NCBI RefSeq assembly: GCF_003428625.2 | Contig: NZ_QVQT02000004.1 | Span: 620,001-684,000, forward strand | From: Paracidobacterium acidisoli | GTDB lineage: Bacteria > Acidobacteriota > Terriglobia > Terriglobales > Acidobacteriaceae | DNA length: 64,000 nucleotides | Direction: 5' to 3' | Shown: in pieces, positions 1 through 64,000 of the stretch | How the letters are laid out: every line of letters starts with the position of its first letter | Numbering within the stretch: the first letter of the stretch is position 1 | Translations under genes and position numbers: made by a program | Notes under the pieces: model-generated | Databases searched by the model: none | What the model was told of the DNA's origin: nothing | Seen by the model: the letters and a program-made list of their open reading frames with translations, nothing else

Positions 1-1
1 C

Positions 2-1171
2 GACATGGCGCTCTTCTTCCTCAAAAGCACCGCGCCCCACCTGCTCAAAGACGTCCCCGGCGGCGACAAATACCTCACCAAAGACCAGAAGGTCCTCGAC
101 CACGGCGCCATGGTTTTCGCCGATACCTGCGCTCGCTGCCACTCCAGCAAAATCCCCACCCCCGCGCCCGGAGTCGATCCCGGCGGCTGCTCCGGCAAGG
201 ACTACCTTACCTGCTGGAACAAGTACTGGGCCTGGACCAAAACCGACGACTTCAAAACCAAAATGAGGGCCATCGTCCAGCAGAAGGACTTCCGCGACGA
301 CAACTACTTCTCGACCGAGCTCCGCGTGCCCGAGACCGTCCTGCGCACCAACGCCTGCAGCTCGCTCGCCACCAACGCCATCGCCGGCAACATCTGGGAC
401 AACTTCTCTTCGCAGACCTACAAAGAGCTGCCCTCCATCGGCCAGGTCACCGTCTACGATCCCTATACCGGAGCGCCCAGCCAGTACACCATGCCCGCCG
501 GAGGCCGCGGATACATCCGTCCCGCCTCGCTCATCAGCATCTGGTCAACCGCGCCCTTCCTGCAGAACAACGTCATCGGCACTTTCAACCCCAGCCCCTC
601 CGTCGACGCGCGCATGGCTTCCTTCCAGGACGCCATCGAAAAAATGCTGTGGCCCGAAAAGCGTGAGAAAGATCCGGTCCTCGGCGACAAAATTCCCGGC
701 TACATCGACCGCACCACCGCCACCAGCTGGCTCATCATCCGCGGCGGCTATCTGCCCGACTTCCTCCGGCCTCTGCTCAGCCCCGCTCACCGCTTCTTCC
801 CGGCCATCTTCGGCGAAGGCGAAATCAAGCTCGGACCCATCCCCGCCGGCACGCCCGTCAATCTCCTCGCCGACATCGATCTGCTCGGCGAATCGACCGC
901 AACGCCGGAGGAAAAACTCGACCACCAGAAGAAGGTGCTGGATCTGCTGACGAAGCTCATCCACGATCTCAACGCGCTGCCGCCCAATGCCACCGACGAC
1001 GACGCGCGCAAGGTCTTCGCCAACGTCGTTCAGCCCATGCTCGCACTCAGCAAGTGCCCCGACTTCGTCGTCAACCGCGGCCACTACTTCGGCACCGCCT
1101 CCTACCCCGGAGAGCCCGCTCTCACCGACGACGACAAACGCGCCCTCATCGAATATCTGAAGACGCTCTGA
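2..1171 (+). CDS. c-type cytochrome domain protein, 3' part (5' end outside window)
   Basis: The reading frame is open from the first complete codon of the window, so the true start probably lies upstream; the first ATG seen is at base 5. A heme-binding CxxCH motif (CARCH) lies about 42 residues after that ATG, the signature of covalently bound heme c, so the product should act in the periplasm or at the outer face of the membrane. The rest (about 340 residues) has no second CxxCH. It includes a stretch with Trp, Asn and Pro (ISIWSTAPFLQNN), as in large cytochrome c/cytochrome c peroxidase-like proteins of Acidobacteria. The C-terminus ends in a helix typical of cytochrome c domains (DDKRALIEYLKTL). 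The electron partner and substrate cannot be told from this fragment. Confidence 0.7.
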   Translation, partial: DMALFFLKSTAPHLLKDVPGGDKYLTKDQKVLDHGAMVFADTCARCHSSKIPTPAPGVDPGGCSGKDYLTCWNKYWAWTKTDDFKTKMRAIVQQKDFRDDNYFSTELRVPETVLRTNACSSLATNAIAGNIWDNFSSQTYKELPSIGQVTVYDPYTGAPSQYTMPAGGRGYIRPASLISIWSTAPFLQNNVIGTFNPSPSVDARMASFQDAIEKMLWPEKREKDPVLGDKIPGYIDRTTATSWLIIRGGYLPDFLRPLLSPAHRFFPAIFGEGEIKLGPIPAGTPVNLLADIDLLGESTATPEEKLDHQKKVLDLLTKLIHDLNALPPNATDDDARKVFANVVQPMLALSKCPDFVVNRGHYFGTASYPGEPALTDDDKRALIEYLKTL

Positions 1172-1265
1172 CCAGCGGGTGCCGCACCTTCGCGAAGCTA
1201 AGGTGGGAAGGCAGTATTGAATCCTGGTGCCACGTCAGGACGTTCGTATAGGGCTTTGTATCAGG

Positions 1266-1283
1266 GCACGGCTTTAGCCGTGC
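1266..1283. repeat. Inverted repeat, 7-bp stem
   Basis: GCACGGC, loop TTTA, GCCGTGC: a perfect 7-bp stem with a 4-nt loop, without a T-run. It resembles extragenic palindromes rather than an intrinsic terminator. Confidence 0.6.
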
Positions 1284-1302
1284 CGTAACCCGCATGAAAA
1301 GA

Positions 1303-1318
1303 AGGGGCTTCAGCCCCT
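1303..1318. repeat. Inverted repeat of the GGGGCTTCAGCCCC type
   Basis: AGGGGCT, TC, AGCCCCT: a perfect 7-bp stem around a 2-nt centre. The same core recurs at 1457-1476 and 1498-1511 in this gap, so it is a local three-copy palindrome family. Confidence 0.6.
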
Positions 1319-1330
1319 AATGCAATGCCC

Positions 1331-1364
1331 CGGGTGCCCCATGTCTGGCTTTTCAGACATGGGA
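1331..1364. repeat. Dispersed palindromic repeat, copy 1
   Basis: The element begins CGGGTGCCCCATGT and contains the stem CCCATGTCT/AGACATGGG (1338-1346 with 1355-1363) around an 8-nt loop. A diverged copy, alike over most of its length, lies at 26623-26656, and a stem with a similar CCATGTC core lies at 20262-20299. This makes it a dispersed extragenic repeat. Confidence 0.6.
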
Positions 1365-1425
1365 TCGCGCAACCTTAAACCTCTGCCATCCTGAGCGAGC
1401 GCAGCGAGTCGAAGGACCTGCATTT

Positions 1426-1450
1426 CCGGATCTCGCGCAGCGAGATCCGG
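1426..1450. repeat. Inverted repeat, 10-bp perfect stem
   Basis: CCGGATCTCG, loop CGCAG, CGAGATCCGG. It follows a GAGCGAGCGCAGCGAGTCGAAGG segment split here as GAGCGAGCGCAG and CGAGTCGAAGG (1393-1415). A related GGGCGAGCGCAGCGAAG occurs near 46983. Confidence 0.6.
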
Positions 1451-1456
1451 TAGAAG

Positions 1457-1476
1457 CCCCGGGCTTCAGCCCGGGG
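1457..1476. repeat. Inverted repeat of the GGGGCTTCAGCCCC type, extended
   Basis: CCCCGGGCT, TC, AGCCCGGGG: a 9-bp perfect stem with the same TC centre as the element at 1303-1318. Confidence 0.6.
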
Positions 1477-1497
1477 GAAAGATCGATGGAATAAAAA

Positions 1498-1511
1498 GGG
1501 GCTTCAGCCCC
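1498..1511. repeat. Inverted repeat of the GGGGCTTCAGCCCC type, short
   Basis: GGGGCT, TC, AGCCCC: a 6-bp stem with the same TC centre, the third copy in this gap. Confidence 0.55.
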
Positions 1512-1582
1512 GGGCCTTCTTCGCAGGTCGCTCGGAAATCAACTTCAGTTCCGTCCCCACCCATGAGCTGGCTAAGTCTCCC

Positions 1583-1657
1583 GCTGACCGTTTTTCAGCT
1601 GGCCGTCTCATCGCTATCTGTCCCTTCGCTAACCGTTCCTTAGCTGCCCCGTTTCAC
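1583..1657 (+). repeat. 15-bp direct repeat array A (five units)
   Basis: Five consecutive units of exactly 15 bp start at 1583, 1598, 1613, 1628 and 1643. Each begins GCT, and units 1, 2 and 4 have GCT-xx-CCGT. The first is GCTGACCGTTTTTCA. Arrays with the same period and consensus lie at 30317, 45140-45325 and 60206. The array ends 34 bp before the GTG of the next gene, on the same strand. No known repeat class matches; a protein-binding array or an extragenic mobile repeat are both possible. Confidence 0.7.
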
Positions 1658-1691
1658 CCCGCATTCACGCCCTTTCGATTACCCTGTTGCG

Positions 1692-2687
1692 GTGCTGAAA
1701 TCCATCTCTGTCGCTGCCGTCTTCGTCATCCTGGCTTCCATCTCCTCCGCGCAAAAGCACAAAGACGTCGCCTTCCTGCCCGGCCACCGCGTCACCACCG
1801 ACGCGCACAACTGCTACCCCTACGACGGCCGCTGGAACGACCGCATCGACCGCGCGCTCTCCACCGGAACCCCCGTCGCCATCGAGCAGGATCTGCTCTG
1901 GTACACCGACCCCAAAACAGGGAAGTCCTGGTCCATCGTCACCCACGGCCAGCCCGCCACCGGCCAGGAGCCGACCATGGAGCACTACTTCTTCGACCGC
2001 GTGCGCCCCATCGTCGAGCAGGCCCTCCGCGACGGCAACCATGGCAACTGGCCGCTCATCACCCTCAATCTCGACTTCAAGGACGACAACCCCGACCACA
2101 TCGCCGCCGTCTGGCAGCTTCTCTCGAAGTACCGCGCCTGGCTCACCACCGCGTCCAAATCCGCCAACCCGGCTGACCTCACGCCGCTCACCGTCCGTCC
2201 CATCCTCGTCCTCACCGGCCAGCAGGACGCGCAGCAGGCCATCTTCTACGACAAGGTTCCCGTTGGCGGCACGCTCCTGCTCTTCGGAGCCGTCCACAAT
2301 CACGACGACGATCCCATGGCCGCGCCCGACGTCATCGAGCCCGAAAAGCCCACCACCTATCGCCGCTGGTGGAACAATCCCTGGAATGTCGTCGAGGCCG
2401 GAGGCCAGAACAAAGCCGGCGACTGGACGGCCGCCGACAATCAGCGCCTCCGCGCCCTCATCGCCCACGCCCACGCCAATCGTCTGTGGATTCGCTTCTA
2501 CACCCTCGACGGCGCATCTCCTAACGAGATGAAGCAGAACGGCTGGTTCAACGGCTACAACTTCGGCTCACTCGAAGCGGCAAAGCTCCGCTGGCACGCC
2601 GCAGCCCTCGACGGAGCCGACTACATCGCCTCCGACCAGTACGAACAGCTCGGCGCCCTCATCCACGCTCTTCCGCGCACGCATTAA
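1692..2687 (+). CDS. Secreted PI-PLC/GDPD-like phosphodiesterase (AIM6-like)
   Basis: 331 residues with a GTG start and a signal peptide (about residues 1-20, hydrophobic VAAVFVILASISSA followed by Q). The mature protein begins with a pattern typical of the PI-PLC-like phosphodiesterase superfamily: DAHNCYPYDGRWNDRIDRAL and then VAIEQDLLW. That is an early His-Asn pair, a segment listing a source residue, and an acidic E-x-D strand, as in glycerophosphodiester phosphodiesterases and the eukaryotic AIM6 family. LITLNLDFKD and IASDQYEQ fit later barrel strands. It is probably an exported phosphodiester hydrolase; the substrate is unknown. No clear Shine-Dalgarno precedes the GTG. A terminator-like hairpin follows the stop. 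Confidence 0.65.
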   Translation: MLKSISVAAVFVILASISSAQKHKDVAFLPGHRVTTDAHNCYPYDGRWNDRIDRALSTGTPVAIEQDLLWYTDPKTGKSWSIVTHGQPATGQEPTMEHYFFDRVRPIVEQALRDGNHGNWPLITLNLDFKDDNPDHIAAVWQLLSKYRAWLTTASKSANPADLTPLTVRPILVLTGQQDAQQAIFYDKVPVGGTLLLFGAVHNHDDDPMAAPDVIEPEKPTTYRRWWNNPWNVVEAGGQNKAGDWTAADNQRLRALIAHAHANRLWIRFYTLDGASPNEMKQNGWFNGYNFGSLEAAKLRWHAAALDGADYIASDQYEQLGALIHALPRTH

Positions 2688-2689
2688 AC

Positions 2690-2729
2690 TTTGAAGCCCG
2701 GCAGAGACCGGGCTTCAAAGGCGCTTTTC
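2690..2729 (+). terminator. Intrinsic terminator-like hairpin
   Basis: A 12-bp perfect stem (TTTGAAGCCCGG with CCGGGCTTCAAA, 2690-2701 and 2708-2719), a 6-nt loop and a short T-run at 2725-2728. It sits right after the stop of the phosphodiesterase and before the convergent gene ending at 2802, so it could serve both strands. Confidence 0.7.
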
Positions 2730-2801
2730 TATAAGGGATGAAAAATACCGGCACGCCGTCCTCATGAAACTGGCAGGACGGCTGCTCGCAGCGGAGCGCA
2801 G

Positions 2802-3356
2802 TTATTTCGTGAAGGCGTGCAGGCGTGCAGGCGGATGATCGGAAGCCAGGTCATGCCCGCAATGCACGCAGAAGAGATCGGTGATGCGGGTACTGCGGTA
2901 GCAATTGCCGCAGCACGGCGTTACCTGCCAGGCGCATTGCGGACAGAAGTGATACTCATTTTCCACCTGTGCTCCGCATGCCGGGCAGATCGAAATGATC
3001 GGCTGCCGAAGCAGAAAATAAAGCACCGCGCCGATGCCGCCGGGCATGACGATACACACCACAGTCCACAGGCGAAGACTCATACCGCGGCGTGGTGAGT
3101 CGCGGCTGATATAGCCGATCATCAGCACATAGAGTGCCGCCAGCGCGCTCCATGAGATCGAAAAATACAGGCGGAGGCCTACCGGTGGCCCCGGGTGGTG
3201 GCGATGGGCTGGCAGCACGATCCAGAAGATGTACTGCATCACCGCAAAAGCCAGAACGGCCCCGGCAACCGACCAGCGCGGGATCAGGTATAGCTCGTCC
3301 GAGAAGGTGCCGGTATTTTTTTGAGCGCGTTGCGGCGTGGAATCCATCCCGTCCAA
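2802..3356 (-). CDS. Membrane protein with C-terminal double zinc ribbon
   Basis: 184 residues. Three hydrophobic segments (about 30-50, 66-85 and 96-117) are followed by a cysteine-rich tail with four CxxC-type knuckles (CPAC, CPQC, CGNC, CVHC), i.e. two zinc ribbons on the cytoplasmic side. It is the last gene of an apparent three-gene operon behind an ECF sigma factor; a gap of 6 bp separates it from the preceding gene. Zinc-ribbon membrane proteins beside ECF sigma factors are often part of envelope sensing, but no family could be named, so the role is inferred from context only. Confidence 0.65.
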   Translation of the reverse strand: MDGMDSTPQRAQKNTGTFSDELYLIPRWSVAGAVLAFAVMQYIFWIVLPAHRHHPGPPVGLRLYFSISWSALAALYVLMIGYISRDSPRRGMSLRLWTVVCIVMPGGIGAVLYFLLRQPIISICPACGAQVENEYHFCPQCAWQVTPCCGNCYRSTRITDLFCVHCGHDLASDHPPARLHAFTK

Positions 3357-3362
3357 CCTCGT

Positions 3363-3749
3363 TTACCGCTTCCCGTTATGCAGGCGGTCATTCCTGCTCC
3401 AGCTAAAGATCAAAACCGCGAAAACGCCGGAAAACAGAAGCAGAATCAATGACATAACCATGGCGGGAGCATCGAAAAGGTGCTCGCCTCCAAAAAGATC
3501 GTCCACGCTGCTCCAGATCGCCGGTGTGAGCAGCACCACAAGAGCGCTCATCATCAGCAGTGCAATCCCCAGGTGCCGTCTGTGGCGTATGCGCTGCTCC
3601 TTCATCTCATTGGCAGCCTCCATGACGGCTCGCCGTGTACGCAGCACCACATCCAGATGAGGCAGGTTTCGCCGGCCATGAACATTGCTCAGCGCTGCGG
3701 TCTCCGCCACGCGCCGGTCTCTCTGCGGAAAAAGCGGGTTCTGGTTCAC
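3363..3749 (-). CDS. Small two-TM protein coupled to an ECF sigma factor
   Basis: 128 residues. The N-terminal ~55 residues are hydrophilic and basic (helical, NEMKEQRIRHRRHLG); two membrane segments follow (about 60-78 and 93-116). The start overlaps the stop of the upstream sigma gene by 4 bp (ATGA), implying translational coupling. That arrangement fits a membrane anti-sigma factor, but the usual HxxxCxxC zinc motif is absent, so this is inference from position. No recognised domain. Confidence 0.6.
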   Translation of the reverse strand: MNQNPLFPQRDRRVAETAALSNVHGRRNLPHLDVVLRTRRAVMEAANEMKEQRIRHRRHLGIALLMMSALVVLLTPAIWSSVDDLFGGEHLFDAPAMVMSLILLLFSGVFAVLIFSWSRNDRLHNGKR

Positions 3750-4459
3750 AGCGCCTCCGCGAGTGTATCGTCCAGCGCGTTGCCAACCCTGGTCGCTGCC
3801 TCAATCCGGGGGCGCAGTGCCGCCAGACCACGATACAGCCGCGATTTTACCGTGGAAAGAGGAGCACGCGTCACCCGGGCAATCTCTTCGAGCGACATTT
3901 CTTCATGAAAGCGCAGTACCAGAACTTCCCGGTGCAGGGGATCGAGCGTCAGCAGAGCCTCTGCCACCAGCTGGCCGCTCTCGCTGGTCTGCAGATGGTC
4001 AAACGGCGTTTTTTCGCCGCTCGGCACCTCAAAAGGCCGCTCCTCATCGCCACCCTCGCACATCTCCTCAAGGCTCGCCATGGAGCGCTTCCGCCGCAGG
4101 TCGATGACCAGATTGCGCGCGATGGTAAACAGCCACGTATCAAAGCGGGAGTTGCCGTTGAACTGAGCGCCGCGCATCAGCACCCGCATCCAGGTCTCCT
4201 GGAAGAGGTCTTCCGCGATCTCCCGATTGCTGGTCAGATACAGCAGGTAGCGCAGCAGCCGGTGCTGATATTGCAGAATAAGCTGGTCCAGCAGCTCCGG
4301 ATCATGGCGCTTCAGGCCTTCCGCGACGAGCGTGTTCTCGGACCGGACCTGCTCCGTAAGAGTGAGGGCAGTTGCGCTCATGTCACTCACTGAGACGGGC
4401 AAAGCCTTCTCAAAGACGCTGCCTGCGACCAGATTTTCAAGGCTCTGCGTCAGTCCCAT
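3746..4459 (-). CDS. ECF-type RNA polymerase sigma factor
   Basis: 237 residues, longer than the usual ~180-200 because of an N-terminal extension of about 45. The region 2 core is clear (LILQYQHRLLRYLLYLTSNREIAEDLFQETW split here as LILQYQHRLLRYLLYL and AEDLFQETW), with the -10-recognition helix NSRFDTWLFTIARNLVID. Region 4 (LDPLHREVLVLRFHEEMSL then TVKSRLYRGL) carries the helix-turn-helix for the -35 element. It heads a three-gene operon with two small membrane proteins. ATGs at residue 1, 27 and elsewhere are possible starts; the first is kept for lack of a decisive ribosome site. Confidence 0.9.
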   Translation of the reverse strand: MGLTQSLENLVAGSVFEKALPVSVSDMSATALTLTEQVRSENTLVAEGLKRHDPELLDQLILQYQHRLLRYLLYLTSNREIAEDLFQETWMRVLMRGAQFNGNSRFDTWLFTIARNLVIDLRRKRSMASLEEMCEGGDEERPFEVPSGEKTPFDHLQTSESGQLVAEALLTLDPLHREVLVLRFHEEMSLEEIARVTRAPLSTVKSRLYRGLAALRPRIEAATRVGNALDDTLAEAL

Positions 4460-4575
4460 CCGTCTGTCCTTTACCAGAGGGCTTCGTTCCCCGCAACCTG
4501 TGAGTTATCAGTATGACGCCCGGCCGGGGCCCCTGCAAGCAAACTCTGCGAAAGCAAAGCAATTAAACTAGAGGG

Positions 4576-5379
4576 ATGGAGATATTGTACGGCCTGCATT
4601 CCGTGGAAGAGGCTCTTCGCGCCGGAAGCAGGCGGTTTGACCATGTCTGTGTGGCCCGCGAACGGCAGGACCGCCGGCTGCAGGATGTGATCGACCTCTG
4701 CCGGGAAACCGGCGCCCGTCTGCGCTTTGAGCCGCGCGATCAGCTCACCCGCATGGCCGGAACCGCGGCACATCAGGGTGTGGTGGCCGTTGTCCGGGCA
4801 CGGGAGTTTCTCGATCTGGAGGATATCCTCGAGGCGCCTGCGCCCGAATCCGGGAATGCCCGTACTGCCCGCCTGCTTCTGGCCCTCGACGGGGTCGAAG
4901 ACCCTCAGAATCTCGGGGCTCTCCTGCGAACGGCCGATGCCGCCGGGGTGGACGGCGTTCTGCTTACCGAGCGCCGTTCAGCGCCACTTAGTCCCGTTGC
5001 CGTCAAAGCTTCAGCGGGCGCGGCAGAACATCTTCGCCTGGCAAGGGTCGTCAATCTGGTGCGGGCGCTCGAACAGCTTAAAGAGCGCAATATCTGGTGT
5101 GTCGGTCTCGATGAACGCGGCGAGACTGCCTACGATAGCTACGACTTCACCGCTGACACCGTCATCGTGCTGGGTCGCGAGGGTGCCGGGCTGCACGATC
5201 TTGTCCGCCGCACCTGCGATCACCTGCTGCGCATCCCCATGTCCGGCGGTGTCGCATCCCTCAATGTCTCCGCCGCAGGAGCGGTGGTGCTCTTCGAAGC
5301 GGCCCGTCAGCGGCGCAGCCTGGCGCCGGCAGCGAATGCTCCGGCAAAACCCAAAAAGCAAAAAGGTCTTGGCTCATGA
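4576..5379 (+). CDS. rlmB: 23S rRNA (guanosine-2'-O-)-methyltransferase, RlmB/SpoU family
   Basis: 267 residues. An N-terminal substrate-binding domain opens with the typical LYGLHSVEEAL. The SpoU methyltransferase domain contains the three SPOUT motifs: LLALDGVEDPQNLGALLRTA, VIVLGREGAGL and IPMSGGVASLNVSAA. The conserved Asn in motif 1, Gly-Arg-Glu-Gly in motif 2 and Ser-Leu-Asn in motif 3 form the knotted SAM site. The family methylates the 2'-OH of G2251 in 23S rRNA (E. coli numbering). The stop overlaps the next gene by 4 bp (ATGA). A Lys-rich C-terminus (KPKKQKGL) may aid RNA binding. Confidence 0.9.
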   Translation: MEILYGLHSVEEALRAGSRRFDHVCVARERQDRRLQDVIDLCRETGARLRFEPRDQLTRMAGTAAHQGVVAVVRAREFLDLEDILEAPAPESGNARTARLLLALDGVEDPQNLGALLRTADAAGVDGVLLTERRSAPLSPVAVKASAGAAEHLRLARVVNLVRALEQLKERNIWCVGLDERGETAYDSYDFTADTVIVLGREGAGLHDLVRRTCDHLLRIPMSGGVASLNVSAAGAVVLFEAARQRRSLAPAANAPAKPKKQKGLGS

Positions 5380-7202
5380 AGTTCTGGTTGTACCTGGGGG
5401 CAGGTCTGCTCTGCGCCCCTGCAGCATTTGCACAGCAGCCGGGCGCATCCCGGTCATCTCAGCCGCAGGTCCTCTTTTCCGGCCCGCAAAAAGCAGCGCC
5501 CGCTGTCCCGTCTTCGGAGAAGTCGGACGTGACCGATGCCGAGCGCTCTGCCGTAATCTTCACGGCGTATGACCTGGATGTGCATCTTGCCCCCTCCCGG
5601 CAATCGCTTGAGGTGCATGCGCGCGTCACCGTGCGGAACGGAGGCGCGGCTCCGCTGAAAGAACTTCCCCTGCAGATATCCTCAACCCTGTACTTCGAGA
5701 TGCTGGGTGCCAACGGCAAACGGCTGGCCTTCGTCCAGACCACCCTGAACAGCGACGTGGATCACAGCGGCCAGCTTCATGAGGCCGTGATCTCACTCCC
5801 CGAGCCGCTGGCACCGTCCGCTTCGCTCACCCTCGATGTCGATTACGGCGGTCAGATTCCCCTCACTGCAAAGCGTTTGCTGGCAATCGGTACCCCCGGC
5901 GTTCCTGCTGAGGCCTCCGACTGGGACCGCATCTCCGACGAGTTCACCGGCCTGCGCGGCTTCGGCAACGTCGTCTGGTATCCGGTCAGCTCCGTCCCCG
6001 CGGCACTGGGAGACGGAGACAAGGTCTTTGCCGAGATCGGACGCCAGAAGCTGCGTTCCGCAGATGCCACGATCACCATTCACCTGACGGACGAGTTTTT
6101 CAATGAGCCGCCCGATGTGGCCATCCTGGACGGTCACCTTATCCAGCTCGACAAACCGCGCGCCATGCCCAATGCCAGCTTTCCTGGCGTTATTACCGCT
6201 TCGCTCCCCACGGAGCGGCTTGGTTTTCAGGCGCCTTCTTTCTTTCTGGCCCAGCGAATCGCCACGCAGGGCGGCCACATTCGCGTGTATGCGCGAAACG
6301 CCAGTCAGGGCGACGCACAGGCATATCTGACCGCGGCGACGATGGCTCTGCCTCTGGTGCAGCAGTGGCTCGGGCAGCGTTCCGATGCCGCGCTGACGGT
6401 GCTGGATCTGCCTGAGCCCGACGACGCACCGGCCGAGACCGGCAGCGTGCTGCTGACAGCCTTCACTGCCACGGCTCCGGAAAATGTGGCGCCTGCTGTG
6501 GCTCACGGACTGGCGCATGCGTATTTCCATTCGCCGCGTGAGTGGCTCAATGAAGGAGTGGCCGGCCTCATCAGTGCGCTCTGGATTGAATCGACACAGG
6601 GACGCACCGCTGCCATGGAGCGCCTGAACGCCGAGCGGCCCGCTCTGGCCCTCGTCGAGCCTGGAACACCCGGTCAGGGAGCCGGCGAAAGCCTGCTGCA
6701 GGCCTCAGACGCTATCTACTATCGCACCAAGGCAACGTACGTGCTGTGGATGCTGCGCGATCTTGCCGGAGACAAACCACTGCAGCAAACCCTCGCTCTG
6801 TACGACCCTGCGCAGGACACCACACCGGAATACTTTGAGCATCTGCTGGAGCAGCAGTGCGGTAAAAACCTGCAATGGTTCTTCGACGACTGGGTCTACA
6901 ACGACAAGGGCCTGCCCGACCTTTCCATTGGAGGCGTCTATCCCGGCGCCGAGGCGCATGAGCAGACACTGCTGGCCATCGACATTACGAATGCCGGCTA
7001 CGCTGCCGCCGATGTGCCTCTCGTCATCCACTCCGGGGAAGCCGCTCTGACCCGGCGCGTCCAGGCCCCGGCGCATACGAAGATCACGTATCGGGTTCTG
7101 GTAACGGGCGATCCCACAGAAATAGACCTGAATGACGGCAGCGTTCCCGAGGTGCAGGCCAGCGTTCATGAAAAGGATCTGGTCACCGCACCCGTCCATT
7201 AG
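5376..7202 (+). CDS. Secreted M1-aminopeptidase-like protein with degenerate active site
   Basis: 608 residues with a signal peptide (about 1-19, cleaved after AFA). The N-terminal half is beta-rich like the M1 peptidase N-domain. The catalytic-like region reads HGLAH (377-381) followed by WLNEG (390-394), matching the M1 pattern HExxH...WLNEG in order. But the catalytic Glu is Gly, and only 11 residues rather than 18 separate the second His from the Glu. It is therefore probably not a working metallopeptidase, or uses another mechanism. The C-terminal part (YYRTKATYVLWMLRDL, FFDDWVYNKG-like) resembles the M1 helical domain. Translationally coupled to rlmB; role unknown. Confidence 0.75.
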   Translation: MKFWLYLGAGLLCAPAAFAQQPGASRSSQPQVLFSGPQKAAPAVPSSEKSDVTDAERSAVIFTAYDLDVHLAPSRQSLEVHARVTVRNGGAAPLKELPLQISSTLYFEMLGANGKRLAFVQTTLNSDVDHSGQLHEAVISLPEPLAPSASLTLDVDYGGQIPLTAKRLLAIGTPGVPAEASDWDRISDEFTGLRGFGNVVWYPVSSVPAALGDGDKVFAEIGRQKLRSADATITIHLTDEFFNEPPDVAILDGHLIQLDKPRAMPNASFPGVITASLPTERLGFQAPSFFLAQRIATQGGHIRVYARNASQGDAQAYLTAATMALPLVQQWLGQRSDAALTVLDLPEPDDAPAETGSVLLTAFTATAPENVAPAVAHGLAHAYFHSPREWLNEGVAGLISALWIESTQGRTAAMERLNAERPALALVEPGTPGQGAGESLLQASDAIYYRTKATYVLWMLRDLAGDKPLQQTLALYDPAQDTTPEYFEHLLEQQCGKNLQWFFDDWVYNDKGLPDLSIGGVYPGAEAHEQTLLAIDITNAGYAAADVPLVIHSGEAALTRRVQAPAHTKITYRVLVTGDPTEIDLNDGSVPEVQASVHEKDLVTAPVH

Positions 7203-7226
7203 CCGCACCTGGCCCGTCCGGAGGGG

Positions 7227-9842
7227 TTACTGGCTTTGTGTCGAGTTCACGGCAGGATGAGCCATGCTTCCCGTCAGGCGGAAGGTGCCGGAAGGCGCCA
7301 CGGCATTCAGATCGACCTGCCGTGCAAATGTCACGGTCCCGAGGATCGTCGCCGACCTGCTTCCGTGCGACAGCTGGCTCCGGGTCAGTGTCAGCCGGCT
7401 GTTGCCGATCGTGCCTTCGCCCGTCCAGTGGTCGAAGTGGGGCAGAGGCAGGGCGGTGGTTCCGGCCGTGGGCAGTGTGCCGTTCCGCCAGTCGAAGTGA
7501 AAGTCTCCGGTTGCCGAAGAGGTGAGATTGTCCTCGGTAAAGCCCAGGGCCGTGAACTGGACGTCCGCGTTCAGCGTGCCCGCTCCCCAGCGCTCATGAA
7601 ACAGAGAAGAAGCCTCAGCTCCATGAACGCCGGTAAGCTGAACGTCCAGCTTCCAGACCGGGCGCGGAGTGCCCGCATTCAGGCTTCCCACTGCATGCAT
7701 CGTTCCGCCGAAGGCCTCCGCATCGAGCGATGCGATATGCACATTGGTATCGGCAATCGACACGGAGGCGGCGACATTGTGCAGCGCCATGTCGCCAATC
7801 TCCAGCGCGGCCACGCGGACTGAGCCATTCAGCACCGGCCACATGTGATGCTGGCTCCCCACGTGTGCCAGAATGGCGTCGAGCAGTTCGCCGTGAGCGC
7901 CCGCGCCAAGCAGCGCAGACTGAAGCGCCGCCGCATCGAGCGTGTTGGTTTCCAGACTGAATCCGATGGGACACGGCCCCGTCCCCGCCGCCGCGCAGCT
8001 GGTCTGAAAACTGACCGAGCCATGTACCGGAATGCCGTGAAAAACCGCCGAAGCATTGTTCCAGACAACAGCACCAGGCTCCAGAGTCAGTGTTGCTGAC
8101 GGGATCTGCAGCGGATCGGGCAGAAAGCTGGTCCGTATGCGGATATTTTTCAGCTCAACCGAGCCTGTCGTGGTAATCGCCAGCTCAGGATGGTCCTGAT
8201 CGGAGACCGGCACAACCCAGGGTGCCTCGACAGAAAGGCTGAGCCCGGCGATTCCCGCTGCGGCACCGCCACGCTCCTGATCGCTGATCGATGCAAGCGA
8301 GGACTGCATCAGCCCGAAGTTGCTGCTTAGCGGCAGCAGCCGGTTCAGAGATGCCTGTCCCGAAAGTTGCAGAGCGAACTGTGTGCACGTGAATCTTCCG
8401 CTTACGTTCAGCGGTGCCTGGCCGCCCATGGCAACAGAAAAGCTTTGCAGCAGAATGGCCGGCTCGAATTTCAGCGCCGTACGTTGAAGCCGCCGCCGTG
8501 AGCCCGCCCTGGCATGGCTTTGCTGTCCAGCCGGGCTCTGCTGGCCGGAGGGCGTGGCGATGAAATGCATCGCAGGCAGTTGCATGGGTTCACTGAGTCC
8601 CGCATAGCGAAGCGAAGCGCCGTTCACCACAGCCTGTCCGGTCAGAGATTCCTCATCTCCCCCGGAATACTCGAAGTCGCCGCTGACGGTGCCGGTTGTA
8701 ACAGCATTCCCGGCGCGCTGCCGCATCAGTCCGATCATGTCGACGGCAAACGAAGCCGGCAGGTGATCGATCTCCAGCCTCAGCGACGAATCCGGATTCT
8801 CTTCTCCGTGCATGTCTCCGGTCAGCAGCAGGTGTCCGTTTCCAACCGGCCAGAAACAGGTCAGGCCGTGCAGGGCATGCGCGGTGCGCTGGTAATCGCC
8901 GGTGCACCGCGCATCCACATCCACGGTGCTGCCCGGCTGAAACTCCTGTCGGTGCACGTTGCCGATGCGTACGCGGGAGTTCACGTGCAGATCGTTGACA
9001 TCCCCGGTCAGAGTCGCGCTCAGGTCGAGATCGCCGCGCCAGCCCGTATCTCTGGCCATCAGCAGGCGGCTCGCCTGTCCCAGCTGTGCTCCGCTCCATT
9101 CGGCATCGAGATGCAGCGGCATGGCATTGATGTCAGCCGCACGCTGCAGAGAGCCATCGATCTGAAGCTCGCCCGTATCGGAAAGGTGAAGGTCGAGATC
9201 GGTGCGCACCGGTTGTGCCGTCAGACGCAGCCTCCACTGATCCGGCGTATCGAGCCACATGGAGAATTCGGCATTCATCAGTGAGAAGGGCTTCTTTTCG
9301 AGTCCTTCCCTGAAGTTGATGCGCGCATTGCTGGCCTCGATATACGGAAAGCGCGGGCTGCTGCCGGCGCGCCGCTGCATCGTGGGAGCATTGGAAAGAT
9401 GCGAGGCCTGATCCAGAACCGAGCCGATATTCCACAGGCCCTTCGCATTGCGCACCAGGTTCAGGCTGGCCTCGTCCAGGCTGATACGGCTCACTTCCAG
9501 CCGTCCGCGCCAGAGAGAGCTCAGGCGCAGCGAGGCCACCACCGACGAAGCGCGCAATACGGGTTCAGCGCCGAAGGCCGGTTCTTCCTCTACTTCGAAA
9601 TCACTGATCACGATCCCCGGCGTTGGAAGCAGGCGCAGGCCCACACCGCTCATGTGCACAGGCCGGCCCAGGCTGCGGCTGATTACGCCCGCGATCGATC
9701 GCTGGTAGCGGTTGATATTGATGTACGGAGGCAGCAGAACCGCCAGCAGAAGCAGCAGGACAACCGCTCCCGCAACCGCCAGCTTCCCTCGCTTCGCCGG
9801 CTTCCGTTCCGTATCTGTTACGGCCGGGCCGTCCATCATCAC
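7227..9842 (-). CDS. AsmA-like inner-membrane-anchored protein
   Basis: 871 residues. One N-terminal transmembrane helix (about 22-42) is followed by YININRYQRSIAGVISRSLGRPVHMSGVGL broken as YININRYQRSIAGVISRSLG and RPVHMSGVGL, the classic AsmA opening. The rest is a long beta-rich periplasmic domain. The C-terminal ~250 residues hold the AsmA_2-type region (FHERWGAGTLNADVQFTALG, GDFHFDWRNGTLP). AsmA-like proteins act in transport or assembly of envelope lipids between membranes. Its start overlaps the stop of the upstream signal peptidase gene by 4 bp, so the two are translationally coupled. Confidence 0.85.
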   Translation of the reverse strand: MMMDGPAVTDTERKPAKRGKLAVAGAVVLLLLLAVLLPPYININRYQRSIAGVISRSLGRPVHMSGVGLRLLPTPGIVISDFEVEEEPAFGAEPVLRASSVVASLRLSSLWRGRLEVSRISLDEASLNLVRNAKGLWNIGSVLDQASHLSNAPTMQRRAGSSPRFPYIEASNARINFREGLEKKPFSLMNAEFSMWLDTPDQWRLRLTAQPVRTDLDLHLSDTGELQIDGSLQRAADINAMPLHLDAEWSGAQLGQASRLLMARDTGWRGDLDLSATLTGDVNDLHVNSRVRIGNVHRQEFQPGSTVDVDARCTGDYQRTAHALHGLTCFWPVGNGHLLLTGDMHGEENPDSSLRLEIDHLPASFAVDMIGLMRQRAGNAVTTGTVSGDFEYSGGDEESLTGQAVVNGASLRYAGLSEPMQLPAMHFIATPSGQQSPAGQQSHARAGSRRRLQRTALKFEPAILLQSFSVAMGGQAPLNVSGRFTCTQFALQLSGQASLNRLLPLSSNFGLMQSSLASISDQERGGAAAGIAGLSLSVEAPWVVPVSDQDHPELAITTTGSVELKNIRIRTSFLPDPLQIPSATLTLEPGAVVWNNASAVFHGIPVHGSVSFQTSCAAAGTGPCPIGFSLETNTLDAAALQSALLGAGAHGELLDAILAHVGSQHHMWPVLNGSVRVAALEIGDMALHNVAASVSIADTNVHIASLDAEAFGGTMHAVGSLNAGTPRPVWKLDVQLTGVHGAEASSLFHERWGAGTLNADVQFTALGFTEDNLTSSATGDFHFDWRNGTLPTAGTTALPLPHFDHWTGEGTIGNSRLTLTRSQLSHGSRSATILGTVTFARQVDLNAVAPSGTFRLTGSMAHPAVNSTQSQ

Positions 9843-10636
9843 TTCACCCGGTGCAGCGTGCGGCGCCAGCGAGTCTGATCGAAGAAGTGGATTGCTTCGT
9901 GCGTAAACCAGGAAGCGCGATCGGGCAGCGAAGTCTTGTTCTCCTGGTCTTCCGGAGTCACAAAGGACCAGTAAACAAACAGCGGCCGTCCCACGACGTT
10001 GGCCCGCGGCACAAATCCCCAGTAGCGGCTGTCGAGGCTTACCGTGCGGTTGTCGCCCATGGCGAAATACATCCCCTGCGGAACGACCAGATCTTCACCG
10101 TGAATATAGCCGGGCAGCGCGACGGCCCACTCGGCAGTCACGTCGCCGCTTTCTGAGGGCGGTACCGATGGGAAGTCATCGCGATACGGCGAGTAATTCA
10201 GATCGTTTGGTTTGGCCGCCTGCGGCTCATTCTGCGCTACACCGTTGAGATAGACGATGCCGTTGCGCAGGTGGACATGATCGCCAGGCAGGCCGATCAC
10301 GCGCTTGACGAGGAAGAGATGCTCGCCGTTGGCCTCAAGCTGCGGCTTGTAGAAGACGATGATGTCCCCGCGGCGGACGTTGCGCGTCCGCACAAGAAAC
10401 TTTGCCCATGAAGTGGGCGGAGCCAGCGTGGAGCGGTCCACCAGCAGGTGATCGCCGACCAGCAGCGTCTTCTCCATCGAGGAAGAAGGAATCGCAAAAT
10501 TCTGAAAGATGAACGTGAGAATGAAAAGCCCGATGACCAGAACTCCACAGATGGAAGCGAAGGCTTCGAGGGGTGTTTCGTCCGTGTGTTTTTCAGTTGC
10601 GGTCTGGCTTTCGAGCGTCTGTTCCATGAAATCCAT
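9839..10636 (-). CDS. lepB: Signal peptidase I (copy 1)
   Basis: 265 residues, a membrane-anchored serine protease that removes signal peptides from secreted proteins. One N-terminal transmembrane segment (about 30-48) is followed by the Ser box IPSSSMEKTL with catalytic Ser53, and the Lys box FLVKRVIGLPGD with catalytic Lys111. MGDNRTVSLDSRYWGFVP is the conserved box E. It lies 99 bp downstream of a second signal peptidase gene on the same strand and overlaps the AsmA gene. The paralogues differ in the N-terminal region and insert loops, suggesting different substrates. Confidence 0.93.
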   Translation of the reverse strand: MDFMEQTLESQTATEKHTDETPLEAFASICGVLVIGLFILTFIFQNFAIPSSSMEKTLLVGDHLLVDRSTLAPPTSWAKFLVRTRNVRRGDIIVFYKPQLEANGEHLFLVKRVIGLPGDHVHLRNGIVYLNGVAQNEPQAAKPNDLNYSPYRDDFPSVPPSESGDVTAEWAVALPGYIHGEDLVVPQGMYFAMGDNRTVSLDSRYWGFVPRANVVGRPLFVYWSFVTPEDQENKTSLPDRASWFTHEAIHFFDQTRWRRTLHRVK

Positions 10637-10735
10637 CGTTCCTGCAGCGACTAGGAATCCCTCGTCGCGGTAAAGCCGGTTGCCGGGGCGGAAATCTTCA
10701 TCCGTGAGCAGCCTTATTTATTTGCCGTGTCACGG

Positions 10736-11617
10736 CTACCGAATGATGCGCAGGAAGCGGCCCCAGCGCGCAAAGTTCAATACCCTGGTCAGCAGGTCCT
10801 TATTGTGTCCGAGTTTATCATCCGGAGGCAGCTGGACATCGGTCGTCGAAGGTCGGCGCAGTGAGAAATAGATGACAAACGGACGTCCCACGACCTCCCG
10901 CTCCGGTACAAACCCCCAGTAACGGCTGTCGCGGCTGTGGTTGCGATTGTCGCCCATGACGAAATACTGCCCGGCCGGCACCACAACGTCTCCCTGCTGC
11001 TCGGTCCGGCGCAGCTGCTGCCACCAGTGCATATCGACGCCCGGATCGGTGTATATTCTGATGGGAAAATTGTCGCGGAAATTATCCGGATAGGCCGGCT
11101 CGAAGACCACGTAGGGCTCATTCAGAGGCTGTCCGTTCCGGTAGACAACGCCGCCGCGAAGATGAATGCGGTCACCCGGAACACCGATGACCCGCTTAAC
11201 GACATGCTCGGCAGGATTGACTGGGAAATAGAACACGACGACATCCCCGCGCTCCTCCGGCCGGTAGGGCAGCAGCCACTTCCAGTGTCCTGGTGGTCCA
11301 AAGATGGTTTTGTTCACCAGCAGAAAATCACCCACCAGAAGCGTCCGCTCCATCGACTCGGAGGGAATGCGGAAGGGCTGCACGATAAACGTCAGAACGA
11401 AAATGGCGATGACGAGAATCGACAGCAGCGATTGCGTGGTATCGAGCGGCCCCGGATAGATGTGAAAGTGCGAGTGCGGGTGCGCAGAAGGCCCTCGGCG
11501 TACCTCTGCGCCGTCCGGCGGAGGCGGCAGCGTTGCCTGAGCGAGACCGTTTGCACCGGCCGTGAGCCCGGACCCTTCGCCAAATGCCTCTCGTGACTCA
11601 TCGAGCCCCGTCTTCAT
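10736..11617 (-). CDS. lepB: Signal peptidase I (copy 2)
   Basis: 293 residues from the ATG at 11617, chosen because GGAGAG lies just upstream and because longer reading (to 11761) would run through the end of rnc. The N-terminus is about 50 residues longer than in copy 1 and hydrophilic. The membrane segment (about 63-81) is followed by IPSESMERTLLVGD (catalytic Ser88) and HVVKRVIGVPGDRIHL (catalytic Lys141), then MGDNRNHSRDSRYWGFVP. It starts 14 bp after rnc, the same rnc-lepB adjacency found in many bacteria. Confidence 0.92.
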   Translation of the reverse strand: MKTGLDESREAFGEGSGLTAGANGLAQATLPPPPDGAEVRRGPSAHPHSHFHIYPGPLDTTQSLLSILVIAIFVLTFIVQPFRIPSESMERTLLVGDFLLVNKTIFGPPGHWKWLLPYRPEERGDVVVFYFPVNPAEHVVKRVIGVPGDRIHLRGGVVYRNGQPLNEPYVVFEPAYPDNFRDNFPIRIYTDPGVDMHWWQQLRRTEQQGDVVVPAGQYFVMGDNRNHSRDSRYWGFVPEREVVGRPFVIYFSLRRPSTTDVQLPPDDKLGHNKDLLTRVLNFARWGRFLRIIR

Positions 11618-11630
11618 CGGCTCTCCAGCG

Positions 11631-12380
11631 TCATTCACCATCCTCTTGCGCAGCGGCAGCCAGCTTCTCCATGGCCCGGCGTGCTGCTTCCTGCTCCGCC
11701 AGCTTCCGGGTTGTACCCGCGCCCCGGGCCAGCGCCTTTGCGCGGCCGCCATTCTTCGCAATACGAACTTCCACGAGAAATTCCTTGCGATGATCGGGGC
11801 CGGATTCGCCCTTCACCACGTATTCCGGCTGTCCCTGCTTTTTCGCCTGCAGCAGCTCCTGCAGCGCCGACTTATGGTCTCCGATGCTGATCCCCTGAGC
11901 AAGTTGCTCGTACAGACCCGAGACCGAGGGCGCAATCACATTCTGTTCGACGAAAGAGCGAGCCGTTTCGATGCCGGCATCGAGATAAAGCGCTCCGATC
12001 ACCGCCTCCATCGTATTGGCCAGCAGGGCATTCTTCTTTCGGCCGCCGCTGCGCTCCTCGCCCCGCCCCAGCAGCAGAAATTTACCCAGATCGAGCCGCG
12101 CCGCCACCTGTCCCAGATGCCGGCGGCTGACCAGGGCCGCTCGCAGCCGCGTAAGCTCTCCCTCGCGCAGGTCGGGATAGCTGCGAAAGAGTGACTCGGC
12201 CACCAGCAGCCCGACGACCGCATCCCCCAGAAACTCAAGCTGTTCGTTATCTTCGCCCGGCGCCGGTGTGCCGCGCTCGTGGGCCAGCGAGCTGTGCGTC
12301 AGCGCGCGAATCAACAGCGCCCGCTGATGAAATACGTGTCCCAGCAGGGCTTCGAGGTCGTCCGGTGCGGATGTTTCCAT
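11631..12380 (-). CDS. rnc: Ribonuclease III
   Basis: 249 residues from the ATG at 12380, which has GGAGG 11 bp upstream; the open frame extends further but that part is low-complexity Pro/Arg and overlaps the end of the neighbouring gene. The endonuclease domain carries the signature NEQLEFLGDAVVG with the catalytic acidic residues, and NTMEAVIGALYLD. A C-terminal double-stranded-RNA-binding domain (about 165-240) reads SALQELLQAKKQGQPEYVV and ends with EQEAARRAMEKL. The enzyme cleaves dsRNA in rRNA precursors and regulatory duplexes. Confidence 0.93.
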   Translation of the reverse strand: METSAPDDLEALLGHVFHQRALLIRALTHSSLAHERGTPAPGEDNEQLEFLGDAVVGLLVAESLFRSYPDLREGELTRLRAALVSRRHLGQVAARLDLGKFLLLGRGEERSGGRKKNALLANTMEAVIGALYLDAGIETARSFVEQNVIAPSVSGLYEQLAQGISIGDHKSALQELLQAKKQGQPEYVVKGESGPDHRKEFLVEVRIAKNGGRAKALARGAGTTRKLAEQEAARRAMEKLAAAAQEDGE

Positions 12381-12450
12381 CAGGCGCTCGTATCCTCCTT
12401 CAAATTTATTTGATTCGCGGACAGGAAGACAGTGCGCTTCCGGCGATTCT

Positions 12451-14247
12451 TCAGCGGCGCTGCGGGGATGGCGCCGCTGCTGGACTCGCCTGTGCGGCAG
12501 GCGGCCGGGAGGAGGATGTCGGCTGGGAGGGCGCATTCGAGTCGTCATCGTCATCCGATTGCGCCTGATGGGGTAATTCGAAAGGCTGCTTCAGGCCCTT
12601 TTCGGCGGCCTCTTTCGTGTCCGGCTGTCCGTCGCGGACAGTGAGCGCGGCCTTGTACTCGGCCACCGCTGCTTCGCGATCCTGCTGCACATCGAGAATG
12701 CGGCCAAGGTAAATGTGGGCCCAGGCGAGCATGCGCGGCTCTTTGGAAAGCCGGATAGTCTCCTGGAAGGCGCTCACAGCGTCATTCATCTTGTTGCTCA
12801 GCAGATCTACCCGCGCCAGAATGAACTCGGCCCGCGCCGGATCGGCGGTTTTGTCATCGAGAGATTTCTGCGCAAGCTCTCCCGCACCCGCCGCGTCCCC
12901 CTTCATCAGCTTCATCTCGGCCAGATCGAGCCCCCGCGGCTGCTGCGGAGTGCGCCGTACCAGGTCGCTCTCTCCCTGCTGGGCAAAGGTAATATCCCGT
13001 GCACGATGGACCTCCCGGTCCACATCCATGCCGTAGACCATCTCGCCGATGGTCTCCTTCAGGCTCACCGGGGTGTGCTCGAACTGAATCATCTGGTTGT
13101 AGAAATACTGCGTCAGGACATAGCCCTGAACCATGTCATGATTCACTCTCGCCTGGCGGATTGCAGCAATCTTTTCGAGCGCCACGGCGCGCTGCTGGTC
13201 ATACTGATCGGCCTCGCTGCGCGCAAGGCCCGCCGGGACCCTGACCACCGCTACGCCGGTATCCATCGTGCGCGCTTCAATGGCGCGGATCATGCACTCG
13301 ATCACCAGCGAGACAATATCGCTGCGATATACAAAATCAATCGGAGCATCGGTGACCGTCTTCAGAATCGGAAGCATGCGGTCCATCGAAGACGCGCGTG
13401 CATACAGCAGCGGCTCAATTTCGTAGTGCAGGTAGGTGTGCCGTACATCCTGCATGCGAATCTTTCCCTGAGAGGGCGAGGCAACCACCAGATAATCGGG
13501 TCCGTAAACGCGGGCATTCGTCTCCGCCGGTGAGAACATCGGCTCCAGCACCACGACAAAGCGACTTCCGCGGCTGGTACTGGCCGGCATCTTGAGGTAA
13601 ACGTTGGTGTCCACGATCATCTGCGTCAGCGGATCGTGCAGGCTGTTTACTTCCGCGTCGTACTCGGGGCGGAACTGAACCCAGATCGCATGCAGATCGA
13701 TATCCCGGGCGAATTTACGCACCAGCGGCAAAACCTCTTCCACCTGCGTGGAATCCGGCGGCATGTCCTGGTTGTCCACGCTCGGCGTCAGCTCGGGCGG
13801 CGGGGTCAGATAGAGACCGAGCGAGACATACTGCGCGAGATCGAGGCTGTCGCTGGCCAGCCGGTGCTGGTCGATGAACGCGCACAGCTTGTCGCGGTCA
13901 TCCTGTACCAGCGGCGACTGCTGCGCCGCCTGATTGACAGTACTCCGCACCTGCTGGCGCACAGGATCGGAGTCGGCCAGTCCCTTGTCGTATCCGCAGG
14001 TGTTGAGCGCCACGGCGATATCGAACATCGCCTCGCTGGTCTGCAGACTGACCGCCGGTCCGGCGGGATCGATCAGCGCCGGAGGCCGGGGCGGTCTCGG
14101 CTGCTCGGGCACGGAGCTGCTCTGGTTGAACGGAATCTGCTTTCGGCCTGCTGCAGGAGAATCCTGAGCGGCCATATACGAACCCGGCAACAGGGCTGCC
14201 ATACAGACAAGAGGCAGCCAGCGATTCAGACGAAATACAGACGGCAT
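12451..14247 (-). CDS. Secreted TPR protein of unknown function
   Basis: 598 residues from the ATG at 14247, preferred because a signal peptide (NRWLPLVCMAALLPGSYMAA) follows directly; an upstream ATG at 14286 would add 13 residues. After a Pro-rich linker there is a ~350-residue uncharacterised domain (VALNTCGYDKGL, YLHYEIEPLLYARASS). The C-terminal part has two TPR-like units (GDAAGAGELAQKSLDDKTAD and MNDAVSAFQETIRL, then WAHIYLGRILDVQQDREAAV). The last ~45 residues are Asp/Ser/Pro/Ala-rich. The domain has a YLHYE motif but no metal or nucleotide motif I recognise. Exported, so probably a periplasmic scaffold or binding protein. Confidence 0.65.
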   Translation of the reverse strand: MPSVFRLNRWLPLVCMAALLPGSYMAAQDSPAAGRKQIPFNQSSSVPEQPRPPRPPALIDPAGPAVSLQTSEAMFDIAVALNTCGYDKGLADSDPVRQQVRSTVNQAAQQSPLVQDDRDKLCAFIDQHRLASDSLDLAQYVSLGLYLTPPPELTPSVDNQDMPPDSTQVEEVLPLVRKFARDIDLHAIWVQFRPEYDAEVNSLHDPLTQMIVDTNVYLKMPASTSRGSRFVVVLEPMFSPAETNARVYGPDYLVVASPSQGKIRMQDVRHTYLHYEIEPLLYARASSMDRMLPILKTVTDAPIDFVYRSDIVSLVIECMIRAIEARTMDTGVAVVRVPAGLARSEADQYDQQRAVALEKIAAIRQARVNHDMVQGYVLTQYFYNQMIQFEHTPVSLKETIGEMVYGMDVDREVHRARDITFAQQGESDLVRRTPQQPRGLDLAEMKLMKGDAAGAGELAQKSLDDKTADPARAEFILARVDLLSNKMNDAVSAFQETIRLSKEPRMLAWAHIYLGRILDVQQDREAAVAEYKAALTVRDGQPDTKEAAEKGLKQPFELPHQAQSDDDDDSNAPSQPTSSSRPPAAQASPAAAPSPQRR

Positions 14248-14327
14248 AGACACGATGAAAGTGGGGACATTCACAAGTCTATGCATGTGGCAAAGCCGGG
14301 GTCAAACCCGGCCTTCTGCACTCGCTT

Positions 14328-15005
14328 CTATCCCTGAACCGAAACCCCGGAAAAGGACAGTACCGCAATCCCCCGCACTGGCTGGCCGAAGCTGCGGGCC
14401 GGCTGAAAAACGCTGAAGAGGAGCAGGTCTTCCAGTTGTCCCCGTGTCGCCTCGTCGTGTGCGCCGGAGACGATCCGGTAGTCGTAAACCCGTCCCTGTC
14501 CGTCCACGTAAGCTTCCACCACAACCGAGCCGCCCTTCCAGTCGATCGAGCTGGCATCGCCGGAGAGCGTGGAGTAAAGAAAGCGCGGGCTGGTCGTTGT
14601 CGACGAATCGTCGCGCGCAGACGCCGGTTCCGGAACGGCAAGCGTGCCCACCAGCAGCGCTACCGTGCCGACGAGAATGATGGTGCTGGCAAAGCCGGCA
14701 GAGGCCTGCAGTAGAAATGGAGCGATCGTATTCTGCCAGCGTACCTTCCAGATCGCCAGTCTGTTCTGCGCGGTCTTTGCATGTTCCTGTGAAAGGGCCA
14801 CGCGCAGGCGCAGCGCCAGATCGGGTGGTGCAGGTGCCGGGCCCAGATTCACCAGCGCGCGCTGCATCCGCCGCCAGCCATCAAATTCTGCATCGCATTC
14901 GGAGCACTCCTCAAGATGCCGGGCGATCGCCTGCATGGCGACACCCGTCAGGGCTCCGTCAAGATAGGAAGAAAACTGCGCACGAACTGATTTGCACTGA
15001 CTCAC
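14328..15005 (-). CDS. Zinc-finger anti-sigma factor with TonB-C-like periplasmic domain
   Basis: 225 residues. The N-terminal zinc-binding anti-sigma domain has HLEECSEC (His30, Cys34, Cys37), the HxxxCxxC motif. One membrane segment follows (about 102-124). The periplasmic C-terminus (157-220) matches the TonB C-terminal fold: VVVEAYVDGQGRVYDYRIVSG, then FSVFQPARSFGQPV and a final beta strand. The start overlaps the preceding ECF sigma gene by 4 bp, so it is likely its cognate anti-sigma factor. A TonB-C-like sensor is unusual for this class and suggests sensing of a periplasmic or outer-membrane partner. Confidence 0.8.
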   Translation of the reverse strand: MSQCKSVRAQFSSYLDGALTGVAMQAIARHLEECSECDAEFDGWRRMQRALVNLGPAPAPPDLALRLRVALSQEHAKTAQNRLAIWKVRWQNTIAPFLLQASAGFASTIILVGTVALLVGTLAVPEPASARDDSSTTTSPRFLYSTLSGDASSIDWKGGSVVVEAYVDGQGRVYDYRIVSGAHDEATRGQLEDLLLFSVFQPARSFGQPVRGIAVLSFSGVSVQG

Positions 15006-15724
15006 ACGGCCTCCCCAGTCGAGCAGACCTCAGTCGAGCAGGTTCGGTTCAGAGAACGGACCGTGGAAGACGGGCGCTGCCGGGCCGCTGCCACAAACGG
15101 CTCCAGACGGTTTTTCAGATGAGCGCGTCCCCGCATCAGCCGCGATTTCACCGTTCCCAGGTTTACTTTCAGGATTTCGGCAACTTCCTCATAAGCAAAT
15201 CCTTCAATATCCCGTAATACGACAACGGTACGAAAAGGTTCCGGGACCAGGCGCAGTTCGGCTTCCACCCGGGCTGCAATCTCAGCATGTGCCGCAAGGT
15301 CGAAGGGCGATTCGTGCTCATCGACGAGGGTGTCGCGGATGCAAAGAGCGCATCCGTCGCTCGTCGATTCTCCGGTTTCGGCTTCGATCGTGACTTCCTG
15401 ACGGCGGTGCCGCGACCAGAAGCGCTTCTGATTCGAGGCCTCGTGCAGGGCAATCCGGTAGATCCAGGTGCGCAGGCTGGCCTCTCCGTGGAAGCCGGAG
15501 ATGCCTCGAAACACCTTGACGAAGACTTCCTGTGTAATGTCGGCGGCGTCAACCGGGTTGGGAATGGTTCGGCAGATCAGGCTGTAAATCGACTGATGGT
15601 ACCGGGCGATCAGCCACGCAAACGCTTCTTCTGATCCCGCCTTGAGCTGCGCAATGATCGCAGACTCCTCGGGATGAATTCCAATGACACCTGCCAGATT
15701 TCCCACGGCTGTCCCTGCCTGCAC
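15002..15724 (-). CDS. ECF RNA polymerase sigma factor (RpoE-like)
   Basis: 240 residues with a GTG start at 15724 preceded by a perfect AAGGAGG at a good distance. Region 2: FAWLIARYHQSIYSLICRTI, ADITQEVFVKVFRG and SLRTWIYRIALHEASNQKR. Region 4: LVPEPFRTVVVLRDIEGFAY, then LGTVKSRLMRGRAHLKNRL. The ~25-residue linker with Cys residues (SDGCALCIRD) between regions 2 and 4 is unusual. It is coupled to the zinc-finger anti-sigma gene downstream and probably drives that operon under envelope stress; no target promoter was identified. Confidence 0.92.
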   Translation of the reverse strand: MQAGTAVGNLAGVIGIHPEESAIIAQLKAGSEEAFAWLIARYHQSIYSLICRTIPNPVDAADITQEVFVKVFRGISGFHGEASLRTWIYRIALHEASNQKRFWSRHRRQEVTIEAETGESTSDGCALCIRDTLVDEHESPFDLAAHAEIAARVEAELRLVPEPFRTVVVLRDIEGFAYEEVAEILKVNLGTVKSRLMRGRAHLKNRLEPFVAAARQRPSSTVRSLNRTCSTEVCSTGEAV

Positions 15725-16031
15725 GGATTAACCTCCTTACATTAACAGGAAACCCCGCCTGCAAGAGCGGGAGACCGATCTGCCGCCGGCGGCTCGAGTG
15801 TCTCGCTCACTCTACTGGCTTAGACACCGGCCTCGGTCTGTCCGGTTCCCGAAAACTGAGGAAAACACGGAAATAGGCATGGAAACACCTGAGAATGCAC
15901 CAGCAGAACGGCGATGCGGAAGCGGCAGCTTGCAAATCCGGAGCCAGGACTTTTACCCTCACCTGTCGAGTGCGATGCGGCCTTTCGCCTCACGAAAATC
16001 CGGCTCTTCGGAATAGAAAGCGATTACAAAG
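15725..16031. other. 307-bp divergent intergenic region
   Basis: Between the ECF sigma gene (minus strand) and the gluconate-dehydrogenase-type subunit (plus strand). It holds the sigma gene ribosome site near 15731-15737. No convincing -35/-10 pair, hairpin or repeat was seen apart from a weak CCCGC...GCGGG stem near 15754-15771. Confidence 0.5.
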
Positions 16032-16778
16032 ATGCGACGGCGTGATTTTGTCAAAGCAGTGATGGCGGCTTCGGTAAGCGCCAAAACCATGTTGGGCCAG
16101 CAGACGGTCACCCCGCCTCCGCCCCAGGCAGCGCCGCCGGTCGCGCCCTCTGCACCTCCACCGGTAGCAACCGCTCCCGGTCCGGTGCCGTGGATGCGCG
16201 GCCTGCGCGAAGTAAAGCCGCTGCCGATTACACCGTTGGTTCCGGATGCCGTGGCACAGACCAGCGCGCACTTCTTCACCGACCGGCAGCTCGCAACGCT
16301 GCGGCAGCTCAGCGAGATCATGCTGCCTCCTCTGAAGGGTTATCCTGGAGCAATCGACGCGGGAGCGCCGGAGTTCCTCGACTTTCTCATCGGGGTCTCG
16401 CCGGTCGATCGCCAGCAGATGTACCAGTCCGGCCTCGACCGGCTGGACGCCGAGGCTCGGCAGCGCTTCGGCATGCCGTTCGCCGGCATACAGGCATCGC
16501 AGGCAGATGAGCTGCTGCGCCCGTGGCTGAGAACATGGATGACGGATCATCCACCGGCGGAGCCGTTCGCACACTTCGTCAACCTGGTCCACAGCGATAT
16601 CCGGACAGCCACAATCAACTCGGAGGCATGGAGCAAAGCCGAGACTGCGATGGGCAGGGAAGAACCGGATGTGGGGCTCTACTGGTTCCCGGTCGATCCC
16701 GACATCCACCGGGAAGAGCCGGGGCGGGAGGCGTCAGCGCCGGTGCGCCATCCGGCGCCGAAGAAGCAGCATGCCTGA
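16032..16778 (+). CDS. Gluconate 2-dehydrogenase subunit 3 family protein (Tat-exported)
   Basis: 248 residues. The N-terminus MRRRDFVKAVMAAS carries a twin-arginine Tat motif followed by a Pro/Ala-rich linker (about 24-55). The folded region (FFTDRQLATLRQLSEIMLPP, then GAPEFLDFLI) is the conserved core of the gluconate 2-dehydrogenase subunit 3 family, the small partner of membrane-linked GMC dehydrogenases. The GMC subunit follows 81 bp downstream on the same strand. A cytochrome c subunit, found in complete complexes, is not in the immediate vicinity. The C-terminus is rich in Pro, Lys and Gln. Confidence 0.8.
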   Translation: MRRRDFVKAVMAASVSAKTMLGQQTVTPPPPQAAPPVAPSAPPPVATAPGPVPWMRGLREVKPLPITPLVPDAVAQTSAHFFTDRQLATLRQLSEIMLPPLKGYPGAIDAGAPEFLDFLIGVSPVDRQQMYQSGLDRLDAEARQRFGMPFAGIQASQADELLRPWLRTWMTDHPPAEPFAHFVNLVHSDIRTATINSEAWSKAETAMGREEPDVGLYWFPVDPDIHREEPGREASAPVRHPAPKKQHA

Positions 16779-16859
16779 AGCATGATTCCTGGCTGGCATA
16801 TTGTCCTGTGCCGGAGCACACAACCATCGGGCAGCAACCGAAAGAGATGATGCGAAATA

Positions 16860-18431
16860 ATGACTGATGAAACTGTAGATGTTTTGATTATCGGTTCCGG
16901 GCATTCGGGCGGCATGGCGGCAAAGTGCCTCACGGAAAAAGGCATCTCGTGCCTGATGCTGAATGCCGGTCCGGTAGCCGATGCGCGCCGCGACACGGAG
17001 CCGAAGCCGGCCTACGCGCTCCCCTTTCGCGGTTTTAAGCAGCCCGGCAGGCTCGAGCACGTTTTCCAGTCGAACGAGTTCAACGCCAACACCTGGGTGG
17101 ATGAGCAGGAGGTGCCTTACACCTGTGATCCGCAGCAGCCCTACAACTGGGTGCGGGTGCGGCTCTTCGGAGGACGCTCGCTCTTCTGGTCGCGGCAGTC
17201 CTTCCGGCTCAGCGATTACGAGCTCAAAGGAAAATCGCACGACGGCTTCGGCGACGACTGGCCCATCAGCCTGTCCGATCTTGCTCCGTATTATTCGCGT
17301 GTCGAAGCGATCTTTCGCGTCCGGGGACATGCGGACGGTCTGCCGCAGTATCCTGACGGCAATTTCGTGCCCGACAATTCCTCATGGACAGGCTGCATGC
17401 AGCGCTTCGTCGACGCCGGAAAGAAGATGGGCGTGCCGGTCTGCAAGCCGCGCAGCTCCGAGGGCGTCGACGGGCTCGCAAGCTCAGTCAATTTGTTGCT
17501 GCCCGATGCCTTTGCGACGGGAAAACTGCGGGCGATTCCAAATGTGGTGGTGCGCGAGCTGCGCGTGGACCCGAAGACCGGCCTGGTGAGCGAGGCTCAC
17601 TTTGTTGACCGCCTTTCGCGCCGCGAAATGTCGGTGAAAGCGCGCGTGGTGGTACTTGCGGCGGGAACGCTCGAGAGCACGCGGCTGCTTCTGAACTCAA
17701 AGATCGGCAATTCGAGCGGCGTCATGGGGCACTATCTCATCGATCAGGTTTACGGGCCGGGAATCGTCTGCTCGGTGCCGGAGGCGCGCGACGGCAGGGC
17801 AACACCCGAGCTGATGGGTGGCGCCGCATTGATTCCGCGGTTCAGAAATCTCGATACCAAAGCAAAAAACTTCATTCGCGGGTATGCGCTGAATGTCTTC
17901 AGCAGCGCGCATCCCATGGACCCGCGTAACTTCGCCGCCTATGGAGCGGAGCTGCAGAAGAAGCTCGACAGCTACAGCGGCAGCGGATTCTCGACAGGGA
18001 TCATGGGTGAAGTGCTGGCGCACTATGAGCACCAGGTGAGCATCGACAAAAACGTGGTGGATGCATGGAATATTCCCGTGCTGCACATCGACACAAAGTA
18101 CACCGACAACGAATTCAATATGGCTCGCGATGCGGTCGACACCAGTATCGAGCTGGCCGAAGCCGCGGGCTTTGAAGTGCTCTCGAAGAACTACGATCCC
18201 AACCCGCCAGGCTACAGCATCCACGAGCTGGGCACCTGCCGCATGGGCGACGACCCGAAGACCAGTGTGCTCAACAAATGGAACCAGAGCCACGACATCA
18301 AAAACCTGGTGGTGGTGGATGGCAGCTGCTTCGTCAGCGGAGGATGGCAAAATCCGACCATGACCATTCTGTCGCTGGCCATGCGGGCTTCCGAACATCT
18401 GGCCGAGCAGATGCGCCAGGGAAATGTCTGA
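16860..18431 (+). CDS. GMC-family oxidoreductase (gluconate-dehydrogenase-type large subunit)
   Basis: 523 residues. The N-terminal FAD-binding motif is [17 protein letters not shown] (GxGxxG), the mid region has the GMC-like [18 protein letters not shown], and the C-terminal block is [18 protein letters not shown] followed by [20 protein letters not shown], typical of sugar/polyol dehydrogenases of the gluconate 2-dehydrogenase family. Paired with the Tat-exported small subunit upstream, it probably works in the periplasm and passes electrons to a quinone or cytochrome. It has no own signal peptide and may be carried out with its partner. The substrate cannot be assigned. Confidence 0.88.
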
Positions 18432-18557
18432 AGCCGGCAGACCATCGTCGCCGCCCGCAGCCGCGTAGGTTCTCATCAAAGATGAGAAGATCGAGGCACG
18501 ACCCAGGTTCCGCATCCCGGCTCTGAATCCGGGTTCCGGGCAGGTACTTTCAGGCTG

Positions 18558-19757
18558 ATGCGCAAGTCCATCCTCGCACTCACAATAGCCGCCTTCGGCA
18601 TCGGGACCTCGGAGTACGTCATCATGGGCCTGCTGCCGGATCTGGCCCGGTCGTTCCACATCAGCATCCCCAAAGCCGGCATCATCGTTTCGGCCTATGC
18701 GCTCAGCGTAACCTTCGGATCGCCGCTGGTAGCGCTGGTGCTTTCCCGGCAGGAGCGCCGCCGCTCGCTTGTCATTCTGATGAGCATCTTCCTGCTGGGC
18801 AATCTCTGCTGCGCTCTCTCATCCGGCTTTGCTCTGATGCTGGCAGCGCGCATTCTTACGGCGCTCTGCCACGGAGCATTCTTCGGAACGGGAAGCATTG
18901 TCGCCGCCAACCTCGTGCCGAAAGAGAAGCGGGTGCAGGCGATCACCATGATGTTCAGCGGCCTGACCCTGGCGAATGTACTCGGAGTCCCCGCTGGTAC
19001 CGCGCTCGGTCACGTCTTCGGCTGGCGCTCGACATTTCTCGCTCTCATCCCCATCGGCCTCATCGCCATGATCGGGCTGCTTTTCTGGGTGCCGCGGCAA
19101 CAGTCCGAGCCGGTTCACCTTGGCCATGAGTTTCGTACCTTGCTGAACCCGAAGGTGCTTCTCGTTCTGGCACTGTCGACTCTGAGCTCCGTCTCGCTCT
19201 TCACCGTGTTTACCTATATCGCGCCGACTCTTTCCGTGGTGACCCATCTGCCGGAGCGCGGCATCACCTGGGTCCTTGTGCTTTTCGGCATCGGCATTAC
19301 CGTTGGAATCCTCATCGGCGGCCGCCTCGGTGACTGGCGGCAGATGGCGACCATCTTCTGGGGCTTCGTTCTGGTCGTGCTGATCCTGCTCGTGATGCCG
19401 CTGACCATGGCTCATACCGCGGCAATGGGAGCCTGTGTTCTGATCTGGGGGATGTTTCACTTCGGAGCCGCGGCTCCGCTGCAGGCCCGTATCGTCGAGA
19501 AGGCGCGGCGTGCTCCGAATCTCGCCTCAACGCTGAATCAGGGAGCCTTCAATCTCGGAAACGCCCTCGGTGCAAGTCTGGGCGGCATAGTGCTGGCAGC
19601 GGGATATAGCTATCGCACGCTGCCTCTGACGGCAGCGCTGGTCGCGGGGATTGTCCTCGTCCTGGCCTTCATCGCAATACGCCTCGACTCGACGCGCATC
19701 ACCGACCCGGATTTCGCCTTTCACGAAGAGCGGTTCCCGATCGCGCACAGGGGCTGA
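18558..19757 (+). CDS. MFS transporter, DHA1-like efflux protein
   Basis: 399 residues with about twelve hydrophobic segments, the usual length for the family. The opening GIGTSEYVIMGLLPDLARSF is typical of the AraJ/sugar-efflux/drug-H+ antiporter DHA1 group, and ALCHGAFFGTGSIVAANLVP matches its fourth-fifth segment region. Transport probably uses the proton gradient; the substrate is unknown. It stands alone, 126 bp after the GMC gene, and ends 23 bp before the convergent FmdB gene. Confidence 0.85.
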   Translation: MRKSILALTIAAFGIGTSEYVIMGLLPDLARSFHISIPKAGIIVSAYALSVTFGSPLVALVLSRQERRRSLVILMSIFLLGNLCCALSSGFALMLAARILTALCHGAFFGTGSIVAANLVPKEKRVQAITMMFSGLTLANVLGVPAGTALGHVFGWRSTFLALIPIGLIAMIGLLFWVPRQQSEPVHLGHEFRTLLNPKVLLVLALSTLSSVSLFTVFTYIAPTLSVVTHLPERGITWVLVLFGIGITVGILIGGRLGDWRQMATIFWGFVLVVLILLVMPLTMAHTAAMGACVLIWGMFHFGAAAPLQARIVEKARRAPNLASTLNQGAFNLGNALGASLGGIVLAAGYSYRTLPLTAALVAGIVLVLAFIAIRLDSTRITDPDFAFHEERFPIAHRG

Positions 19758-19780
19758 AGACCGCCTGCAGCCGCGTCTGG

Positions 19781-20113
19781 CTACTCGCTTTTGGAGGCTG
19801 TCGTGGCGGAGCTGCTGCCGGAGGAAGCGGCGGGTTTGGCATCCGAAGCGGGAGAAGATCCTGCATCCGGCTTCGAAGCGGAGGCTCCGTCGCTGCCTTT
19901 GCTCTCAGCCGATTTCGAGGAGCCGGAAGCAGGCTTTGCAGCGTAATCGTTCACATACCAGCCGGAGCCTTTGAACTGAATGGCGGGCGCGGAGATCAGC
20001 CGTTCCACCTCTTCGCCGCAGACCGGGCAGACCTTTTCTTCCGGAGCGCTGAAGCTCTGGATCTTCTCAAACTGATGTCCACACGACTTGCAACGATATT
20101 CGTAAAGCGGCAC
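19781..20113 (-). CDS. FmdB-family zinc ribbon protein with Ser/Ala-rich tail
   Basis: 110 residues from a GTG start preceded by AAGGAG 11 bp upstream. The N-terminal zinc ribbon reads MPLYEYRCKSCGHQFEKIQ, then CPVCGEEVERL, giving two CxxC knuckles (Cys8/Cys11 and Cys33/Cys36), the FmdB signature. Residues ~60-110 are low-complexity Ser, Ala, Lys, Gly and Asp, so likely disordered. The family is small, often annotated as regulatory, with no proven general role. Gene stands after serA and a repeat region. Confidence 0.85.
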   Translation of the reverse strand: MPLYEYRCKSCGHQFEKIQSFSAPEEKVCPVCGEEVERLISAPAIQFKGSGWYVNDYAAKPASGSSKSAESKGSDGASASKPDAGSSPASDAKPAASSGSSSATTASKSE

Positions 20114-20173
20114 GTCCGGTGTTTCTCCTTAAAACCATTACAGCATGTTTTGAGAGAGACAGGGACCTGGGCC

Positions 20174-20247
20174 GCTTCGGCTGGCGCCTGCGCTGCTTCG
20201 GCTGGCGCCTGCGCTGCTTCGGCTGGCGCCTGCGCTGCTTCGGCTGG
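20174..20247. repeat. 21-bp tandem repeat, about 3.5 copies
   Basis: The unit GCTTCGGCTGGCGCCTGCGCT is repeated at 20174, 20195 and 20216, with a partial copy from 20237. The copies are identical, so expansion is recent. It lies between the serA stop and the FmdB gene start (both read on the minus strand). Its length is a multiple of three, but the one open frame it offers is out of phase with FmdB. Confidence 0.9.
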
Positions 20248-20261
20248 AATGGCTGTAGCAG

Positions 20262-20299
20262 CTCCCATGTCCGGTATCCGATGAATCCGGACATGGGAG
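20262..20299 (-). terminator. 13-bp stem hairpin behind serA
   Basis: CTCCCATGTCCGG with CCGGACATGGGAG around a 12-nt loop, ending 10 bp from the serA stop codon. The perfect stem fits a transcription stop or RNA-stabilising structure, but no T-run follows on the minus strand. Its CCATGTC core resembles the dispersed palindromes at 1331 and 26623. Confidence 0.5.
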
Positions 20300-20308
20300 G
20301 CAGGCCGG

Positions 20309-21910
20309 TTATTTCTGTGTATCGCCCAGGGTGACGAGGCGCACGTCGCTTACCGCTTCGATCCCGCGCAGCGACTTCAGTGCCGCGTCGGTCACCGCTC
20401 CGTCAATCTGCACCACCGCCAGCGCGGAGCCGGAGGTCTCGGCATGATTGCGGTCGGAGCGTCCAAGCGCAAAGTTGGCGATATTCACGCGGTGCTCGCC
20501 CAGAATCGTGCCCACGCGGCCGATCACGCCCGGCACATCCTGGTTGCGGATGGTGAGCAGCGTTCCCTGCAGCGGCGCTTCGATGTCGATACCGTCGAGG
20601 CTCAGCAGCCGCGGCGATTTGCCGTGAAGCACGGTGCCGAGAGCCGTAACCTCTCCCGCGCGCGTGTGCAGCGTCAGCCGCACCACGTTGCCTGCGCCGC
20701 CCTGTGCCGACTCCTTCTTCTCCTCGTGGAGACGGATGCCGCGCTCCTCGGTCACCGACGCCGCGTTGATCCGGTTAACATGCTCCGGATCGCCCAGCAC
20801 GCCGGCAATGGCGCTGTTGCGGATCAGATCGGTCTTGGCCTCGGCAAGCCTGCCATAGTAGCCGAGCTGAATGCTGTCGACATTGCCCGGCAGAAACTGC
20901 GCCAGAAAGGTGCCGAGCCGTTCGGCCAGCGTCATATACGGCGAAAGCTCCTGATACTCCTCGTGCGTGAGCGAAGGCAGATTGACGGCATTCTGTACCA
21001 CGCCCAGCTTCAGATATTCGCGTACCTGCATCGCGATCTGAATGCCGACTGCTTCCTGTGCCTCAGCCGTCGAACCGGCGATATGCGGCGTGAGAATCAC
21101 GTTCTCCAGCCCGAAAAAGGGTGAGTTTTTAGGCGGCTCTTCTGAGAAGACATCAAGGGCTGCTCCCGCAACGTGACCGCTTTTGAGCGCCTCCGCCAGA
21201 TCGGCTTCGACAATCAATTCACCGCGGGCGCAGTTCACGATCCGCACGCCCTTCTTCATCGTCGCAAGTGTCGCGGCATTAATGATGCCCGTCGTCTGCG
21301 GCGTGAGGCCGACGTGAAGCGTAAGATAATCGGCTTCGCGGAAGAGCTCTTCGACGGAGACAAGCTTAATCGCGTTCTCGCGCGCAATCGCCGCCGAAAC
21401 AAATGGATCATGGCCGATCAGTTCCATGCCGAAGCCGCGGGCGCGGCGCGCCACTTCGAGGCCGATACGCCCCAGACCAAGAATGCCGAACTTCTTACCG
21501 CGCAGCTCGCCGCCCTGAAGCGACTTCTTCTCCCATTTGCCGGCATGCATCGTCGAGTTGGCTTTGGGGATCTGGCGTCCGAGCGCGATCATCAGTCCGA
21601 GCGTCAGCTCGGCAACGGCAATGGCGTTCGCCCCAGGCGTATTCATCACCACGATGCCCCGGCGCGTGGCCGCGCCTGCATCGATGTTATCCACGCCCAC
21701 TCCGGCGCGGCCAATCACGCGAAGCTTCGGCGCGGAAGCCATCAGCGCATCGTCCGCCTGAACGGCCGAGCGAACGACAAGTCCATCGGCATCGGCAAGC
21801 GCCTCAGGAAGATTCTTCACCTGATCGTGGGTCAGGATCTCCCAGTCGGGCTCAGTTTTCAGCACGGCAAGAGTAGCAGGAGAGACTTTTTCGGCAAGAA
21901 CGATTTTCAT
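20309..21910 (-). CDS. serA: D-3-phosphoglycerate dehydrogenase (long form with ACT domain)
   Basis: 533 residues, the length of the type with an intervening domain and a C-terminal ACT domain. The NAD-binding motif is ILGLGRIGLEVARRARGFGM; catalytic-region signatures are NCARGELI, DVFSEEPP and LTPHIAGSTAEAQ. The ACT domain (about 455-525) reads LLTIRNQDVPGVIGRVGTIL and is where serine usually acts as feedback inhibitor. Catalyses the first step of serine synthesis from 3-phosphoglycerate. The neighbouring aminotransferase gene could supply the next step. Confidence 0.95.
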   Translation of the reverse strand: MKIVLAEKVSPATLAVLKTEPDWEILTHDQVKNLPEALADADGLVVRSAVQADDALMASAPKLRVIGRAGVGVDNIDAGAATRRGIVVMNTPGANAIAVAELTLGLMIALGRQIPKANSTMHAGKWEKKSLQGGELRGKKFGILGLGRIGLEVARRARGFGMELIGHDPFVSAAIARENAIKLVSVEELFREADYLTLHVGLTPQTTGIINAATLATMKKGVRIVNCARGELIVEADLAEALKSGHVAGAALDVFSEEPPKNSPFFGLENVILTPHIAGSTAEAQEAVGIQIAMQVREYLKLGVVQNAVNLPSLTHEEYQELSPYMTLAERLGTFLAQFLPGNVDSIQLGYYGRLAEAKTDLIRNSAIAGVLGDPEHVNRINAASVTEERGIRLHEEKKESAQGGAGNVVRLTLHTRAGEVTALGTVLHGKSPRLLSLDGIDIEAPLQGTLLTIRNQDVPGVIGRVGTILGEHRVNIANFALGRSDRNHAETSGSALAVVQIDGAVTDAALKSLRGIEAVSDVRLVTLGDTQK

Positions 21911-21955
21911 GCGGTCGGTGTTCCTTTCGCGGAGCGACGAGGTCTGCGATGTGCT

Positions 21956-22054
21956 GGCCGCGCGGCGAACGCCGCTTCGCGGCCAAAGAATGCTTCTGTT
22001 CCCTGCACTGCAGGTCCTTCGGCTTTGTTATCCGGCTCGATGGCAAAGCCGGAT
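21956..22054 (-). repeat. GC-rich hairpins between the aminotransferase and serA
   Basis: Two inverted repeats: GGCCGCG with CGCGGCC (21956-21984, with an inner GCGGCG/CGCCGC stem at 21962-21975), and ATCCGGCT with AGCCGGAT (22030-22054, loop of 9). No T-run is seen. They could stabilise or separate the transcripts of the two serine-pathway genes. Confidence 0.4.
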
Positions 22055-22113
22055 GACAGCGGTTGTGACGGGCGAGCCATGTCCGAAGATCCGGATACAG
22101 CTCACCCTCTGGC

Positions 22114-23313
22114 TTAAGCGTGGACGGCGACTGGCTCTTCCACGCCCTGGCCGGCGAAGACCTTCTGCGCGGCGGCCACGGCCTGGCCGAAGGCAAAGCC
22201 GGGAATATTCAGCGACGAGGCAGCAACCTGCTCCAGGGCGCCGATGATGGCAATGGTGTCCATGTAATCGAAGAAGCCGATGTGCGCGATGCGGAAGATC
22301 TCACCCTTCATCTCGCCCTGGCCGTTCGTCACAATAGCCGAGAAGCGGCTCTTGAGCTCTTTCACGATCACGCCGGAATCGACGCCTGCCGGAGGCAGGA
22401 CAGCGGTAGCAGCAGCAGCCGGCGCATCGGGTGCGAACAGTGTCATGCCCAGCGCCTGTACCGCAGCGCGGGTCATCGCGGCGCACATCTCGGCGTTGTC
22501 GACGAGAATTTTGCGGCCGGCGGCAACATCGCCTCCGCCCTGCGCGGCAATGTAATCCAGTGCAGCGCCAAGCGCGGCGATGAGCGAAACTGCCGGCGTG
22601 TACGACGACTCGCCCTTCTGCGCATTCTTGCGCTCCTTGCGCAGGTCGAAGTAGTAGCGCGGGTTCTTCGCGGTCTCCGTCACCTTCCAGGCGCGGTCGC
22701 TCAGGCTCAGATACGCCAGGCCCGGCGGAATCATCACTGCCTTCTGCGATCCGCCGATGATCACATCCACTCCCCAGCCATCCACGTCGAGATGCGTGGT
22801 GCCAAGGCCGGTGATCGCGTCTACGATCAGCAGTGTCTCGCTGCCTTCGCTCTTCAGCAGCTTTGCAAGACCTTCCACATCGTGGCGAACGCCGGTCGAG
22901 GACTCGGTCGCCTGCACGAAAACGGCCCGCGTATCGGGCTTCAGCGCCGCGCGGACTTCGTCAAGCGAGAATGTCTGGCCGTTTGGTGCCGTCAGCACAT
23001 CCGCCTGGCAGCCGAAAGCCTTCGTGATCGCCGTCCAGCGCTCGCCGAATTTACCGGCGGAGAGCACCAGCACGCGGTCGCCCGGTGAAGTCAGATTCGA
23101 AACCGAAGCCTCCATTGCTCCGGTGCCGGAGGAGGCCAGCAGCAGCACGTCATTCTTTGTGCCGACAAAACCTTTGAGCTGTTCGAGCACGCGCTGATAC
23201 AGGGCGCGGAACTCCGGGGTACGGTGATGGATGTCCGCGGCGGCCATGGCGAACTGAGCGGCAGGAAGCAGCGGCGTCGGACCGGGGGTGAACAGGCGCG
23301 TTTTGCGAATCAT
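22114..23313 (-). CDS. Class V aminotransferase (alanine-glyoxylate/serine-pyruvate type)
   Basis: 399 residues, PLP-dependent. The opening RLFTPGPTPLLPAAQ and GTGAMEASVSN are hallmarks of the class V alanine-glyoxylate/serine-pyruvate group. The PLP lysine lies in VIIGGSQKAVMIPPGLAYLS (SQK), and VDAITGLGT holds the cofactor Asp. In several bacteria and archaea such an enzyme beside serA serves as the phosphohydroxypyruvate aminotransferase in place of SerC; the adjacency here (203 bp upstream of serA, same strand) points that way. Use as an alanine-glyoxylate enzyme is also possible. GAGGA precedes the ATG. Confidence 0.88.
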   Translation of the reverse strand: MIRKTRLFTPGPTPLLPAAQFAMAAADIHHRTPEFRALYQRVLEQLKGFVGTKNDVLLLASSGTGAMEASVSNLTSPGDRVLVLSAGKFGERWTAITKAFGCQADVLTAPNGQTFSLDEVRAALKPDTRAVFVQATESSTGVRHDVEGLAKLLKSEGSETLLIVDAITGLGTTHLDVDGWGVDVIIGGSQKAVMIPPGLAYLSLSDRAWKVTETAKNPRYYFDLRKERKNAQKGESSYTPAVSLIAALGAALDYIAAQGGGDVAAGRKILVDNAEMCAAMTRAAVQALGMTLFAPDAPAAAATAVLPPAGVDSGVIVKELKSRFSAIVTNGQGEMKGEIFRIAHIGFFDYMDTIAIIGALEQVAASSLNIPGFAFGQAVAAAQKVFAGQGVEEPVAVHA

Positions 23314-23460
23314 TTTTGGAAATCCTCTGCCATTATTTTACCGGCGGGAAGAGATTGCGGTTTCTTTCTATAATGGTGAGTTTGGGCTGTGACTGGCCGG
23401 AAATCAGGAAACTGCGCGGCGAACGGGCCTGAATGCCCCGCCGGCGAAGGGTGCGCAAAA

Positions 23461-23928
23461 ATGGAGCTGGTAAAGAAGATCGATCACGAGATGATTGCGG
23501 CCATGAAGGCCCGCGATGCGGACAGGACCACGACGCTGCGCATGGTCAAGAGCGCGCTGAAAAATAAAGAGATCGAAAAGCGCGAACCCCTGACCGATGC
23601 CGAGGCGCTCCAGGTGCTTACCGGAATGATCAAGCAGCGGCGTGAATCGATCGAGCAGTTCACAAAGGGCAACCGTCCCGAGCTGGCCGCAAAGGAGGCC
23701 GCCGAGATCGCCGTCATCGAGGCTTATATGCCAAAGGCTGCGAGCGAAGACGATCTGAAAAAGATAGTCGAAGAGACCATCGCGGAGCTGGCCGTCTCCG
23801 GCGACAGCCTGGGACCAAAGGATATCGGCACGGCAATGAAAGCCGTGCAGGCCGCGATCCAGAAGTCCGGTCTCCGCGCAGACGGCCGTCAGGTCAGCGA
23901 TCTTGTGAAGGCAAGGCTGGCGAAGTAA
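23461..23928 (+). CDS. GatB/YqeY domain protein
   Basis: 155 residues from the ATG at 23461, the first ATG giving the normal YqeY length; an upstream GTG at 23389 would add 24 residues unlike the family. Signatures: MKARDADRTTTLRMVKSALK, the KQRRESIEQFTKGNR segment, and GTAMKAVQAAIQKSGLRADG at the C-terminus. It is related to the C-terminal domain of GatB and the tail of glutaminyl-tRNA synthetases, and often sits with translation genes, but its molecular role is not settled. A TATAAT at 23369-23374 may be its -10 box, without an obvious -35. Confidence 0.88.
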   Translation: MELVKKIDHEMIAAMKARDADRTTTLRMVKSALKNKEIEKREPLTDAEALQVLTGMIKQRRESIEQFTKGNRPELAAKEAAEIAVIEAYMPKAASEDDLKKIVEETIAELAVSGDSLGPKDIGTAMKAVQAAIQKSGLRADGRQVSDLVKARLAK

Positions 23929-23980
23929 GCGGCAGTCGGAAATTCAGCGAGACAGTAGATTCAGATTTCTGCATGGCGAT

Positions 23981-25447
23981 TCACTGAGCCGGTTCATCGA
24001 CCGGCTCGCTGATCTCAATGCAGTTCCGCCCGGCCTTTTTAGCCAGGTAAAGCGCGGCATCGGCCGTCTGCAGCAGCCGGAAGCGGTCGTCGCCATGAGC
24101 AGGCAGAATCGCCGCGCAGCCTACTGAGACCGTCACGCACCCCCACGAGCTGCCGTCATGGTCGACCGCGGCTTCCAGCACCGCGATGCGAATCGTTTCC
24201 GCCAGGTGCCGTGCACCATCCAGGTCCGTATGCGGCAGCAGAATGGCGAACTCCTCGCCTCCGAACCGCGCCACGAAATCCTGAGGTCGGCGCAGGTGCC
24301 GCGAGAGCACACCGGCAATGGTGCGCAGACACTGATCGCCCGCATGGTGTCCATACATGTCGTTGTACTGCTTGAAGTGATCCAGGTCGATCATCAGCAG
24401 CGCCAGCGATGTCCGCACCCGGATCGCTCGCTTCCACTCCATCGAAAATCTCTCATCGAGCGAGCGCCGGTTGGCAATGCCCGTCAGGCCGTCGACAGAG
24501 GCCAGCATCGTCAGCTGCGCGTTGGCATCGCGCAGGTCCTCTGACATCCTTCGGCGCTCCATAAACAAAACCGAGGCCGGGAAGAGAGCCACCATGTGGA
24601 AGCCAAGATAAATCTGCAGCGCCACATTGCGGGAGACCAGCAGGCCCTGTGGCCAGAAGGCGAAGGGGCCGTGTCCATGAATCGTGAAGTACACCGCCAG
24701 CAGGCACACCACCGGCATCGCGATCGCCGAACCGGCAAAGGCCAGCATGGAATCGACGTACAGCAGGATGGGGTACAGCAGAAAGAGCAGAGGATAGCGG
24801 CTTATCGTAAAGATAAGAACGATACCCGTGAATGCCGTGACAAGAATGCCGATGGTCCGTGGAAGCGCGTGGCCTTTGAAGAGGGTGCGCATCTCGGTGG
24901 AGCGTGCGCACAGGGCAAGCGGCATGATCGCCGCAATGCCTAGCGCGTCCGCGGTCGCCCAGTCGTTAAAGGCCATCAGCCACGGTTCGTGATGGACATG
25001 GTGAAAGAGTATCGCCGCCATCACGCCGGAGATGCCCGGCCCCAGCAGCAGCGCGGCAAAGAATCGTGGAAAGAGATACGTCCGGCGCAGCCAGTCATCC
25101 AGCGACGTAAAGGGGGGCAGCAGCCAGGCGCAGATCAGTACTTCGATCAGCGAAAACGTCCGCAGCCAGAGTTCGAGCGTGACCGGATTATGGTCAAGGC
25201 ACTCCCCGATCCCGGTACCCAGGGTCACCCCAACCAGTATGGCCGGCCAGTCCAGGCGCGGCCACATCAGCAGCAGCGCAATCGTCACACCGTTGAGCGG
25301 CCACAGTACGGTCCACCCGTCGCTGAAGGCAAACTTGTTCAGGGCGAAGTCGGCAGTCAGGTAGATCAGGGTAAACAACAGCACCAGGCTCAGGGCCCGA
25401 ACCCCTCGGTTTTGCACCTGGCTGCCGTGACTGGAGGACACGCTCAC
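23981..25447 (-). CDS. MASE1-GGDEF diguanylate cyclase
   Basis: 488 residues. The N-terminal ~290 residues are a multi-spanning MASE1-type sensor (NGVTIALLLMWPRLDWPAIL near residue 52). The catalytic GGDEF domain (about 310-480) has the active motif GGEEF (396-400) and an inhibitory I-site RPQD (387-390) exactly five residues before it, so the enzyme should make cyclic di-GMP with product inhibition. It is divergent from the LytTR gene, with a candidate -10 box on its own strand at 25483-25488. The ligand sensed by MASE1 is unknown. Confidence 0.9.
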   Translation of the reverse strand: MSVSSSHGSQVQNRGVRALSLVLLFTLIYLTADFALNKFAFSDGWTVLWPLNGVTIALLLMWPRLDWPAILVGVTLGTGIGECLDHNPVTLELWLRTFSLIEVLICAWLLPPFTSLDDWLRRTYLFPRFFAALLLGPGISGVMAAILFHHVHHEPWLMAFNDWATADALGIAAIMPLALCARSTEMRTLFKGHALPRTIGILVTAFTGIVLIFTISRYPLLFLLYPILLYVDSMLAFAGSAIAMPVVCLLAVYFTIHGHGPFAFWPQGLLVSRNVALQIYLGFHMVALFPASVLFMERRRMSEDLRDANAQLTMLASVDGLTGIANRRSLDERFSMEWKRAIRVRTSLALLMIDLDHFKQYNDMYGHHAGDQCLRTIAGVLSRHLRRPQDFVARFGGEEFAILLPHTDLDGARHLAETIRIAVLEAAVDHDGSSWGCVTVSVGCAAILPAHGDDRFRLLQTADAALYLAKKAGRNCIEISEPVDEPAQ

Positions 25448-25482
25448 CTGCCGGAAAGGGATGAACTGCGGGGGACGCCGGG

Positions 25483-25488
25483 ATTATA
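25483..25488 (-). promoter_or_regulatory. Candidate -10 box of the diguanylate cyclase gene
   Basis: TATAAT on the minus strand, 36 bp upstream of the ATG. A TTGCCA lies 20 bp further up (25514-25509), a loose spacing for sigma-70, so this is tentative. Confidence 0.35.
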
Positions 25489-25727
25489 AGCAGATTCCTG
25501 ATGCCTTGTGGCAACAGTGTGCCTTTAAAACCAATCGTCGCCGAACATGGGGGTGTCCAGACTCTGTCATTTTATCTGTGAGCCGTCCTTCTTCGGCAGA
25601 CATTAGTCCTGGTCCCTCAGAAAAGGGCTTACCAGAGGCATCTGGCTTTTTATCGGGTTCCAGGAAATAAAACGTTTTTGCAGCCCGATGAAAGTCAGGT
25701 TGATGCGGTCATCCCGAGCACCCTCCG

Positions 25728-25756
25728 TTGACCACCCCTTCCCCGCTTCCTATACT
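25728..25756 (+). promoter_or_regulatory. Sigma-70 promoter of the LytTR regulator gene
   Basis: TTGACC (25728-25733), a 17-bp spacer and TATACT (25751-25756): a near-consensus promoter. The predicted transcription start is near 25763, only about 6 nt before the ATG at 25769, so the mRNA would be almost leaderless. This supports the short start of the regulator over an upstream ATG at 25688, which lies before the promoter. Confidence 0.75.
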
Positions 25757-25768
25757 CAGAGTCGTGCA

Positions 25769-26596
25769 ATGGCAATGACGGCACTCATCATCGATGACGA
25801 AGAGCTGGCCCGGGGAGAGCTGAAATATCTCCTTGATACCACCGGCAATGTCGAAGTACTCGCCGAGGGAGCCAACGGTGTTGAAGCCGTCGAGTTAATT
25901 CGCACCTGGCAGCCCGACGTGGTCTTTCTCGACGTGCAGATGCCCGGCCTGGACGGCTTTGCCGTGTTGAAGAAGCTGCTCGAAGCCGACGAAAGCAAGC
26001 ACCAGCATCTGCCGCAGATCATCTTTGCCACCGCCTTCGATCAGTACGCGGTGCGAGCCTTCGACGTAAATGCCATTGACTATCTGCTGAAGCCCTTCGA
26101 TCGTGCCCGGGTGCTCCAGGCAATCGACCGGGCCCGGCTCCGCCTGCAGGAAGTGTCTGCGGCAGAGGGGGATACAACTCCTGCCGGTCCCTCGCATGCC
26201 GACCTTCGGATCGACGCTCTGCTCCGGCTGATCGATCAGCAGCAGACCTCCAGGCCCAGCAGCGGCAAGATCATTCTCCAGGCGCACGGCCGCCTTCTGC
26301 TCGTTGATCAGAAGGACATTTGCTACGCCTCAATTGATGAAGGCACCATTACGGTGGTAACTCCGACACTGGAAGGACAATCGAAGTGCCGGACACTCGA
26401 GGAGCTTCTGGAGCTTCTCGATCCCTCCACCTTCTGGCGCGCCCACCGCTCCTACGTGGTGAATATCAATCACATCCGAGAAGTCGTGCCATGGTTCAAG
26501 AGCAGCTATCAGCTGCGCATGGACGACAAAAAGCAGACCGAGATTCCCGTAAGCCGCGCCCAGACAAAACGCCTCCGCGAGCTATTCAACCTCTAG
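25769..26596 (+). CDS. LytTR-family response regulator
   Basis: 275 residues from the ATG at 25769. The receiver domain (about 4-125) has the acidic pair Asp9-Asp10, phosphoacceptor Asp55 in VVFLDVQMPG and Lys108 in YLLKPF. The LytTR DNA-binding domain (about 170-275) has IILQAHGRLLLVDQKDICYA and FWRAHRSYVVNINHIREVVP. Such regulators are phosphorylated by LytS-like histidine kinases, but none lies next to it, so it is an orphan here. Convergent genes and hairpins follow. A near-leaderless transcript is predicted. Confidence 0.92.
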   Translation: MAMTALIIDDEELARGELKYLLDTTGNVEVLAEGANGVEAVELIRTWQPDVVFLDVQMPGLDGFAVLKKLLEADESKHQHLPQIIFATAFDQYAVRAFDVNAIDYLLKPFDRARVLQAIDRARLRLQEVSAAEGDTTPAGPSHADLRIDALLRLIDQQQTSRPSSGKIILQAHGRLLLVDQKDICYASIDEGTITVVTPTLEGQSKCRTLEELLELLDPSTFWRAHRSYVVNINHIREVVPWFKSSYQLRMDDKKQTEIPVSRAQTKRLRELFNL

Positions 26597-26622
26597 TCGA
26601 TTCACTCTTTCAAATCGGAGCC

Positions 26623-26656
26623 GGGTGCCCCATGTTCGGATTTTCAGACATAAGAA
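26623..26656. repeat. Dispersed palindromic repeat, copy 2 (diverged)
   Basis: CGGGTGCCCCATGT shared exactly with the element at 1331, then a related loop and TTTTCAGACAT. The stem has decayed at its outer end (CATAAG for CATGGG). Confidence 0.55.
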
Positions 26657-26658
26657 TT

Positions 26659-26673
26659 GCGCCCGAAGGGCGC
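26659..26673. terminator. Small hairpin between convergent genes
   Basis: GCGCCC, loop GAA, GGGCGC: 6-bp GC stem between the ends of the LytTR gene (26596) and the ferredoxin reductase gene (26695). No T-run, so termination is only suggested by position. Confidence 0.4.
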
Positions 26674-26694
26674 AGTTGCCTGAACGGCTGGTCC

Positions 26695-27492
26695 TCAGTC
26701 ATAGCGCTCGAATACAATCTGCTTCCGATCCCAGCCCATTCCCTTCAGACGGTCGCGCGTGGCCGAGACCATATCGTTCAGCCCGCAGATGTAAGCGTAA
26801 ATGTCGAAGCCGCTGACGCCATGAGCCGTGCCATTCCTCAGCGCCGTCCGTCGTTCCACAATCTGCGCGACGTGGTCCTGCACGTATCCGCGCAGCCCCT
26901 CCCAGCCCTCGTGCGGGCGGCTGAGTGAGCTCAGATACTGAAAATTCGGATGCTCCGCGGCGATCTTCTCAAAATATTTCTGATAGTAGATCTCCGTTTC
27001 ATGGCGTGTCCCATACACCAGCCAGAACTTTCGTCCCTCGCTGCGATCCTCGCCGTTCTCCGGAAAAAGCCACTCGACGAACCCCCGCATCGGAGCGATC
27101 CCCGTCCCTGTCGCAATAAAGATCGAATCGGTCAACGGCTCCTTCGGCACAAAAAGGCCATGTGGTCCATGAACCTGTACCGTCTCTCCCGGAGAAAGAT
27201 CGCACAGCAGGTTCGAGAAAAAGCCGCCCTCCACCCGGTTCACGCAGAGCGCGAAGCGGTTTCCTTCCGGAGCCGACGCGATCGAATAGGCCCGGGTCTG
27301 CTGCTTTTCCTGGGTGTCAACAGCGACCGTGGAGACGAACTGCCCGGGCGAGAAATCGAAACGCTCAAGCTCGGGAAGGGTGAATTCCAGGTGGTAGCAC
27401 TGTGCAGACTCTGAAAGCAGCAGCTTCTGGTCGAGGCGGGCAGTAAACAACTGTCTGGGCAAGGTGAGAACTCGCTCGAATCGGATTTGCAT
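26695..27492 (-). CDS. Ferredoxin/flavodoxin-NADP reductase-like flavoprotein
   Basis: 265 residues. The FAD domain has RAYSIASAP (RxYSxxS) and GGFFSNLLCDLSPGE; the NAD(P) domain has FIATGTGIAPMRGFV, the nucleotide-binding GTGxAP motif, and FWLVYGTRHETEIYYQ. The YICGLNDMV segment (CGxxxM) is typical of the FNR superfamily. No iron-sulfur domain is attached, so it needs a ferredoxin or a separate oxygenase partner. Rieske oxygenases occur in the window but far away. The C-terminus ends FERYD. Confidence 0.88.
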   Translation of the reverse strand: MQIRFERVLTLPRQLFTARLDQKLLLSESAQCYHLEFTLPELERFDFSPGQFVSTVAVDTQEKQQTRAYSIASAPEGNRFALCVNRVEGGFFSNLLCDLSPGETVQVHGPHGLFVPKEPLTDSIFIATGTGIAPMRGFVEWLFPENGEDRSEGRKFWLVYGTRHETEIYYQKYFEKIAAEHPNFQYLSSLSRPHEGWEGLRGYVQDHVAQIVERRTALRNGTAHGVSGFDIYAYICGLNDMVSATRDRLKGMGWDRKQIVFERYD

Positions 27493-27627
27493 CCAGTTTA
27501 CGGGATATTCGGTCCTCCCATATCCGCCGCATGGATGAGCTGAAAAATTCGGCCATGCTGGTTCGATCCGCCGGATTTACCTGCCTGTAATCAATGTGCG
27601 CCTGTGTTTCCGTACACTTACGCGTGT

Positions 27628-27969
27628 ATGAGCAATGAGCCGCTGACGATTGAAACTGCAGAAGGCAGCACAGAGGCAACACGAATCCTTACGCTTGCCG
27701 GCCCTCTCATCCTGTCCAACATCTTCGATCTTCAGGAAGACCTGAGAAATCACCCGGCGCCGACCACCATCATCGACCTCTCGCAGGTGCCGTATATGGA
27801 TTCGGCCGGAATGGGCGTGCTGATCAACTTTTACGTCTCCTGCCAGAAGCATGGACGCCGTCTGATCGTCGTGGCGCCGAACTACCGTGTGATCGAGCTC
27901 TTCCGCCTCACCCGCGTCGACACCCTCATCACCATCGCCGCCTCGCTCGAAGAAGCCAAAGCACTCTGA
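27628..27969 (+). CDS. STAS-domain anti-sigma factor antagonist
   Basis: 113 residues from the ATG at 27628. The compact STAS fold is seen in TRILTLAGPLILSNIFDLQ and IIDLSQVPYMDSAGMGVLI, with phosphorylatable Ser59 in the DSAGMG motif. Members such as SpoIIAA/RsbV bind anti-sigma kinases and release sigma factors when unphosphorylated. No anti-sigma kinase is nearby. The stop lies 10 bp from the convergent VWFA gene. Confidence 0.88.
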   Translation: MSNEPLTIETAEGSTEATRILTLAGPLILSNIFDLQEDLRNHPAPTTIIDLSQVPYMDSAGMGVLINFYVSCQKHGRRLIVVAPNYRVIELFRLTRVDTLITIAASLEEAKAL

Positions 27970-27978
27970 CGCATCCGG

Positions 27979-30228
27979 CTATCGGCCCGGCGCGCCCGCT
28001 GAGGCCGTTCCCGGCGTAACCGCTGGTGTCTGCCCCGGCTGCCCGGGTGCCGCCGCCGGCAACGCCGGACGAATCAGCACTGCCGTGCGCGGAAACGCGA
28101 ACGATCCGCCGGCATCATCGATCACATTGATCTGGCAGATGTATAGTCCAGGCTTCAGATCGTTCAGCGGCAGATCGAACTGGAACGCCACCGCATCGCG
28201 TGCCGGCACATTGATTTGTGTGGCCTGCACCAGCGGCGTCTCAAAGGCTTTGGCCGAGCCGTCCAGAAACTCGATGCTGGTCAGCACGTGAACCGGTGCT
28301 CCGGTGGCCGCCTCTGCTCCTGGCTTTTCCCTGTTTCCCTTCGCGTTCCCCTCCGGACCTTTCCCGGCATCGCTCTTTTCCGCAGCGGGATGTGATGGGT
28401 CGTAAATCTCATAAAGCAGATACATGTGCTGATCCTGCCGGAAAACATGCGGCAGATTCGGCACCAGCTGCATGCCATCCCGGACCAGCGGACTGTCCTG
28501 CTTTTTCCCTGCCTGCACCCGCTGGCTGGCGAGCACCACCGAGCTCATCTTCAGCGGCAGCTTCTTCATGTCCGGAACATTGATGTCTGTCTCGAACGAG
28601 CCCATCCGTCCCGTCTCGTTTTCGCGCACGACGAATTTAAGGTGATATTTGCCCGAGGGCAGCGTGAACCCCGTCGTGTACTGGATATTCTTCTGCCGCA
28701 CCTGCTGTGCCTGATCGATCGCCAGCTTCACCGTATCGCGCACGTCGCCGATATCGTGCCCCGCGGTGTCCTTCACCACGCCAATCACATCCAGCGTCGC
28801 CTTGTCGCGATCCCCGCCCTTCACAAACGGAATCTGCGATCCCGGTACCACCAGCGACACCGGTACAAAGAACCGCCCCGCATCCACACGGAAATAGAGC
28901 GCCTGCATGTACACCGCAACATCGGTTGCCGGCAGATCGCTCGCCAGCTCCTCATCCAGCTCGCGCTCGCGGTCGTCCTTCGTCGAATGCTTAAAGTCCG
29001 CCGGCGCATAGTAGCCCGACCTGTACTCGAGCTTCACATCGCTGCGATTCACCTTGATGCTCAGCCGCCTGTACCGCCCATCCCGCCGCGGATCAGTCGA
29101 GTGGAAACCGATCACGTAATACGCCGACGTGTCGCGCTGAATCCTCTCAAACGCCGGTGAAAAATCGTTCGAGTCGAAGAATGCCTTGCCGCCCGTATCC
29201 GACGACAGCGTTGCCATCACTTCCTGCGTGTTGAAATTCGAGTCGAAGTTGTTCTGTGTCGCCGCGCCGCTGTATGCGCCCGTTCCTCTCACGCTGCCCG
29301 TCGACGCATCCCCCAGTGGAGAAATCGCCTGCAGCCCGCGCGTGTCCACGCTGTAAATCGACAGATTCGACCGCACCGCCGCATTGATCGCCGCATGCAG
29401 CGATGCCTGATTCTCAATGCCGTCCCGCTGAATCCCTCCCGAGAAATACAGCAGCGACTTCTTCTCGTTGATATTCGCCAGCGACCGTGAAATATCTTCA
29501 ATCGCAAACAGCTCGCGGTCCGTGTTGATGTCGTTGTACTCCTGTTCGTCCGCCGTAAAGGAGCTAGCGTCCTCCACCTGGTTCGTCGTGCTCGTCGCGC
29601 CCGCTGCAAATCCCGAGCCCTCGTTGCCCGAGTAGCTGTTCACCGCTTTCAGCAGTAGCGGCTTGTTCGCCGTAAAGTCCTGATCGAGCGACAGCGACGT
29701 ATCCAGCGACACCACCGCCACCAGATCCGCCGGCTGCATCTGTTTGTTGATGTAGTTCCGCGCCGCCTCCTGCGCCCGCTCAATATCCTCCGGCTGCATC
29801 GACGTAATATCCCAGAACAGCACGATCAGCCTGTGATTGCGCAGCTCCGCCTGCGTCGCCGTACCGTTCTTCGCTCCAAACACTCCATTCGGAGCCTTCG
29901 CATTGATTGTCGCCTCATCCAGTGGAGCCGCCTGATCCACGCTCTCGAAATCGAAGCTCGCAATCCGCTGCGGCTTCCCGTTCTCCTGAATCTGAAAATC
30001 CTTTTCCGTCAGCCCGCGAACAATCTCGCCCGTCTTCTTATCGCGCACCACCACGTTGGTCAGCACCAGGTCGCTGTTCACCCGCAGCGTGAATGTCGAC
30101 GACGCCGGCTGCTCCTGGCTCTGATCCTGCCCCGCGCCCTGCTGTTGCGCAAACCCCGGCGCGGCCGCGATCATCGCCGCCAGCGTCCACATCAGCCCCG
30201 GGTGCCTCATCCTTCGCGTGCCTTTCAT
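27979..30228 (-). CDS. Secreted VWFA-domain protein of the acidobacterial type
   Basis: 749 residues. A signal peptide (about 12-27) leads into an N-terminal LVLTNVVVRDKKTGEIVRGL motif typical of acidobacterial VWFA proteins. The VWA core has LIVLFWDITSM, where DxT replaces the usual MIDAS DxSxS, so metal binding may be altered; SLLYFSGGIQRDGIENQASL and TGGKAFFDSND follow. About 300 residues of beta-rich C-terminal domain and a Pro/Gly/Ala-rich end follow. GAGGAG precedes the ATG. It is the third gene of the group after the DUF5666-like and TonB receptor genes and may be an exported surface-assembly factor. Confidence 0.82.
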   Translation of the reverse strand: MKGTRRMRHPGLMWTLAAMIAAAPGFAQQQGAGQDQSQEQPASSTFTLRVNSDLVLTNVVVRDKKTGEIVRGLTEKDFQIQENGKPQRIASFDFESVDQAAPLDEATINAKAPNGVFGAKNGTATQAELRNHRLIVLFWDITSMQPEDIERAQEAARNYINKQMQPADLVAVVSLDTSLSLDQDFTANKPLLLKAVNSYSGNEGSGFAAGATSTTNQVEDASSFTADEQEYNDINTDRELFAIEDISRSLANINEKKSLLYFSGGIQRDGIENQASLHAAINAAVRSNLSIYSVDTRGLQAISPLGDASTGSVRGTGAYSGAATQNNFDSNFNTQEVMATLSSDTGGKAFFDSNDFSPAFERIQRDTSAYYVIGFHSTDPRRDGRYRRLSIKVNRSDVKLEYRSGYYAPADFKHSTKDDRERELDEELASDLPATDVAVYMQALYFRVDAGRFFVPVSLVVPGSQIPFVKGGDRDKATLDVIGVVKDTAGHDIGDVRDTVKLAIDQAQQVRQKNIQYTTGFTLPSGKYHLKFVVRENETGRMGSFETDINVPDMKKLPLKMSSVVLASQRVQAGKKQDSPLVRDGMQLVPNLPHVFRQDQHMYLLYEIYDPSHPAAEKSDAGKGPEGNAKGNREKPGAEAATGAPVHVLTSIEFLDGSAKAFETPLVQATQINVPARDAVAFQFDLPLNDLKPGLYICQINVIDDAGGSFAFPRTAVLIRPALPAAAPGQPGQTPAVTPGTASAGAPGR

Positions 30229-30316
30229 ACACTCCTCATCGCGCTGTCCGTCGTGTCCCTAATCCCCGCCCGGCGAAGGGTGGGAGGCCGGGAAGCCCTC
30301 GGTGCATCGGCCTTTC

Positions 30317-30377
30317 GCTGGCCGCTCTTTAGCTGACCGTTTTTTAGCTGCCCGCTTCACCAGATGACCGCCTCTTA
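30317..30377 (+). repeat. 15-bp direct repeat array B (four units)
   Basis: Units start at 30317, 30332, 30347 and 30363 (15, 15, 16 and 15 bp): GCTGGCCGCTCTTTA, GCTGACCGTTTTTTA, then GCTGCCCGCTTCACCA and GATGACCGCCTCTTA. It fills the gap between the VWFA start (30228) and the TonB receptor stop (30385) and shares period and consensus with the arrays at 1583, 45251 and 60206. Confidence 0.75.
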
Positions 30378-30384
30378 GCAGCCT

Positions 30385-33300
30385 CTAGTATCTGAACCTC
30401 GCATTGAAGCTGAACGTGCGCATCGACCCCGCGCTCGTCACCTGGCCGTAGCTGGCCGACCCCACCGTCGTGTCCACGCCCGAATACTGCACCGTGTTGA
30501 ACACGTTATCTGCCGTCGCCCGAATCTCGAATGTCTTCGTATCGGCGAAGCGCATCGTCTTCGACGCCGACATATCGACCGACACTTTCCCCGGGCTGTC
30601 GATCGAGAAGCGTGACGCCGTTCCATACGTTGCCGCCGGTGTCGTAAACGCATCGCGGTTAAACCAGTTCTGCAGCGATCCCTCTCCGGCAATCCGTTGT
30701 CCGGATACGCGATCCGGCCGCAGCGAACCCGTGCTGCCTCTCGCCACATCTTCCGTCGCCGCCGCATACGACGGCGTCAGCGGGTTGCCCGACGCAAGCT
30801 GGAACGTCCCCGACAGCGACAGATTTTCCAGCGTCTTCGCCAGCCATCCCGTCGTGATCATGTGCGTGTCCGGTCCGAACGGCAGCTCGTACAGAAAATT
30901 GCCCTTCAGGCTGTTACGAATATCGAAGCTCGAGTTCGACTCCTCGGCCAGAATGTTCTGCCAGTTCTGCGCCACCACCAGCCCGCTGCCGCCGTTGCCG
31001 CCAACCGAGCTCGCGTCGTCGATCGAGTGCGAATACGTATACGTCGCGCCCAGCGAAATCCCGTTGCTCAGCCGCCTCCGCGCGCTCACCGCCAGCGAGT
31101 TGAAATTCGAGAACGCCACCGAATCCTCGTAGTCGTAGTACACGCCGCTCACCGACGTCGTCGCCGTGCGCCCCGGAGCATCCACCACATCCAGCCGCGT
31201 TCCCTTCGACCCCGAGTAGCCGAAGTTCAGCACAATGTTCCACGGAATCGTCCGCTGCACATTCAGGTTCCACACCTGCACATACGGCAGCCGGTAGTTC
31301 CTGTTCACCGCATAGTTGCCCAGCGTTCCCGGAGAAGGGAAGCCATTCGCCAGCGTGATATTCGCGCCGTTCGTGACCTCGTTCGTCTGCACATCGGCAA
31401 ACGGAGGCTGAAAGGCGAAATCCTGCACGAACTTTACATACTGTCCCACCGCATAGTTAATGCCGTATCCGCCGCGCACCACCGTGTCCCGCGCCGCCCG
31501 CCACGCAAAGCCCACACGAGGAGAAAAATTATTCCGCTCCGGATAGATCAGGTCCTGCGGATACTTTCCCTGGTAGGTCCCGGTCCCGTTCGGCAGCACC
31601 GGCGACGGGTCCACCGCATAGAAGTCGTTGCTTACATCAATCGTTGCCAGATGATTGTTGTTCTCCGAATACGGCGAGAAGTATTCGTATCGCAGCCCGT
31701 ACAGCAGCGTCAGGCTCGGCAGCGCTCTCCAGTCGTCCTGCGCGTAGAAGTCGTATACGTTCTCCCGCAGATACGACTTGCTGTAAGGAGCCTGCAGCGT
31801 CGTCTCCTGCGGCAGTCCGAGCAGCAGGTCCGCCAGCGAAGAGCCGCTCGTCGCCACGCCGGTAGCAGCATTTGCGCTCGTTCCCGGAGCCTCCGTGAAC
31901 AGCCCGGAGAACACATACGTTCCGGTCGAATTCGTATTCCCCAGCAGATCGTCATGCACGCGCCGGAAGTCGCCGCCGAACCGGACATTGTGTTTGCCGT
32001 GAATCCATGAGGTCGTTTCGGTGAAGGAGATGGTCTGCCCCGTGCTGAAATTCGGCTGCTGCTCGTTAAAGCCCGTGAACTGGTTCAGCGTCAGGTTCGG
32101 CAGGCCGTACAGCAGCGGATTCGACGGCAGGCCGCTCAGCCCTGCCTCGTTGGCGATGTCTGTTCCATTCGTGAAGTAGTTCGTTGTCTGAGAATTGGTG
32201 CGGTTCCATCCCAGGGTGAAGTTATTCGTCAGCCGCCCTTTGCCGATCACATATCCCAGCTGCAGCGAGTACTGGTGGCTCTGCTCCTTGCCGCCCAGAT
32301 CCGGAAAGATATTCAGATTATCCGAAGCTGAATGGCTGTAGTTGTAATTCACGTTGAGCGTCTGGTGCAGCGCGCCGTTGCCCTGTCCCAGCGCCTGCCG
32401 GATCATCCCCATCATCGGGCCGCCATTCGCGCTGCTGCCGAAGTTGTGAATGAAGCGCACTCCCACCTTCGTCGTGTTGTCCTGCTGCGAGCTCAGCCGC
32501 TGATAGTTCTGCGTGCTTCCCGGCAGATTCGGATTTGGAACATAGCCCAGCAGTGTCGACGCCTGCGTCGCAATGCAGTTTGCCGGAATCGTGTTGTTCG
32601 GAAATGGCTGCCCCGGCGTTACGCCGCTTGTCAGGCACGCCGCCGGCAGATTCGACGGTGCATAAATCGTGATGCCCTCGCCCGCCTGCGTCTTCAGGTC
32701 CGAGAAGTTTCCGCTACGCTCTTCCGCCGTCGGCACCGTCCCGTAATCGTCCACCGGAGACGATGACCGCTGTCCCGACAGCGTCAAAAACAGAATGTCC
32801 CTGGTGTCCTTTGTCAGCAGCTTCGGAATATACGGCGCACCCATGAACGTCAGCCCGAACTGGTTCGTCGCATATCCCGGCTGTGTAAACTCCTGCCCGC
32901 GAATCGCGAAGTCCTCTGCGTTCAGCGCCCCGTTGCCGCCCGACCAGAAGAACGCTCCATGCGGCTGGTTCGGCTTGAAGTTCCGGAAGTTTCCACGGAG
33001 CCCGCCGCGTCCGCCCCCGCCGCGCCCCCCTCCAAGCCCTCCGCCTCCAAATCCACCACCACCGCCGCGCTGTCCGCCCCCGGCTCCACCCTCTCCACCG
33101 TTCAGCGACTGATTCAGCTCCGCCTCATCCCGCATGCGTCCAAAATCGACTCCGGCAAACGGATTCGTCGTTCCGTTCTGTCCGTTCACCGCAACCGATT
33201 CGCTCGAGAAGTCGCTGTTTTCGGCAGACGACGGCAGCTGCACGCCGCTGTCTCCTCCCGCTCCTCCTGCCTGGATCAGATCCCGCGCAGCATTCAGCAG

Positions 33301-33810
33301 GCTCAGATTCTGAGCCCCGCCCAGATACTGCCGGGCCGTCGACGCACTCTCCGTCGTTTGTTCCTGTCGAGCCGCCCGGGAAGCAAGCATCAGCGAAAAA
33401 TCGGCCGTCTGATCGTGCGATGCGGCATTCAGCAGAGCTTCTTTCGTGTTGTCTGCGAACGCGGCGAAATCGGTTCTCACTACATAGCGTCCGCGCTGCG
33501 GAATGGTCAGGGAGTAGTGCCCGGTAATGTCCGTCGTCGTGCTGTATTTTTTCCCGGTCAGGGTGTTGGTCGCCGTCACGCTTACACCCGGCAGCGGCAC
33601 AGCCCCTGCTCCCTCGCCTGCTTTGATGCTGCCGTGAATCGTGCCTCCGCTCTCAGCGGGAGAGGGCAGAGCCTGTGCTCCCGGGGATGGAGCGGTCTGC
33701 ACCGGCGCTGGTGTCGAAGCCTGCGGCGCTCCCGTCGCCTGGGCGGAGATCACCGGCGCCACCGCCAGAAGAAATGCGAAAAGAGGATAAAGGCGCACAG
33801 CGGATCTCAC
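30385..33810 (-). CDS. TonB-dependent receptor, Oar-like, with carboxypeptidase-regulatory domain
   Basis: 1141 residues. Signal peptide (about 1-23), Pro/Ala-rich linker, then a carboxypeptidase-regulatory-like domain (GTIHGSIKAGEGAGAVPLPG... TDITGHYSLTIPQRGRY). A Gly-rich stretch (about 238-274) precedes the beta-barrel; the barrel ends FNARFRY with aromatic C-terminus, as in outer-membrane proteins. Such receptors import large polymers or peptides driven by TonB. Its start overlaps the DUF5666-like gene by 4 bp. No obvious TonB box was read. Confidence 0.88.
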   Translation of the reverse strand: MRSAVRLYPLFAFLLAVAPVISAQATGAPQASTPAPVQTAPSPGAQALPSPAESGGTIHGSIKAGEGAGAVPLPGVSVTATNTLTGKKYSTTTDITGHYSLTIPQRGRYVVRTDFAAFADNTKEALLNAASHDQTADFSLMLASRAARQEQTTESASTARQYLGGAQNLSLLNAARDLIQAGGAGGDSGVQLPSSAENSDFSSESVAVNGQNGTTNPFAGVDFGRMRDEAELNQSLNGGEGGAGGGQRGGGGGFGGGGLGGGRGGGGRGGLRGNFRNFKPNQPHGAFFWSGGNGALNAEDFAIRGQEFTQPGYATNQFGLTFMGAPYIPKLLTKDTRDILFLTLSGQRSSSPVDDYGTVPTAEERSGNFSDLKTQAGEGITIYAPSNLPAACLTSGVTPGQPFPNNTIPANCIATQASTLLGYVPNPNLPGSTQNYQRLSSQQDNTTKVGVRFIHNFGSSANGGPMMGMIRQALGQGNGALHQTLNVNYNYSHSASDNLNIFPDLGGKEQSHQYSLQLGYVIGKGRLTNNFTLGWNRTNSQTTNYFTNGTDIANEAGLSGLPSNPLLYGLPNLTLNQFTGFNEQQPNFSTGQTISFTETTSWIHGKHNVRFGGDFRRVHDDLLGNTNSTGTYVFSGLFTEAPGTSANAATGVATSGSSLADLLLGLPQETTLQAPYSKSYLRENVYDFYAQDDWRALPSLTLLYGLRYEYFSPYSENNNHLATIDVSNDFYAVDPSPVLPNGTGTYQGKYPQDLIYPERNNFSPRVGFAWRAARDTVVRGGYGINYAVGQYVKFVQDFAFQPPFADVQTNEVTNGANITLANGFPSPGTLGNYAVNRNYRLPYVQVWNLNVQRTIPWNIVLNFGYSGSKGTRLDVVDAPGRTATTSVSGVYYDYEDSVAFSNFNSLAVSARRRLSNGISLGATYTYSHSIDDASSVGGNGGSGLVVAQNWQNILAEESNSSFDIRNSLKGNFLYELPFGPDTHMITTGWLAKTLENLSLSGTFQLASGNPLTPSYAAATEDVARGSTGSLRPDRVSGQRIAGEGSLQNWFNRDAFTTPAATYGTASRFSIDSPGKVSVDMSASKTMRFADTKTFEIRATADNVFNTVQYSGVDTTVGSASYGQVTSAGSMRTFSFNARFRY

Positions 33811-34535
33811 TGACTCTGCGGCGGAGCCGCAGGTGCCTGACCGCTGCCGGAATCCGCTCCCGGTCCCTGCCCCGTTCCCATGCCGCCGAACCCGCCCCGT
33901 CCGCCTCCGCGCTGGCCCGGCTCTATGACGGTCAGTGTCGAGGCAACGAAGTTGCCGCTCTGCAGCGCGCCACGCGCCGTCAGATTATCGCCAAGCTTGA
34001 TATCGGCCAGCGTAATATCTTCGCGCCGCCGGCGAAACGAAGTGTTCTCGTCCACCGTAATTGTCTGCGTTACCTTGTCAGGGCGTTCGATCGTAATGGT
34101 CAGGTCTTTCATGGAGATCACTTTGCCGGCCGTCCACGTTTTTCCGAAATCCGCCCGCATTTTGTCGTACTGTGTCCGGTCGATCACCGCCACAAGGACT
34201 GCGCCCACCGTTTTTGCCTTATCGTCGCGGTCCCCGATCGCCATCACCATATCTCCGGCGTGAACATCGGACACTTTGATCTGCTCCCGGTCCTTCCGGA
34301 AACGAGTATTCGGCCCCGTCTCGACCTTGAAAACGTCGCCTTCCTCCGTTTTTACCGAAATTTCATTCCCGGTAACGGCCGATACGGTGCCCCGTATACT
34401 GTGAGCGGCAAAATCGCCCATCATCCCGCGTTCCTGCTGAGGCTCATCCTGGGCGAGCAGAGCAGGAGAAAATGCCGGAAAAATCAGAGTTACCAGGCAG
34501 CCGACAAGAAGAATGCGCCGCATACTGCGTTTCAT
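33807..34535 (-). CDS. Secreted DUF5666-like protein with duplicated beta domain
   Basis: 242 residues with a signal peptide (about 7-28). Two homologous units follow: IRGTVSAVTGNEISVKTEEG... and AGKVISMKDLTITIERPDK..., each ending in a stretch like SDVHAGDMVMAIG or ADIKLGDNLTARG, as in DUF5666 beta-barrel repeats. The C-terminus is Gly/Arg-rich then Gly/Pro/Ala-rich (RGGGRGGFGGMG). First gene of the group with the TonB receptor (ATGA overlap) and VWFA protein; a periplasmic helper of the receptor is a guess from context. Confidence 0.7.
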   Translation of the reverse strand: MKRSMRRILLVGCLVTLIFPAFSPALLAQDEPQQERGMMGDFAAHSIRGTVSAVTGNEISVKTEEGDVFKVETGPNTRFRKDREQIKVSDVHAGDMVMAIGDRDDKAKTVGAVLVAVIDRTQYDKMRADFGKTWTAGKVISMKDLTITIERPDKVTQTITVDENTSFRRRREDITLADIKLGDNLTARGALQSGNFVASTLTVIEPGQRGGGRGGFGGMGTGQGPGADSGSGQAPAAPPQSQ

Positions 34536-34791
34536 ATCGATTCAATTCTGCCGCCCTGAGGCTCGTGAGGACAGGCGGGCCATACCGATCCAGTGCCCGA
34601 ATAGACGGGAAAATCCCGTCAGGGGACGCAACCGGAACATCGGGCCCGGGATGCAGGATTCCTGAGCCCAGGCGGCGTTTTGCTGCATCCTTAATGCCGG
34701 GCCATTCACCGATATGTTAGCCTGGCGGGCAACGTAAACTGCTGTCTGTCGTTCCCAGAGAAAAAAGAAACAGGGCGCGGAGGGTTGTGGA

Positions 34792-36132
34792 ATGAAGGTG
34801 GCAGTCAGGACAGAGGATATGGAAGATGCGGCGGCCGGCCGCAAAGAATATTGTCGCGTGCGGCAGCAGACGGAAGATCTCTGCTCGCCGCTCACCCCCG
34901 AAGACATGATGGTGCAGTCCTGCCCCGAGGCCAGCCCTGCCAAATGGCACCTCGCCCACACCACCTGGTTTTTTGAGACCTTTCTCCTCCGCGAATTCCT
35001 GCCCGGCTACCGGTCCTTCCATCCCGACTTTCACTGGCTCTTCAACAGCTACTACAACGGAGTCTCCGATCAGCCGGAGAAGAAGCTGCGTGCATCCTTC
35101 TCCCGTCCCGGCCTCGACGCCATCCTCGAGTACCGCCACTCCATCGATGAGGCCATGGAAGAACTGTCCTCCCTGGAGATCCCCGAGGCGCAGCGCCGTA
35201 CGACCCTCGGCCTGCACCATGAGCAGCAGCATCAGGAGCTGCTGGCGATGGATATCAAGCATGCCTTCTGGAGCAATCCTCTTCGTCCCGCATATCAGCC
35301 CGAGCCTCTCGCCGTGACGAACAATGCAGCCGGCGGCCTTGTCTGGATCGACGCAGACGGCGGTCAGCGAGAGATCGGTTGTCCGGAGACCGGTGAGGGA
35401 AGCGAGCCTTTCTGCTTCGATAACGAGAGGCCGCGCCACCGCGTCTGGGTCGATCCCTTCCGCCTGGCCTCGCGCCCGGCAACCTGTGCCGAGTATTTTG
35501 CCTTCATGCAGGATGGAGGCTATAGCCGGCCGGACCTCTGGCTATCCGAAGGCTGGAATACCGTGCAGAGCGAACGCTGGCGGGCGCCGCTCTACTGGCA
35601 ATGTGACCCCGGCGCCGGAGCCTCGGTCGATGACTGGACCATCTTCACCCTTCGCGGCATGATTCCCCTGCGTCATCTGCTGCAGACACCGGTCTGCCAT
35701 GTCAGCTTCTTTGAGGCAGACGCCTTTGCCCACTGGGCCGGTATGCGCCTGCCCACCGAGGCCGAGTGGGAGGTCGCCGCTGCCGGAACCCTGAAGGAAA
35801 ACGCGCCCATCGCAGGCAATCTGCTCGAAAGCGGTGAGCTTCATCCTCTGCCGGTCAACGGTGCGGGCAGCGCAAAGCACGCGCAGCAGTCACTGGACCA
35901 GCTCTTTGGAGACGTATGGGAGTGGACCGGGAGTGCCTATCTTGGCTATCCCGGCTTTCAGCCGCTCTCCGGCGCGCTCGGAGAGTACAACGGCAAATTC
36001 ATGTGCAATCAGATGGTGCTGCGCGGCGGTTCGGTGGTCACGCCGGCATCTCATATTCGCGCTACCTACCGTAATTTCTTCTCACCCGTAACACGCTGGC
36101 AATTCTCCGGTGTTCGGCTGGCGCATCGCTGA
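34792..36132 (+). CDS. egtB: Ergothioneine biosynthesis protein EgtB (sulfoxide synthase)
   Basis: 446 residues. An N-terminal DinB-like domain holds the iron ligands: His56 in WHLAHTTWF and His143/His147 in HHEQQHQE (HxxxHxE). The C-terminal formylglycine-enzyme-like (FGE/SUMF1) domain has the typical GDVWEWTGSAYLGYPGF and ends QFSGVRLAHR. The enzyme joins trimethylhistidine (hercynine) with a thiol donor. The terminal pattern resembles the acidobacterial type reported to use cysteine instead of gamma-glutamylcysteine, which would fit the absence of egtA/egtC nearby. GGAGGG precedes the ATG; egtD follows 46 bp later. Confidence 0.9.
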   Translation: MKVAVRTEDMEDAAAGRKEYCRVRQQTEDLCSPLTPEDMMVQSCPEASPAKWHLAHTTWFFETFLLREFLPGYRSFHPDFHWLFNSYYNGVSDQPEKKLRASFSRPGLDAILEYRHSIDEAMEELSSLEIPEAQRRTTLGLHHEQQHQELLAMDIKHAFWSNPLRPAYQPEPLAVTNNAAGGLVWIDADGGQREIGCPETGEGSEPFCFDNERPRHRVWVDPFRLASRPATCAEYFAFMQDGGYSRPDLWLSEGWNTVQSERWRAPLYWQCDPGAGASVDDWTIFTLRGMIPLRHLLQTPVCHVSFFEADAFAHWAGMRLPTEAEWEVAAAGTLKENAPIAGNLLESGELHPLPVNGAGSAKHAQQSLDQLFGDVWEWTGSAYLGYPGFQPLSGALGEYNGKFMCNQMVLRGGSVVTPASHIRATYRNFFSPVTRWQFSGVRLAHR

Positions 36133-36178
36133 CATCTCATTACGGAACCCTTTTCTCACGGAGGCAATCAGCCGCGCC

Positions 36179-37153
36179 ATGCACATGACATCTTCTTTGC
36201 CCAGGCTTCCCGAAGCCGCATCCACTCCCATCGGTTCCGAGGTCTGGCGCGGTCTGACGTCATTCCCCAAATCCCTTTCCCCCTGGCTGTTCTATGACGA
36301 GGAGGGTTCGCGGCTCTTCGAGGCCATCACCGAGCTGCCCGAGTACTACCCCACCCGGACCGAACGGGGCATCTTCGCCCGTTATGCCGATGAAATGATT
36401 GCTGCCTGCGGCATGCAGGATCTCACGCTGGTCGAGCTCGGTGCCGGTACCGCCACCAAGACCGGTCTGCTGCTCGAGGCTGCGGTGCGCCGGCAGGGAA
36501 GTCTGGTCTATCACCCCATTGATGTCTCCGAATCGGCCCTCGGCGAAGCCACGCGGCGCATTGAAGCGGAGATCCCCGGCGTGAGTGTGTGTCCCCGCGT
36601 CGCCGATTACACCCAGGGCCTTGGCTCGCTTGATGCCTCTTCAGGGCAGCTGCTGATCCTCTATATCGGATCGAGCATCGGCAATTTTGAGCCGCAGGAG
36701 GCGGTCCGCCTGCTGCGCGGCGTGCGCCGCCAGATCGCTCCCGGCGACCGTCTGCTGCTGGGTGTCGATATGGTCAAGGATCGTGGCACGCTCTGCCGGG
36801 CCTACGACGATGCCGCAGGAGTCACCGCGGCCTTCAACATGAATGTTCTCACCCGGATCAACTGCGAGCTGGGAGCGAGCTTCCGTACGAAGCTCTTCCG
36901 GCACCGCGCGCGATGGAACGAGCAGTACTCGCGCATGGAGATGCATCTCGAAAGCCTGCTGGCGCAGACCGTCGCGATCCCCGCTCTTGATCTCGAGATA
37001 CGCTTTGCCCGCGGTGAGAGCATTCACACCGAAAACAGTTACAAATTCACCGATGCGAGTGTGACTGCGCTGCTCGAACAGGGCGGCTTCCATGTCAGCC
37101 GGTCATGGACCGATGAGGCGGGCTGGTTTGGCGTCTATATGGCAACAGCGTAG
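36179..37153 (+). CDS. egtD: L-histidine N-alpha-methyltransferase EgtD
   Basis: 324 residues from the ATG at 36179, with GGAGG 14 bp upstream; a GTG frame opening at 36110 lies inside egtB. A SAM-binding motif LVELGAGTATKT and IYIGSSIGNFEPQEAV are hallmarks of the EgtD family, with the typical SPKYLYDEEGS-like start SLSPWLFYDEEGSRLFEAIT. It makes hercynine by trimethylating histidine, the substrate for EgtB. Together the two genes suffice for the ergothioneine sulfoxide; the C-S lyase EgtE is not in the window. Confidence 0.9.
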   Translation: MHMTSSLPRLPEAASTPIGSEVWRGLTSFPKSLSPWLFYDEEGSRLFEAITELPEYYPTRTERGIFARYADEMIAACGMQDLTLVELGAGTATKTGLLLEAAVRRQGSLVYHPIDVSESALGEATRRIEAEIPGVSVCPRVADYTQGLGSLDASSGQLLILYIGSSIGNFEPQEAVRLLRGVRRQIAPGDRLLLGVDMVKDRGTLCRAYDDAAGVTAAFNMNVLTRINCELGASFRTKLFRHRARWNEQYSRMEMHLESLLAQTVAIPALDLEIRFARGESIHTENSYKFTDASVTALLEQGGFHVSRSWTDEAGWFGVYMATA

Positions 37154-37170
37154 CCGCCGGTTTTCATCTT

Positions 37171-38460
37171 TCAGCAGAATCTGCGAATCAGCTCACTGCG
37201 TTCGGCAAAGACGGCGGCGTCGTTAAAGCGCCGTCCGTTCGTTGCCGCCTCGCGAATCAGTTCGCGCAGCGTTTTGCGGTCCGATGCGAGCTCCGCAATA
37301 CGCCGGCCGAGCCCCTCCCAGTCATGGATCGCCACAAAGCTGCCCCCTCCGTGGCCGAGCGTCAGGTCCGTGGCGAATTTATTCTCATAGCCCACAATCG
37401 GCGTGCCTGAGATCAGCGATTCAAGCAGACAGCGCGGCGACTCCGGCGTGACGTGCGTAAAGGCCATCATGTGCGCGGCGCGAAGCCGGGCCAGCAGTTG
37501 CGCGCGATCCCTTAGAAAACCCGGCAGGCTGACAATATCGCCCAGCTTCAGCCGTTCGACCTCGGCCTCGGCCTCTTCCCGCAGCGATCCCTCGCCAAAC
37601 CAGACAGCCTCCACCGGTGCGCCGGCGTCGCGTGCGACAGCCACTGCCTTCAGCCAGTCCAGCGGCGCTTTCATTGGGTCCAGACGGCCCGCATAACAAA
37701 GACGGATCTTCTCTGCCGTCTCCACAGTGGCCAGCTTTGCTTCCAGCGTTGTCTGGTCGATTCCGTCTTCCGGCCGCGTATGCACATCGTGAATCAGATG
37801 ATTCTCCCGGCACCACGGCGAATAGACGTGATAGCAATCCGATCCATGCCACAGGCCCAGCGAGCAGCGGCGAATCAGGTACCGGTGATAGGGCTTCATC
37901 AGCGCGGCAATCAGCCGTGCCTTCATCCGCCGCGGGAAGGATGCGTTCTTTGTGACCTCGAGCAGAACTTCGTGCTCCACCCGGTCGGTGTGGATGGCAA
38001 AACGCCGCTTCTGCCGGATCGCCTCCAGGCACGCCACCGCCGCCCAGTCGCCCACCAGTCCGCCGATCGCAAACTGCAGATACCCGCTTTTGCTGATCCG
38101 CTCGCGCAGCAGCTCACGCGTTGCGCGATACTGGCCGGTAAAGGCGCGAAGGCCATATGCCCACGGCAGCGGAACAAAGGTCAGCGAGTTCCGTGAGGCA
38201 ATCTCGGAAACCGGCTTCCACAGGACCGAGGTATTTCCCGCCGCAAGATGCTCGGGAATCACCGGTGCCGCGACCACCACATGGGCAAAGCTGTCCGACC
38301 ACCGGTTGAGCCCGTTGCAGGCCTGCTCCTCGAAGTAGAGGTTGCCGTCAATCTGTCGAAAGGGAACCGGCAGTACAAGCAGCATGGAGCCGTCCTGAAC
38401 GACGGCCTCCTCCTCGAAAACCGGCATCTCCCGGCGAGTCTCACTTCCCTGTGGGCTCAC
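37171..38460 (-). CDS. GT-B-fold glycosyltransferase (family 4-like)
   Basis: 429 residues. The C-terminal half has the GT4 donor-binding region LCYAGRLDPMKAPLDWLKAV and the ESPRCLLESLISGTPIVGYE segment with the conserved E-x7-E pattern. The N-terminal half is a Rossmann-like acceptor domain. Likely transfers a sugar from a nucleotide donor onto an envelope glycan or lipid. The GTG at 38460 is weakly supported; an ATG at 38427 or 38385 (MLLVLPVPF) is possible. It ends 18 bp from the convergent egtD gene. Confidence 0.82.
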   Translation of the reverse strand: MSPQGSETRREMPVFEEEAVVQDGSMLLVLPVPFRQIDGNLYFEEQACNGLNRWSDSFAHVVVAAPVIPEHLAAGNTSVLWKPVSEIASRNSLTFVPLPWAYGLRAFTGQYRATRELLRERISKSGYLQFAIGGLVGDWAAVACLEAIRQKRRFAIHTDRVEHEVLLEVTKNASFPRRMKARLIAALMKPYHRYLIRRCSLGLWHGSDCYHVYSPWCRENHLIHDVHTRPEDGIDQTTLEAKLATVETAEKIRLCYAGRLDPMKAPLDWLKAVAVARDAGAPVEAVWFGEGSLREEAEAEVERLKLGDIVSLPGFLRDRAQLLARLRAAHMMAFTHVTPESPRCLLESLISGTPIVGYENKFATDLTLGHGGGSFVAIHDWEGLGRRIAELASDRKTLRELIREAATNGRRFNDAAVFAERSELIRRFC

Positions 38461-38623
38461 GCTGCCAGTGTACCGTGGCGATTGTCTATGCCGTGTCAGA
38501 ATCTGTCGCGAGACCGCGTCTCAGCCGGGGAAAGACAGCGCTCGATTTTCATCGGAAAAATGGCCGGATCATACCGTCCACATATTCGGAAAACCCGTCA
38601 GTCGCTTACAGCATTACCGATTC

Positions 38624-40201
38624 TCACAGCGTTATCGATTCCTGGTACTCGCCGAAGACACTCCGCAATGTCGAAGTGATCTCGCCGACGGTCGCACAGC
38701 TCTCTGCCGCCTCAAGGATCGACGGCATCAGATTACCGCCGTTGCGAGCATGCTCCCTGACCCGGTCCAGTGCGGATTGCCAGCGCCCGGCGTCGCGCCG
38801 CTGGCGCAGAGCCCGCACGCGCTCCACCTGCCGCCGCTCCAGCGTCTCGTCAATTCTCTGGATCGGAACCGGCGGCTCTTCTTCCCGGCTGAAGCGGTTC
38901 ACGCCCACCACCACGGCCTCGCCCGAGTCGATGGCCTGCTGATATGCATAGGCCGCGTTCTGAATCTCCTGCTGCACCCATCCGCGTTCAATGGCGCGCA
39001 GCATGCCGCCCATCGCCTCGATGCGGTCGAAATAATCCTGCACCTGCCGTTCCATCTGCATCGTCATCGCCTCAATGCAGTACGACCCCGCCAGCGGGTC
39101 AACGGTCTGCGCCACGCCGCTTTCGCATGCAATCATCTGCTGCGTGCGCAGAGCGATTCGCGCCGCCTCCTCTGTCGGCAGCGCCAGTGCCTCGTCGTAC
39201 CCGTTCGTATGCAGCGACTGCGTGCCGCCCAGCACCGCCGCCATCGCCTGCACCGCCGTGCGCACAATATTGTTCTCCGGCTGCTGCGCAGTCAGCGTCG
39301 AGCCCGCTGTCTGCGCGTGAAAGCGAAGCATCCACGAGCGCGGATTTTTCGCGCCGAAACCCTCGCGCATCCGGCGCGCCCACACGCGCCGTGCGCAGCG
39401 GAACTTGGCAACCTCTTCCAGAAAGTGATTGTGGGCGTTGAAAAAGAACGACAGCCGCGGTGCAAAGCGGTCCAGATCGAGCCCCGCATCGAGCGCCGCC
39501 TGCACATAGGTCATGCCGTTGGCCAGGGTAAAGGCTACTTCCTGCGCCGCCGTCGATCCCGCCTCGCGCATGTGGTAACCGGAGATGGAGATCGTGTTCC
39601 ACTCCGGCACCTGCTCGCTCGCCCACGCGAACATATCGGTGACGATGCGCATCGCGTGCCGAATGGGAAAGATATACGTTCCGCGCGCAATGTACTCTTT
39701 CAGGATGTCGTTCTGCACCGTCCCGGAGAGCCTGCTCACATCGGCTCCCGCCCGCTTCGCCACAGCGATATAGAGCGCGAGCAGAATACTCGCCGTCGCG
39801 TTTATCGTCATCGAGGTCGAGATGTGGTCGAGGGCGATGCCGTCGAACAGGCGCTCCATGTCCTCGATCGAATCGATCGCGACACCCACCCTGCCCACCT
39901 CGCCCAGCGCCATCGCATCGTCGGAGTCGTAGCCAATCTGTGTCGGCAGATCGAAGGCGACCGACAATCCCGCCGTTCCGCTTGCCAGCAGAAACTTATA
40001 GCGGCGGTTGCTCTCCTCCGCGTCTCCCATCCCTGCGTACTGCCGCATCGTCCACAGCCGGCCCCGGTACATCGTGGGCTGAATGCCGCGCGTGAACGGA
40101 TACTCTCCCGGATAGCCGAGATCCCGCTCCGCATCGAAGCCGGCCGCGTCCAGATCTTCCGCCGTATACACATGCTTCGGGATGTTGTCGTCGGCAGGCA
40201 T
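38624..40201 (-). CDS. Methylmalonyl-CoA mutase large-subunit-type protein (no B12 domain)
   Basis: 525 residues, the CoA-binding TIM-barrel part only. Signatures: [36 protein letters not shown], and [17 protein letters not shown]. Tyr55 and Arg173 align with Tyr89 and Arg207 of the classical mutase, the residues that select methylmalonyl-CoA; this argues against isobutyryl-CoA mutase, which carries Phe and Gln there. The B12-binding domain is missing, so a separate small subunit must exist elsewhere. Reversibly interconverts methylmalonyl-CoA and succinyl-CoA with adenosylcobalamin. A near-leaderless start is possible (TACAAT at 40218-40213). Confidence 0.88.
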
Positions 40202-40255
40202 GAGAACTGCTTATTGTAGCGGGACGCCGGCGTTCCGGTGCACCGGGAAACAACC

Positions 40256-40284
40256 TTGTCATCGTGTCAGATTCAGTGCATGAT
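40256..40284 (+). promoter_or_regulatory. Candidate sigma-70 promoter of the phosphoesterase gene
   Basis: TTGTCA (40256-40261), 17-bp spacer, CATGAT (40279-40284). Predicted start near 40291, giving a ~25-nt leader with AGGAAA before the ATG at 40316. Confidence 0.5.
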
Positions 40285-40315
40285 GATCTCCCCCGGTGCG
40301 CGGAAAGGAAAATTC

Positions 40316-41728
40316 ATGCCTGATCCCATTGAACACGTGATCGTCCTGATGCTGGAGAACCAGTCTTTCGACCGCATGGTCGGCCTTACCCCTGACGTAG
40401 ACGGGGTAAACCCGCAGGCACTGCATTCCAATCCGGATTCGATTACCGGACAGCCGGTTTTGCAGAACCTCTCCACGCAGCCGCGCATGGATTTCGATCC
40501 GCCTCATGACTATGACGACGTTATTACGCAGATTCAGGGAACCGGGCAGCCCTGTTCCGGCTTCGTCAATGCATTCCTTCGCAACAATCCGAAGGGCAAC
40601 GCCGGCGAAGTCATGGCTTATTACGACAGCTCCCTCCTGCCTTCGCTTGGAGCGCTCGCCCGAGAGTTCGTCACCTGCGACCGCTGGTTCTCCTCGGTTC
40701 CTGGTCCCACCTGGCCGAACCGCTTTTTCCTGAACAGCGGAACCTCCCTGGGGCACATCGACATGCCGAGCCTCGCTCACTTCGATCCCGCCGTTCATCT
40801 GTATAACCAGCCAACCGTCTTCGAGCGTCTTTCGGAGGCAAATAAGAGCTGGCGCATTTACTTTCACGATTTTTCGCAGACAACGCTGATGATCCGTCAG
40901 GAGCTCTACGCTCTGAACTACCGTTACATGCCTTCGTTCTATCTGGATTGTGAAGACGAAGCGAACTTTCCTCAGTACACATTCATCGAGCCGAAGTTTT
41001 TCTGGCCCGGCGAAAATGATCAGCACCCCGTCAGCGACATACGTCGCGGAGATGCCCTGATAGCAAGTGTCTACAACGCAATTCGCAAAAACGAAAAGCT
41101 GTGGAGCAGCTCGCTGCTGGTCATCCTTTACGACGAGCACGGCGGCTTTTACGACCACATCGACCCGCGCGATCCCGCCTTCAGAAAAACCGCCGTTCCA
41201 CCGGACAGTCATCAGACGCCGGAGCATTTCGCCTTTGATCTTTATGGATTGCGCGTGCCCGCCGTGCTGGTGTCCCCGCTTCTGGATCACGGCGTTCTTC
41301 ATGGTGTGTACGACCACACCAGCCTTCTGCAGTACCTCACGCAAAAGTGGGGTCTGGGACCGCTCGGTGCCCGCACTGCCGCCGCAAAGAGCTTTGCCGA
41401 TGAGCTGGTCTGGCGATCCGCTCCGCGCGATCAAACCACGCAGGCGCTCAGCGTGGTGCAGGTGCCTGAAGATCCGAAGCCAACCGGTCTGAGCGAGCAT
41501 CAGCAGGCGCTCGTGTCGTACAGCAGATACCTCGAATCAAAGATGGCCGGCGAAAAGGTGCCCGGTCCTGACAGGCAGAACTTTCTGCAGCAGGTTGGAG
41601 AGCGCCTTCTTTCCGCTGTTGAAGATGTCGCGAACCACGGACCGGTGGCCGCCGAAAGACTGCGCCTCTATCTGAACTCCCGGGGCGCGCAGCTTCCACC
41701 ATCCACTCCTGCAGCGCCCCCGCAATAA
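40316..41728 (+). CDS. Phosphoesterase / phospholipase C-type protein
   Basis: 470 residues from the ATG at 40316 with AGGAAA upstream. The N-terminal IEHVIVLMLENQSFDRMVG is the phosphoesterase family opening (Glu-Asn metal site), with FVTCDRWFSSVPGPTWPNR and VILYDEHGGFYDHIDP as further metal-binding segments of acid-phosphatase/phospholipase C proteins. No signal peptide or membrane segment is seen, so export is uncertain. The C-terminal ~70 residues are variable. Faces a class 3 lipase on the opposite strand 35 bp away. Confidence 0.85.
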   Translation: MPDPIEHVIVLMLENQSFDRMVGLTPDVDGVNPQALHSNPDSITGQPVLQNLSTQPRMDFDPPHDYDDVITQIQGTGQPCSGFVNAFLRNNPKGNAGEVMAYYDSSLLPSLGALAREFVTCDRWFSSVPGPTWPNRFFLNSGTSLGHIDMPSLAHFDPAVHLYNQPTVFERLSEANKSWRIYFHDFSQTTLMIRQELYALNYRYMPSFYLDCEDEANFPQYTFIEPKFFWPGENDQHPVSDIRRGDALIASVYNAIRKNEKLWSSSLLVILYDEHGGFYDHIDPRDPAFRKTAVPPDSHQTPEHFAFDLYGLRVPAVLVSPLLDHGVLHGVYDHTSLLQYLTQKWGLGPLGARTAAAKSFADELVWRSAPRDQTTQALSVVQVPEDPKPTGLSEHQQALVSYSRYLESKMAGEKVPGPDRQNFLQQVGERLLSAVEDVANHGPVAAERLRLYLNSRGAQLPPSTPAAPPQ

Positions 41729-41763
41729 GCCGCCGTACTCCGCCCGTACTCGCTGCCCTGAGC

Positions 41764-42642
41764 TTAAGGCGCAGGGGTAGCAGTGGGCACGCGCGTCACG
41801 GTCGCCGTGATATCCACCGGAGCGGGAGCAGGAGCCTGTGCCGTCACCGGCGGCTGATACTTCTGCAGACCTGCCAGATACGTCGTCAGATGATGCGCAT
41901 AGGTAATATCGAGCGGCTTAAAGCCGCCATGCACCAGGATCTCCGTGCCCACGTGCTCATAGGGCGGCGGCAGCGGCACCTGAGGAACCGCGTCCATGAA
42001 GTTCACGATGCGGAAGCTGCCCGGAACCCACTGGTTGAAGGTCCTCGCAAAGACCGGGTCAGTGGTCCGCGGACCGGCAAAGGTGATCATCTGTGGCGTC
42101 GGCTTCAGTCCGGAGTGCCGCACGATATCGAAGGCGGCCAGCACGGCGAGCGCGCCTCCCAGGCTGTGCCCGGTGACGAAGATCTGCTGCGCGCCCGTGC
42201 AGGGAGCCGCGGCAAGCAGTTGCAGAATGCTGTCGCGGATCTGCTCGTAGACGATCTGAAATCCCATATGAGCGAGACCTGCGCCGGGCTCGGGCAGATA
42301 CGGCAGCGGCGCGGCATCGAAATCTCCCAGCCACTCCCAGATCGTCTTCGTTCCCCGGATCGCGACGATGACGGACTTCAGCGGATCGTTCCAGGCAATC
42401 AGCCCGAAGATGCTGCTCTCCGATACCGCGGCATTCGCAATCCGCTGCTGGTCCGCCTGTGCCTGCGCCATCGCCTGAGCGCCTTTACTGGCATCGGCTT
42501 TAATCGTGTCCACCATGACGTAGCCCTCCGGAAGGGCGAGCGGAGGAGCAGGGACGCTCATGACCAGGTAAGCAGCATTCGCTGCCGGATACATGGTGTT
42601 GAGCACAAAATTCTTATCGAACGCTGGAGCGGCCATATTCAC
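41764..42642 (-). CDS. Class 3 lipase-like alpha/beta hydrolase
   Basis: 292 residues. The catalytic triad is visible: Ser160 in VTGHSLGGALA (GHSLG), Asp217 in NFMDAVPQVP, and a His in YAHHLTTYL near 250. VIVAIRGTKTIWEWLGDF is typical of the lipase class 3 family, with the flap region before it. The C-terminal ~35 residues are Pro/Ala/Thr-rich. No clear signal peptide. Likely cleaves acylglycerols or related esters. Gene is isolated between the phosphoesterase (convergent) and a small membrane protein gene. Confidence 0.85.
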   Translation of the reverse strand: MNMAAPAFDKNFVLNTMYPAANAAYLVMSVPAPPLALPEGYVMVDTIKADASKGAQAMAQAQADQQRIANAAVSESSIFGLIAWNDPLKSVIVAIRGTKTIWEWLGDFDAAPLPYLPEPGAGLAHMGFQIVYEQIRDSILQLLAAAPCTGAQQIFVTGHSLGGALAVLAAFDIVRHSGLKPTPQMITFAGPRTTDPVFARTFNQWVPGSFRIVNFMDAVPQVPLPPPYEHVGTEILVHGGFKPLDITYAHHLTTYLAGLQKYQPPVTAQAPAPAPVDITATVTRVPTATPAP

Positions 42643-42803
42643 CTCGTTCGGAACGGGCCTGAGTGGGGGAAGAGCACCGGAGCGTGGAGTCCGGTCCGCA
42701 CCGAGTTAGTCGATTTCTGCAGAATAGTGTGCCCGGCAGGCAGCCTGTTGCAAGTAAATTTCCGGAAAGTATTGCGGGTAGCTCCAGGGAAAGAAGGAAG
42801 GAT

Positions 42804-43289
42804 TTATTTTGCCCGACGGTGGCCCGTCCGGCTTTTTCTTCTCGCCCGTGCAAAAGAGCTGACGGTGAAATAGAAGAAGATCACCGCGCAGACCGCATAA
42901 AGCAGAAACTTGCGGTGATCGGGCCCGGCCACGGCGTCATGATGGAACTTCCAGCCGTTGCCGATGAAATAAATCGTGAACAGGCCGAAAAAAAGGCCGG
43001 TAACTTCAAGCCACAGCACGCCGGTGGCATGTGCGAACGGATTCCACAATGCGCGGCCGAACTGCCGTGCGCCCCGCGCCGCTGCCTGCCTGGTCGAGCG
43101 TATCTTTTCCTGTCCGTTGACCCGGACCTGTCCGGACATTCGGGGCTCGAACTCCTGCTGTGTATATGCCCGGGGATCGGGGTGGCCATTTTTTATGCCG
43201 GAAGAAGGCTGCAGCGCTCGCTCGCGCAGCATATTGGCCGCAATGCGCGTTCCCGCACCCAGCACCCGGCCGACACGCTTCGGCTCCAT
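42804..43289 (-). CDS. Hypothetical protein with two membrane segments
   Basis: 161 residues. A basic hydrophilic N-terminal ~90 residues precede two transmembrane segments (about 91-110 and 128-146) joined by a short His-rich loop (WKFHHDAVAGPDHRK), ending in a basic tail. The HH...DH pattern might bind a metal. No recognised family. It is separated from neighbours on both sides by gaps of 160 bp or more, so it is probably monocistronic. Confidence 0.55.
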   Translation of the reverse strand: MEPKRVGRVLGAGTRIAANMLRERALQPSSGIKNGHPDPRAYTQQEFEPRMSGQVRVNGQEKIRSTRQAAARGARQFGRALWNPFAHATGVLWLEVTGLFFGLFTIYFIGNGWKFHHDAVAGPDHRKFLLYAVCAVIFFYFTVSSFARARRKSRTGHRRAK

Positions 43290-43452
43290 GAAAAAAGTTT
43301 ACGGCATTCCCGGTACGGCATGTCCGGGCCGGATGGAAAGAAAGTTTCTCCGGATACGAAGGTTCGGTTTGCAGACCGGCAACATCCAAAGTTAAGGTAG
43401 GGTTCAGCGGGCTTCTGCGCCGCGGTCGGGCGCAGGGGAATCGAGGTCACAT

Positions 43453-43743
43453 TTGAATCAAAAACTACGCAGGCTCGTCCAGCAACTTGGAGAAGCGATC
43501 CACGAGACGGTATCGGAGTCGGAACAGATAGCTGGTGTCGTTGCCGACATAAAAAAACAGGGGTTTGAAGTGCTGCTGATGCTGGAAGCCACGATCGGTC
43601 TCAATGAAGTGGAGCAGCAACCGGGCGGCGCTGGAATGCCATCGAATGCACAACAGGATGAAGACGGCACATTTAGCGAGCACGATGTGAGTTTTCTGAA
43701 GTCGCTGCGCATTTCTGTCGCCAGCGATGAGGGAAAAGCCTGA
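43453..43743 (+). CDS. Small protein upstream of glgC (function unknown)
   Basis: 96 residues with a TTG start. The N-terminal ~60 residues are regular, predicted helical (LRRLVQQLGEAIHETVSESE, then VADIKKQGFEVLLMLEATIG) and look conserved in type; the rest is Asp/Glu-rich. It lies 128 bp before glgC on the same strand. No cofactor or DNA motif. A regulator or adaptor for the following gene is possible, but this is positional inference only. The rare TTG start suggests low expression. Confidence 0.55.
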   Translation: MNQKLRRLVQQLGEAIHETVSESEQIAGVVADIKKQGFEVLLMLEATIGLNEVEQQPGGAGMPSNAQQDEDGTFSEHDVSFLKSLRISVASDEGKA

Positions 43744-43871
43744 ACAAGTCCTGTGGGCCTGTCATAAACGCATAATCTGGAAGCTGTGGTAGTATCGGGC
43801 GTTCCCGGCGGGCGCTCCGGAAACAAAGATTCACGCCGCCGGCAAATGGAAGCGAGAGGCCGGATCACCCG

Positions 43872-45131
43872 ATGAAAGACACTCTTGGTGTACTGTTGGC
43901 AGGCGGCGCAGGCGAGCGGCTTTTTCCTCTTACCCGTGATCGCGCCAAGCCTGCTGTGCCGTTCGGCGGCAATTACCGCATCATCGACATCACGTTATCC
44001 AACTGCATCAATTCCGATCTGCGCCGCGTGTACATCCTTACGCAGTACAAGGCGCTGTCGCTGAACCGCCATATCCGCGAAGGCTGGACCAGTGCCGTCG
44101 CTCAGGAGCTGGGTGAGTTTATCGAGATCCTGCCGCCCATGCAGCGCGTCAGCGCCAACTGGTACATGGGCACGGCGGATGCGGTCTATCAGAACATCTA
44201 CTCCATCGGCTCCGAGCAGCCGAAGCATGTGCTCATCCTTTCCGGCGATCACATCTACAAGATGAATTACGGAAAGATGCTCCAGCAGCACGAAGAGTCC
44301 GGCGCGGACGTCACTCTCGCCACGCTGCCCATCGATCCGTCCGAGGTCTCGCGCTTCGGCGTCGTCGAAGTGGCCCGCAACGGAGAGGTCATCGGATTTC
44401 TCGAAAAGCCGAAGACCACGGATCTGCGTTCGCCCTTCAATCCCAGCATGGTCGATGCCTCGATGGGCATCTATCTCTTCAATACCGACGTGCTGCTGCC
44501 CGCGCTCATCCGCGATGCCGAGGACCCTTCCTCGAAGCACGACTTCGGCCACAACATTCTTCCCGGCATTCTCGGCAAATACAAAATCTACGCGTACAAC
44601 TTCGTCGACGAAAACCGCAAAGAGGCCCTTTACTGGCGCGACGTGGGAACACTCGAAGCCTATTACGACGCCAACATGGATGTGGCTTCGGTCTCTCCGG
44701 TATTCAACCTCTACGACAAAAGCTGGCCCATCCGGACCCGTGTCCGTCAGTATCCTCCGGCCAAGTTTGTCTTCGGCGAGCCCGGACGAACCGGCATGGC
44801 GGTCAATTCCATCGTCTCCGCCGGCTGCATCGTCTCCGGCGCCGTCGTGCGGAACAGCGTGCTCTCTCAGGATGTCCGCGTCAACTCGTATTCTGAAGTC
44901 GATTCGAGCATCGTCTTTTCGCACGTCAATATCGGGCGTCACTGCCGCATTCGCAAGGCCATCATCGATCGCGACGTACATCTGCCCGAAGGCACGGTCA
45001 TTGGTTATGACCAGAATGACGACCGCAGGAACTATTTCGTCACGCCCAGCGGCCTCACCGTCGTCACCCGCGATTATTCACTCTATGAAAATCCGGTTTC
45101 GCCCGACTTTCTGCAGGAGCCAGGAAACTGA
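43872..45131 (+). CDS. glgC: Glucose-1-phosphate adenylyltransferase
   Basis: 419 residues. The nucleotidyltransferase opening LLAGGAGERLFPLTRDRAKPAVPFGGNYR is split here as LLAGGAGERLFPLTRDR and AKPAVPFGGNYR, the ADP-glucose pyrophosphorylase signature; AKPAVPFGG holds the ligand Lys. HVLILSGDHIYKMNY and GVVEVARNGEVIGFLEKP follow. The C-terminal ~130 residues form the left-handed beta-helix with IVSAGCIVSGAVVRNSVLS. Catalyses ATP + glucose-1-phosphate to ADP-glucose for glycogen synthesis; GH57-type glycosidase at 61380 may act on the same polymer. Confidence 0.94.
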   Translation: MKDTLGVLLAGGAGERLFPLTRDRAKPAVPFGGNYRIIDITLSNCINSDLRRVYILTQYKALSLNRHIREGWTSAVAQELGEFIEILPPMQRVSANWYMGTADAVYQNIYSIGSEQPKHVLILSGDHIYKMNYGKMLQQHEESGADVTLATLPIDPSEVSRFGVVEVARNGEVIGFLEKPKTTDLRSPFNPSMVDASMGIYLFNTDVLLPALIRDAEDPSSKHDFGHNILPGILGKYKIYAYNFVDENRKEALYWRDVGTLEAYYDANMDVASVSPVFNLYDKSWPIRTRVRQYPPAKFVFGEPGRTGMAVNSIVSAGCIVSGAVVRNSVLSQDVRVNSYSEVDSSIVFSHVNIGRHCRIRKAIIDRDVHLPEGTVIGYDQNDDRRNYFVTPSGLTVVTRDYSLYENPVSPDFLQEPGN

Positions 45132-45139
45132 GGGGAAGG

Positions 45140-45201
45140 TGAGATCCGATCAGCCAGGATACGGTCGGCTAAAGTCCGGTCATTTGATAAAGCGGGTCAG
45201 C
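45140..45201 (-). repeat. 15-bp repeat array C, minus-strand half
   Basis: Read on the minus strand from 45201: units of 16, 16, 15 and 15 bp (GCTGACCCGCTTTATC, AAATGACCGGACTTTA, GCCGACCGTATCCTG, GCTGATCGGATCTCA). It starts 9 bp after the glgC stop and faces the plus-strand array at 45251 across a 49-bp spacer, an inverted pair. Confidence 0.65.
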
Positions 45202-45250
45202 GTGTGATGTCTGGAGATAAGGATATAAGCCTTCCGTCAGAGGATTCCCC

Positions 45251-45325
45251 GCTGACCGCCTCTTCGCCGACCGGATTTTAACTGACCGGTCCTTCGCTTA
45301 CCGCTTTTCCGCTGCCTTTCCTGTA
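45251..45325 (+). repeat. 15-bp repeat array C, plus-strand half (five units)
   Basis: Five exact 15-bp units from 45251: GCTGACCGCCTCTTC, GCCGACCGGATTTTA, ACTGACCGGTCCTTC, GCTTACCGCTTTTCC and a diverged last unit. The CCG core is conserved in four. It ends 62 bp before the ATG of the ECF sigma gene (45388). Confidence 0.75.
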
Positions 45326-45387
45326 ATCTTCTCCATGCCAGCCGGGACACCCCGGTATGGAACCGTTCGGCGGCAATGTGCGTATGA

Positions 45388-46161
45388 ATGCACATGAGCC
45401 TGGCGGGCACAATGACGTGGGATCTGACGGCGATGCGGTTTCGCCCGGAGCGGCCTGCTGGCCGTGAGCCGGAGCAGAAGCCGAAAGCCGCGCCGGGTCA
45501 GACGTCACAGTGGCAGGGGCGCGGGCCGGCGCCCGAGCGGGCTCTGGAGAAGCATTTGGAAGGCGAGAGGCAGATCGCTGAATGGCAGATTCTGGTGCAG
45601 CGTTGCCTTGATGGTGATTCCTTCGCCTGGACCGAGCTTGTCAAGGCCTACCATCGCCGCGTCTACGGACTCTGTTATCGCTTTACCGGCTCCGCTCAGG
45701 ACGCCGAAGACCTCACCCAGGATGTCTTCATCAAAGTCTATGGAAACCTGGCCAGCTTTGATCTGACCCGGGGCACCTTCCAGACATGGATCACCACCAT
45801 GACCCGCAATCTGCTGGTCGATCACTTCCGCCGCACCCGTCAGCAGCGTGTGACCGATTCAATGGATGCAGGCTGGGAGGAGGCTGACGAGCAGCCTCTG
45901 GCGCACCGGCTCTCCGACTCCGGTCCGACGCAGCATGATCGCGCCGTTCGCCGGGAAATTGAGAAAATGGTGCAGGAAGCACTGACAAAAATCTCGCCGG
46001 AGCTGCGCGAAGCTGTTATTCTGCGCGATTTGCAGGACATGGACTACAAAGAGATCGCACAGGTCCTCCATATTCCGGAGGGAACTGTGAAGTCGCGCAT
46101 CAGCCGCGGCCGGGCGGAACTCGCGCGGCTGCTGGAACGTAATAAAGGGCAGGTGGTTTAG
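45388..46161 (+). CDS. ECF sigma factor of the envelope cluster
   Basis: 257 residues, with an N-terminal extension of ~65 low-complexity residues before region 2. Region 2: AYHRRVYGLCYRFTGSAQDA, EDLTQDVFIKVYGNL and TFQTWITTMTRNLLVDHFRR. Region 4: LTKISPELREAVILRDLQDM and TVKSRISRGRAELARLL. Several ATGs (45388, 45394, 45412) could start it. It begins a five-gene plus-strand cluster (anti-sigma, B-box-like membrane protein, small membrane protein, DUF4097-like protein). A nearly adjacent anti-sigma gene (2-bp gap) supports co-regulation. Confidence 0.9.
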   Translation: MHMSLAGTMTWDLTAMRFRPERPAGREPEQKPKAAPGQTSQWQGRGPAPERALEKHLEGERQIAEWQILVQRCLDGDSFAWTELVKAYHRRVYGLCYRFTGSAQDAEDLTQDVFIKVYGNLASFDLTRGTFQTWITTMTRNLLVDHFRRTRQQRVTDSMDAGWEEADEQPLAHRLSDSGPTQHDRAVRREIEKMVQEALTKISPELREAVILRDLQDMDYKEIAQVLHIPEGTVKSRISRGRAELARLLERNKGQVV

Positions 46162-46163
46162 TC

Positions 46164-47120
46164 GTGAAAGAGCAGAAACAACCCGAATTCCGGGGCGGAT
46201 CGAAGACGCCGCGCACCCTTCGCTGCGAAGAGTGGGAAGCGCTTCTCGTCGATGCTCTGGATGGGCTGCTGCCTGCGCAGGATTCGGCCGCTTTTGAGGC
46301 TCACAGCGCGGACTGCAGGGCCTGCGCCGAGCTGCTCTCGCGCACACAGCAGGGCCGCGAATGGCTCTCCTGGCTGCATGCGACGCCTGAAGTTCCCGCA
46401 GATCTCGTAACGAAAATTCTGGATAAAACAACCGGAGCGGATGGCGTCCCGCTGCTTGTAGCTGCCCCGCAGCCCGCTGCTTCCCACGCCGTGGCCATTC
46501 CTCTGCGCAGAAGCTTTTATGAAACGCGTCTGCTGATGACCGTAGCCATGGCCTTCTTTTCGATCGCGCTGACTCTGAATCTCTCCGGAGTCAAGCTGTC
46601 GAATATCCGCCTCGCCGATCTGAAGCCTTCCGTGATCCAGGGTACGGTGAGCCGCCAGTTCTACGGCGCGAAGGAAGCGGTCGTGCGTTACTACGACAAT
46701 CTCCGCTTCGTCTATCAGGTGGAATCGAAGGTGCGGGAGCTGCGGCATGATGCGCAGGAGCAGCCGGCAGCCAGCCCGCAGCCGAAGAGCGATAACGAAA
46801 ATACCGGCAAGCCCGGCCACTCGCAGAACCGCAACAATGGCAAAATGCCGGAAACCCGGCAGGCGGCCCCGGTTTTGCCCGATCGCGGAGGTCTGCAGCT
46901 GGCCTGCCTTCACTCCGCCACCCAGTCCTCGCGCTGTATCCGGACAAATGACCGGACGGCAGCCGTTCACTCTCTCACTATGGGCGAGCGCAGCGAAGTA
47001 ATAAGTGTAAAAACCAGAAGGAAAACCGGGCCTTTGGTGGTAATTCGATACGACCGGGCGGGTGCTCGCTCTGGCAGAAAGCATTCCTCTGCCGGGGCCC
47101 CTGAAAGGAGCCTGGCATGA
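46164..47120 (+). CDS. Zinc-finger anti-sigma factor
   Basis: 318 residues with a GTG start 2 bp after the sigma gene stop. The zinc-binding motif HSADCRAC (His47, Cys51, Cys54), preceded by Cys21, marks the ZAS anti-sigma domain. One membrane segment (about 118-138) and a ~80-residue extracytoplasmic part follow. From about residue 225 the composition changes to basic, irregular sequence with no visible family pattern, and one part overlaps an intergenic-type GCGAGCGCAGCGAAG motif. The C-terminal third may thus be recently acquired or frameshifted, although the stop overlaps the next ATG (ATGA), favouring a real end. Confidence 0.75.
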   Translation: MKEQKQPEFRGGSKTPRTLRCEEWEALLVDALDGLLPAQDSAAFEAHSADCRACAELLSRTQQGREWLSWLHATPEVPADLVTKILDKTTGADGVPLLVAAPQPAASHAVAIPLRRSFYETRLLMTVAMAFFSIALTLNLSGVKLSNIRLADLKPSVIQGTVSRQFYGAKEAVVRYYDNLRFVYQVESKVRELRHDAQEQPAASPQPKSDNENTGKPGHSQNRNNGKMPETRQAAPVLPDRGGLQLACLHSATQSSRCIRTNDRTAAVHSLTMGERSEVISVKTRRKTGPLVVIRYDRAGARSGRKHSSAGAPERSLA

Positions 47121-48067
47121 ACTGCGCAAACCATCCTGATATCCCCGTCGCCGCCTACTGCCAGAACTGCGGCAAGCCCTTGTGCTCCGCGTGTGTGCGG
47201 TCTGTCGCCGATGTGGTCTTGTGCGAGCAGTGCCTCGCCGCCCGGCTCGGTGTCGGTCCTGCCGGAGCCTCAGCCGGATACCCCGGAGGCATCATGCCTC
47301 CGGCCGGTGCCAATCCGGCTCTCGCGACGCTTCTCGGGTTTATTCCCGGAGTCGGCGCGATGTACAACGGCCAGTATGTCAAGGCCATCGTCCACGTGCT
47401 GGTCTTCGTGGTGCTGGTCGCCATCAGCGGCTCTCACGGCATCTTCGGAATCTTTGTCGCCGCATGGGTTCTGTATCAGGTCTTCGACGCCAATCAGACC
47501 GCAAAGGCCCGCCGTGACGGACGGCCTCTGCCCGACCCCTTCGGTCTGAACGAGCTCAGCTTCCGGATGGGGGTGCACATGGCGCCTTCGGCTCCTGGTT
47601 ATCAGGCGCCTCCTGCTCCCGCGCAGCCCTGGCAGACGCCCTCCGCGCCGCCTTCCGCGGGGTTTGTCAGCGGAACGCCCGGTCCGGCTCCTGGAGCACC
47701 GCCTTCGTCCTGGATTCCTGTCTCCGGGGCCCCATTTACAAATCCTCAGCAGCAGCCCTGGACTCCGCCGTATCCCGGTGCTCCCGGCCCAGGTCCTTCA
47801 GGTGCTGCCTATGGGCCTCCGGAGATGGAGCTCGAAGCGGCACGGCGCGAGCCCATCGGAGCCATTGTCCTGATCGGCCTGGGCATGCTCTTTCTCTTCA
47901 ATACCCTCGGCATCTTCAGCTTTGAATGGATCGATCACGGCTGGCCGCTGCTGATCATCGGTATCGGCATCTGGCTGCTCATCCGCAGAATGCGCCATAC
48001 GCCGGCTCCGGCGCCAGTGCCTCCTCCGCCGCCGAGTAACGATCATCCTTCAGGAGGTGTGCAGTGA
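47117..48067 (+). CDS. B-box-like zinc-finger membrane protein with Pro-rich linker and LiaF-like end
   Basis: 316 residues with AGGAG before the ATG. The N-terminus is a B-box-like zinc finger: CANHPDIPVAAYCQNCGKPL and CSACVRSVADVVLCEQC. Two or three membrane segments (about 80-115) follow, then a ~90-residue Pro/Gly/Ala linker. The C-terminal part (IGAIVLIGLGMLFLFNTLGI, then HGWPLLIIGIGIWLLIRR) matches the LiaI/LiaF-TM-type pair also seen in the next two genes. Likely an envelope-stress signalling membrane protein in the cluster. Confidence 0.75.
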   Translation: MNCANHPDIPVAAYCQNCGKPLCSACVRSVADVVLCEQCLAARLGVGPAGASAGYPGGIMPPAGANPALATLLGFIPGVGAMYNGQYVKAIVHVLVFVVLVAISGSHGIFGIFVAAWVLYQVFDANQTAKARRDGRPLPDPFGLNELSFRMGVHMAPSAPGYQAPPAPAQPWQTPSAPPSAGFVSGTPGPAPGAPPSSWIPVSGAPFTNPQQQPWTPPYPGAPGPGPSGAAYGPPEMELEAARREPIGAIVLIGLGMLFLFNTLGIFSFEWIDHGWPLLIIGIGIWLLIRRMRHTPAPAPVPPPPPSNDHPSGGVQ

Positions 48068-48405
48068 ACCAGTACTACTTCCTGCATCGCATCAAGTGGC
48101 CGGCCATGCTGGTGGTTGTTGGCATTACTGCGCTGCTCGACGAATATCACGTCATTTCCTACTCTCACAGCTGGCCGCTCTATCTGATCGTGCTGGGCGT
48201 CCTCAGTCTGGCCGAGCGTGCTGCTCTCGCGCAGATGCCACCGCCGCAATATCCGTACCAGCAGCCGTGGCCTCCGTCTTCCGGCCCGTACCCTCCTGGC
48301 GGCTACAGTGCCGCAGCGCCCGCTCCTGGCCCATCCGGTCAGCCATCTTCCTGGACATCCACGTCGACTGCCATCGTGCGCTCGCAGGATGAGGAGAGCA
48401 AATAG
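48064..48405 (+). CDS. Small LiaF/DUF5668-type membrane protein
   Basis: 113 residues with a GTG start overlapping the preceding gene by 4 bp. Two membrane segments (about 10-50) with the SHSWPLYLIVLGVLSLAERA pattern resemble the C-terminal pair in the neighbouring genes. The rest is a Pro/Gly-rich, likely disordered tail. Probably a partner of the envelope module; no enzymatic motif. Confidence 0.7.
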   Translation: MNQYYFLHRIKWPAMLVVVGITALLDEYHVISYSHSWPLYLIVLGVLSLAERAALAQMPPPQYPYQQPWPPSSGPYPPGGYSAAAPAPGPSGQPSSWTSTSTAIVRSQDEESK

Positions 48406-48407
48406 CC

Positions 48408-49967
48408 ATGGCCGCCTCGCCTCCTCCCTTTTCGCCCCGCGACGCCAAACAGCAGGCGCGGAATGATGAGCGTGCCCGCCGTGCCCAGTGGAAGGCGCAG
48501 AAGCAGTACTGGCGCTACTGGCGCGGATACCGCCGCCCTTCGCTGATCGGACCGTGCATTCTGCTCGCCATCGGCATCATCGCGCTGCTGCTCGAAACCG
48601 GCCATGTGCACGCCGCGGTTTTCTGGGGCTGGTATGCGCGCTGGTGGCCTCTGCTTCTTATCGGGATCGGCCTGCTCGCGCTGGTCGAGCATTTTCTCGA
48701 CCGCAACAACCCTTACGCAGGCCGCCGTTCCTTCGGTGGCATCGTCTGGCTGGTGATCCTGCTGATCTTCCTGGGATGGGCATCACACAACGGTCATCTG
48801 ATCCGTCCCTGGGCATGGCAGTTTGACAATGGCAGCGATGCCTTCTCCTGGATGGGAGAAGAGCACGACAACGACGTTCAGATGGAGCAGGTGCTCACCG
48901 CGCAGCAATCCGCGCTTACCATTCAGAATCCGCGTGGCGACGTAACCATCACGGCATCTGCCGACAACAAACTTCACCTGCGCGCGCATCAGATGGTGCA
49001 CAGCTCCTCCGACAAGGACGCGCAGAAGATGTTTGGTGAAGTGCAGCCAAAGATTGAAACCTCCTCGCAGGGCGCGGTCGTAACCATTCCCTCCCAGGAC
49101 GGCGCCCGCGTGGACCTGACCCTTGAGGTGCCTGCGCAGTCCAGCACCACGGTCACCGCCAGTGACGGCGATGTAACCATGGAAGGCCTTCAGGGCAGTG
49201 TGGATGTCACGGACAATCGCGGAGACATTAAATTCGACGCCATCGGCGGCGATGTGCGCGGGCATATGAGCCACGGCGACTTCTCCGCCCACGATATCGG
49301 TGGTCAGGCCTTTGTCGATGGCCACGGAGAAGACATCACACTCTCCCGCATCAAGGGCCAGACCGCCATCAACGGCGATTTCTTCGGCGATGTGCACCTC
49401 GAGCAGATCGGCTCCTCCGTGCACTTCCGCTCCAGCCAGACCGACCTTGAAATCCCCCATCTCGCCGGCGTCATGACCCTCGACCGCAGCGACCTCAGCA
49501 TCAGCCAGGCCTCCGGCCCCGTGCGGGTCGTGGCCCGCTCCAAGGACATCGACATGACACGTCTGAGCGGCGATCTTCACCTCGAAGACAGCAACGGCGA
49601 TATCAACATCACCGCTGCCGCGCCTATGGGCAACATTCAGGTGCAGAACCGCACCGGGGCCGTTACTCTCACCGTTCCGGACAACGCCAGCTTCCACATC
49701 ACCGGCAGCACCAGCTCCGATCAGGATCTGCAGACGGACTTCCCGCTGAAGATCGAAACCTCCGAAGGACATCGCACCGTTGAGGGGCAGGTGGGCCAGG
49801 GTGGCCCCACTGTAGAGATCACTACCGATCACGGCAGCCTGGAGATCAGAAAGGGCACGCTGGATATGTCTTCGCCCACACCTCCCGAGCCGCCGCAGCC
49901 TCCTGGACCTCCCCGGCATCTCAGGGAGCCGAAGGGGACGATGCCTCCGCAGCCGGCCGAGCAGTAG
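48408..49967 (+). CDS. Membrane protein with LiaF-like TM region and DUF4097 adhesin-like domain
   Basis: 519 residues. A basic N-terminus leads into two or three membrane segments (about 48-125: SLIGPCILLAIGIIALLLET, WWPLLLIGIGLLALVEHFLD). The extracytoplasmic part is a DUF4097-like beta-helix with repeated short units such as SDGDVTMEGLQGSVDVTDNR, GDIKFDAIGGDVRGHMSHGD and DINITAAAPMGNIQVQNR. The Pro-rich C-terminus ends the cluster. The last 47 bp overlap the end of the convergent cmk gene. It may sense envelope structure in the ECF-sigma module. Confidence 0.82.
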   Translation: MAASPPPFSPRDAKQQARNDERARRAQWKAQKQYWRYWRGYRRPSLIGPCILLAIGIIALLLETGHVHAAVFWGWYARWWPLLLIGIGLLALVEHFLDRNNPYAGRRSFGGIVWLVILLIFLGWASHNGHLIRPWAWQFDNGSDAFSWMGEEHDNDVQMEQVLTAQQSALTIQNPRGDVTITASADNKLHLRAHQMVHSSSDKDAQKMFGEVQPKIETSSQGAVVTIPSQDGARVDLTLEVPAQSSTTVTASDGDVTMEGLQGSVDVTDNRGDIKFDAIGGDVRGHMSHGDFSAHDIGGQAFVDGHGEDITLSRIKGQTAINGDFFGDVHLEQIGSSVHFRSSQTDLEIPHLAGVMTLDRSDLSISQASGPVRVVARSKDIDMTRLSGDLHLEDSNGDINITAAAPMGNIQVQNRTGAVTLTVPDNASFHITGSTSSDQDLQTDFPLKIETSEGHRTVEGQVGQGGPTVEITTDHGSLEIRKGTLDMSSPTPPEPPQPPGPPRHLREPKGTMPPQPAEQ

Positions 49968-50637
49968 ACAGCCGCGCCTTCACAATCGACTCAATCCGGC
50001 GCAGAACCTCTTCGAGTGATAAATCGGTCGAATCGATCGTGACCGCGTCCGGCGCCGGCCGCAGCGGCGACTGGGCGCGGTTGCGATCCCTCTCATCCCG
50101 CTCCCGCAGCTCCTGGCTGATGGTCCCGCGATTCTCCGCTGCCGCCGGAGTCTGCTCATAGCGGCGCTGGCTGCGCGCCTCCGGCGAGGCATCGAGAAAG
50201 AACTTCAGATCCGCATCCGGAAAGACCACCGTCCCGATATCGCGGCCTTCCATGACGATGCCGCCCTTTTGCCCCAGCGCCCGCTGCAGATCGACCATCC
50301 AGGCGCGAATCGTGGGATGCACGCTCACCCGTGACGCGCCCTGCGTCACATCGCTGTCGCGGATGCGCTGAGTCACGTCGATCCCGTCCAGCAGCACCCG
50401 ATTTCCCGTCAGTGTCGGCACGAGGGTGATCTTCGTTTGCCCGGCCAGCCTTTCAAGCGATACCGGATCGTCAAAATCGAAATCGCCTTCAATGGCTCTG
50501 AGCGCGAAGGCGCGGTACATCGCGCCTGTCTCCAGATTCAGCAGACCGAAATGCCGGGCCAGGTGCCGTGCGACAGTGCTCTTGCCTGCCCCCGCCGGGC
50601 CGTCAATAGCGATAATGATGCCCCGGCCATCCGTCAT
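49921..50637 (-). CDS. cmk: Cytidylate kinase
   Basis: 238 residues. The P-loop reads IIIAIDGPAGAGKSTVARHL (GxxGxGKS/T). The TGAMYRAFAL and VFPDADLKFFLDASPEARSQ segments are typical of Cmk, with NGTI-type signatures replaced by NRGTISQELRERDERDRNR. Phosphorylates CMP/dCMP to CDP/dCDP using ATP. Its start overlaps the stop of the next upstream gene (50634-50637, ATGA). The C-terminus extends into the 47-bp convergent overlap with the DUF4097-like gene. Confidence 0.93.
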   Translation of the reverse strand: MTDGRGIIIAIDGPAGAGKSTVARHLARHFGLLNLETGAMYRAFALRAIEGDFDFDDPVSLERLAGQTKITLVPTLTGNRVLLDGIDVTQRIRDSDVTQGASRVSVHPTIRAWMVDLQRALGQKGGIVMEGRDIGTVVFPDADLKFFLDASPEARSQRRYEQTPAAAENRGTISQELRERDERDRNRAQSPLRPAPDAVTIDSTDLSLEEVLRRIESIVKARLSTARPAAEASSPSAP

Positions 50638-52832
50638 TCGCCCGGCTCCTCACGGCGCGGCTTGCGCGGTCCGGATTTACGTGGACCCGACTTCGGAAAC
50701 GGCTTGCTGCCTCCCGGAGAGAACTTCTTTTTGCCGAAGCCGCCCGGCTTGCCTGGTTTGCCGCCAGGCCGGGAGCCGGTTCTGGAGGAAGCGCCGCCAG
50801 TGCCGGATTTGGAAAAGCGCGGCTTTCCCGTGCTGTCTCCAAACGGTTTGCGTTTGCCGCCGAATCCTCCGCGAGCTCCGCCGAAGGATTTCCGCTCACC
50901 GCCTTCGCCCTTCGGGCGCTCTTCTCCGCCCCCAAATGAGCGCCGCGAGGGAGGACGGCTGCCGCCTTCGTGCGATTTTGCGTCTCCGTCGTCGCGGCGC
51001 GGAGGAAACGGCCTCGCACCGGGCCGGCCTGCAAACTTTCCCGTCGGAGGGCCTGAGCGTCCCGGACGCGGGCCGAAGGACTTTCTCTGCTCGAACGGCC
51101 TGCCTGCACCCTCCTGATCCGGGCGAGGTGCGCGAGGAGGACGCGGCCCATCGAAGCGCTTTCCTGCGGCCGGGCGTTTGAACCCTCCACCGAAGCCCTC
51201 GCTGCGCGGCCTGTCTTCGCCTGTCCCGCCACCAAATCCACGGTCTCGCTTGCCGCCGGCTGCGAAGCCGGGCTTCGCTCCGAATTTTGCTCCCGGCCTT
51301 GCTCCGGGTCTCCCGCCCGGTTTTGCCCCAAACTTCGGTGCGGATCTACCCGCCGGTCTTCCGCCTGGCCGTTCTGTGCGTTTCCCTGTTGGAGCGCCGA
51401 AGGGTTTCCTCTCGCCAAAAGGTCTGCGTTCCTGCTCCTCGCCACCTTCGCGCGGAGGACGCGGTCTGCCGCCGTCTGGTCTCCCACCCGATGCGGAGCC
51501 AAACTTCGATCCGAACTTTGCCCCAGGCCCTGATCCTGGTCTGCCGCCAGCCTTTGCCCCAAGCTTCGGCCCGAATTTTCCAGCCGGTCGGCCTCCCGGT
51601 TTACCGCCCCGGTTGCCGAAGAACTTCTTTTCCCCGAGGGGTCTGCGCTCCTGCTCCTCGCCGCCCTCGCCGGAAGGACGCGGTCTGTCAAATGGCTTGC
51701 GGAAGGGCGTACGTTCCCGCTCCTGTCCCTCTTCCCGTGAGCGAGGGGGATAAGGCCGTTTCCCAAAGGCCGGCCGTTCGAATCCGCCTGCCCGGCCCTC
51801 GCGCTTTGGCCCTCCCGGGCGGCTCTCCCGGCTGCCTGCGGCAAAGCGCTTCGGTCGGAACCCCGAGCCTTCATCCTGTTTCTCTTTACGAACCGGCCTC
51901 GGCGGACGCCGATCGAAGGAGGTGCGCTGCAACCGGGGGGCCTCCGGTGCCGTTCCGGAATCGGAAGCGGCAGGCGCTTCCGATTCCTGGGCTTCCGGTT
52001 CGGCAAACTCCGGCAGCGCTCCCGCAATATGCAGCAGCGTCTGCGTGCCCAGGCTCACCGCGCCGATCTGCCGCGTCGCCGTCAGTCCGTGAACCACCTC
52101 GCGAATCCGCGAGCGCGCCGTCAGCGGTGACAGGAAGATCTCAGTCTCCTCTCCGGTCGCGGCAATGGCCGCCTGCAGATAAAGCGAGATCAGAGCCGAG
52201 AGCGCCGTAATCTGCGATGTATTGGCTCCGGCCGCAAGCTGCTTCGGATACTCCGCCTTCAGCAGGTTCCACGCCGTCGCACGGCCTGCTTCATAGCGCG
52301 GAATCACCCGCAGCCCGCCCCACAGCTCCACCAGCGCTCGCAGCACAGCCGCTTCCGTCACTTCGCGGCCCAGCGCCGTGCGAATCTCACCGGCCTCCAT
52401 CGCCCCGTTCTGCTCCAGCTGCTTCCATATCTCCACCAGCAGCGGAGCCGTGCGTCCCGCCGGAGCCGACTTCCAGTCGCGCTCGCCACGAATGGCGGCC
52501 ACCCACGTCAAAGCCTCCTGAGTCACCAGAAAATCCGGCTGTTCCGAAAGCATTCCCAGCAGGTTCAGCGGCACAAGATGGCCCTCCGCCGTCAACCGGA
52601 CCATCAGCTCCGTTGCCGTCTCAATCGCTGGCCGCGGCGGCGTGGCCGCTGTCTGCCCCAGGCACGCCTCAACAAAAGAAGGAGCCGGGGAGGGCAGCTG
52701 CACGCGGCGCGGAAGAAAAAGGCAAAGCCCCTGCAGGTCCAGCCATGTCTTTGCATCGTCGAGGGTAAGAAGCGGACTGGCGTTCTGGTGCCACTGCGCA
52801 GCGCGCGCCGTATTGAGCTGATCTTCTGTCAA
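50634..52832 (-). CDS. Possible DNA-binding (AlkZ-like?) protein with a long RG/FG-rich disordered tail
   Basis: 732 residues. Residues 1-275 look folded (LLTLDDAKTWLDLQGLCLFL, then RIREVVHGLTATRQI near 242) and resemble, tentatively, winged-helix proteins related to the AlkZ/YcaQ interstrand-crosslink glycosylases. Residues ~276-732 (62%) are low-complexity Gly, Arg, Phe, Pro and Lys with many FG and RG pairs. An approximately 65-residue module occurs twice (384-450 and 456-526), each beginning EGGEEQERRP. Arg/Gly-rich tails bind nucleic acids and can promote condensates. The gene overlaps cmk (ATGA) and lies 133 bp after mutL, suggesting a DNA-repair context. Confidence 0.6.
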   Translation of the reverse strand: MTEDQLNTARAAQWHQNASPLLTLDDAKTWLDLQGLCLFLPRRVQLPSPAPSFVEACLGQTAATPPRPAIETATELMVRLTAEGHLVPLNLLGMLSEQPDFLVTQEALTWVAAIRGERDWKSAPAGRTAPLLVEIWKQLEQNGAMEAGEIRTALGREVTEAAVLRALVELWGGLRVIPRYEAGRATAWNLLKAEYPKQLAAGANTSQITALSALISLYLQAAIAATGEETEIFLSPLTARSRIREVVHGLTATRQIGAVSLGTQTLLHIAGALPEFAEPEAQESEAPAASDSGTAPEAPRLQRTSFDRRPPRPVRKEKQDEGSGFRPKRFAAGSRESRPGGPKREGRAGGFERPAFGKRPYPPRSREEGQERERTPFRKPFDRPRPSGEGGEEQERRPLGEKKFFGNRGGKPGGRPAGKFGPKLGAKAGGRPGSGPGAKFGSKFGSASGGRPDGGRPRPPREGGEEQERRPFGERKPFGAPTGKRTERPGGRPAGRSAPKFGAKPGGRPGARPGAKFGAKPGFAAGGKRDRGFGGGTGEDRPRSEGFGGGFKRPAAGKRFDGPRPPRAPRPDQEGAGRPFEQRKSFGPRPGRSGPPTGKFAGRPGARPFPPRRDDGDAKSHEGGSRPPSRRSFGGGEERPKGEGGERKSFGGARGGFGGKRKPFGDSTGKPRFSKSGTGGASSRTGSRPGGKPGKPGGFGKKKFSPGGSKPFPKSGPRKSGPRKPRREEPGE
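51255..51683 (-). repeat. In-gene duplication of an RG/FG-rich module
   Basis: Two related coding segments, 51483-51683 and 51255-51467, encode modules of 67 and 71 residues that share EGGEEQERRP, GGRPAG and a GAKFG block (residues 384-450 and 456-526). They probably arose by unequal exchange. Confidence 0.65.
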
Positions 52833-52965
52833 GAAACCTTCTTTAAGGCCCGCCGGGCCAGTTGTCCGTTGTCAGTCCTCAATTGCCAGCCTCGCCGAAT
52901 AACTCGGGTAGCCGCAATGAAAACTAACAACCGGCAACGGGGGACTGGCAACTGGAAACTAAAAC

Positions 52966-54939
52966 CTAAATTCTGTGGAATGCCCGTTGAATATCTTTCC
53001 ATGAATATCGTAAAGCAATGGGGCGTCCGTGCGGACAACTGGTGGGGTGTTCGGTCCGCGCCAGTTCGGCCAGCAGCCACTCCATGCGCGCCGGATCGAG
53101 CGGCGTATTGATCTTGATCGCCGCATGGCAGGCAATCGAAGCCGCAATCCGGGTTCGCGCCGTCTCCAGATTCTCCGACTGAAACGACGCGCCCTGCTGC
53201 TCCAGAACCTCCATCAGCATCCGCTCCAGCTCGCCGCCCTCCAGTCCCGCCGGAGCCGCTTTCACCGCGATCGTATGCGGCCCGAACGGCTCCACTTCAA
53301 AGCCGTTCCGTTCCAGCTCGCCCGCCATATCGGCAAACACCACCATCTGGTGCGGCTGCAGATCGATCAGCATCGGCATCAGCAGCCGCTGCCGTTCTGT
53401 GCGCTCCACATCGCGCTCCCGCAAAATCTTCTCGAACAGCACCCGCTCATGCGCCACATGCTGATCCACAATCCAGAAGCCTTCATCGTTGACCGCAAGA
53501 ATGAACGACTCCCGAAGCTGTCCGAGCGGTTTCAGCGATGCCAGCCCATGCAGGCTGCCCGTTTCGTCTCCGCCCTCCGGCAGCACCTGCTCCTCGCGCG
53601 AATACGTGCCGTCCGCTGTCTGCGCCGCGGTCCCATCGGCCGCACCTGCCGAAACCGGGCGCATGGCATCGGCAGGAATCGCGCCCGGCGCAAAGGGCAG
53701 CCTCACCGCCTGCGGAGGTGGTACGGGAGCGTTCAGGATAAAAACCTCTGCGTCCGCAGCCTCTGCCGGAGGTTCCGAGCCCGGCACATCGGAAACAACT
53801 CCCGGCATGGGGGACACACTGAGCGAAGGTGTCGCCAGCGGATGCGCCGTAAGCGCATTCAGAAACTCCGCCGCCGGCCTCGCCTTCATCAGCGTGTTGC
53901 GAATGCCGTCGCGCACAAAATCGTGAATCAGCGACTGCTGCCGAAAGCGCACCTCCGTCTTTGCCGGATGCACATTCACATCCACCTCGTGCGCCGGCAT
54001 CTCCAGAAACATCAGGATCACCGGGAACGACGTCGGCGGAATAATGTTGCGATAGGCCTCGCTCACCGCATGCAGAATCAGCCGGTCGCGAATCAGCCTC
54101 TGATTGACGAAGACATAGATCGAATTGCGGTTCAGCTTCTGCAGCGCCGGCTTTGAGACAAATCCGCTGACGCGCAGAAAGCCCGGATCGGGCGCGACAT
54201 AATCCTCATCGCGCCGCCACGGTGGCGGCTCCGGAACGCCCGCCCGGTCGAAGCGCCGTTCAGCCGCCATCGGAACGAGCTGATCGAGCGTATCCCGCCC
54301 GAAGATCTGATAAATCCGCTCTGAAACCTCTCTCACCGGCGGCGCAATCAGCAGAGCGTGCGTCGCTGAGTGCAGCTCGAAATGCCGCTCCGGGTGCGCC
54401 AGCGCATAATGCGTCACCAGCGCCGTCACATGTGAAAGCTCCGTGGACTCCGCCTTCAGAAACTTCCGTCGCGCCGGCGTGTTGAAGAACAGATCGCGTA
54501 CCGCAATCGTGGTTCCGGCCGGAGCACCGGCTTCCTCCACGCTGACGACCCTGCCTCCGGCAATCTCGACACGCGTTCCGGCAGCCTCATCGCCGCTTCG
54601 CGTCAGCAGCTCCAGCCGCGAGATCGATGCAATCGACGGCAGAGCCTCCCCGCGAAAGCCCAGAGTGGCAATCGAAAGCAGATCATCGCTCGATCGGATC
54701 TTCGATGTCGCATGCCGCTCGAAGGCCAGCATCGCATCATCCTGCGACATGCCCGAGCCGTCATCCGTAATCCGGATCAGTCTCCGCCCTCCGCCTTCGA
54801 TCTCGATGCGGATGCGGCTCGCCCCCGCGTCCAGAGCATTCTCCAGCAGCTCCTTCACCACCGATGCGGGACGGTCCACCACCTCGCCGGCGGCGATCTG
54901 ATTGGCAACCTGATCGGAAAGAACGCGGATTTTACCCAT
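52966..54939 (-). CDS. mutL: DNA mismatch repair protein MutL (endonuclease-type)
   Basis: 657 residues. The GHKL ATPase domain carries IRVLSDQVANQIAAGEVVDRP (here IRVLSDQVANQIAAGEVVDR), ELLENALDAGAS and DDGSGM, plus FRGEALPSI. The C-terminal dimerisation domain contains DQHVAHERVLFE (about 492-503), a DQHA(x)2E(x)4E endonuclease motif with Val for the Ala, and the zinc motif CPHGRP (635-640). The combination marks the methyl-independent, nicking type of MutL. mutS is not in the window. The ~120-residue linker (residues ~340-470) is Pro/Ala-rich. Confidence 0.93.
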   Translation of the reverse strand: MGKIRVLSDQVANQIAAGEVVDRPASVVKELLENALDAGASRIRIEIEGGGRRLIRITDDGSGMSQDDAMLAFERHATSKIRSSDDLLSIATLGFRGEALPSIASISRLELLTRSGDEAAGTRVEIAGGRVVSVEEAGAPAGTTIAVRDLFFNTPARRKFLKAESTELSHVTALVTHYALAHPERHFELHSATHALLIAPPVREVSERIYQIFGRDTLDQLVPMAAERRFDRAGVPEPPPWRRDEDYVAPDPGFLRVSGFVSKPALQKLNRNSIYVFVNQRLIRDRLILHAVSEAYRNIIPPTSFPVILMFLEMPAHEVDVNVHPAKTEVRFRQQSLIHDFVRDGIRNTLMKARPAAEFLNALTAHPLATPSLSVSPMPGVVSDVPGSEPPAEAADAEVFILNAPVPPPQAVRLPFAPGAIPADAMRPVSAGAADGTAAQTADGTYSREEQVLPEGGDETGSLHGLASLKPLGQLRESFILAVNDEGFWIVDQHVAHERVLFEKILRERDVERTERQRLLMPMLIDLQPHQMVVFADMAGELERNGFEVEPFGPHTIAVKAAPAGLEGGELERMLMEVLEQQGASFQSENLETARTRIAASIACHAAIKINTPLDPARMEWLLAELARTEHPTSCPHGRPIALRYSWKDIQRAFHRI

Positions 54940-55070
54940 CAGGACAGATTACGACAGTGTCGATGTGGGAAACCCGGGTCGAAATATGCGCGAGCGGGAA
55001 GAGAGGAGGAGAAGTAAGAAGGAAAAACCTGCGTCGGGGAGCCCGCCTGGCGAGCCCCCCGATGTCAGTT

Positions 55071-56675
55071 TCAGCGGGCGCGGGAGGCCCGGGTTCCGGC
55101 CGTACGTCCCTTGCCTGCCTTTTCCTTGGTGGTTTTGCGATGCCGCGTCTGCAGCGAAGGCTCTGCCGGAACTTCCGCCGGTTTACGCCGCGCCGATTCG
55201 ACAATGCGATCGCCCAGCACATGCAGGCGCAGGAAGTTGGTCGAGCCCGTACGGGTGCGCGTTCCGGCGACGATGCCGAGAATGTCGCGTGGCTTTACGT
55301 AGCCCGCCGTCTCCAGCAGGTCTTCCGCCAGGTCGATCATCTGTTCCGTGGTATGTGCCTTCGAGCAGCGAATCGGATGCACGCCCCACAGCATTGCCAT
55401 GCGGTTGATCACCACGTCCACGCTCGACAGCGCATAAATGGCCGGCTTCGGACGATACTTCGAAAGCTGGCGCGCTGTCGTGCCCGACTCGGTGAACACG
55501 GCGATCGCGCTGATGTCCAGATCCTCGGCTGCATGCGCCATCGATTCGCAGATCGTCTCTGCAATCGAAAGCCGCGTGCGGCTGGGCCGCGCATCGTGCG
55601 GATCGGTAGCCGTGGCACGAAGCTGGGCTTCGGTCTCGCAGACGATCCGCGCCATCATCTTCACTGCCTCTACCGGATACTTGCCCGCGGCCGTCTCCGC
55701 CGAAAGCATCACGGCATCCGTTCCGTCGTAAATGGCGTTGGCCACGTCGCTGGCTTCCGCGCGCGTAGGCCGCGGATTCTCGATCATCGATTCCAGCATC
55801 TGCGTCGCGGTAATCACCGGCTTCCGATACTCCGAAGCGCGGCGGATGATGTGCTTCTGCACCGCCGGAACCTTCTCCGGAGGCATCTCCACGCCCAGAT
55901 CGCCGCGCGCGACCATCACGCCATCGGCGTTTTCCAGAATCGCTTCCAGATTTTCAATCGCCTGCGGCTTTTCCAGCTTCGCAATAATCCAGGTCTCCGC
56001 TCCGAGCGCTGAAATGCGATAGCGCACCAGGCGAATATCCTCAGCCGTGCGAACGAACGACACGGCGATGGCATCGACACCACTTTTAATCGCAAATTCA
56101 AGATCCTGCTCGTCTTTTTCGGTCAGCGAAGGCACGCGAACCGGAATTCCAGGCAGGTTGATGCCCTTGTGCTCACCCAGCGTGCCGCCGTTGATCACAT
56201 CGCATTCCACATCGTCGCCCTTCACTTCGAGCACCCGCAGCTCGATCAGTCCATCCGAGAGCAGAATGCGCGCGCCCGGCTCCAGGTTCTCAGCGAGCGT
56301 GGGAAATGTGGTGGCAATAACGGAGGCGGTGCCGAGGATATCGCGGGAAGTGATGGTGAGCCGCTGACCCCCCTTGAGCTGCACCGGAATGCGGTTCTTC
56401 AGGCGGCCTGTCCGGATCTTCGGACCCTGCAGATCGCCAAGAATACAAATGCTTTTGCCCTCTTCGCGAGAGACCTTCCGCACCATCTCGATCAGCTTCT
56501 GTTTCTCCGGGTGCGTGCCGTGCGAGAAGTTCAGCCGCGCCACATCCAGCCCGGCGCGAACCAGTTCCCGGAACATCGTTTCACTGGAAGTAGCGGGACC
56601 AAGTGTCCCGACGATCTTGGCTCTGCGCAGCGTATCTGCCGAAGCCAGCCCTGGGCCGGCAAGCGTGAAATTCAT
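55071..56675 (-). CDS. pyk: Pyruvate kinase
   Basis: 534 residues. AKIVGTLGPATSS and ARLNFSHGTH are the classic N-terminal motifs; ICILGDLQGPKIRTG and IIAKLEKPQAIENLEAIL hold active-site residues (Lys in AKLEKP). The C-terminal domain has IFTESG-like IAVFTESGTTARQLSKYRP. An unusual basic tail (RKTTKEKAGKGRTAGTRASRAR, written in parts) of ~30 residues follows the normal end, so the protein is longer than usual. Makes pyruvate and ATP from phosphoenolpyruvate. Stands alone between mutL and the BrkB gene. Confidence 0.94.
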   Translation of the reverse strand: MNFTLAGPGLASADTLRRAKIVGTLGPATSSETMFRELVRAGLDVARLNFSHGTHPEKQKLIEMVRKVSREEGKSICILGDLQGPKIRTGRLKNRIPVQLKGGQRLTITSRDILGTASVIATTFPTLAENLEPGARILLSDGLIELRVLEVKGDDVECDVINGGTLGEHKGINLPGIPVRVPSLTEKDEQDLEFAIKSGVDAIAVSFVRTAEDIRLVRYRISALGAETWIIAKLEKPQAIENLEAILENADGVMVARGDLGVEMPPEKVPAVQKHIIRRASEYRKPVITATQMLESMIENPRPTRAEASDVANAIYDGTDAVMLSAETAAGKYPVEAVKMMARIVCETEAQLRATATDPHDARPSRTRLSIAETICESMAHAAEDLDISAIAVFTESGTTARQLSKYRPKPAIYALSSVDVVINRMAMLWGVHPIRCSKAHTTEQMIDLAEDLLETAGYVKPRDILGIVAGTRTRTGSTNFLRLHVLGDRIVESARRKPAEVPAEPSLQTRHRKTTKEKAGKGRTAGTRASRAR

Positions 56676-56765
56676 CCATCCCCCAACAGCGGTCTCTTGG
56701 TATCCGGTCTTCGCGGTATGACCACCCCAATTCTAACCTGCTTCGAACCCGCACGTGCGAAGCCG

Positions 56766-57650
56766 CTACACCGTTTGCGGGTTTACCGGGGCCGATTCGT
56801 GCTCCGGCTTGCGCGTCAGAGTGCCGGGAAGAGGAAACAGCTGCGCGTTAAACTCGGAGCCGATCAGAATGCTGATCGAAACCATGTAAAGCCAGATCAG
56901 CGTGGCGACTCCCGCTCCGAACGATCCGTAGACCAGCGAGTAATCGGAAAAGCGCGTCACATACCAGCCATAAGCCAGCGTGACCAGGAACCAGGTCACC
57001 GTTCCCAGCGCCGCGCCAGGCAACACCGTGCGCCAGTTTCGTCGGTGCGGTACGCCGAAGTGATAAAGCACCGTCAGCACTGCAACGCTGGTGCAGGTGG
57101 CGATCGTCCAGCGGATGATCCGCCACACCAGCAGAACATACATGCGCAGCACATGATCCGCGTTTTCGACCATCCACCGTTCAATCGTGTGCCCGAAGGC
57201 CACCAGCAGCGTCGCGAATACCATCGGGATCAGCGTCCCGGGAAGCAGCAGGAAGGCTACCACGCGCTCCCGCCAGAAGCTCCACACGTTGCGCTGCAGC
57301 CCATAGGCGCGGCGAAAGCCCTCCATCAGTGAGAGCATGAAGCCCATCGAGGCTGCCACCGTCACGAACGACGCCGACCAGATCAGATGAACCGAACGCG
57401 TGTGGTTGATCTGAAAATAGGCCTGAACCAGATACATCGTGTCAGGAGGAAGAACCTGCGCGAAGGCCGCGCGAATCTCACCGCTGAAGCTGCCCCCCTC
57501 CGGAGTAATGGCAAGCAGTGTCGTAACCACCAGCAGTGCGGGAAAGAGGCTGAAAACGGCTGAATATGCCGCTGCCTTGGCCGTCGAGAAGGCACTGTGG
57601 CCAAAGGATGCCAGCGCTGCCCGCCGCAGGTGATCGAAAAGCCGCAGCAT
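56766..57650 (-). CDS. YihY/BrkB-family membrane protein
   Basis: 294 residues with six or so hydrophobic segments. The AKAAAYSAVFSLFPALLVVT motif near residue 25 and FVTVAASMGFMLSLMEGFRR in the middle, plus YGSFGAGVATLIWLYMVSIS near the end, are hallmarks of the YihY/BrkB group (once mislabelled RNase BN). Function is not settled; a transporter-like role in the envelope is often proposed. The C-terminus is short and hydrophilic. Followed on the same strand, 54 bp away in upstream direction, by the thioredoxin-like gene. Confidence 0.85.
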   Translation of the reverse strand: MLRLFDHLRRAALASFGHSAFSTAKAAAYSAVFSLFPALLVVTTLLAITPEGGSFSGEIRAAFAQVLPPDTMYLVQAYFQINHTRSVHLIWSASFVTVAASMGFMLSLMEGFRRAYGLQRNVWSFWRERVVAFLLLPGTLIPMVFATLLVAFGHTIERWMVENADHVLRMYVLLVWRIIRWTIATCTSVAVLTVLYHFGVPHRRNWRTVLPGAALGTVTWFLVTLAYGWYVTRFSDYSLVYGSFGAGVATLIWLYMVSISILIGSEFNAQLFPLPGTLTRKPEHESAPVNPQTV

Positions 57651-57704
57651 ACGTGTTGAGAGTAACTTAGAGATGCGCGATTGTCAGCGGGCTTAACGGC
57701 GGAA

Positions 57705-58217
57705 TCACCGTGTCGGCTTCCATCGGGTCAGAAAATCGGTGACAGAAGAAGATTGCATGCGGCGCATCGCCTCGAACTCACCGCTCTTCTGGCTGTACAG
57801 CAGCCTGCCGTGAGAATCAAGAACAGCCAGCGCCGGCACCCCGCGCTTCAGCGGAACCTGATAGCGGTCGGCTAAGTCCACATTCTCATCAAAGTGGCCG
57901 ATGTTCACATCCACCATCACGAAGTTATCCCGCAGCAGCGCGGCATTTGGCTCCAGATGAAAGTAATAATCCAGCACCTGGCAGTCGCCGCACCAGTTCC
58001 CGCCGAAATCGAGAATCACGCGCTTATGCTCGCGCTCTGCCTGGGCGATGGCGTCGCGCACCTGATTGTGGGCGAGATCGGGGTCCCCGAAGATCTGATG
58101 GGGATGAAACTGCACCTGCGCATGAGCCGTGAAGACTGCAAAAACAGCGGCCAGCAAAAGGGCCAGCCCGCAGCGTCCTTCTTTATTTCCGAATTTCGTC
58201 CACGCAGGATACGTCAT
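57705..58217 (-). CDS. Exported thioredoxin-fold protein (CGDC)
   Basis: 170 residues. A hydrophobic segment (about 16-33) probably acts as signal peptide or anchor. The thioredoxin core has VILDFGGNWCGDCQVLDYYF with redox pair Cys76-Cys79 in CGDC, unusual compared with CGPC and similar to some thioredoxin-like and Cys-Gly-Asp-Cys proteins. YQVPLKRGVPALAVLDSHG holds the cis-Pro strand. Likely a periplasmic disulfide reductase or thiol relay; the partner is unknown. Confidence 0.82.
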   Translation of the reverse strand: MTYPAWTKFGNKEGRCGLALLLAAVFAVFTAHAQVQFHPHQIFGDPDLAHNQVRDAIAQAEREHKRVILDFGGNWCGDCQVLDYYFHLEPNAALLRDNFVMVDVNIGHFDENVDLADRYQVPLKRGVPALAVLDSHGRLLYSQKSGEFEAMRRMQSSSVTDFLTRWKPTR

Positions 58218-58315
58218 AACTTGAGTTCAGGATGCCATAACCGGCACTTTCGATGCGAAATAACGTGTCGATCTCCTGAAAAACCGCCTCGAATCGTGCG
58301 GAGAGCCGGCGCCAC

Positions 58316-60154
58316 TCAAAAGTTCGCTCCCCCTGAGTTCGGTTCATTGCTCACGATCTCTTTGCCGCCATTGCGTCCGATCACATAAACCGTGCCCGGC
58401 AGGCCGGGCAGCTTATCCGGCGCCGTCAGCAGAAAAACCCTGCCTGGCCCGTCCCACAGCTTCGCGACCGCAGCCTGATCGTCGAAGACATCCGGAGAGT
58501 CCGAGAAAAACGAGCCGTACCACAGCACGCCGTCGCGGCCATTCAATACTCGCACCGGATGCTCCAGATAAAAGGCCAGCGCCGATCCGCTCTCATACAC
58601 GCCGTTGATCACGACAATGTCGCTCTGGCCGACCTCCGGCTTGATCGCCTCTGCCAGAATCTCCGACGACAGCACCGGCGAGAAGGTGTTCAGCGCCAGA
58701 TGTGCCGCCGCCAGCAGCGTCACGATCATCCCCGCGAGAAAGCAGTTGGCCAGCCGGGCATTTTTACGCAGCCGGTACCAGAGGTTCGCGCTCGCGCCCA
58801 CCAGCAGCGCCGCCGCCGTCATCCCCAGCGGCCAGTGAAATTCGCCCATCGAGCGATGAGTCAGATCGAGAATATGCCCGAAGAAAACCGCGTAGCGGTG
58901 CACGTTTCCATCGAGCATCGTAGCAATATCGATGCCCGGAACCGGCGCCGCCGAAGTCAGCGCGAAATACAGCGCAGTCGCGGCTGCCAGCACGCAAATG
59001 CCAAAAAGAATCCAGGCCGTGCCTCGCCCCTGTGGACTAGCCTGCGCTTCGTCCTCCGCCAGCCAGTCTCCTGCCAGCAGCGCCATCGCCGGCAGAGCGG
59101 GCAGCAGATAGTACTCCTGCCGCGGAGCAAAGCTGAAAAACACAACCACCACCAGCACCCACAGCACGCACAGCAGCCTCGCCTGCCCGCTGCGGTCGAG
59201 CATCCGGCGTGCAAACCCCTCGCGCCACGAGGCCCGCACCAGCGCCCGGATCGAGAACGCGCACCAGGGAACGATCCAGACAAAAAGCAGCGCCCAGAAG
59301 ATCAGCAGCGGCACCGAATCGTAGTTGTGGGGAACACGCCGGTTCAGATAGCGCAGAAACTGCTCGTTGATGACGTGAACCCACCAGAAGCCATGCACAT
59401 TACCCGGTGTCGGAGCCGCTCCCTGTGGCCTTCCCTGTGCAGGATTCGCCATCCCGGCCGCAATGTTCCAGGGAAGAACGATCGCCGGAAACACCAGGCT
59501 GCCCGCAACCGGGTGCCAGCGCCGCAGATGCCGCAGGTTGCGCGTGAAGAAGAGGAAGAGCAGCACGATCGCCGCCGGAAAAATGATCCCGATCAGCCCT
59601 CGGGTCAGCACACCAAGCCCGCAGCATGCGGAAAACCCGAGAGCCGTCAGCAGCGACGGATTCTCCTCGCGCAGCGAGCGCCAGAAGCAGGCGATACCCA
59701 GCGTCAGCCACAGGCTCAGAATCAGGTCCGGCAGCAGAATATGTGCAAACAGAAAGATGCCGTAAGACGTCATCAGCGCCAGTGCGGCATAAAATCCGGC
59801 CGCCGGAGCGTTGCCCGACGAATCGAAAAACCGTCGTCCCAGGCTGAAGACAACCGCGAAAAGCGCAAGAGCATATAGAGCCAGCGGCAGCCGCGCCGCC
59901 CAGTCCGATACGCCGAACAGCCGGAAGCTTGCTGCCACGCTCCAGCAGAGCAGCGGCGGGCTCTCCAGCCAGCGGATACCGTTCAGATGTGGAGTAATCC
60001 AGTCATGGCGAAGCAGCATCTCCCGCGCCGCCTCCGCATACACCGAATCCGCATCGTCCAGCAGCGGGGGCTTCAACAGGGAAAAAGACCCATAGAGCAG
60101 CACCCACAGCCCCAGCAGCGGAAAGAGAAAGCGCTTTGCGGTACGGAACGTCAT
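58316..60154 (-). CDS. ArnT-like GT-C glycosyltransferase
   Basis: 612 residues from the ATG at 60154, chosen because the N-terminal membrane segment starts immediately after (FLFPLLGLWVLLYGSFSLLK). It has about 11 hydrophobic segments. The first periplasmic loop carries PPLLDDADSVYAEAAREML, the acidic motif typical of ArnT/PMT-type (GT83/GT39) transferases that use undecaprenyl-phosphate sugars. The C-terminal periplasmic domain is ~120 residues. Probably adds sugars to lipid A or other envelope glycans. Divergent with the Rieske gene; the shared upstream region carries repeat array D. Confidence 0.85.
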   Translation of the reverse strand: MTFRTAKRFLFPLLGLWVLLYGSFSLLKPPLLDDADSVYAEAAREMLLRHDWITPHLNGIRWLESPPLLCWSVAASFRLFGVSDWAARLPLALYALALFAVVFSLGRRFFDSSGNAPAAGFYAALALMTSYGIFLFAHILLPDLILSLWLTLGIACFWRSLREENPSLLTALGFSACCGLGVLTRGLIGIIFPAAIVLLFLFFTRNLRHLRRWHPVAGSLVFPAIVLPWNIAAGMANPAQGRPQGAAPTPGNVHGFWWVHVINEQFLRYLNRRVPHNYDSVPLLIFWALLFVWIVPWCAFSIRALVRASWREGFARRMLDRSGQARLLCVLWVLVVVVFFSFAPRQEYYLLPALPAMALLAGDWLAEDEAQASPQGRGTAWILFGICVLAAATALYFALTSAAPVPGIDIATMLDGNVHRYAVFFGHILDLTHRSMGEFHWPLGMTAAALLVGASANLWYRLRKNARLANCFLAGMIVTLLAAAHLALNTFSPVLSSEILAEAIKPEVGQSDIVVINGVYESGSALAFYLEHPVRVLNGRDGVLWYGSFFSDSPDVFDDQAAVAKLWDGPGRVFLLTAPDKLPGLPGTVYVIGRNGGKEIVSNEPNSGGANF

Positions 60155-60192
60155 CTCGGCCAGGGCCTGCTGGCGATTATAGAGATGCGGCT

Positions 60193-60267
60193 GATAAAGC
60201 GGATAGCGGACCGCTTTATCGTCTGACCGCTTCACCAGCCGCACGCTTCTTAGCTACTCTGTTCCTG
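60193..60267 (+). repeat. 15-bp repeat array D with central inverted repeat
   Basis: Plus-strand units at 60206 (GCGGACCGCTTTATC), 60221 (17 bp, GTCTGACCGCTTCACCA), 60238 (GCCGCACGCTTCTTA) and 60253 (diverged); the last ends right at the ATG of the Rieske gene (60268). A minus-strand unit (60207-60193, GCTATCCGCTTTATC) makes a 10-bp perfect inverted repeat with the first one (GATAAAGCGG at 60193-60202 with CCGCTTTATC at 60211-60220). Confidence 0.7.
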
Positions 60268-61374
60268 ATGGCAACTACCCCGGCATCTTTAATGGCATCC
60301 GGCCCCTCGGCCACACTTCTGTACAACGACTGGTACCCGGCGCTCCGCAGCGAAACCCTCCGGGGCCGGCAGTTGTCGACCGTCATGCTGATGGGGATTC
60401 CCATGGTTCTCGGCCGCCGTGGCGACGGCCGCATCTTTGCCATGCGCGACAGCTGCCCGCATCGCGGTATTCCTCTTTCCTGCGGCTGGTTCGACGGCCA
60501 ATCCGTCACCTGCAAATATCATGGATGGGCCTTTGAGCCCGTCAGCGGCCAGTGCCGCGAGATTCCCTCGCTCACGCCGCTTGACATCCTCGATCCCACC
60601 CGCATCTACGCCACCGCATTTCCCTGTGAAGAGCGCGACGGCTACGCCTGGGTCTATGTGCCCGAGCCCGGCAGCGGTAAACTCCGTGCCGGTGAAAGTG
60701 CTCTGCCTCCTGTACCTGAGGTGCCGAAATTCGGCACCCGTTATCGCAGCGCGCACCTCACCGCCGATCTGCCCTGCAACGTCGATCACGGCATCATCGG
60801 CCTGATGGACCCCGCGCACGGTCCCTTCGTGCATCAGTCCTGGTGGTGGAGAAAAAAAGCCAGCATCCACGAAAAAGAGAAGCGCTTCGAGCCCATTCCG
60901 CAGGGTTTCCGCATGGCCACGCACGCCCCTTCCGGAAACAGCGCCCCGTATAAGCTGCTGGGTGTCTATGGCGAGCCCATCACCACCGCCATCGACTTCG
61001 TTCTTCCCAATCGCCGCTATGAAACCATTCGCTGCGGAGACAAGTGGTTCGCCAGTCTCACGACTGTAACGCCTACGGTTACAAATGCCTGCCGCATCGA
61101 TGTCTGCGGTGCATGGAATGTTTTTCATCGCGTGCCTTTTGTGACGGCCATCGCGAAATTCTTCGGCAATATGTTCGTCCGTCAGGATCAGGAGACGATG
61201 ATTCAGCAGGCCCAGGGTCTGAAGTATGATCCGACGCTCATGCTGATCGACGACGCCGATCGTCCGGCAAAGTGGTATTTTGCCCTCAAGCAGGCGCGGC
61301 TTGAGGCGCAGCGGACCGGCGAGCCCATGCGTCATCCCATCGACGGCCCCGTTACGCTGCACTGGCGCAGCTGA
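60268..61374 (+). CDS. Rieske [2Fe-2S] non-heme iron oxygenase
   Basis: 368 residues from the ATG at 60268; the upstream part of the longer frame lies in the repeat region. The Rieske domain has CPHRG (Cys63, His65) and CKYHGW (Cys82, His85), the CxH-16-CxxH pattern. The catalytic iron site is DPAHGPFVH (Asp181, His184, His189), the Dx2Hx4H triad. This combination fits aromatic-ring/VanA- or PaO-type monooxygenases; a ferredoxin/reductase partner is not adjacent. The substrate cannot be told. It ends 5 bp from the convergent GH57 gene. Confidence 0.88.
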   Translation: MATTPASLMASGPSATLLYNDWYPALRSETLRGRQLSTVMLMGIPMVLGRRGDGRIFAMRDSCPHRGIPLSCGWFDGQSVTCKYHGWAFEPVSGQCREIPSLTPLDILDPTRIYATAFPCEERDGYAWVYVPEPGSGKLRAGESALPPVPEVPKFGTRYRSAHLTADLPCNVDHGIIGLMDPAHGPFVHQSWWWRKKASIHEKEKRFEPIPQGFRMATHAPSGNSAPYKLLGVYGEPITTAIDFVLPNRRYETIRCGDKWFASLTTVTPTVTNACRIDVCGAWNVFHRVPFVTAIAKFFGNMFVRQDQETMIQQAQGLKYDPTLMLIDDADRPAKWYFALKQARLEAQRTGEPMRHPIDGPVTLHWRS

Positions 61375-61379
61375 GCGGG

Positions 61380-63914
61380 CTATGCGCTGTCGCCGTTCAG
61401 CGTCTCCTCTTCCACCACCAGATGATCCACGCAGATTCGGAGCTGTTTGCCCAGTTCAAGAAATCTGGTCAGCCACTCGTCGGACTCACCCATCGGCCGC
61501 GGCATCTTCAGCGTGTCGTACCAGATATTCTGCGCCTGCCATAAATTCAGCTCGAAGGGCAGCACCGCCATCATCCGCGCCGCAGCCAGAGCATCGTCCA
61601 GTTTTGTCATGCTGCCTGCGTCGCCATGCAGATCGACCATGAGGCGCTTCATCTTGTCGCTCGCAATATAGCCCAGCAGCTGCCGGTCCAGCTCCACCTG
61701 ATCGGCCTTCGCCAGCTCCAGCCACGCATGCGCCTGAATGGTGTCCATCGGCTGGCTGCTTAAAGCGCGGCGCAGTCCCGCATTGATCGCAAACGTCGCC
61801 GCCATGCTCAGAGCCGGAGGCCGCGGCAACCCGCTTTGACTCAGGAAGTGCAGCAGCGATGCCTGATTCTCGTAGATCGACGACAGGCTCGACTCCACCT
61901 CCGACAACGTCGCCTGCAGCAGCAGATCGAGGATGCGCTGCTGCTCATCCTTGAACAGCGACTGAATCGAATAGGTGTGCCCGTCAAAAAAGCGATCGAA
62001 GGTATGCACGATCTCCGGAATATCCGCGCGCATCGCCGCCAGCTTCGACGTGCTCAGAAACTCCTCATGCGACGCAGCCTGCGACTCGTCATACCGGCGG
62101 ACCACCGCTGTGATGTTCTGGTCGCCAAGGTGCAGCACCGCGAAGACGACCGTTTCCATCTCTTCGGTGATCGTCGAGGAGAGAAGCGCCTTTCCCGTCA
62201 CCAGCCGTACGCGGCCTGAAGGCGTGATCTCATACTCCAGCCTGCGCACCCGGTAGCAGAACACCTCCGCCTCTTCCGGATAGTTGCTGAAGATCGAGCT
62301 GATCGCATAGTGCGCTGCCACCTGCTCGAGGCCAACCTGCATGCGCCTGACGACGCGGTTGTAAATCGCCGCTCCGTCCTTCTGTTCCGGAACATTGCTC
62401 TTCGCCGTGCCCAGCTGCTTCAGAAACTCCGCTTCGGGCTTCGCCGTCCTCTCGCCAAACAGCTCGGAAGCCAGTTGCAGCACGCGGCCCGCATATGCAA
62501 TCACCTGGACGGTCTCGATGCCCGAGATATCGTCGAAGAACCATCCGCAGCTCGTGTACATCAGCATCGAGTGGCGTTCCAGCTCCATCAGCTTCAGCGC
62601 CGCAGTGCGTTCTTCGCTGCTCAGCGGATGCGCTGCATTCTCTGCAAAGAACGCATCGACGGATGAGCGCGAGCGGTCCAGCACCACGCGAATGTAATCA
62701 TTACGCGCCTCGTCGGGATCGCGAAACAGCCCGCTCGCAGCCTCTCTCACCATCGGAGCCAGCGCATCGCGCAGCCCGTCCAGTCCTTCGCGCAGCGGCC
62801 TGCGCCACTTCTGGTTCCATCCCGGGTGACCGCCGTTGCAGCCGCAGTCAGACCGCCAGCGCTCCACGCCATGGAAGCAGCTCCACGAAGTGTTCTCGAT
62901 AATCTGCGCCTCGAGCTTCGGCGGAAATTTCTCGAGAAATTCACCGTAATTGGTCAGTTTTACTTCGCTGCTGTCTTCGATGGAATGCAGCACCCAGGCC
63001 AGCGCCATCTCTCCATAGCGATGGTGGTGTCCATAGCTTTCGCCATCTGTGGCCACATGCACCATCTGCGCCCCGTCCGCATGCGAAAAGCCTCCCATCA
63101 GTCGGGCAAGAAAGTTTTCGCCGCTGTTCAGCAGTCCTTCAAAGGCAATCGCGCGCGAACGCGGCCCATCATAGAAAAATGCGGCGATGCTGCGTCCATT
63201 CTTCAGGCGCACCAGGTAGGGGTGCGTCGTATCCACCGAAGCATTCGGTGTCTCGGTCCACTGCGCCTCCACAGCGTTCCTGTCTCTGTCCTTCAGCATG
63301 CCCGCCGCCGCGAATGCCCCGCGCGCAATCTCCGCGCTCTCTGCATTGCCCATCGGGCGAACCCGCGCGCACTGCGAGGGAGCCAGCAGCACGAACCGAA
63401 TCCCGTACTCGGCCAGCAGCTCGAGCGATTCCGTATCGACCGCCGTCTCCGGCAGCCACATGCCCTCCGGCATACGGCCAAAGCGCTGCCGGAAATCGGC
63501 AATCCCCCACCGGATCTGCGTGATCCTGTCGCGCGTGTCTGCCAGCGGCAGAATCATGTGATTGTAGGCCTGCGCCATCGCCGATCCGTGTCCGGAGAAG
63601 CGCTTCTGGCTGAGCCGGTCGGCATCGAGAATCCGGCGATAAGCGCGCTGCGAGTTCACCTCGAGCCACGAGAGCAGCGTCGGCCCGAAGTTGTAGCTGA
63701 TGCGGGCATAGTTATTCAGAATGCGGATAATTTCGTTCTGCCGGTTCACAATGCGCGCCGCCCCGTTGGGCGCGTAGCACTCGGCGGTGATGCGGTCGTT
63801 CCAGTCGTGATACGGTGCGGCGGAGTCCTGTGTTTCCACCGTCTCCAGCCACGGGTTTTCACGAGGTGGCTGGTAAAAATGGCCGTGAATACAGATATAT
63901 TTTTCTGCGGACAT
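61380..63914 (-). CDS. Glycoside hydrolase family 57 / DUF3536 protein
   Basis: 844 residues. The N-terminus KYICIHGHFYQPPRENPW and DWNDRITAECYAPNGAARIV are typical of the GH57-type N-terminal catalytic barrel. RMPEGMWLPETAVDTESLEL carries the catalytic-region glutamate (WLPE). The C-terminal ~450 residues form the DUF3536 part, often fused to GH57 domains. Likely hydrolyses or rearranges alpha-glucans in the cytoplasm and could act on glycogen made via GlgC. No signal peptide. The last 86 bp of the window (63915-64000) are its upstream region, where no clear promoter was seen. Confidence 0.9.
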   Translation of the reverse strand: MSAEKYICIHGHFYQPPRENPWLETVETQDSAAPYHDWNDRITAECYAPNGAARIVNRQNEIIRILNNYARISYNFGPTLLSWLEVNSQRAYRRILDADRLSQKRFSGHGSAMAQAYNHMILPLADTRDRITQIRWGIADFRQRFGRMPEGMWLPETAVDTESLELLAEYGIRFVLLAPSQCARVRPMGNAESAEIARGAFAAAGMLKDRDRNAVEAQWTETPNASVDTTHPYLVRLKNGRSIAAFFYDGPRSRAIAFEGLLNSGENFLARLMGGFSHADGAQMVHVATDGESYGHHHRYGEMALAWVLHSIEDSSEVKLTNYGEFLEKFPPKLEAQIIENTSWSCFHGVERWRSDCGCNGGHPGWNQKWRRPLREGLDGLRDALAPMVREAASGLFRDPDEARNDYIRVVLDRSRSSVDAFFAENAAHPLSSEERTAALKLMELERHSMLMYTSCGWFFDDISGIETVQVIAYAGRVLQLASELFGERTAKPEAEFLKQLGTAKSNVPEQKDGAAIYNRVVRRMQVGLEQVAAHYAISSIFSNYPEEAEVFCYRVRRLEYEITPSGRVRLVTGKALLSSTITEEMETVVFAVLHLGDQNITAVVRRYDESQAASHEEFLSTSKLAAMRADIPEIVHTFDRFFDGHTYSIQSLFKDEQQRILDLLLQATLSEVESSLSSIYENQASLLHFLSQSGLPRPPALSMAATFAINAGLRRALSSQPMDTIQAHAWLELAKADQVELDRQLLGYIASDKMKRLMVDLHGDAGSMTKLDDALAAARMMAVLPFELNLWQAQNIWYDTLKMPRPMGESDEWLTRFLELGKQLRICVDHLVVEEETLNGDSA

Positions 63915-64000
63915 GGGGAGACTCAGCCTGGATTAGAAATCAGGCTGGCGCGATACACAAACTCGTGCGGCTATTCCGGCGGCGGCGAAGCTTTACCGGC

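Follow-up and report, generated by a model that had tools for sequence, protein, structure and literature searches.

The interval between glgC and the gene of an ECF sigma factor in Paracidobacterium acidisoli carries two short tandem arrays on opposite strands, and the question that it raises is whether these constitute a hairpin proper to this gene pair, isolating or linking the transcription of its two neighbors as the initial annotation had supposed, or the local instance of something more general. The answer to which the following results lead is that the arrays are an element which is real, recurs and has a polarity, that it is not confined to the glgC/sigma pair, and that it is probably not in the first place a hairpin; the similar arrays found at dozens of other gene borders, in this genome and in related genera, suggest an undescribed kind of gene-boundary signal.

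The intergenic region between glgC and the sigma factor gene

The features of the locus, and the sister arrays found in the window (the whole stretch of 64,000 nucleotides that was analyzed), are as follows.

43872..45131, plus strand: glgC (glucose-1-phosphate adenylyltransferase), left neighbor; TIGR02091 at 463.8 bits, cut-off 424.9
45140..45201, minus strand: array of four 15-bp units with one 2-nt slip, T-rich end toward the glgC stop; direct reading and matrix scores
45201-45187, minus strand: unit 1, GCTGACCCGCTTTAT, weak (score 4.8), followed by two extra bases
45184-45170, minus strand: unit 2, AATGACCGGACTTTA
45169-45155, minus strand: unit 3, GCCGACCGTATCCTG
45154-45140, minus strand: unit 4, GCTGATCGGATCTCA
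45202..45250, no strand: gap of 49 bp between the arrays, with no repeat elsewhere in the genome
45251..45316, plus strand: array of four units and a half unit, T-rich end toward the sigma gene; direct reading and matrix scores
45251-45310, plus strand: units GCTGACCGCCTCTTC, GCCGACCGGATTTTA, ACTGACCGGTCCTTC and GCTTACCGCTTTTCC, then the half unit GCTGCC
45317..45387, plus strand: array end to sigma start, containing TTTCCTGTAATCTT, a possible promoter; intergenic comparison by eye
45388..46161, plus strand: ECF sigma factor gene, right neighbor; TIGR02937 at 121.3 bits, cut-off 42.9; Sigma70_r2 and r4_2
1583..1642, plus strand: sister array, upstream of the gene called at 1692-2687
30317..30377, plus strand: sister array, 7 bp from the stop of the minus-strand gene 30385-33798
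60206..60252, plus strand: weaker sister array at a divergent pair of gene starts

Both flanking genes had been correctly recognized as glgC and an ECF sigma gene, their profile matches lying over the respective cut-offs but giving no indication for the epithet 'envelope', and 8 bp separate the end of the glgC stop codon from the minus array; after the sigma gene is encoded a zf-HC2 zinc-finger protein, probably the anti-sigma of this factor. The minus array, which had been placed from 45201 to 45140, is borne out as four units with one slip of 2 nt, and the separation of 49 bp agrees with direct reading; the plus array, which had been extended from 45251 to 45325, holds for four units as far as 45310, but the supposed fifth (45311-45325) scores -1.3 and amounts to a half unit only.

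A weight-matrix scan found five arrays of at least three called units in the window, two of them at this locus, whereas 40 random 64-kb sequences with the dinucleotide frequencies of the window contained neither an array of at least three units nor an opposite-strand pair of arrays within 450 bp; the matrix having been trained on arrays of the same genome, and partly on this very locus, it is the random control and not the score that counts as evidence. The copies are too degenerate for an ungapped repeat finder, which missed both arrays, as did Tandem Repeats Finder at score 40, which detected the sister arrays at 1603 and 30312. Between 44900 and 45600 a consensus scan returned no sigma-70-like promoter and a terminator search no canonical terminator (a GC-rich stem-loop followed by a U-tract), and Rfam gave no match at the gathering threshold in the 64-kb window. 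Upstream of the sigma start, TTTCCTGTAATCTT resembles TTTCCTGTATCCTT at the equivalent position in Silvibacterium bohemicum, in a comparison of two intergenic sequences by eye, and this region is a possible candidate promoter.

A family of 15-bp units

The unit of the arrays, derived from 20 stretches of this genome and the window, is GCTGACCGCTTCTTA; since only seeds within one mismatch of CTGACCG were admitted, the core owes part of its strength to the procedure, while the T-/C-rich tail does not. In the 5.0-Mb genome the pattern CTGACCG-N8-CTGACCG has 103 occurrences with at most one mismatch, where a reversed-pattern control has 2, and with at most two mismatches 353, where the control has 77. 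The step is 15 bp at the glgC-sigma locus and in most arrays, and the intergenic DNA of the array genomes has a clear period of 15 bp as well as some arrays of 7 or 8 bp with a CAGT/CTGAC core, the same period scan giving one match in 116 kb of shuffled DNA. The matrix of this genome also detects units in five others, two of which (G128 and G046) often start with CCTGACCG instead of GCTGACCG; the loci were fetched for strong CTGACCG pairs and the units picked with a core-seeded matrix, so the conservation of the core is overstated. Among the neighboring genes here are aspS, pheS, pheT, tyrS, dapA, dapB, accD, tpiA, recG, mfd and the gene of an isopropylmalate/isocitrate dehydrogenase. Because the arrays belong to a genome-wide family they are not peculiar to the glgC/sigma pair, and the role at the boundary of both genes that had been proposed for them is plausible, but as that of one member among many rather than of a local device.

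Polarity and position at gene edges

Of the 80 fetched stretches all but L208 of G071, hence 79, were used for calling arrays, together with the window and one further stretch (L065), which gave 135 arrays in six genomes; 131 were classed, two inside called genes and two without a called neighbor being dropped, and the genes were called with a codon-usage script of our own, not an annotation. In 101 of the 131 arrays the T-rich end overlaps a gene or comes within 50 bp of one; the other end does so in 16. The same holds for the arrays without a partner in the same interval (T-rich end near a gene in 46 of 59, other end in 13), a class that is somewhat overcounted, since a strong opposite unit (score above 9) stands within about 200 bp on the inner side of 8 in 60 and on the outer side of none. 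What the T-rich end faces is the 3′ end of a gene in 79 cases and the 5′ start in 52. At 3′ ends the commonest distance is -3 (12/79), the stop codon then being the end of the outer unit, and in seven arrays the overlap with the gene amounts to 18 to 50 bp; the distances from array to gene at 5′ edges start from 8 bp.

When consecutive arrays less than 450 bp apart are taken together (40 pairs), 38 are minus-plus, 2 minus-minus and none plus-minus, that is, all 38 opposite-strand pairs diverge. The inverted pair between glgC and the sigma gene arises because each edge of one intergenic region carries its own array. The contexts of the arrays are tandem in 83 cases, convergent in 32 and divergent in 16, against 267, 66 and 51 for all adjacent genes of the same stretches, so that convergent gene pairs are mildly in excess. 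The arrays are, then, a family with a definite polarity and a position at gene edges, recurrent in six genera and with no clear arm-specific pairing.

From this we infer, tentatively, polar gene-boundary sites for a putative DNA-binding factor, the factor, its DNA target and the insulating effect being all part of the inference; it is the reading that we rate as the most likely, with function-free repeats and terminator hairpins close behind. The arrays would be rows of a 15-bp site (GCTGACCG with a T-rich tail), each unit being recognized singly by a putative trans-acting factor, most likely a protein that binds double-stranded DNA, and the T-rich end of each array would face one edge of a gene. 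At a 3′ edge, starting at or within the stop codon, the array would hold back the transcription leaving the gene or antisense transcription running into it; at a 5′ edge it would lie on the region upstream of the -10 and shape initiation; and between glgC and the sigma gene, with arrays at both edges, the most likely effect would be that the two units are kept transcriptionally apart. A point against a DNA-binding factor is that a step of 15 bp does not amount to an integral number of turns of the helix. The presence of the arrays in Silvibacterium bohemicum, which is cultivated, makes both the binding partner and the effect on transcription directly testable.

Whether such sites would be read as DNA or within a leader RNA can be approached from the 5′ edges. 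A -10-like hexamer lies between array and start in 16 of 42 of them, against 5.9 in shuffled sequence (maximum 11 in 200 shuffles), which would place the array upstream of the transcription start; in part of the 5′ edges, therefore, the array probably could act only as DNA. The hexamer begins within 7 bp of the array end at 7 of the 42 (shuffled 1.7) and at none of 71 3′ edges (Fisher p 0.0007), by a rule that was written after viewing the sequences. The hexamers peak 11-15 nt before the start codon, at 8 of 42 array edges and 11 of 168 others (p 0.03), near the position of the -10 in leaderless genes, which the survey consulted in part detects in Acidobacteria among others (PMC3160421). An SD-like motif is found in the final 20 nt before the start at 17 of the 42 edges, and the 26 without a hexamer between array and start count against boundary sites.

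Possible repeats without function and the history of the arrays

Another explanation, which on balance we consider rather unlikely, is that the arrays have no function: slippage would have generated them as short tandem repeats, and only intergenic DNA, as far as the stop codons and core promoters, would tolerate them. The similarity among units bears on it directly. In this genome adjacent units share 10.12 of 15 bases and units from different arrays 9.74; in G033 and G128 the values are about 10.5 for neighbors against 10.0 and 9.7 for strangers, in G046 10.67 against 10.61, and in G118 and Silvibacterium bohemicum it is the strangers that are the more alike. Neutral growth would not lead one to expect that units within an array should be nearly as unlike as units of different arrays, nor the 38:0 orientation, nor the polar placement of arrays without a partner. 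Recent tandem duplication is likewise not favored by these identities. The units look almost as if each had been drawn separately from a single consensus, which is what sites recognized in trans should show, with the reservation that one matrix picked them all; the slightly greater likeness of neighbors in this genome, G033 and G128 counts against separate sites.

In favor of repeats without function is that the apparent conservation of the core comes partly from the selection of loci. In the unscored next 15-mers beside runs of core pairs, CTGACCG is kept in at least 5 of 7 places in 86 of 282, and in 10 of 504 about 300 bp away, that is, 30% against 2%, many of the 282 lying beyond array ends. 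The excess indicates that arrays continue past the core pairs by which they were located, a point in favor of boundary sites; that only 30% of unselected 15-mers keep the core shows it to be partly a product of the way in which loci and units were chosen, and counts against them. Further points for repeats without function are copy numbers that differ strongly among relatives, the many edges not common to them, and the periods of 7, 8 and, by eye, 11 that the relatives contain.

A sequence-only model of three units (E 0.01) matches 53 of the 397 genomes of the order, and at least four matches occur in 24 of them, from six of 80 genera; these counts are lower bounds under strict filters, and the absence of arrays from most relatives counts against boundary sites. 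By its sigma and glgC relatives P. acidisoli stands near Silvibacterium within the Acidobacteriaceae, and S. bohemicum S15 (G150, with the same places as G140) is among the array-rich genomes. In a glgC tree of 22 hand-picked rows the array-rich genomes cluster, with 3 changes against a shuffled mean of 6.1 and none of 500 shuffles as low; G116 and G151, which are one and the same genome (their places are identical) and were labeled once rich and once poor in the survey of edges, were entered once.

S. bohemicum has a similar pair of arrays at the glgC-sigma position, with glgC 93% and the sigma factor 69% identical. Of 80 sigma loci, 27 have glgC upstream, and among these strong units on both strands are present only in S. 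bohemicum; one other locus (L062) has four weak units and some others have single ones. The edges held in common with G118 are those of a rhomboid gene, the adjoining membrane-protein gene, aspS and tyrS, and L044/L195 is common to this genome and S. bohemicum. Across 21 other genomes, 14 of them array-rich, arrays at the aspS 3′ edge and the tyrS 5′ edge occur only in G118, and an array flush with the glgC 3′ edge only in S. bohemicum, G128 having one 40 bp off that points away; these edges were examined because they were shared, and so give no estimate of conservation. From such comparisons the arrays seem to be inherited, the places in common being in favor of boundary sites, yet often lost or gained, which counts against them.

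Folding and termination

The two halves had been seen as partly complementary, so that a transcript could fold into a long imperfect hairpin, and this it can do: the plus-strand RNA of 45130-45390 folds with z -3.31, better than all 200 shuffles and largely by pairing of array with array, and the minus strand with z -2.07, 7 of 200 shuffles being as good. As a conserved object, however, the hairpin is not supported, given three of four tests of its arms and the 53 arrays without a partner.

The stable plus-strand fold is the starting point for an alternative that appears to us unlikely, that of a bidirectional intrinsic terminator made of tandem half-stems, in which the minus units would be the 5′ arm, the plus units the 3′ arm and the T-rich tails the U-tracts, so that transcripts from either side would fold and stop. 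The 78 paired arrays do pair with their inner side (mean z -4.1), and, whichever direction is read, the GC cores are followed on their 3′ side by T-rich tails. The terminator finder accepts a stem of S. bohemicum in which the two innermost units pair perfectly over 15 bp (-28.9 kcal/mol), and ten relatives with short, array-less glgC intervals carry hairpins at the 3′ edge of the gene, followed in 6 of the 10, by eye, by T's; several array-less genomes of a wider set have, also by eye, no obvious hairpin with T's after glgC.

It is in the fit between arms that this terminator should be recognizable, and whole arms do fit their own partner better than swapped ones (p 0.0002), but within genomes only at p 0.056, and the excess may be inseparable from correlated arm length. 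When arms are swapped over the inner 30 nt (p 0.33) or 45 nt (p 0.25), the own partner is no better, with p about 0.96 in permutations within genomes, and a unit-by-unit test of 35 pairs finds no arm-specific fit either (p 0.75). The partnerless arrays (n = 53, those with a strong opposite unit being omitted) are not complementary to the sequence on their inner side (mean z -0.03), the gaps between paired arrays reach 390 bp, and 16 of the 131 arrays lie between divergent starts. At -12 kcal/mol the terminator finder, a crude tool of our own, accepts 20% of 65 array 3′ edges, no more than array-free convergent edges (19%), the tandem ones giving 11%. Since terminators are no rarer at array edges, the arrays are not clearly replacements for them, an idea that the ten glgC intervals had hinted at and that this general count did not support. 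The stem is probably for the most part a consequence of the common consensus and not primarily a selected hairpin.

Uptake signals and mobile elements

That the arrays are recombination or DNA-uptake signals, comparable to the uptake sequences of Pasteurellaceae and Neisseriaceae with their inverted pairs at terminators, is very improbable: the reverse unit does contain AAGCGGTC, resembling Pasteurellaceae uptake cores, of which we take one variant to be closer still, and the gene between two array pairs is inverted in G118 with respect to this genome, but the inverted order is also found in genomes without arrays there, lone units are not in excess (above score 13 the 64-kb window has three that are isolated and a fourth beside an array, five random sequences having 2.4 on average), and we know of no tandem 15-bp spacing among uptake sequences. 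In the parts of the literature consulted, AAGTGCGGT is given as a Pasteurellaceae core (PMC5217627), and uptake signals are described as of about 9-11 nt, generally in 1000 or more copies per genome, occurring in terminators, where inverted pairs after genes form hairpins (PMC1852404). The arrays share with them the inverted pairs that pair into hairpins, and differ in being tandem and in having few lone copies here, where uptake sequences would be dispersed as many single copies, within genes too.

An origin in mobile elements was also considered. REP units are palindromes of 20-40 bp linked to RAYT transposases, and BIMEs are often inverted pairs. In contrast to these repeated extragenic elements, as partly consulted (PMC3733652), no palindromic unit is present, a search of 44900-45600 with a 9-base seed having returned no inverted repeat, and the genome (97% complete) gives no Y1_Tnp (PF01797) match where the other 17 of the 18 genomes searched have one, on which ground an origin from RAYT/REP was rejected. 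A common mobile core was rejected because the gap is not repeated, none of 36 matches to 45130-45340 in the same genome being confined to it.

Comparison with known repeats

No description of polar 15-bp arrays came up in word searches of open-licence full texts, subscription journals lying outside that scope. The STRR heptamers of cyanobacteria are degenerate short tandem repeats of intergenic DNA, to our knowledge without polarity, and they differ from the present arrays in unit and lineage. The nearest described relatives are the TAACTGA direct repeats of Beggiatoaceae, Cyanobacteria and some Bacteroidetes (MacGregor 2015, PMC4679880). In the portions of that study consulted, CTGA runs in the sense of the downstream gene in one Beggiatoaceae genome, mostly just upstream of starts and sometimes overlapping the upstream stop, and one set in Flexibacter litoralis is reversed right after a stop; the unit is of 7 bp, in two to six copies in that Beggiatoaceae genome and up to 43 elsewhere, Microcystis has other orientations, essential genes are among the neighbors and the binding factor is likewise given as not known (PMC4679880).

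Both kinds are, as far as this source describes them, short, oriented direct repeats, mostly intergenic and placed at gene edges, and the orientation flush with the edge recurs here in the 101 of 131 T-rich ends within 50 bp, with 52 of the 131 arrays facing starts. The differences are a degenerate unit of 15 bp instead of 7, another phylum, the many arrays at 3′ edges and the inverted pairs. Some arrays in related Acidobacteriaceae, with a CAGT/CTGAC core, have a period of 7 or 8, and of eleven of these, judged by eye, seven keep the orientation toward the nearer gene and four are ambiguous. Oriented intergenic direct repeats are known from scattered bacteria with no proven function, and what the present arrays contribute is a strict polarity and a tight relation to stop codons and promoters.

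Returning to the boundary sites, a wider proposal can be made, more doubtful than the sites themselves, that in several genera of Acidobacteriaceae certain genes, frequently housekeeping ones, are flagged at both edges by polar arrays, which one conserved putative factor reads as DNA; this would be an insulator-like code in which orientation distinguishes the inside from the outside of the intergenic region, and the relatives of period 7 and 8 would link it to the TAACTGA arrays of other phyla.

Further observations in relatives

The arrays of period 7 or 8 with CAGT/CTGAC were seen at L204, L205, L207 and L232 of G046, partly beside 15-bp arrays, and at L247 of Acidobacteria bacterium AB60. 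At the glgC stop, G335 (L260) has, by eye, a degenerate repeat of 11 bp, and G148 (L253) and G287 (L255) have repeats of 7 bp, all three below the threshold of the period scan.

A small outer-membrane-like gene between the rhomboid gene and aspS lies in opposite orientation here (L045:4085-4741) and in G118 (L193:2707-3363), with arrays at its edges in both genomes; its orientation is as here in G148, G033, G335 and G287, and opposite in G293, G065 and G046. An inversion driven by the arrays was rejected, both orders being found also in genomes without arrays there.

The aspS of G128, G033, G335 and G287 (L225-L228) is only 65-69% identical to the query, and that of G148 and G397 (L214 and L220), of the same genus, 84 and 82%; gene replacement is a possible reading of this divergence. 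In the window, 20166-20247 holds a strong 21-bp tandem repeat (3.9 copies, 96% match) unrelated to the 15-bp arrays. Finally, contigs C11, C106, C108 and C117 of G128 carry several arrays close to their ends, as though assembly were interrupted at the repeats.
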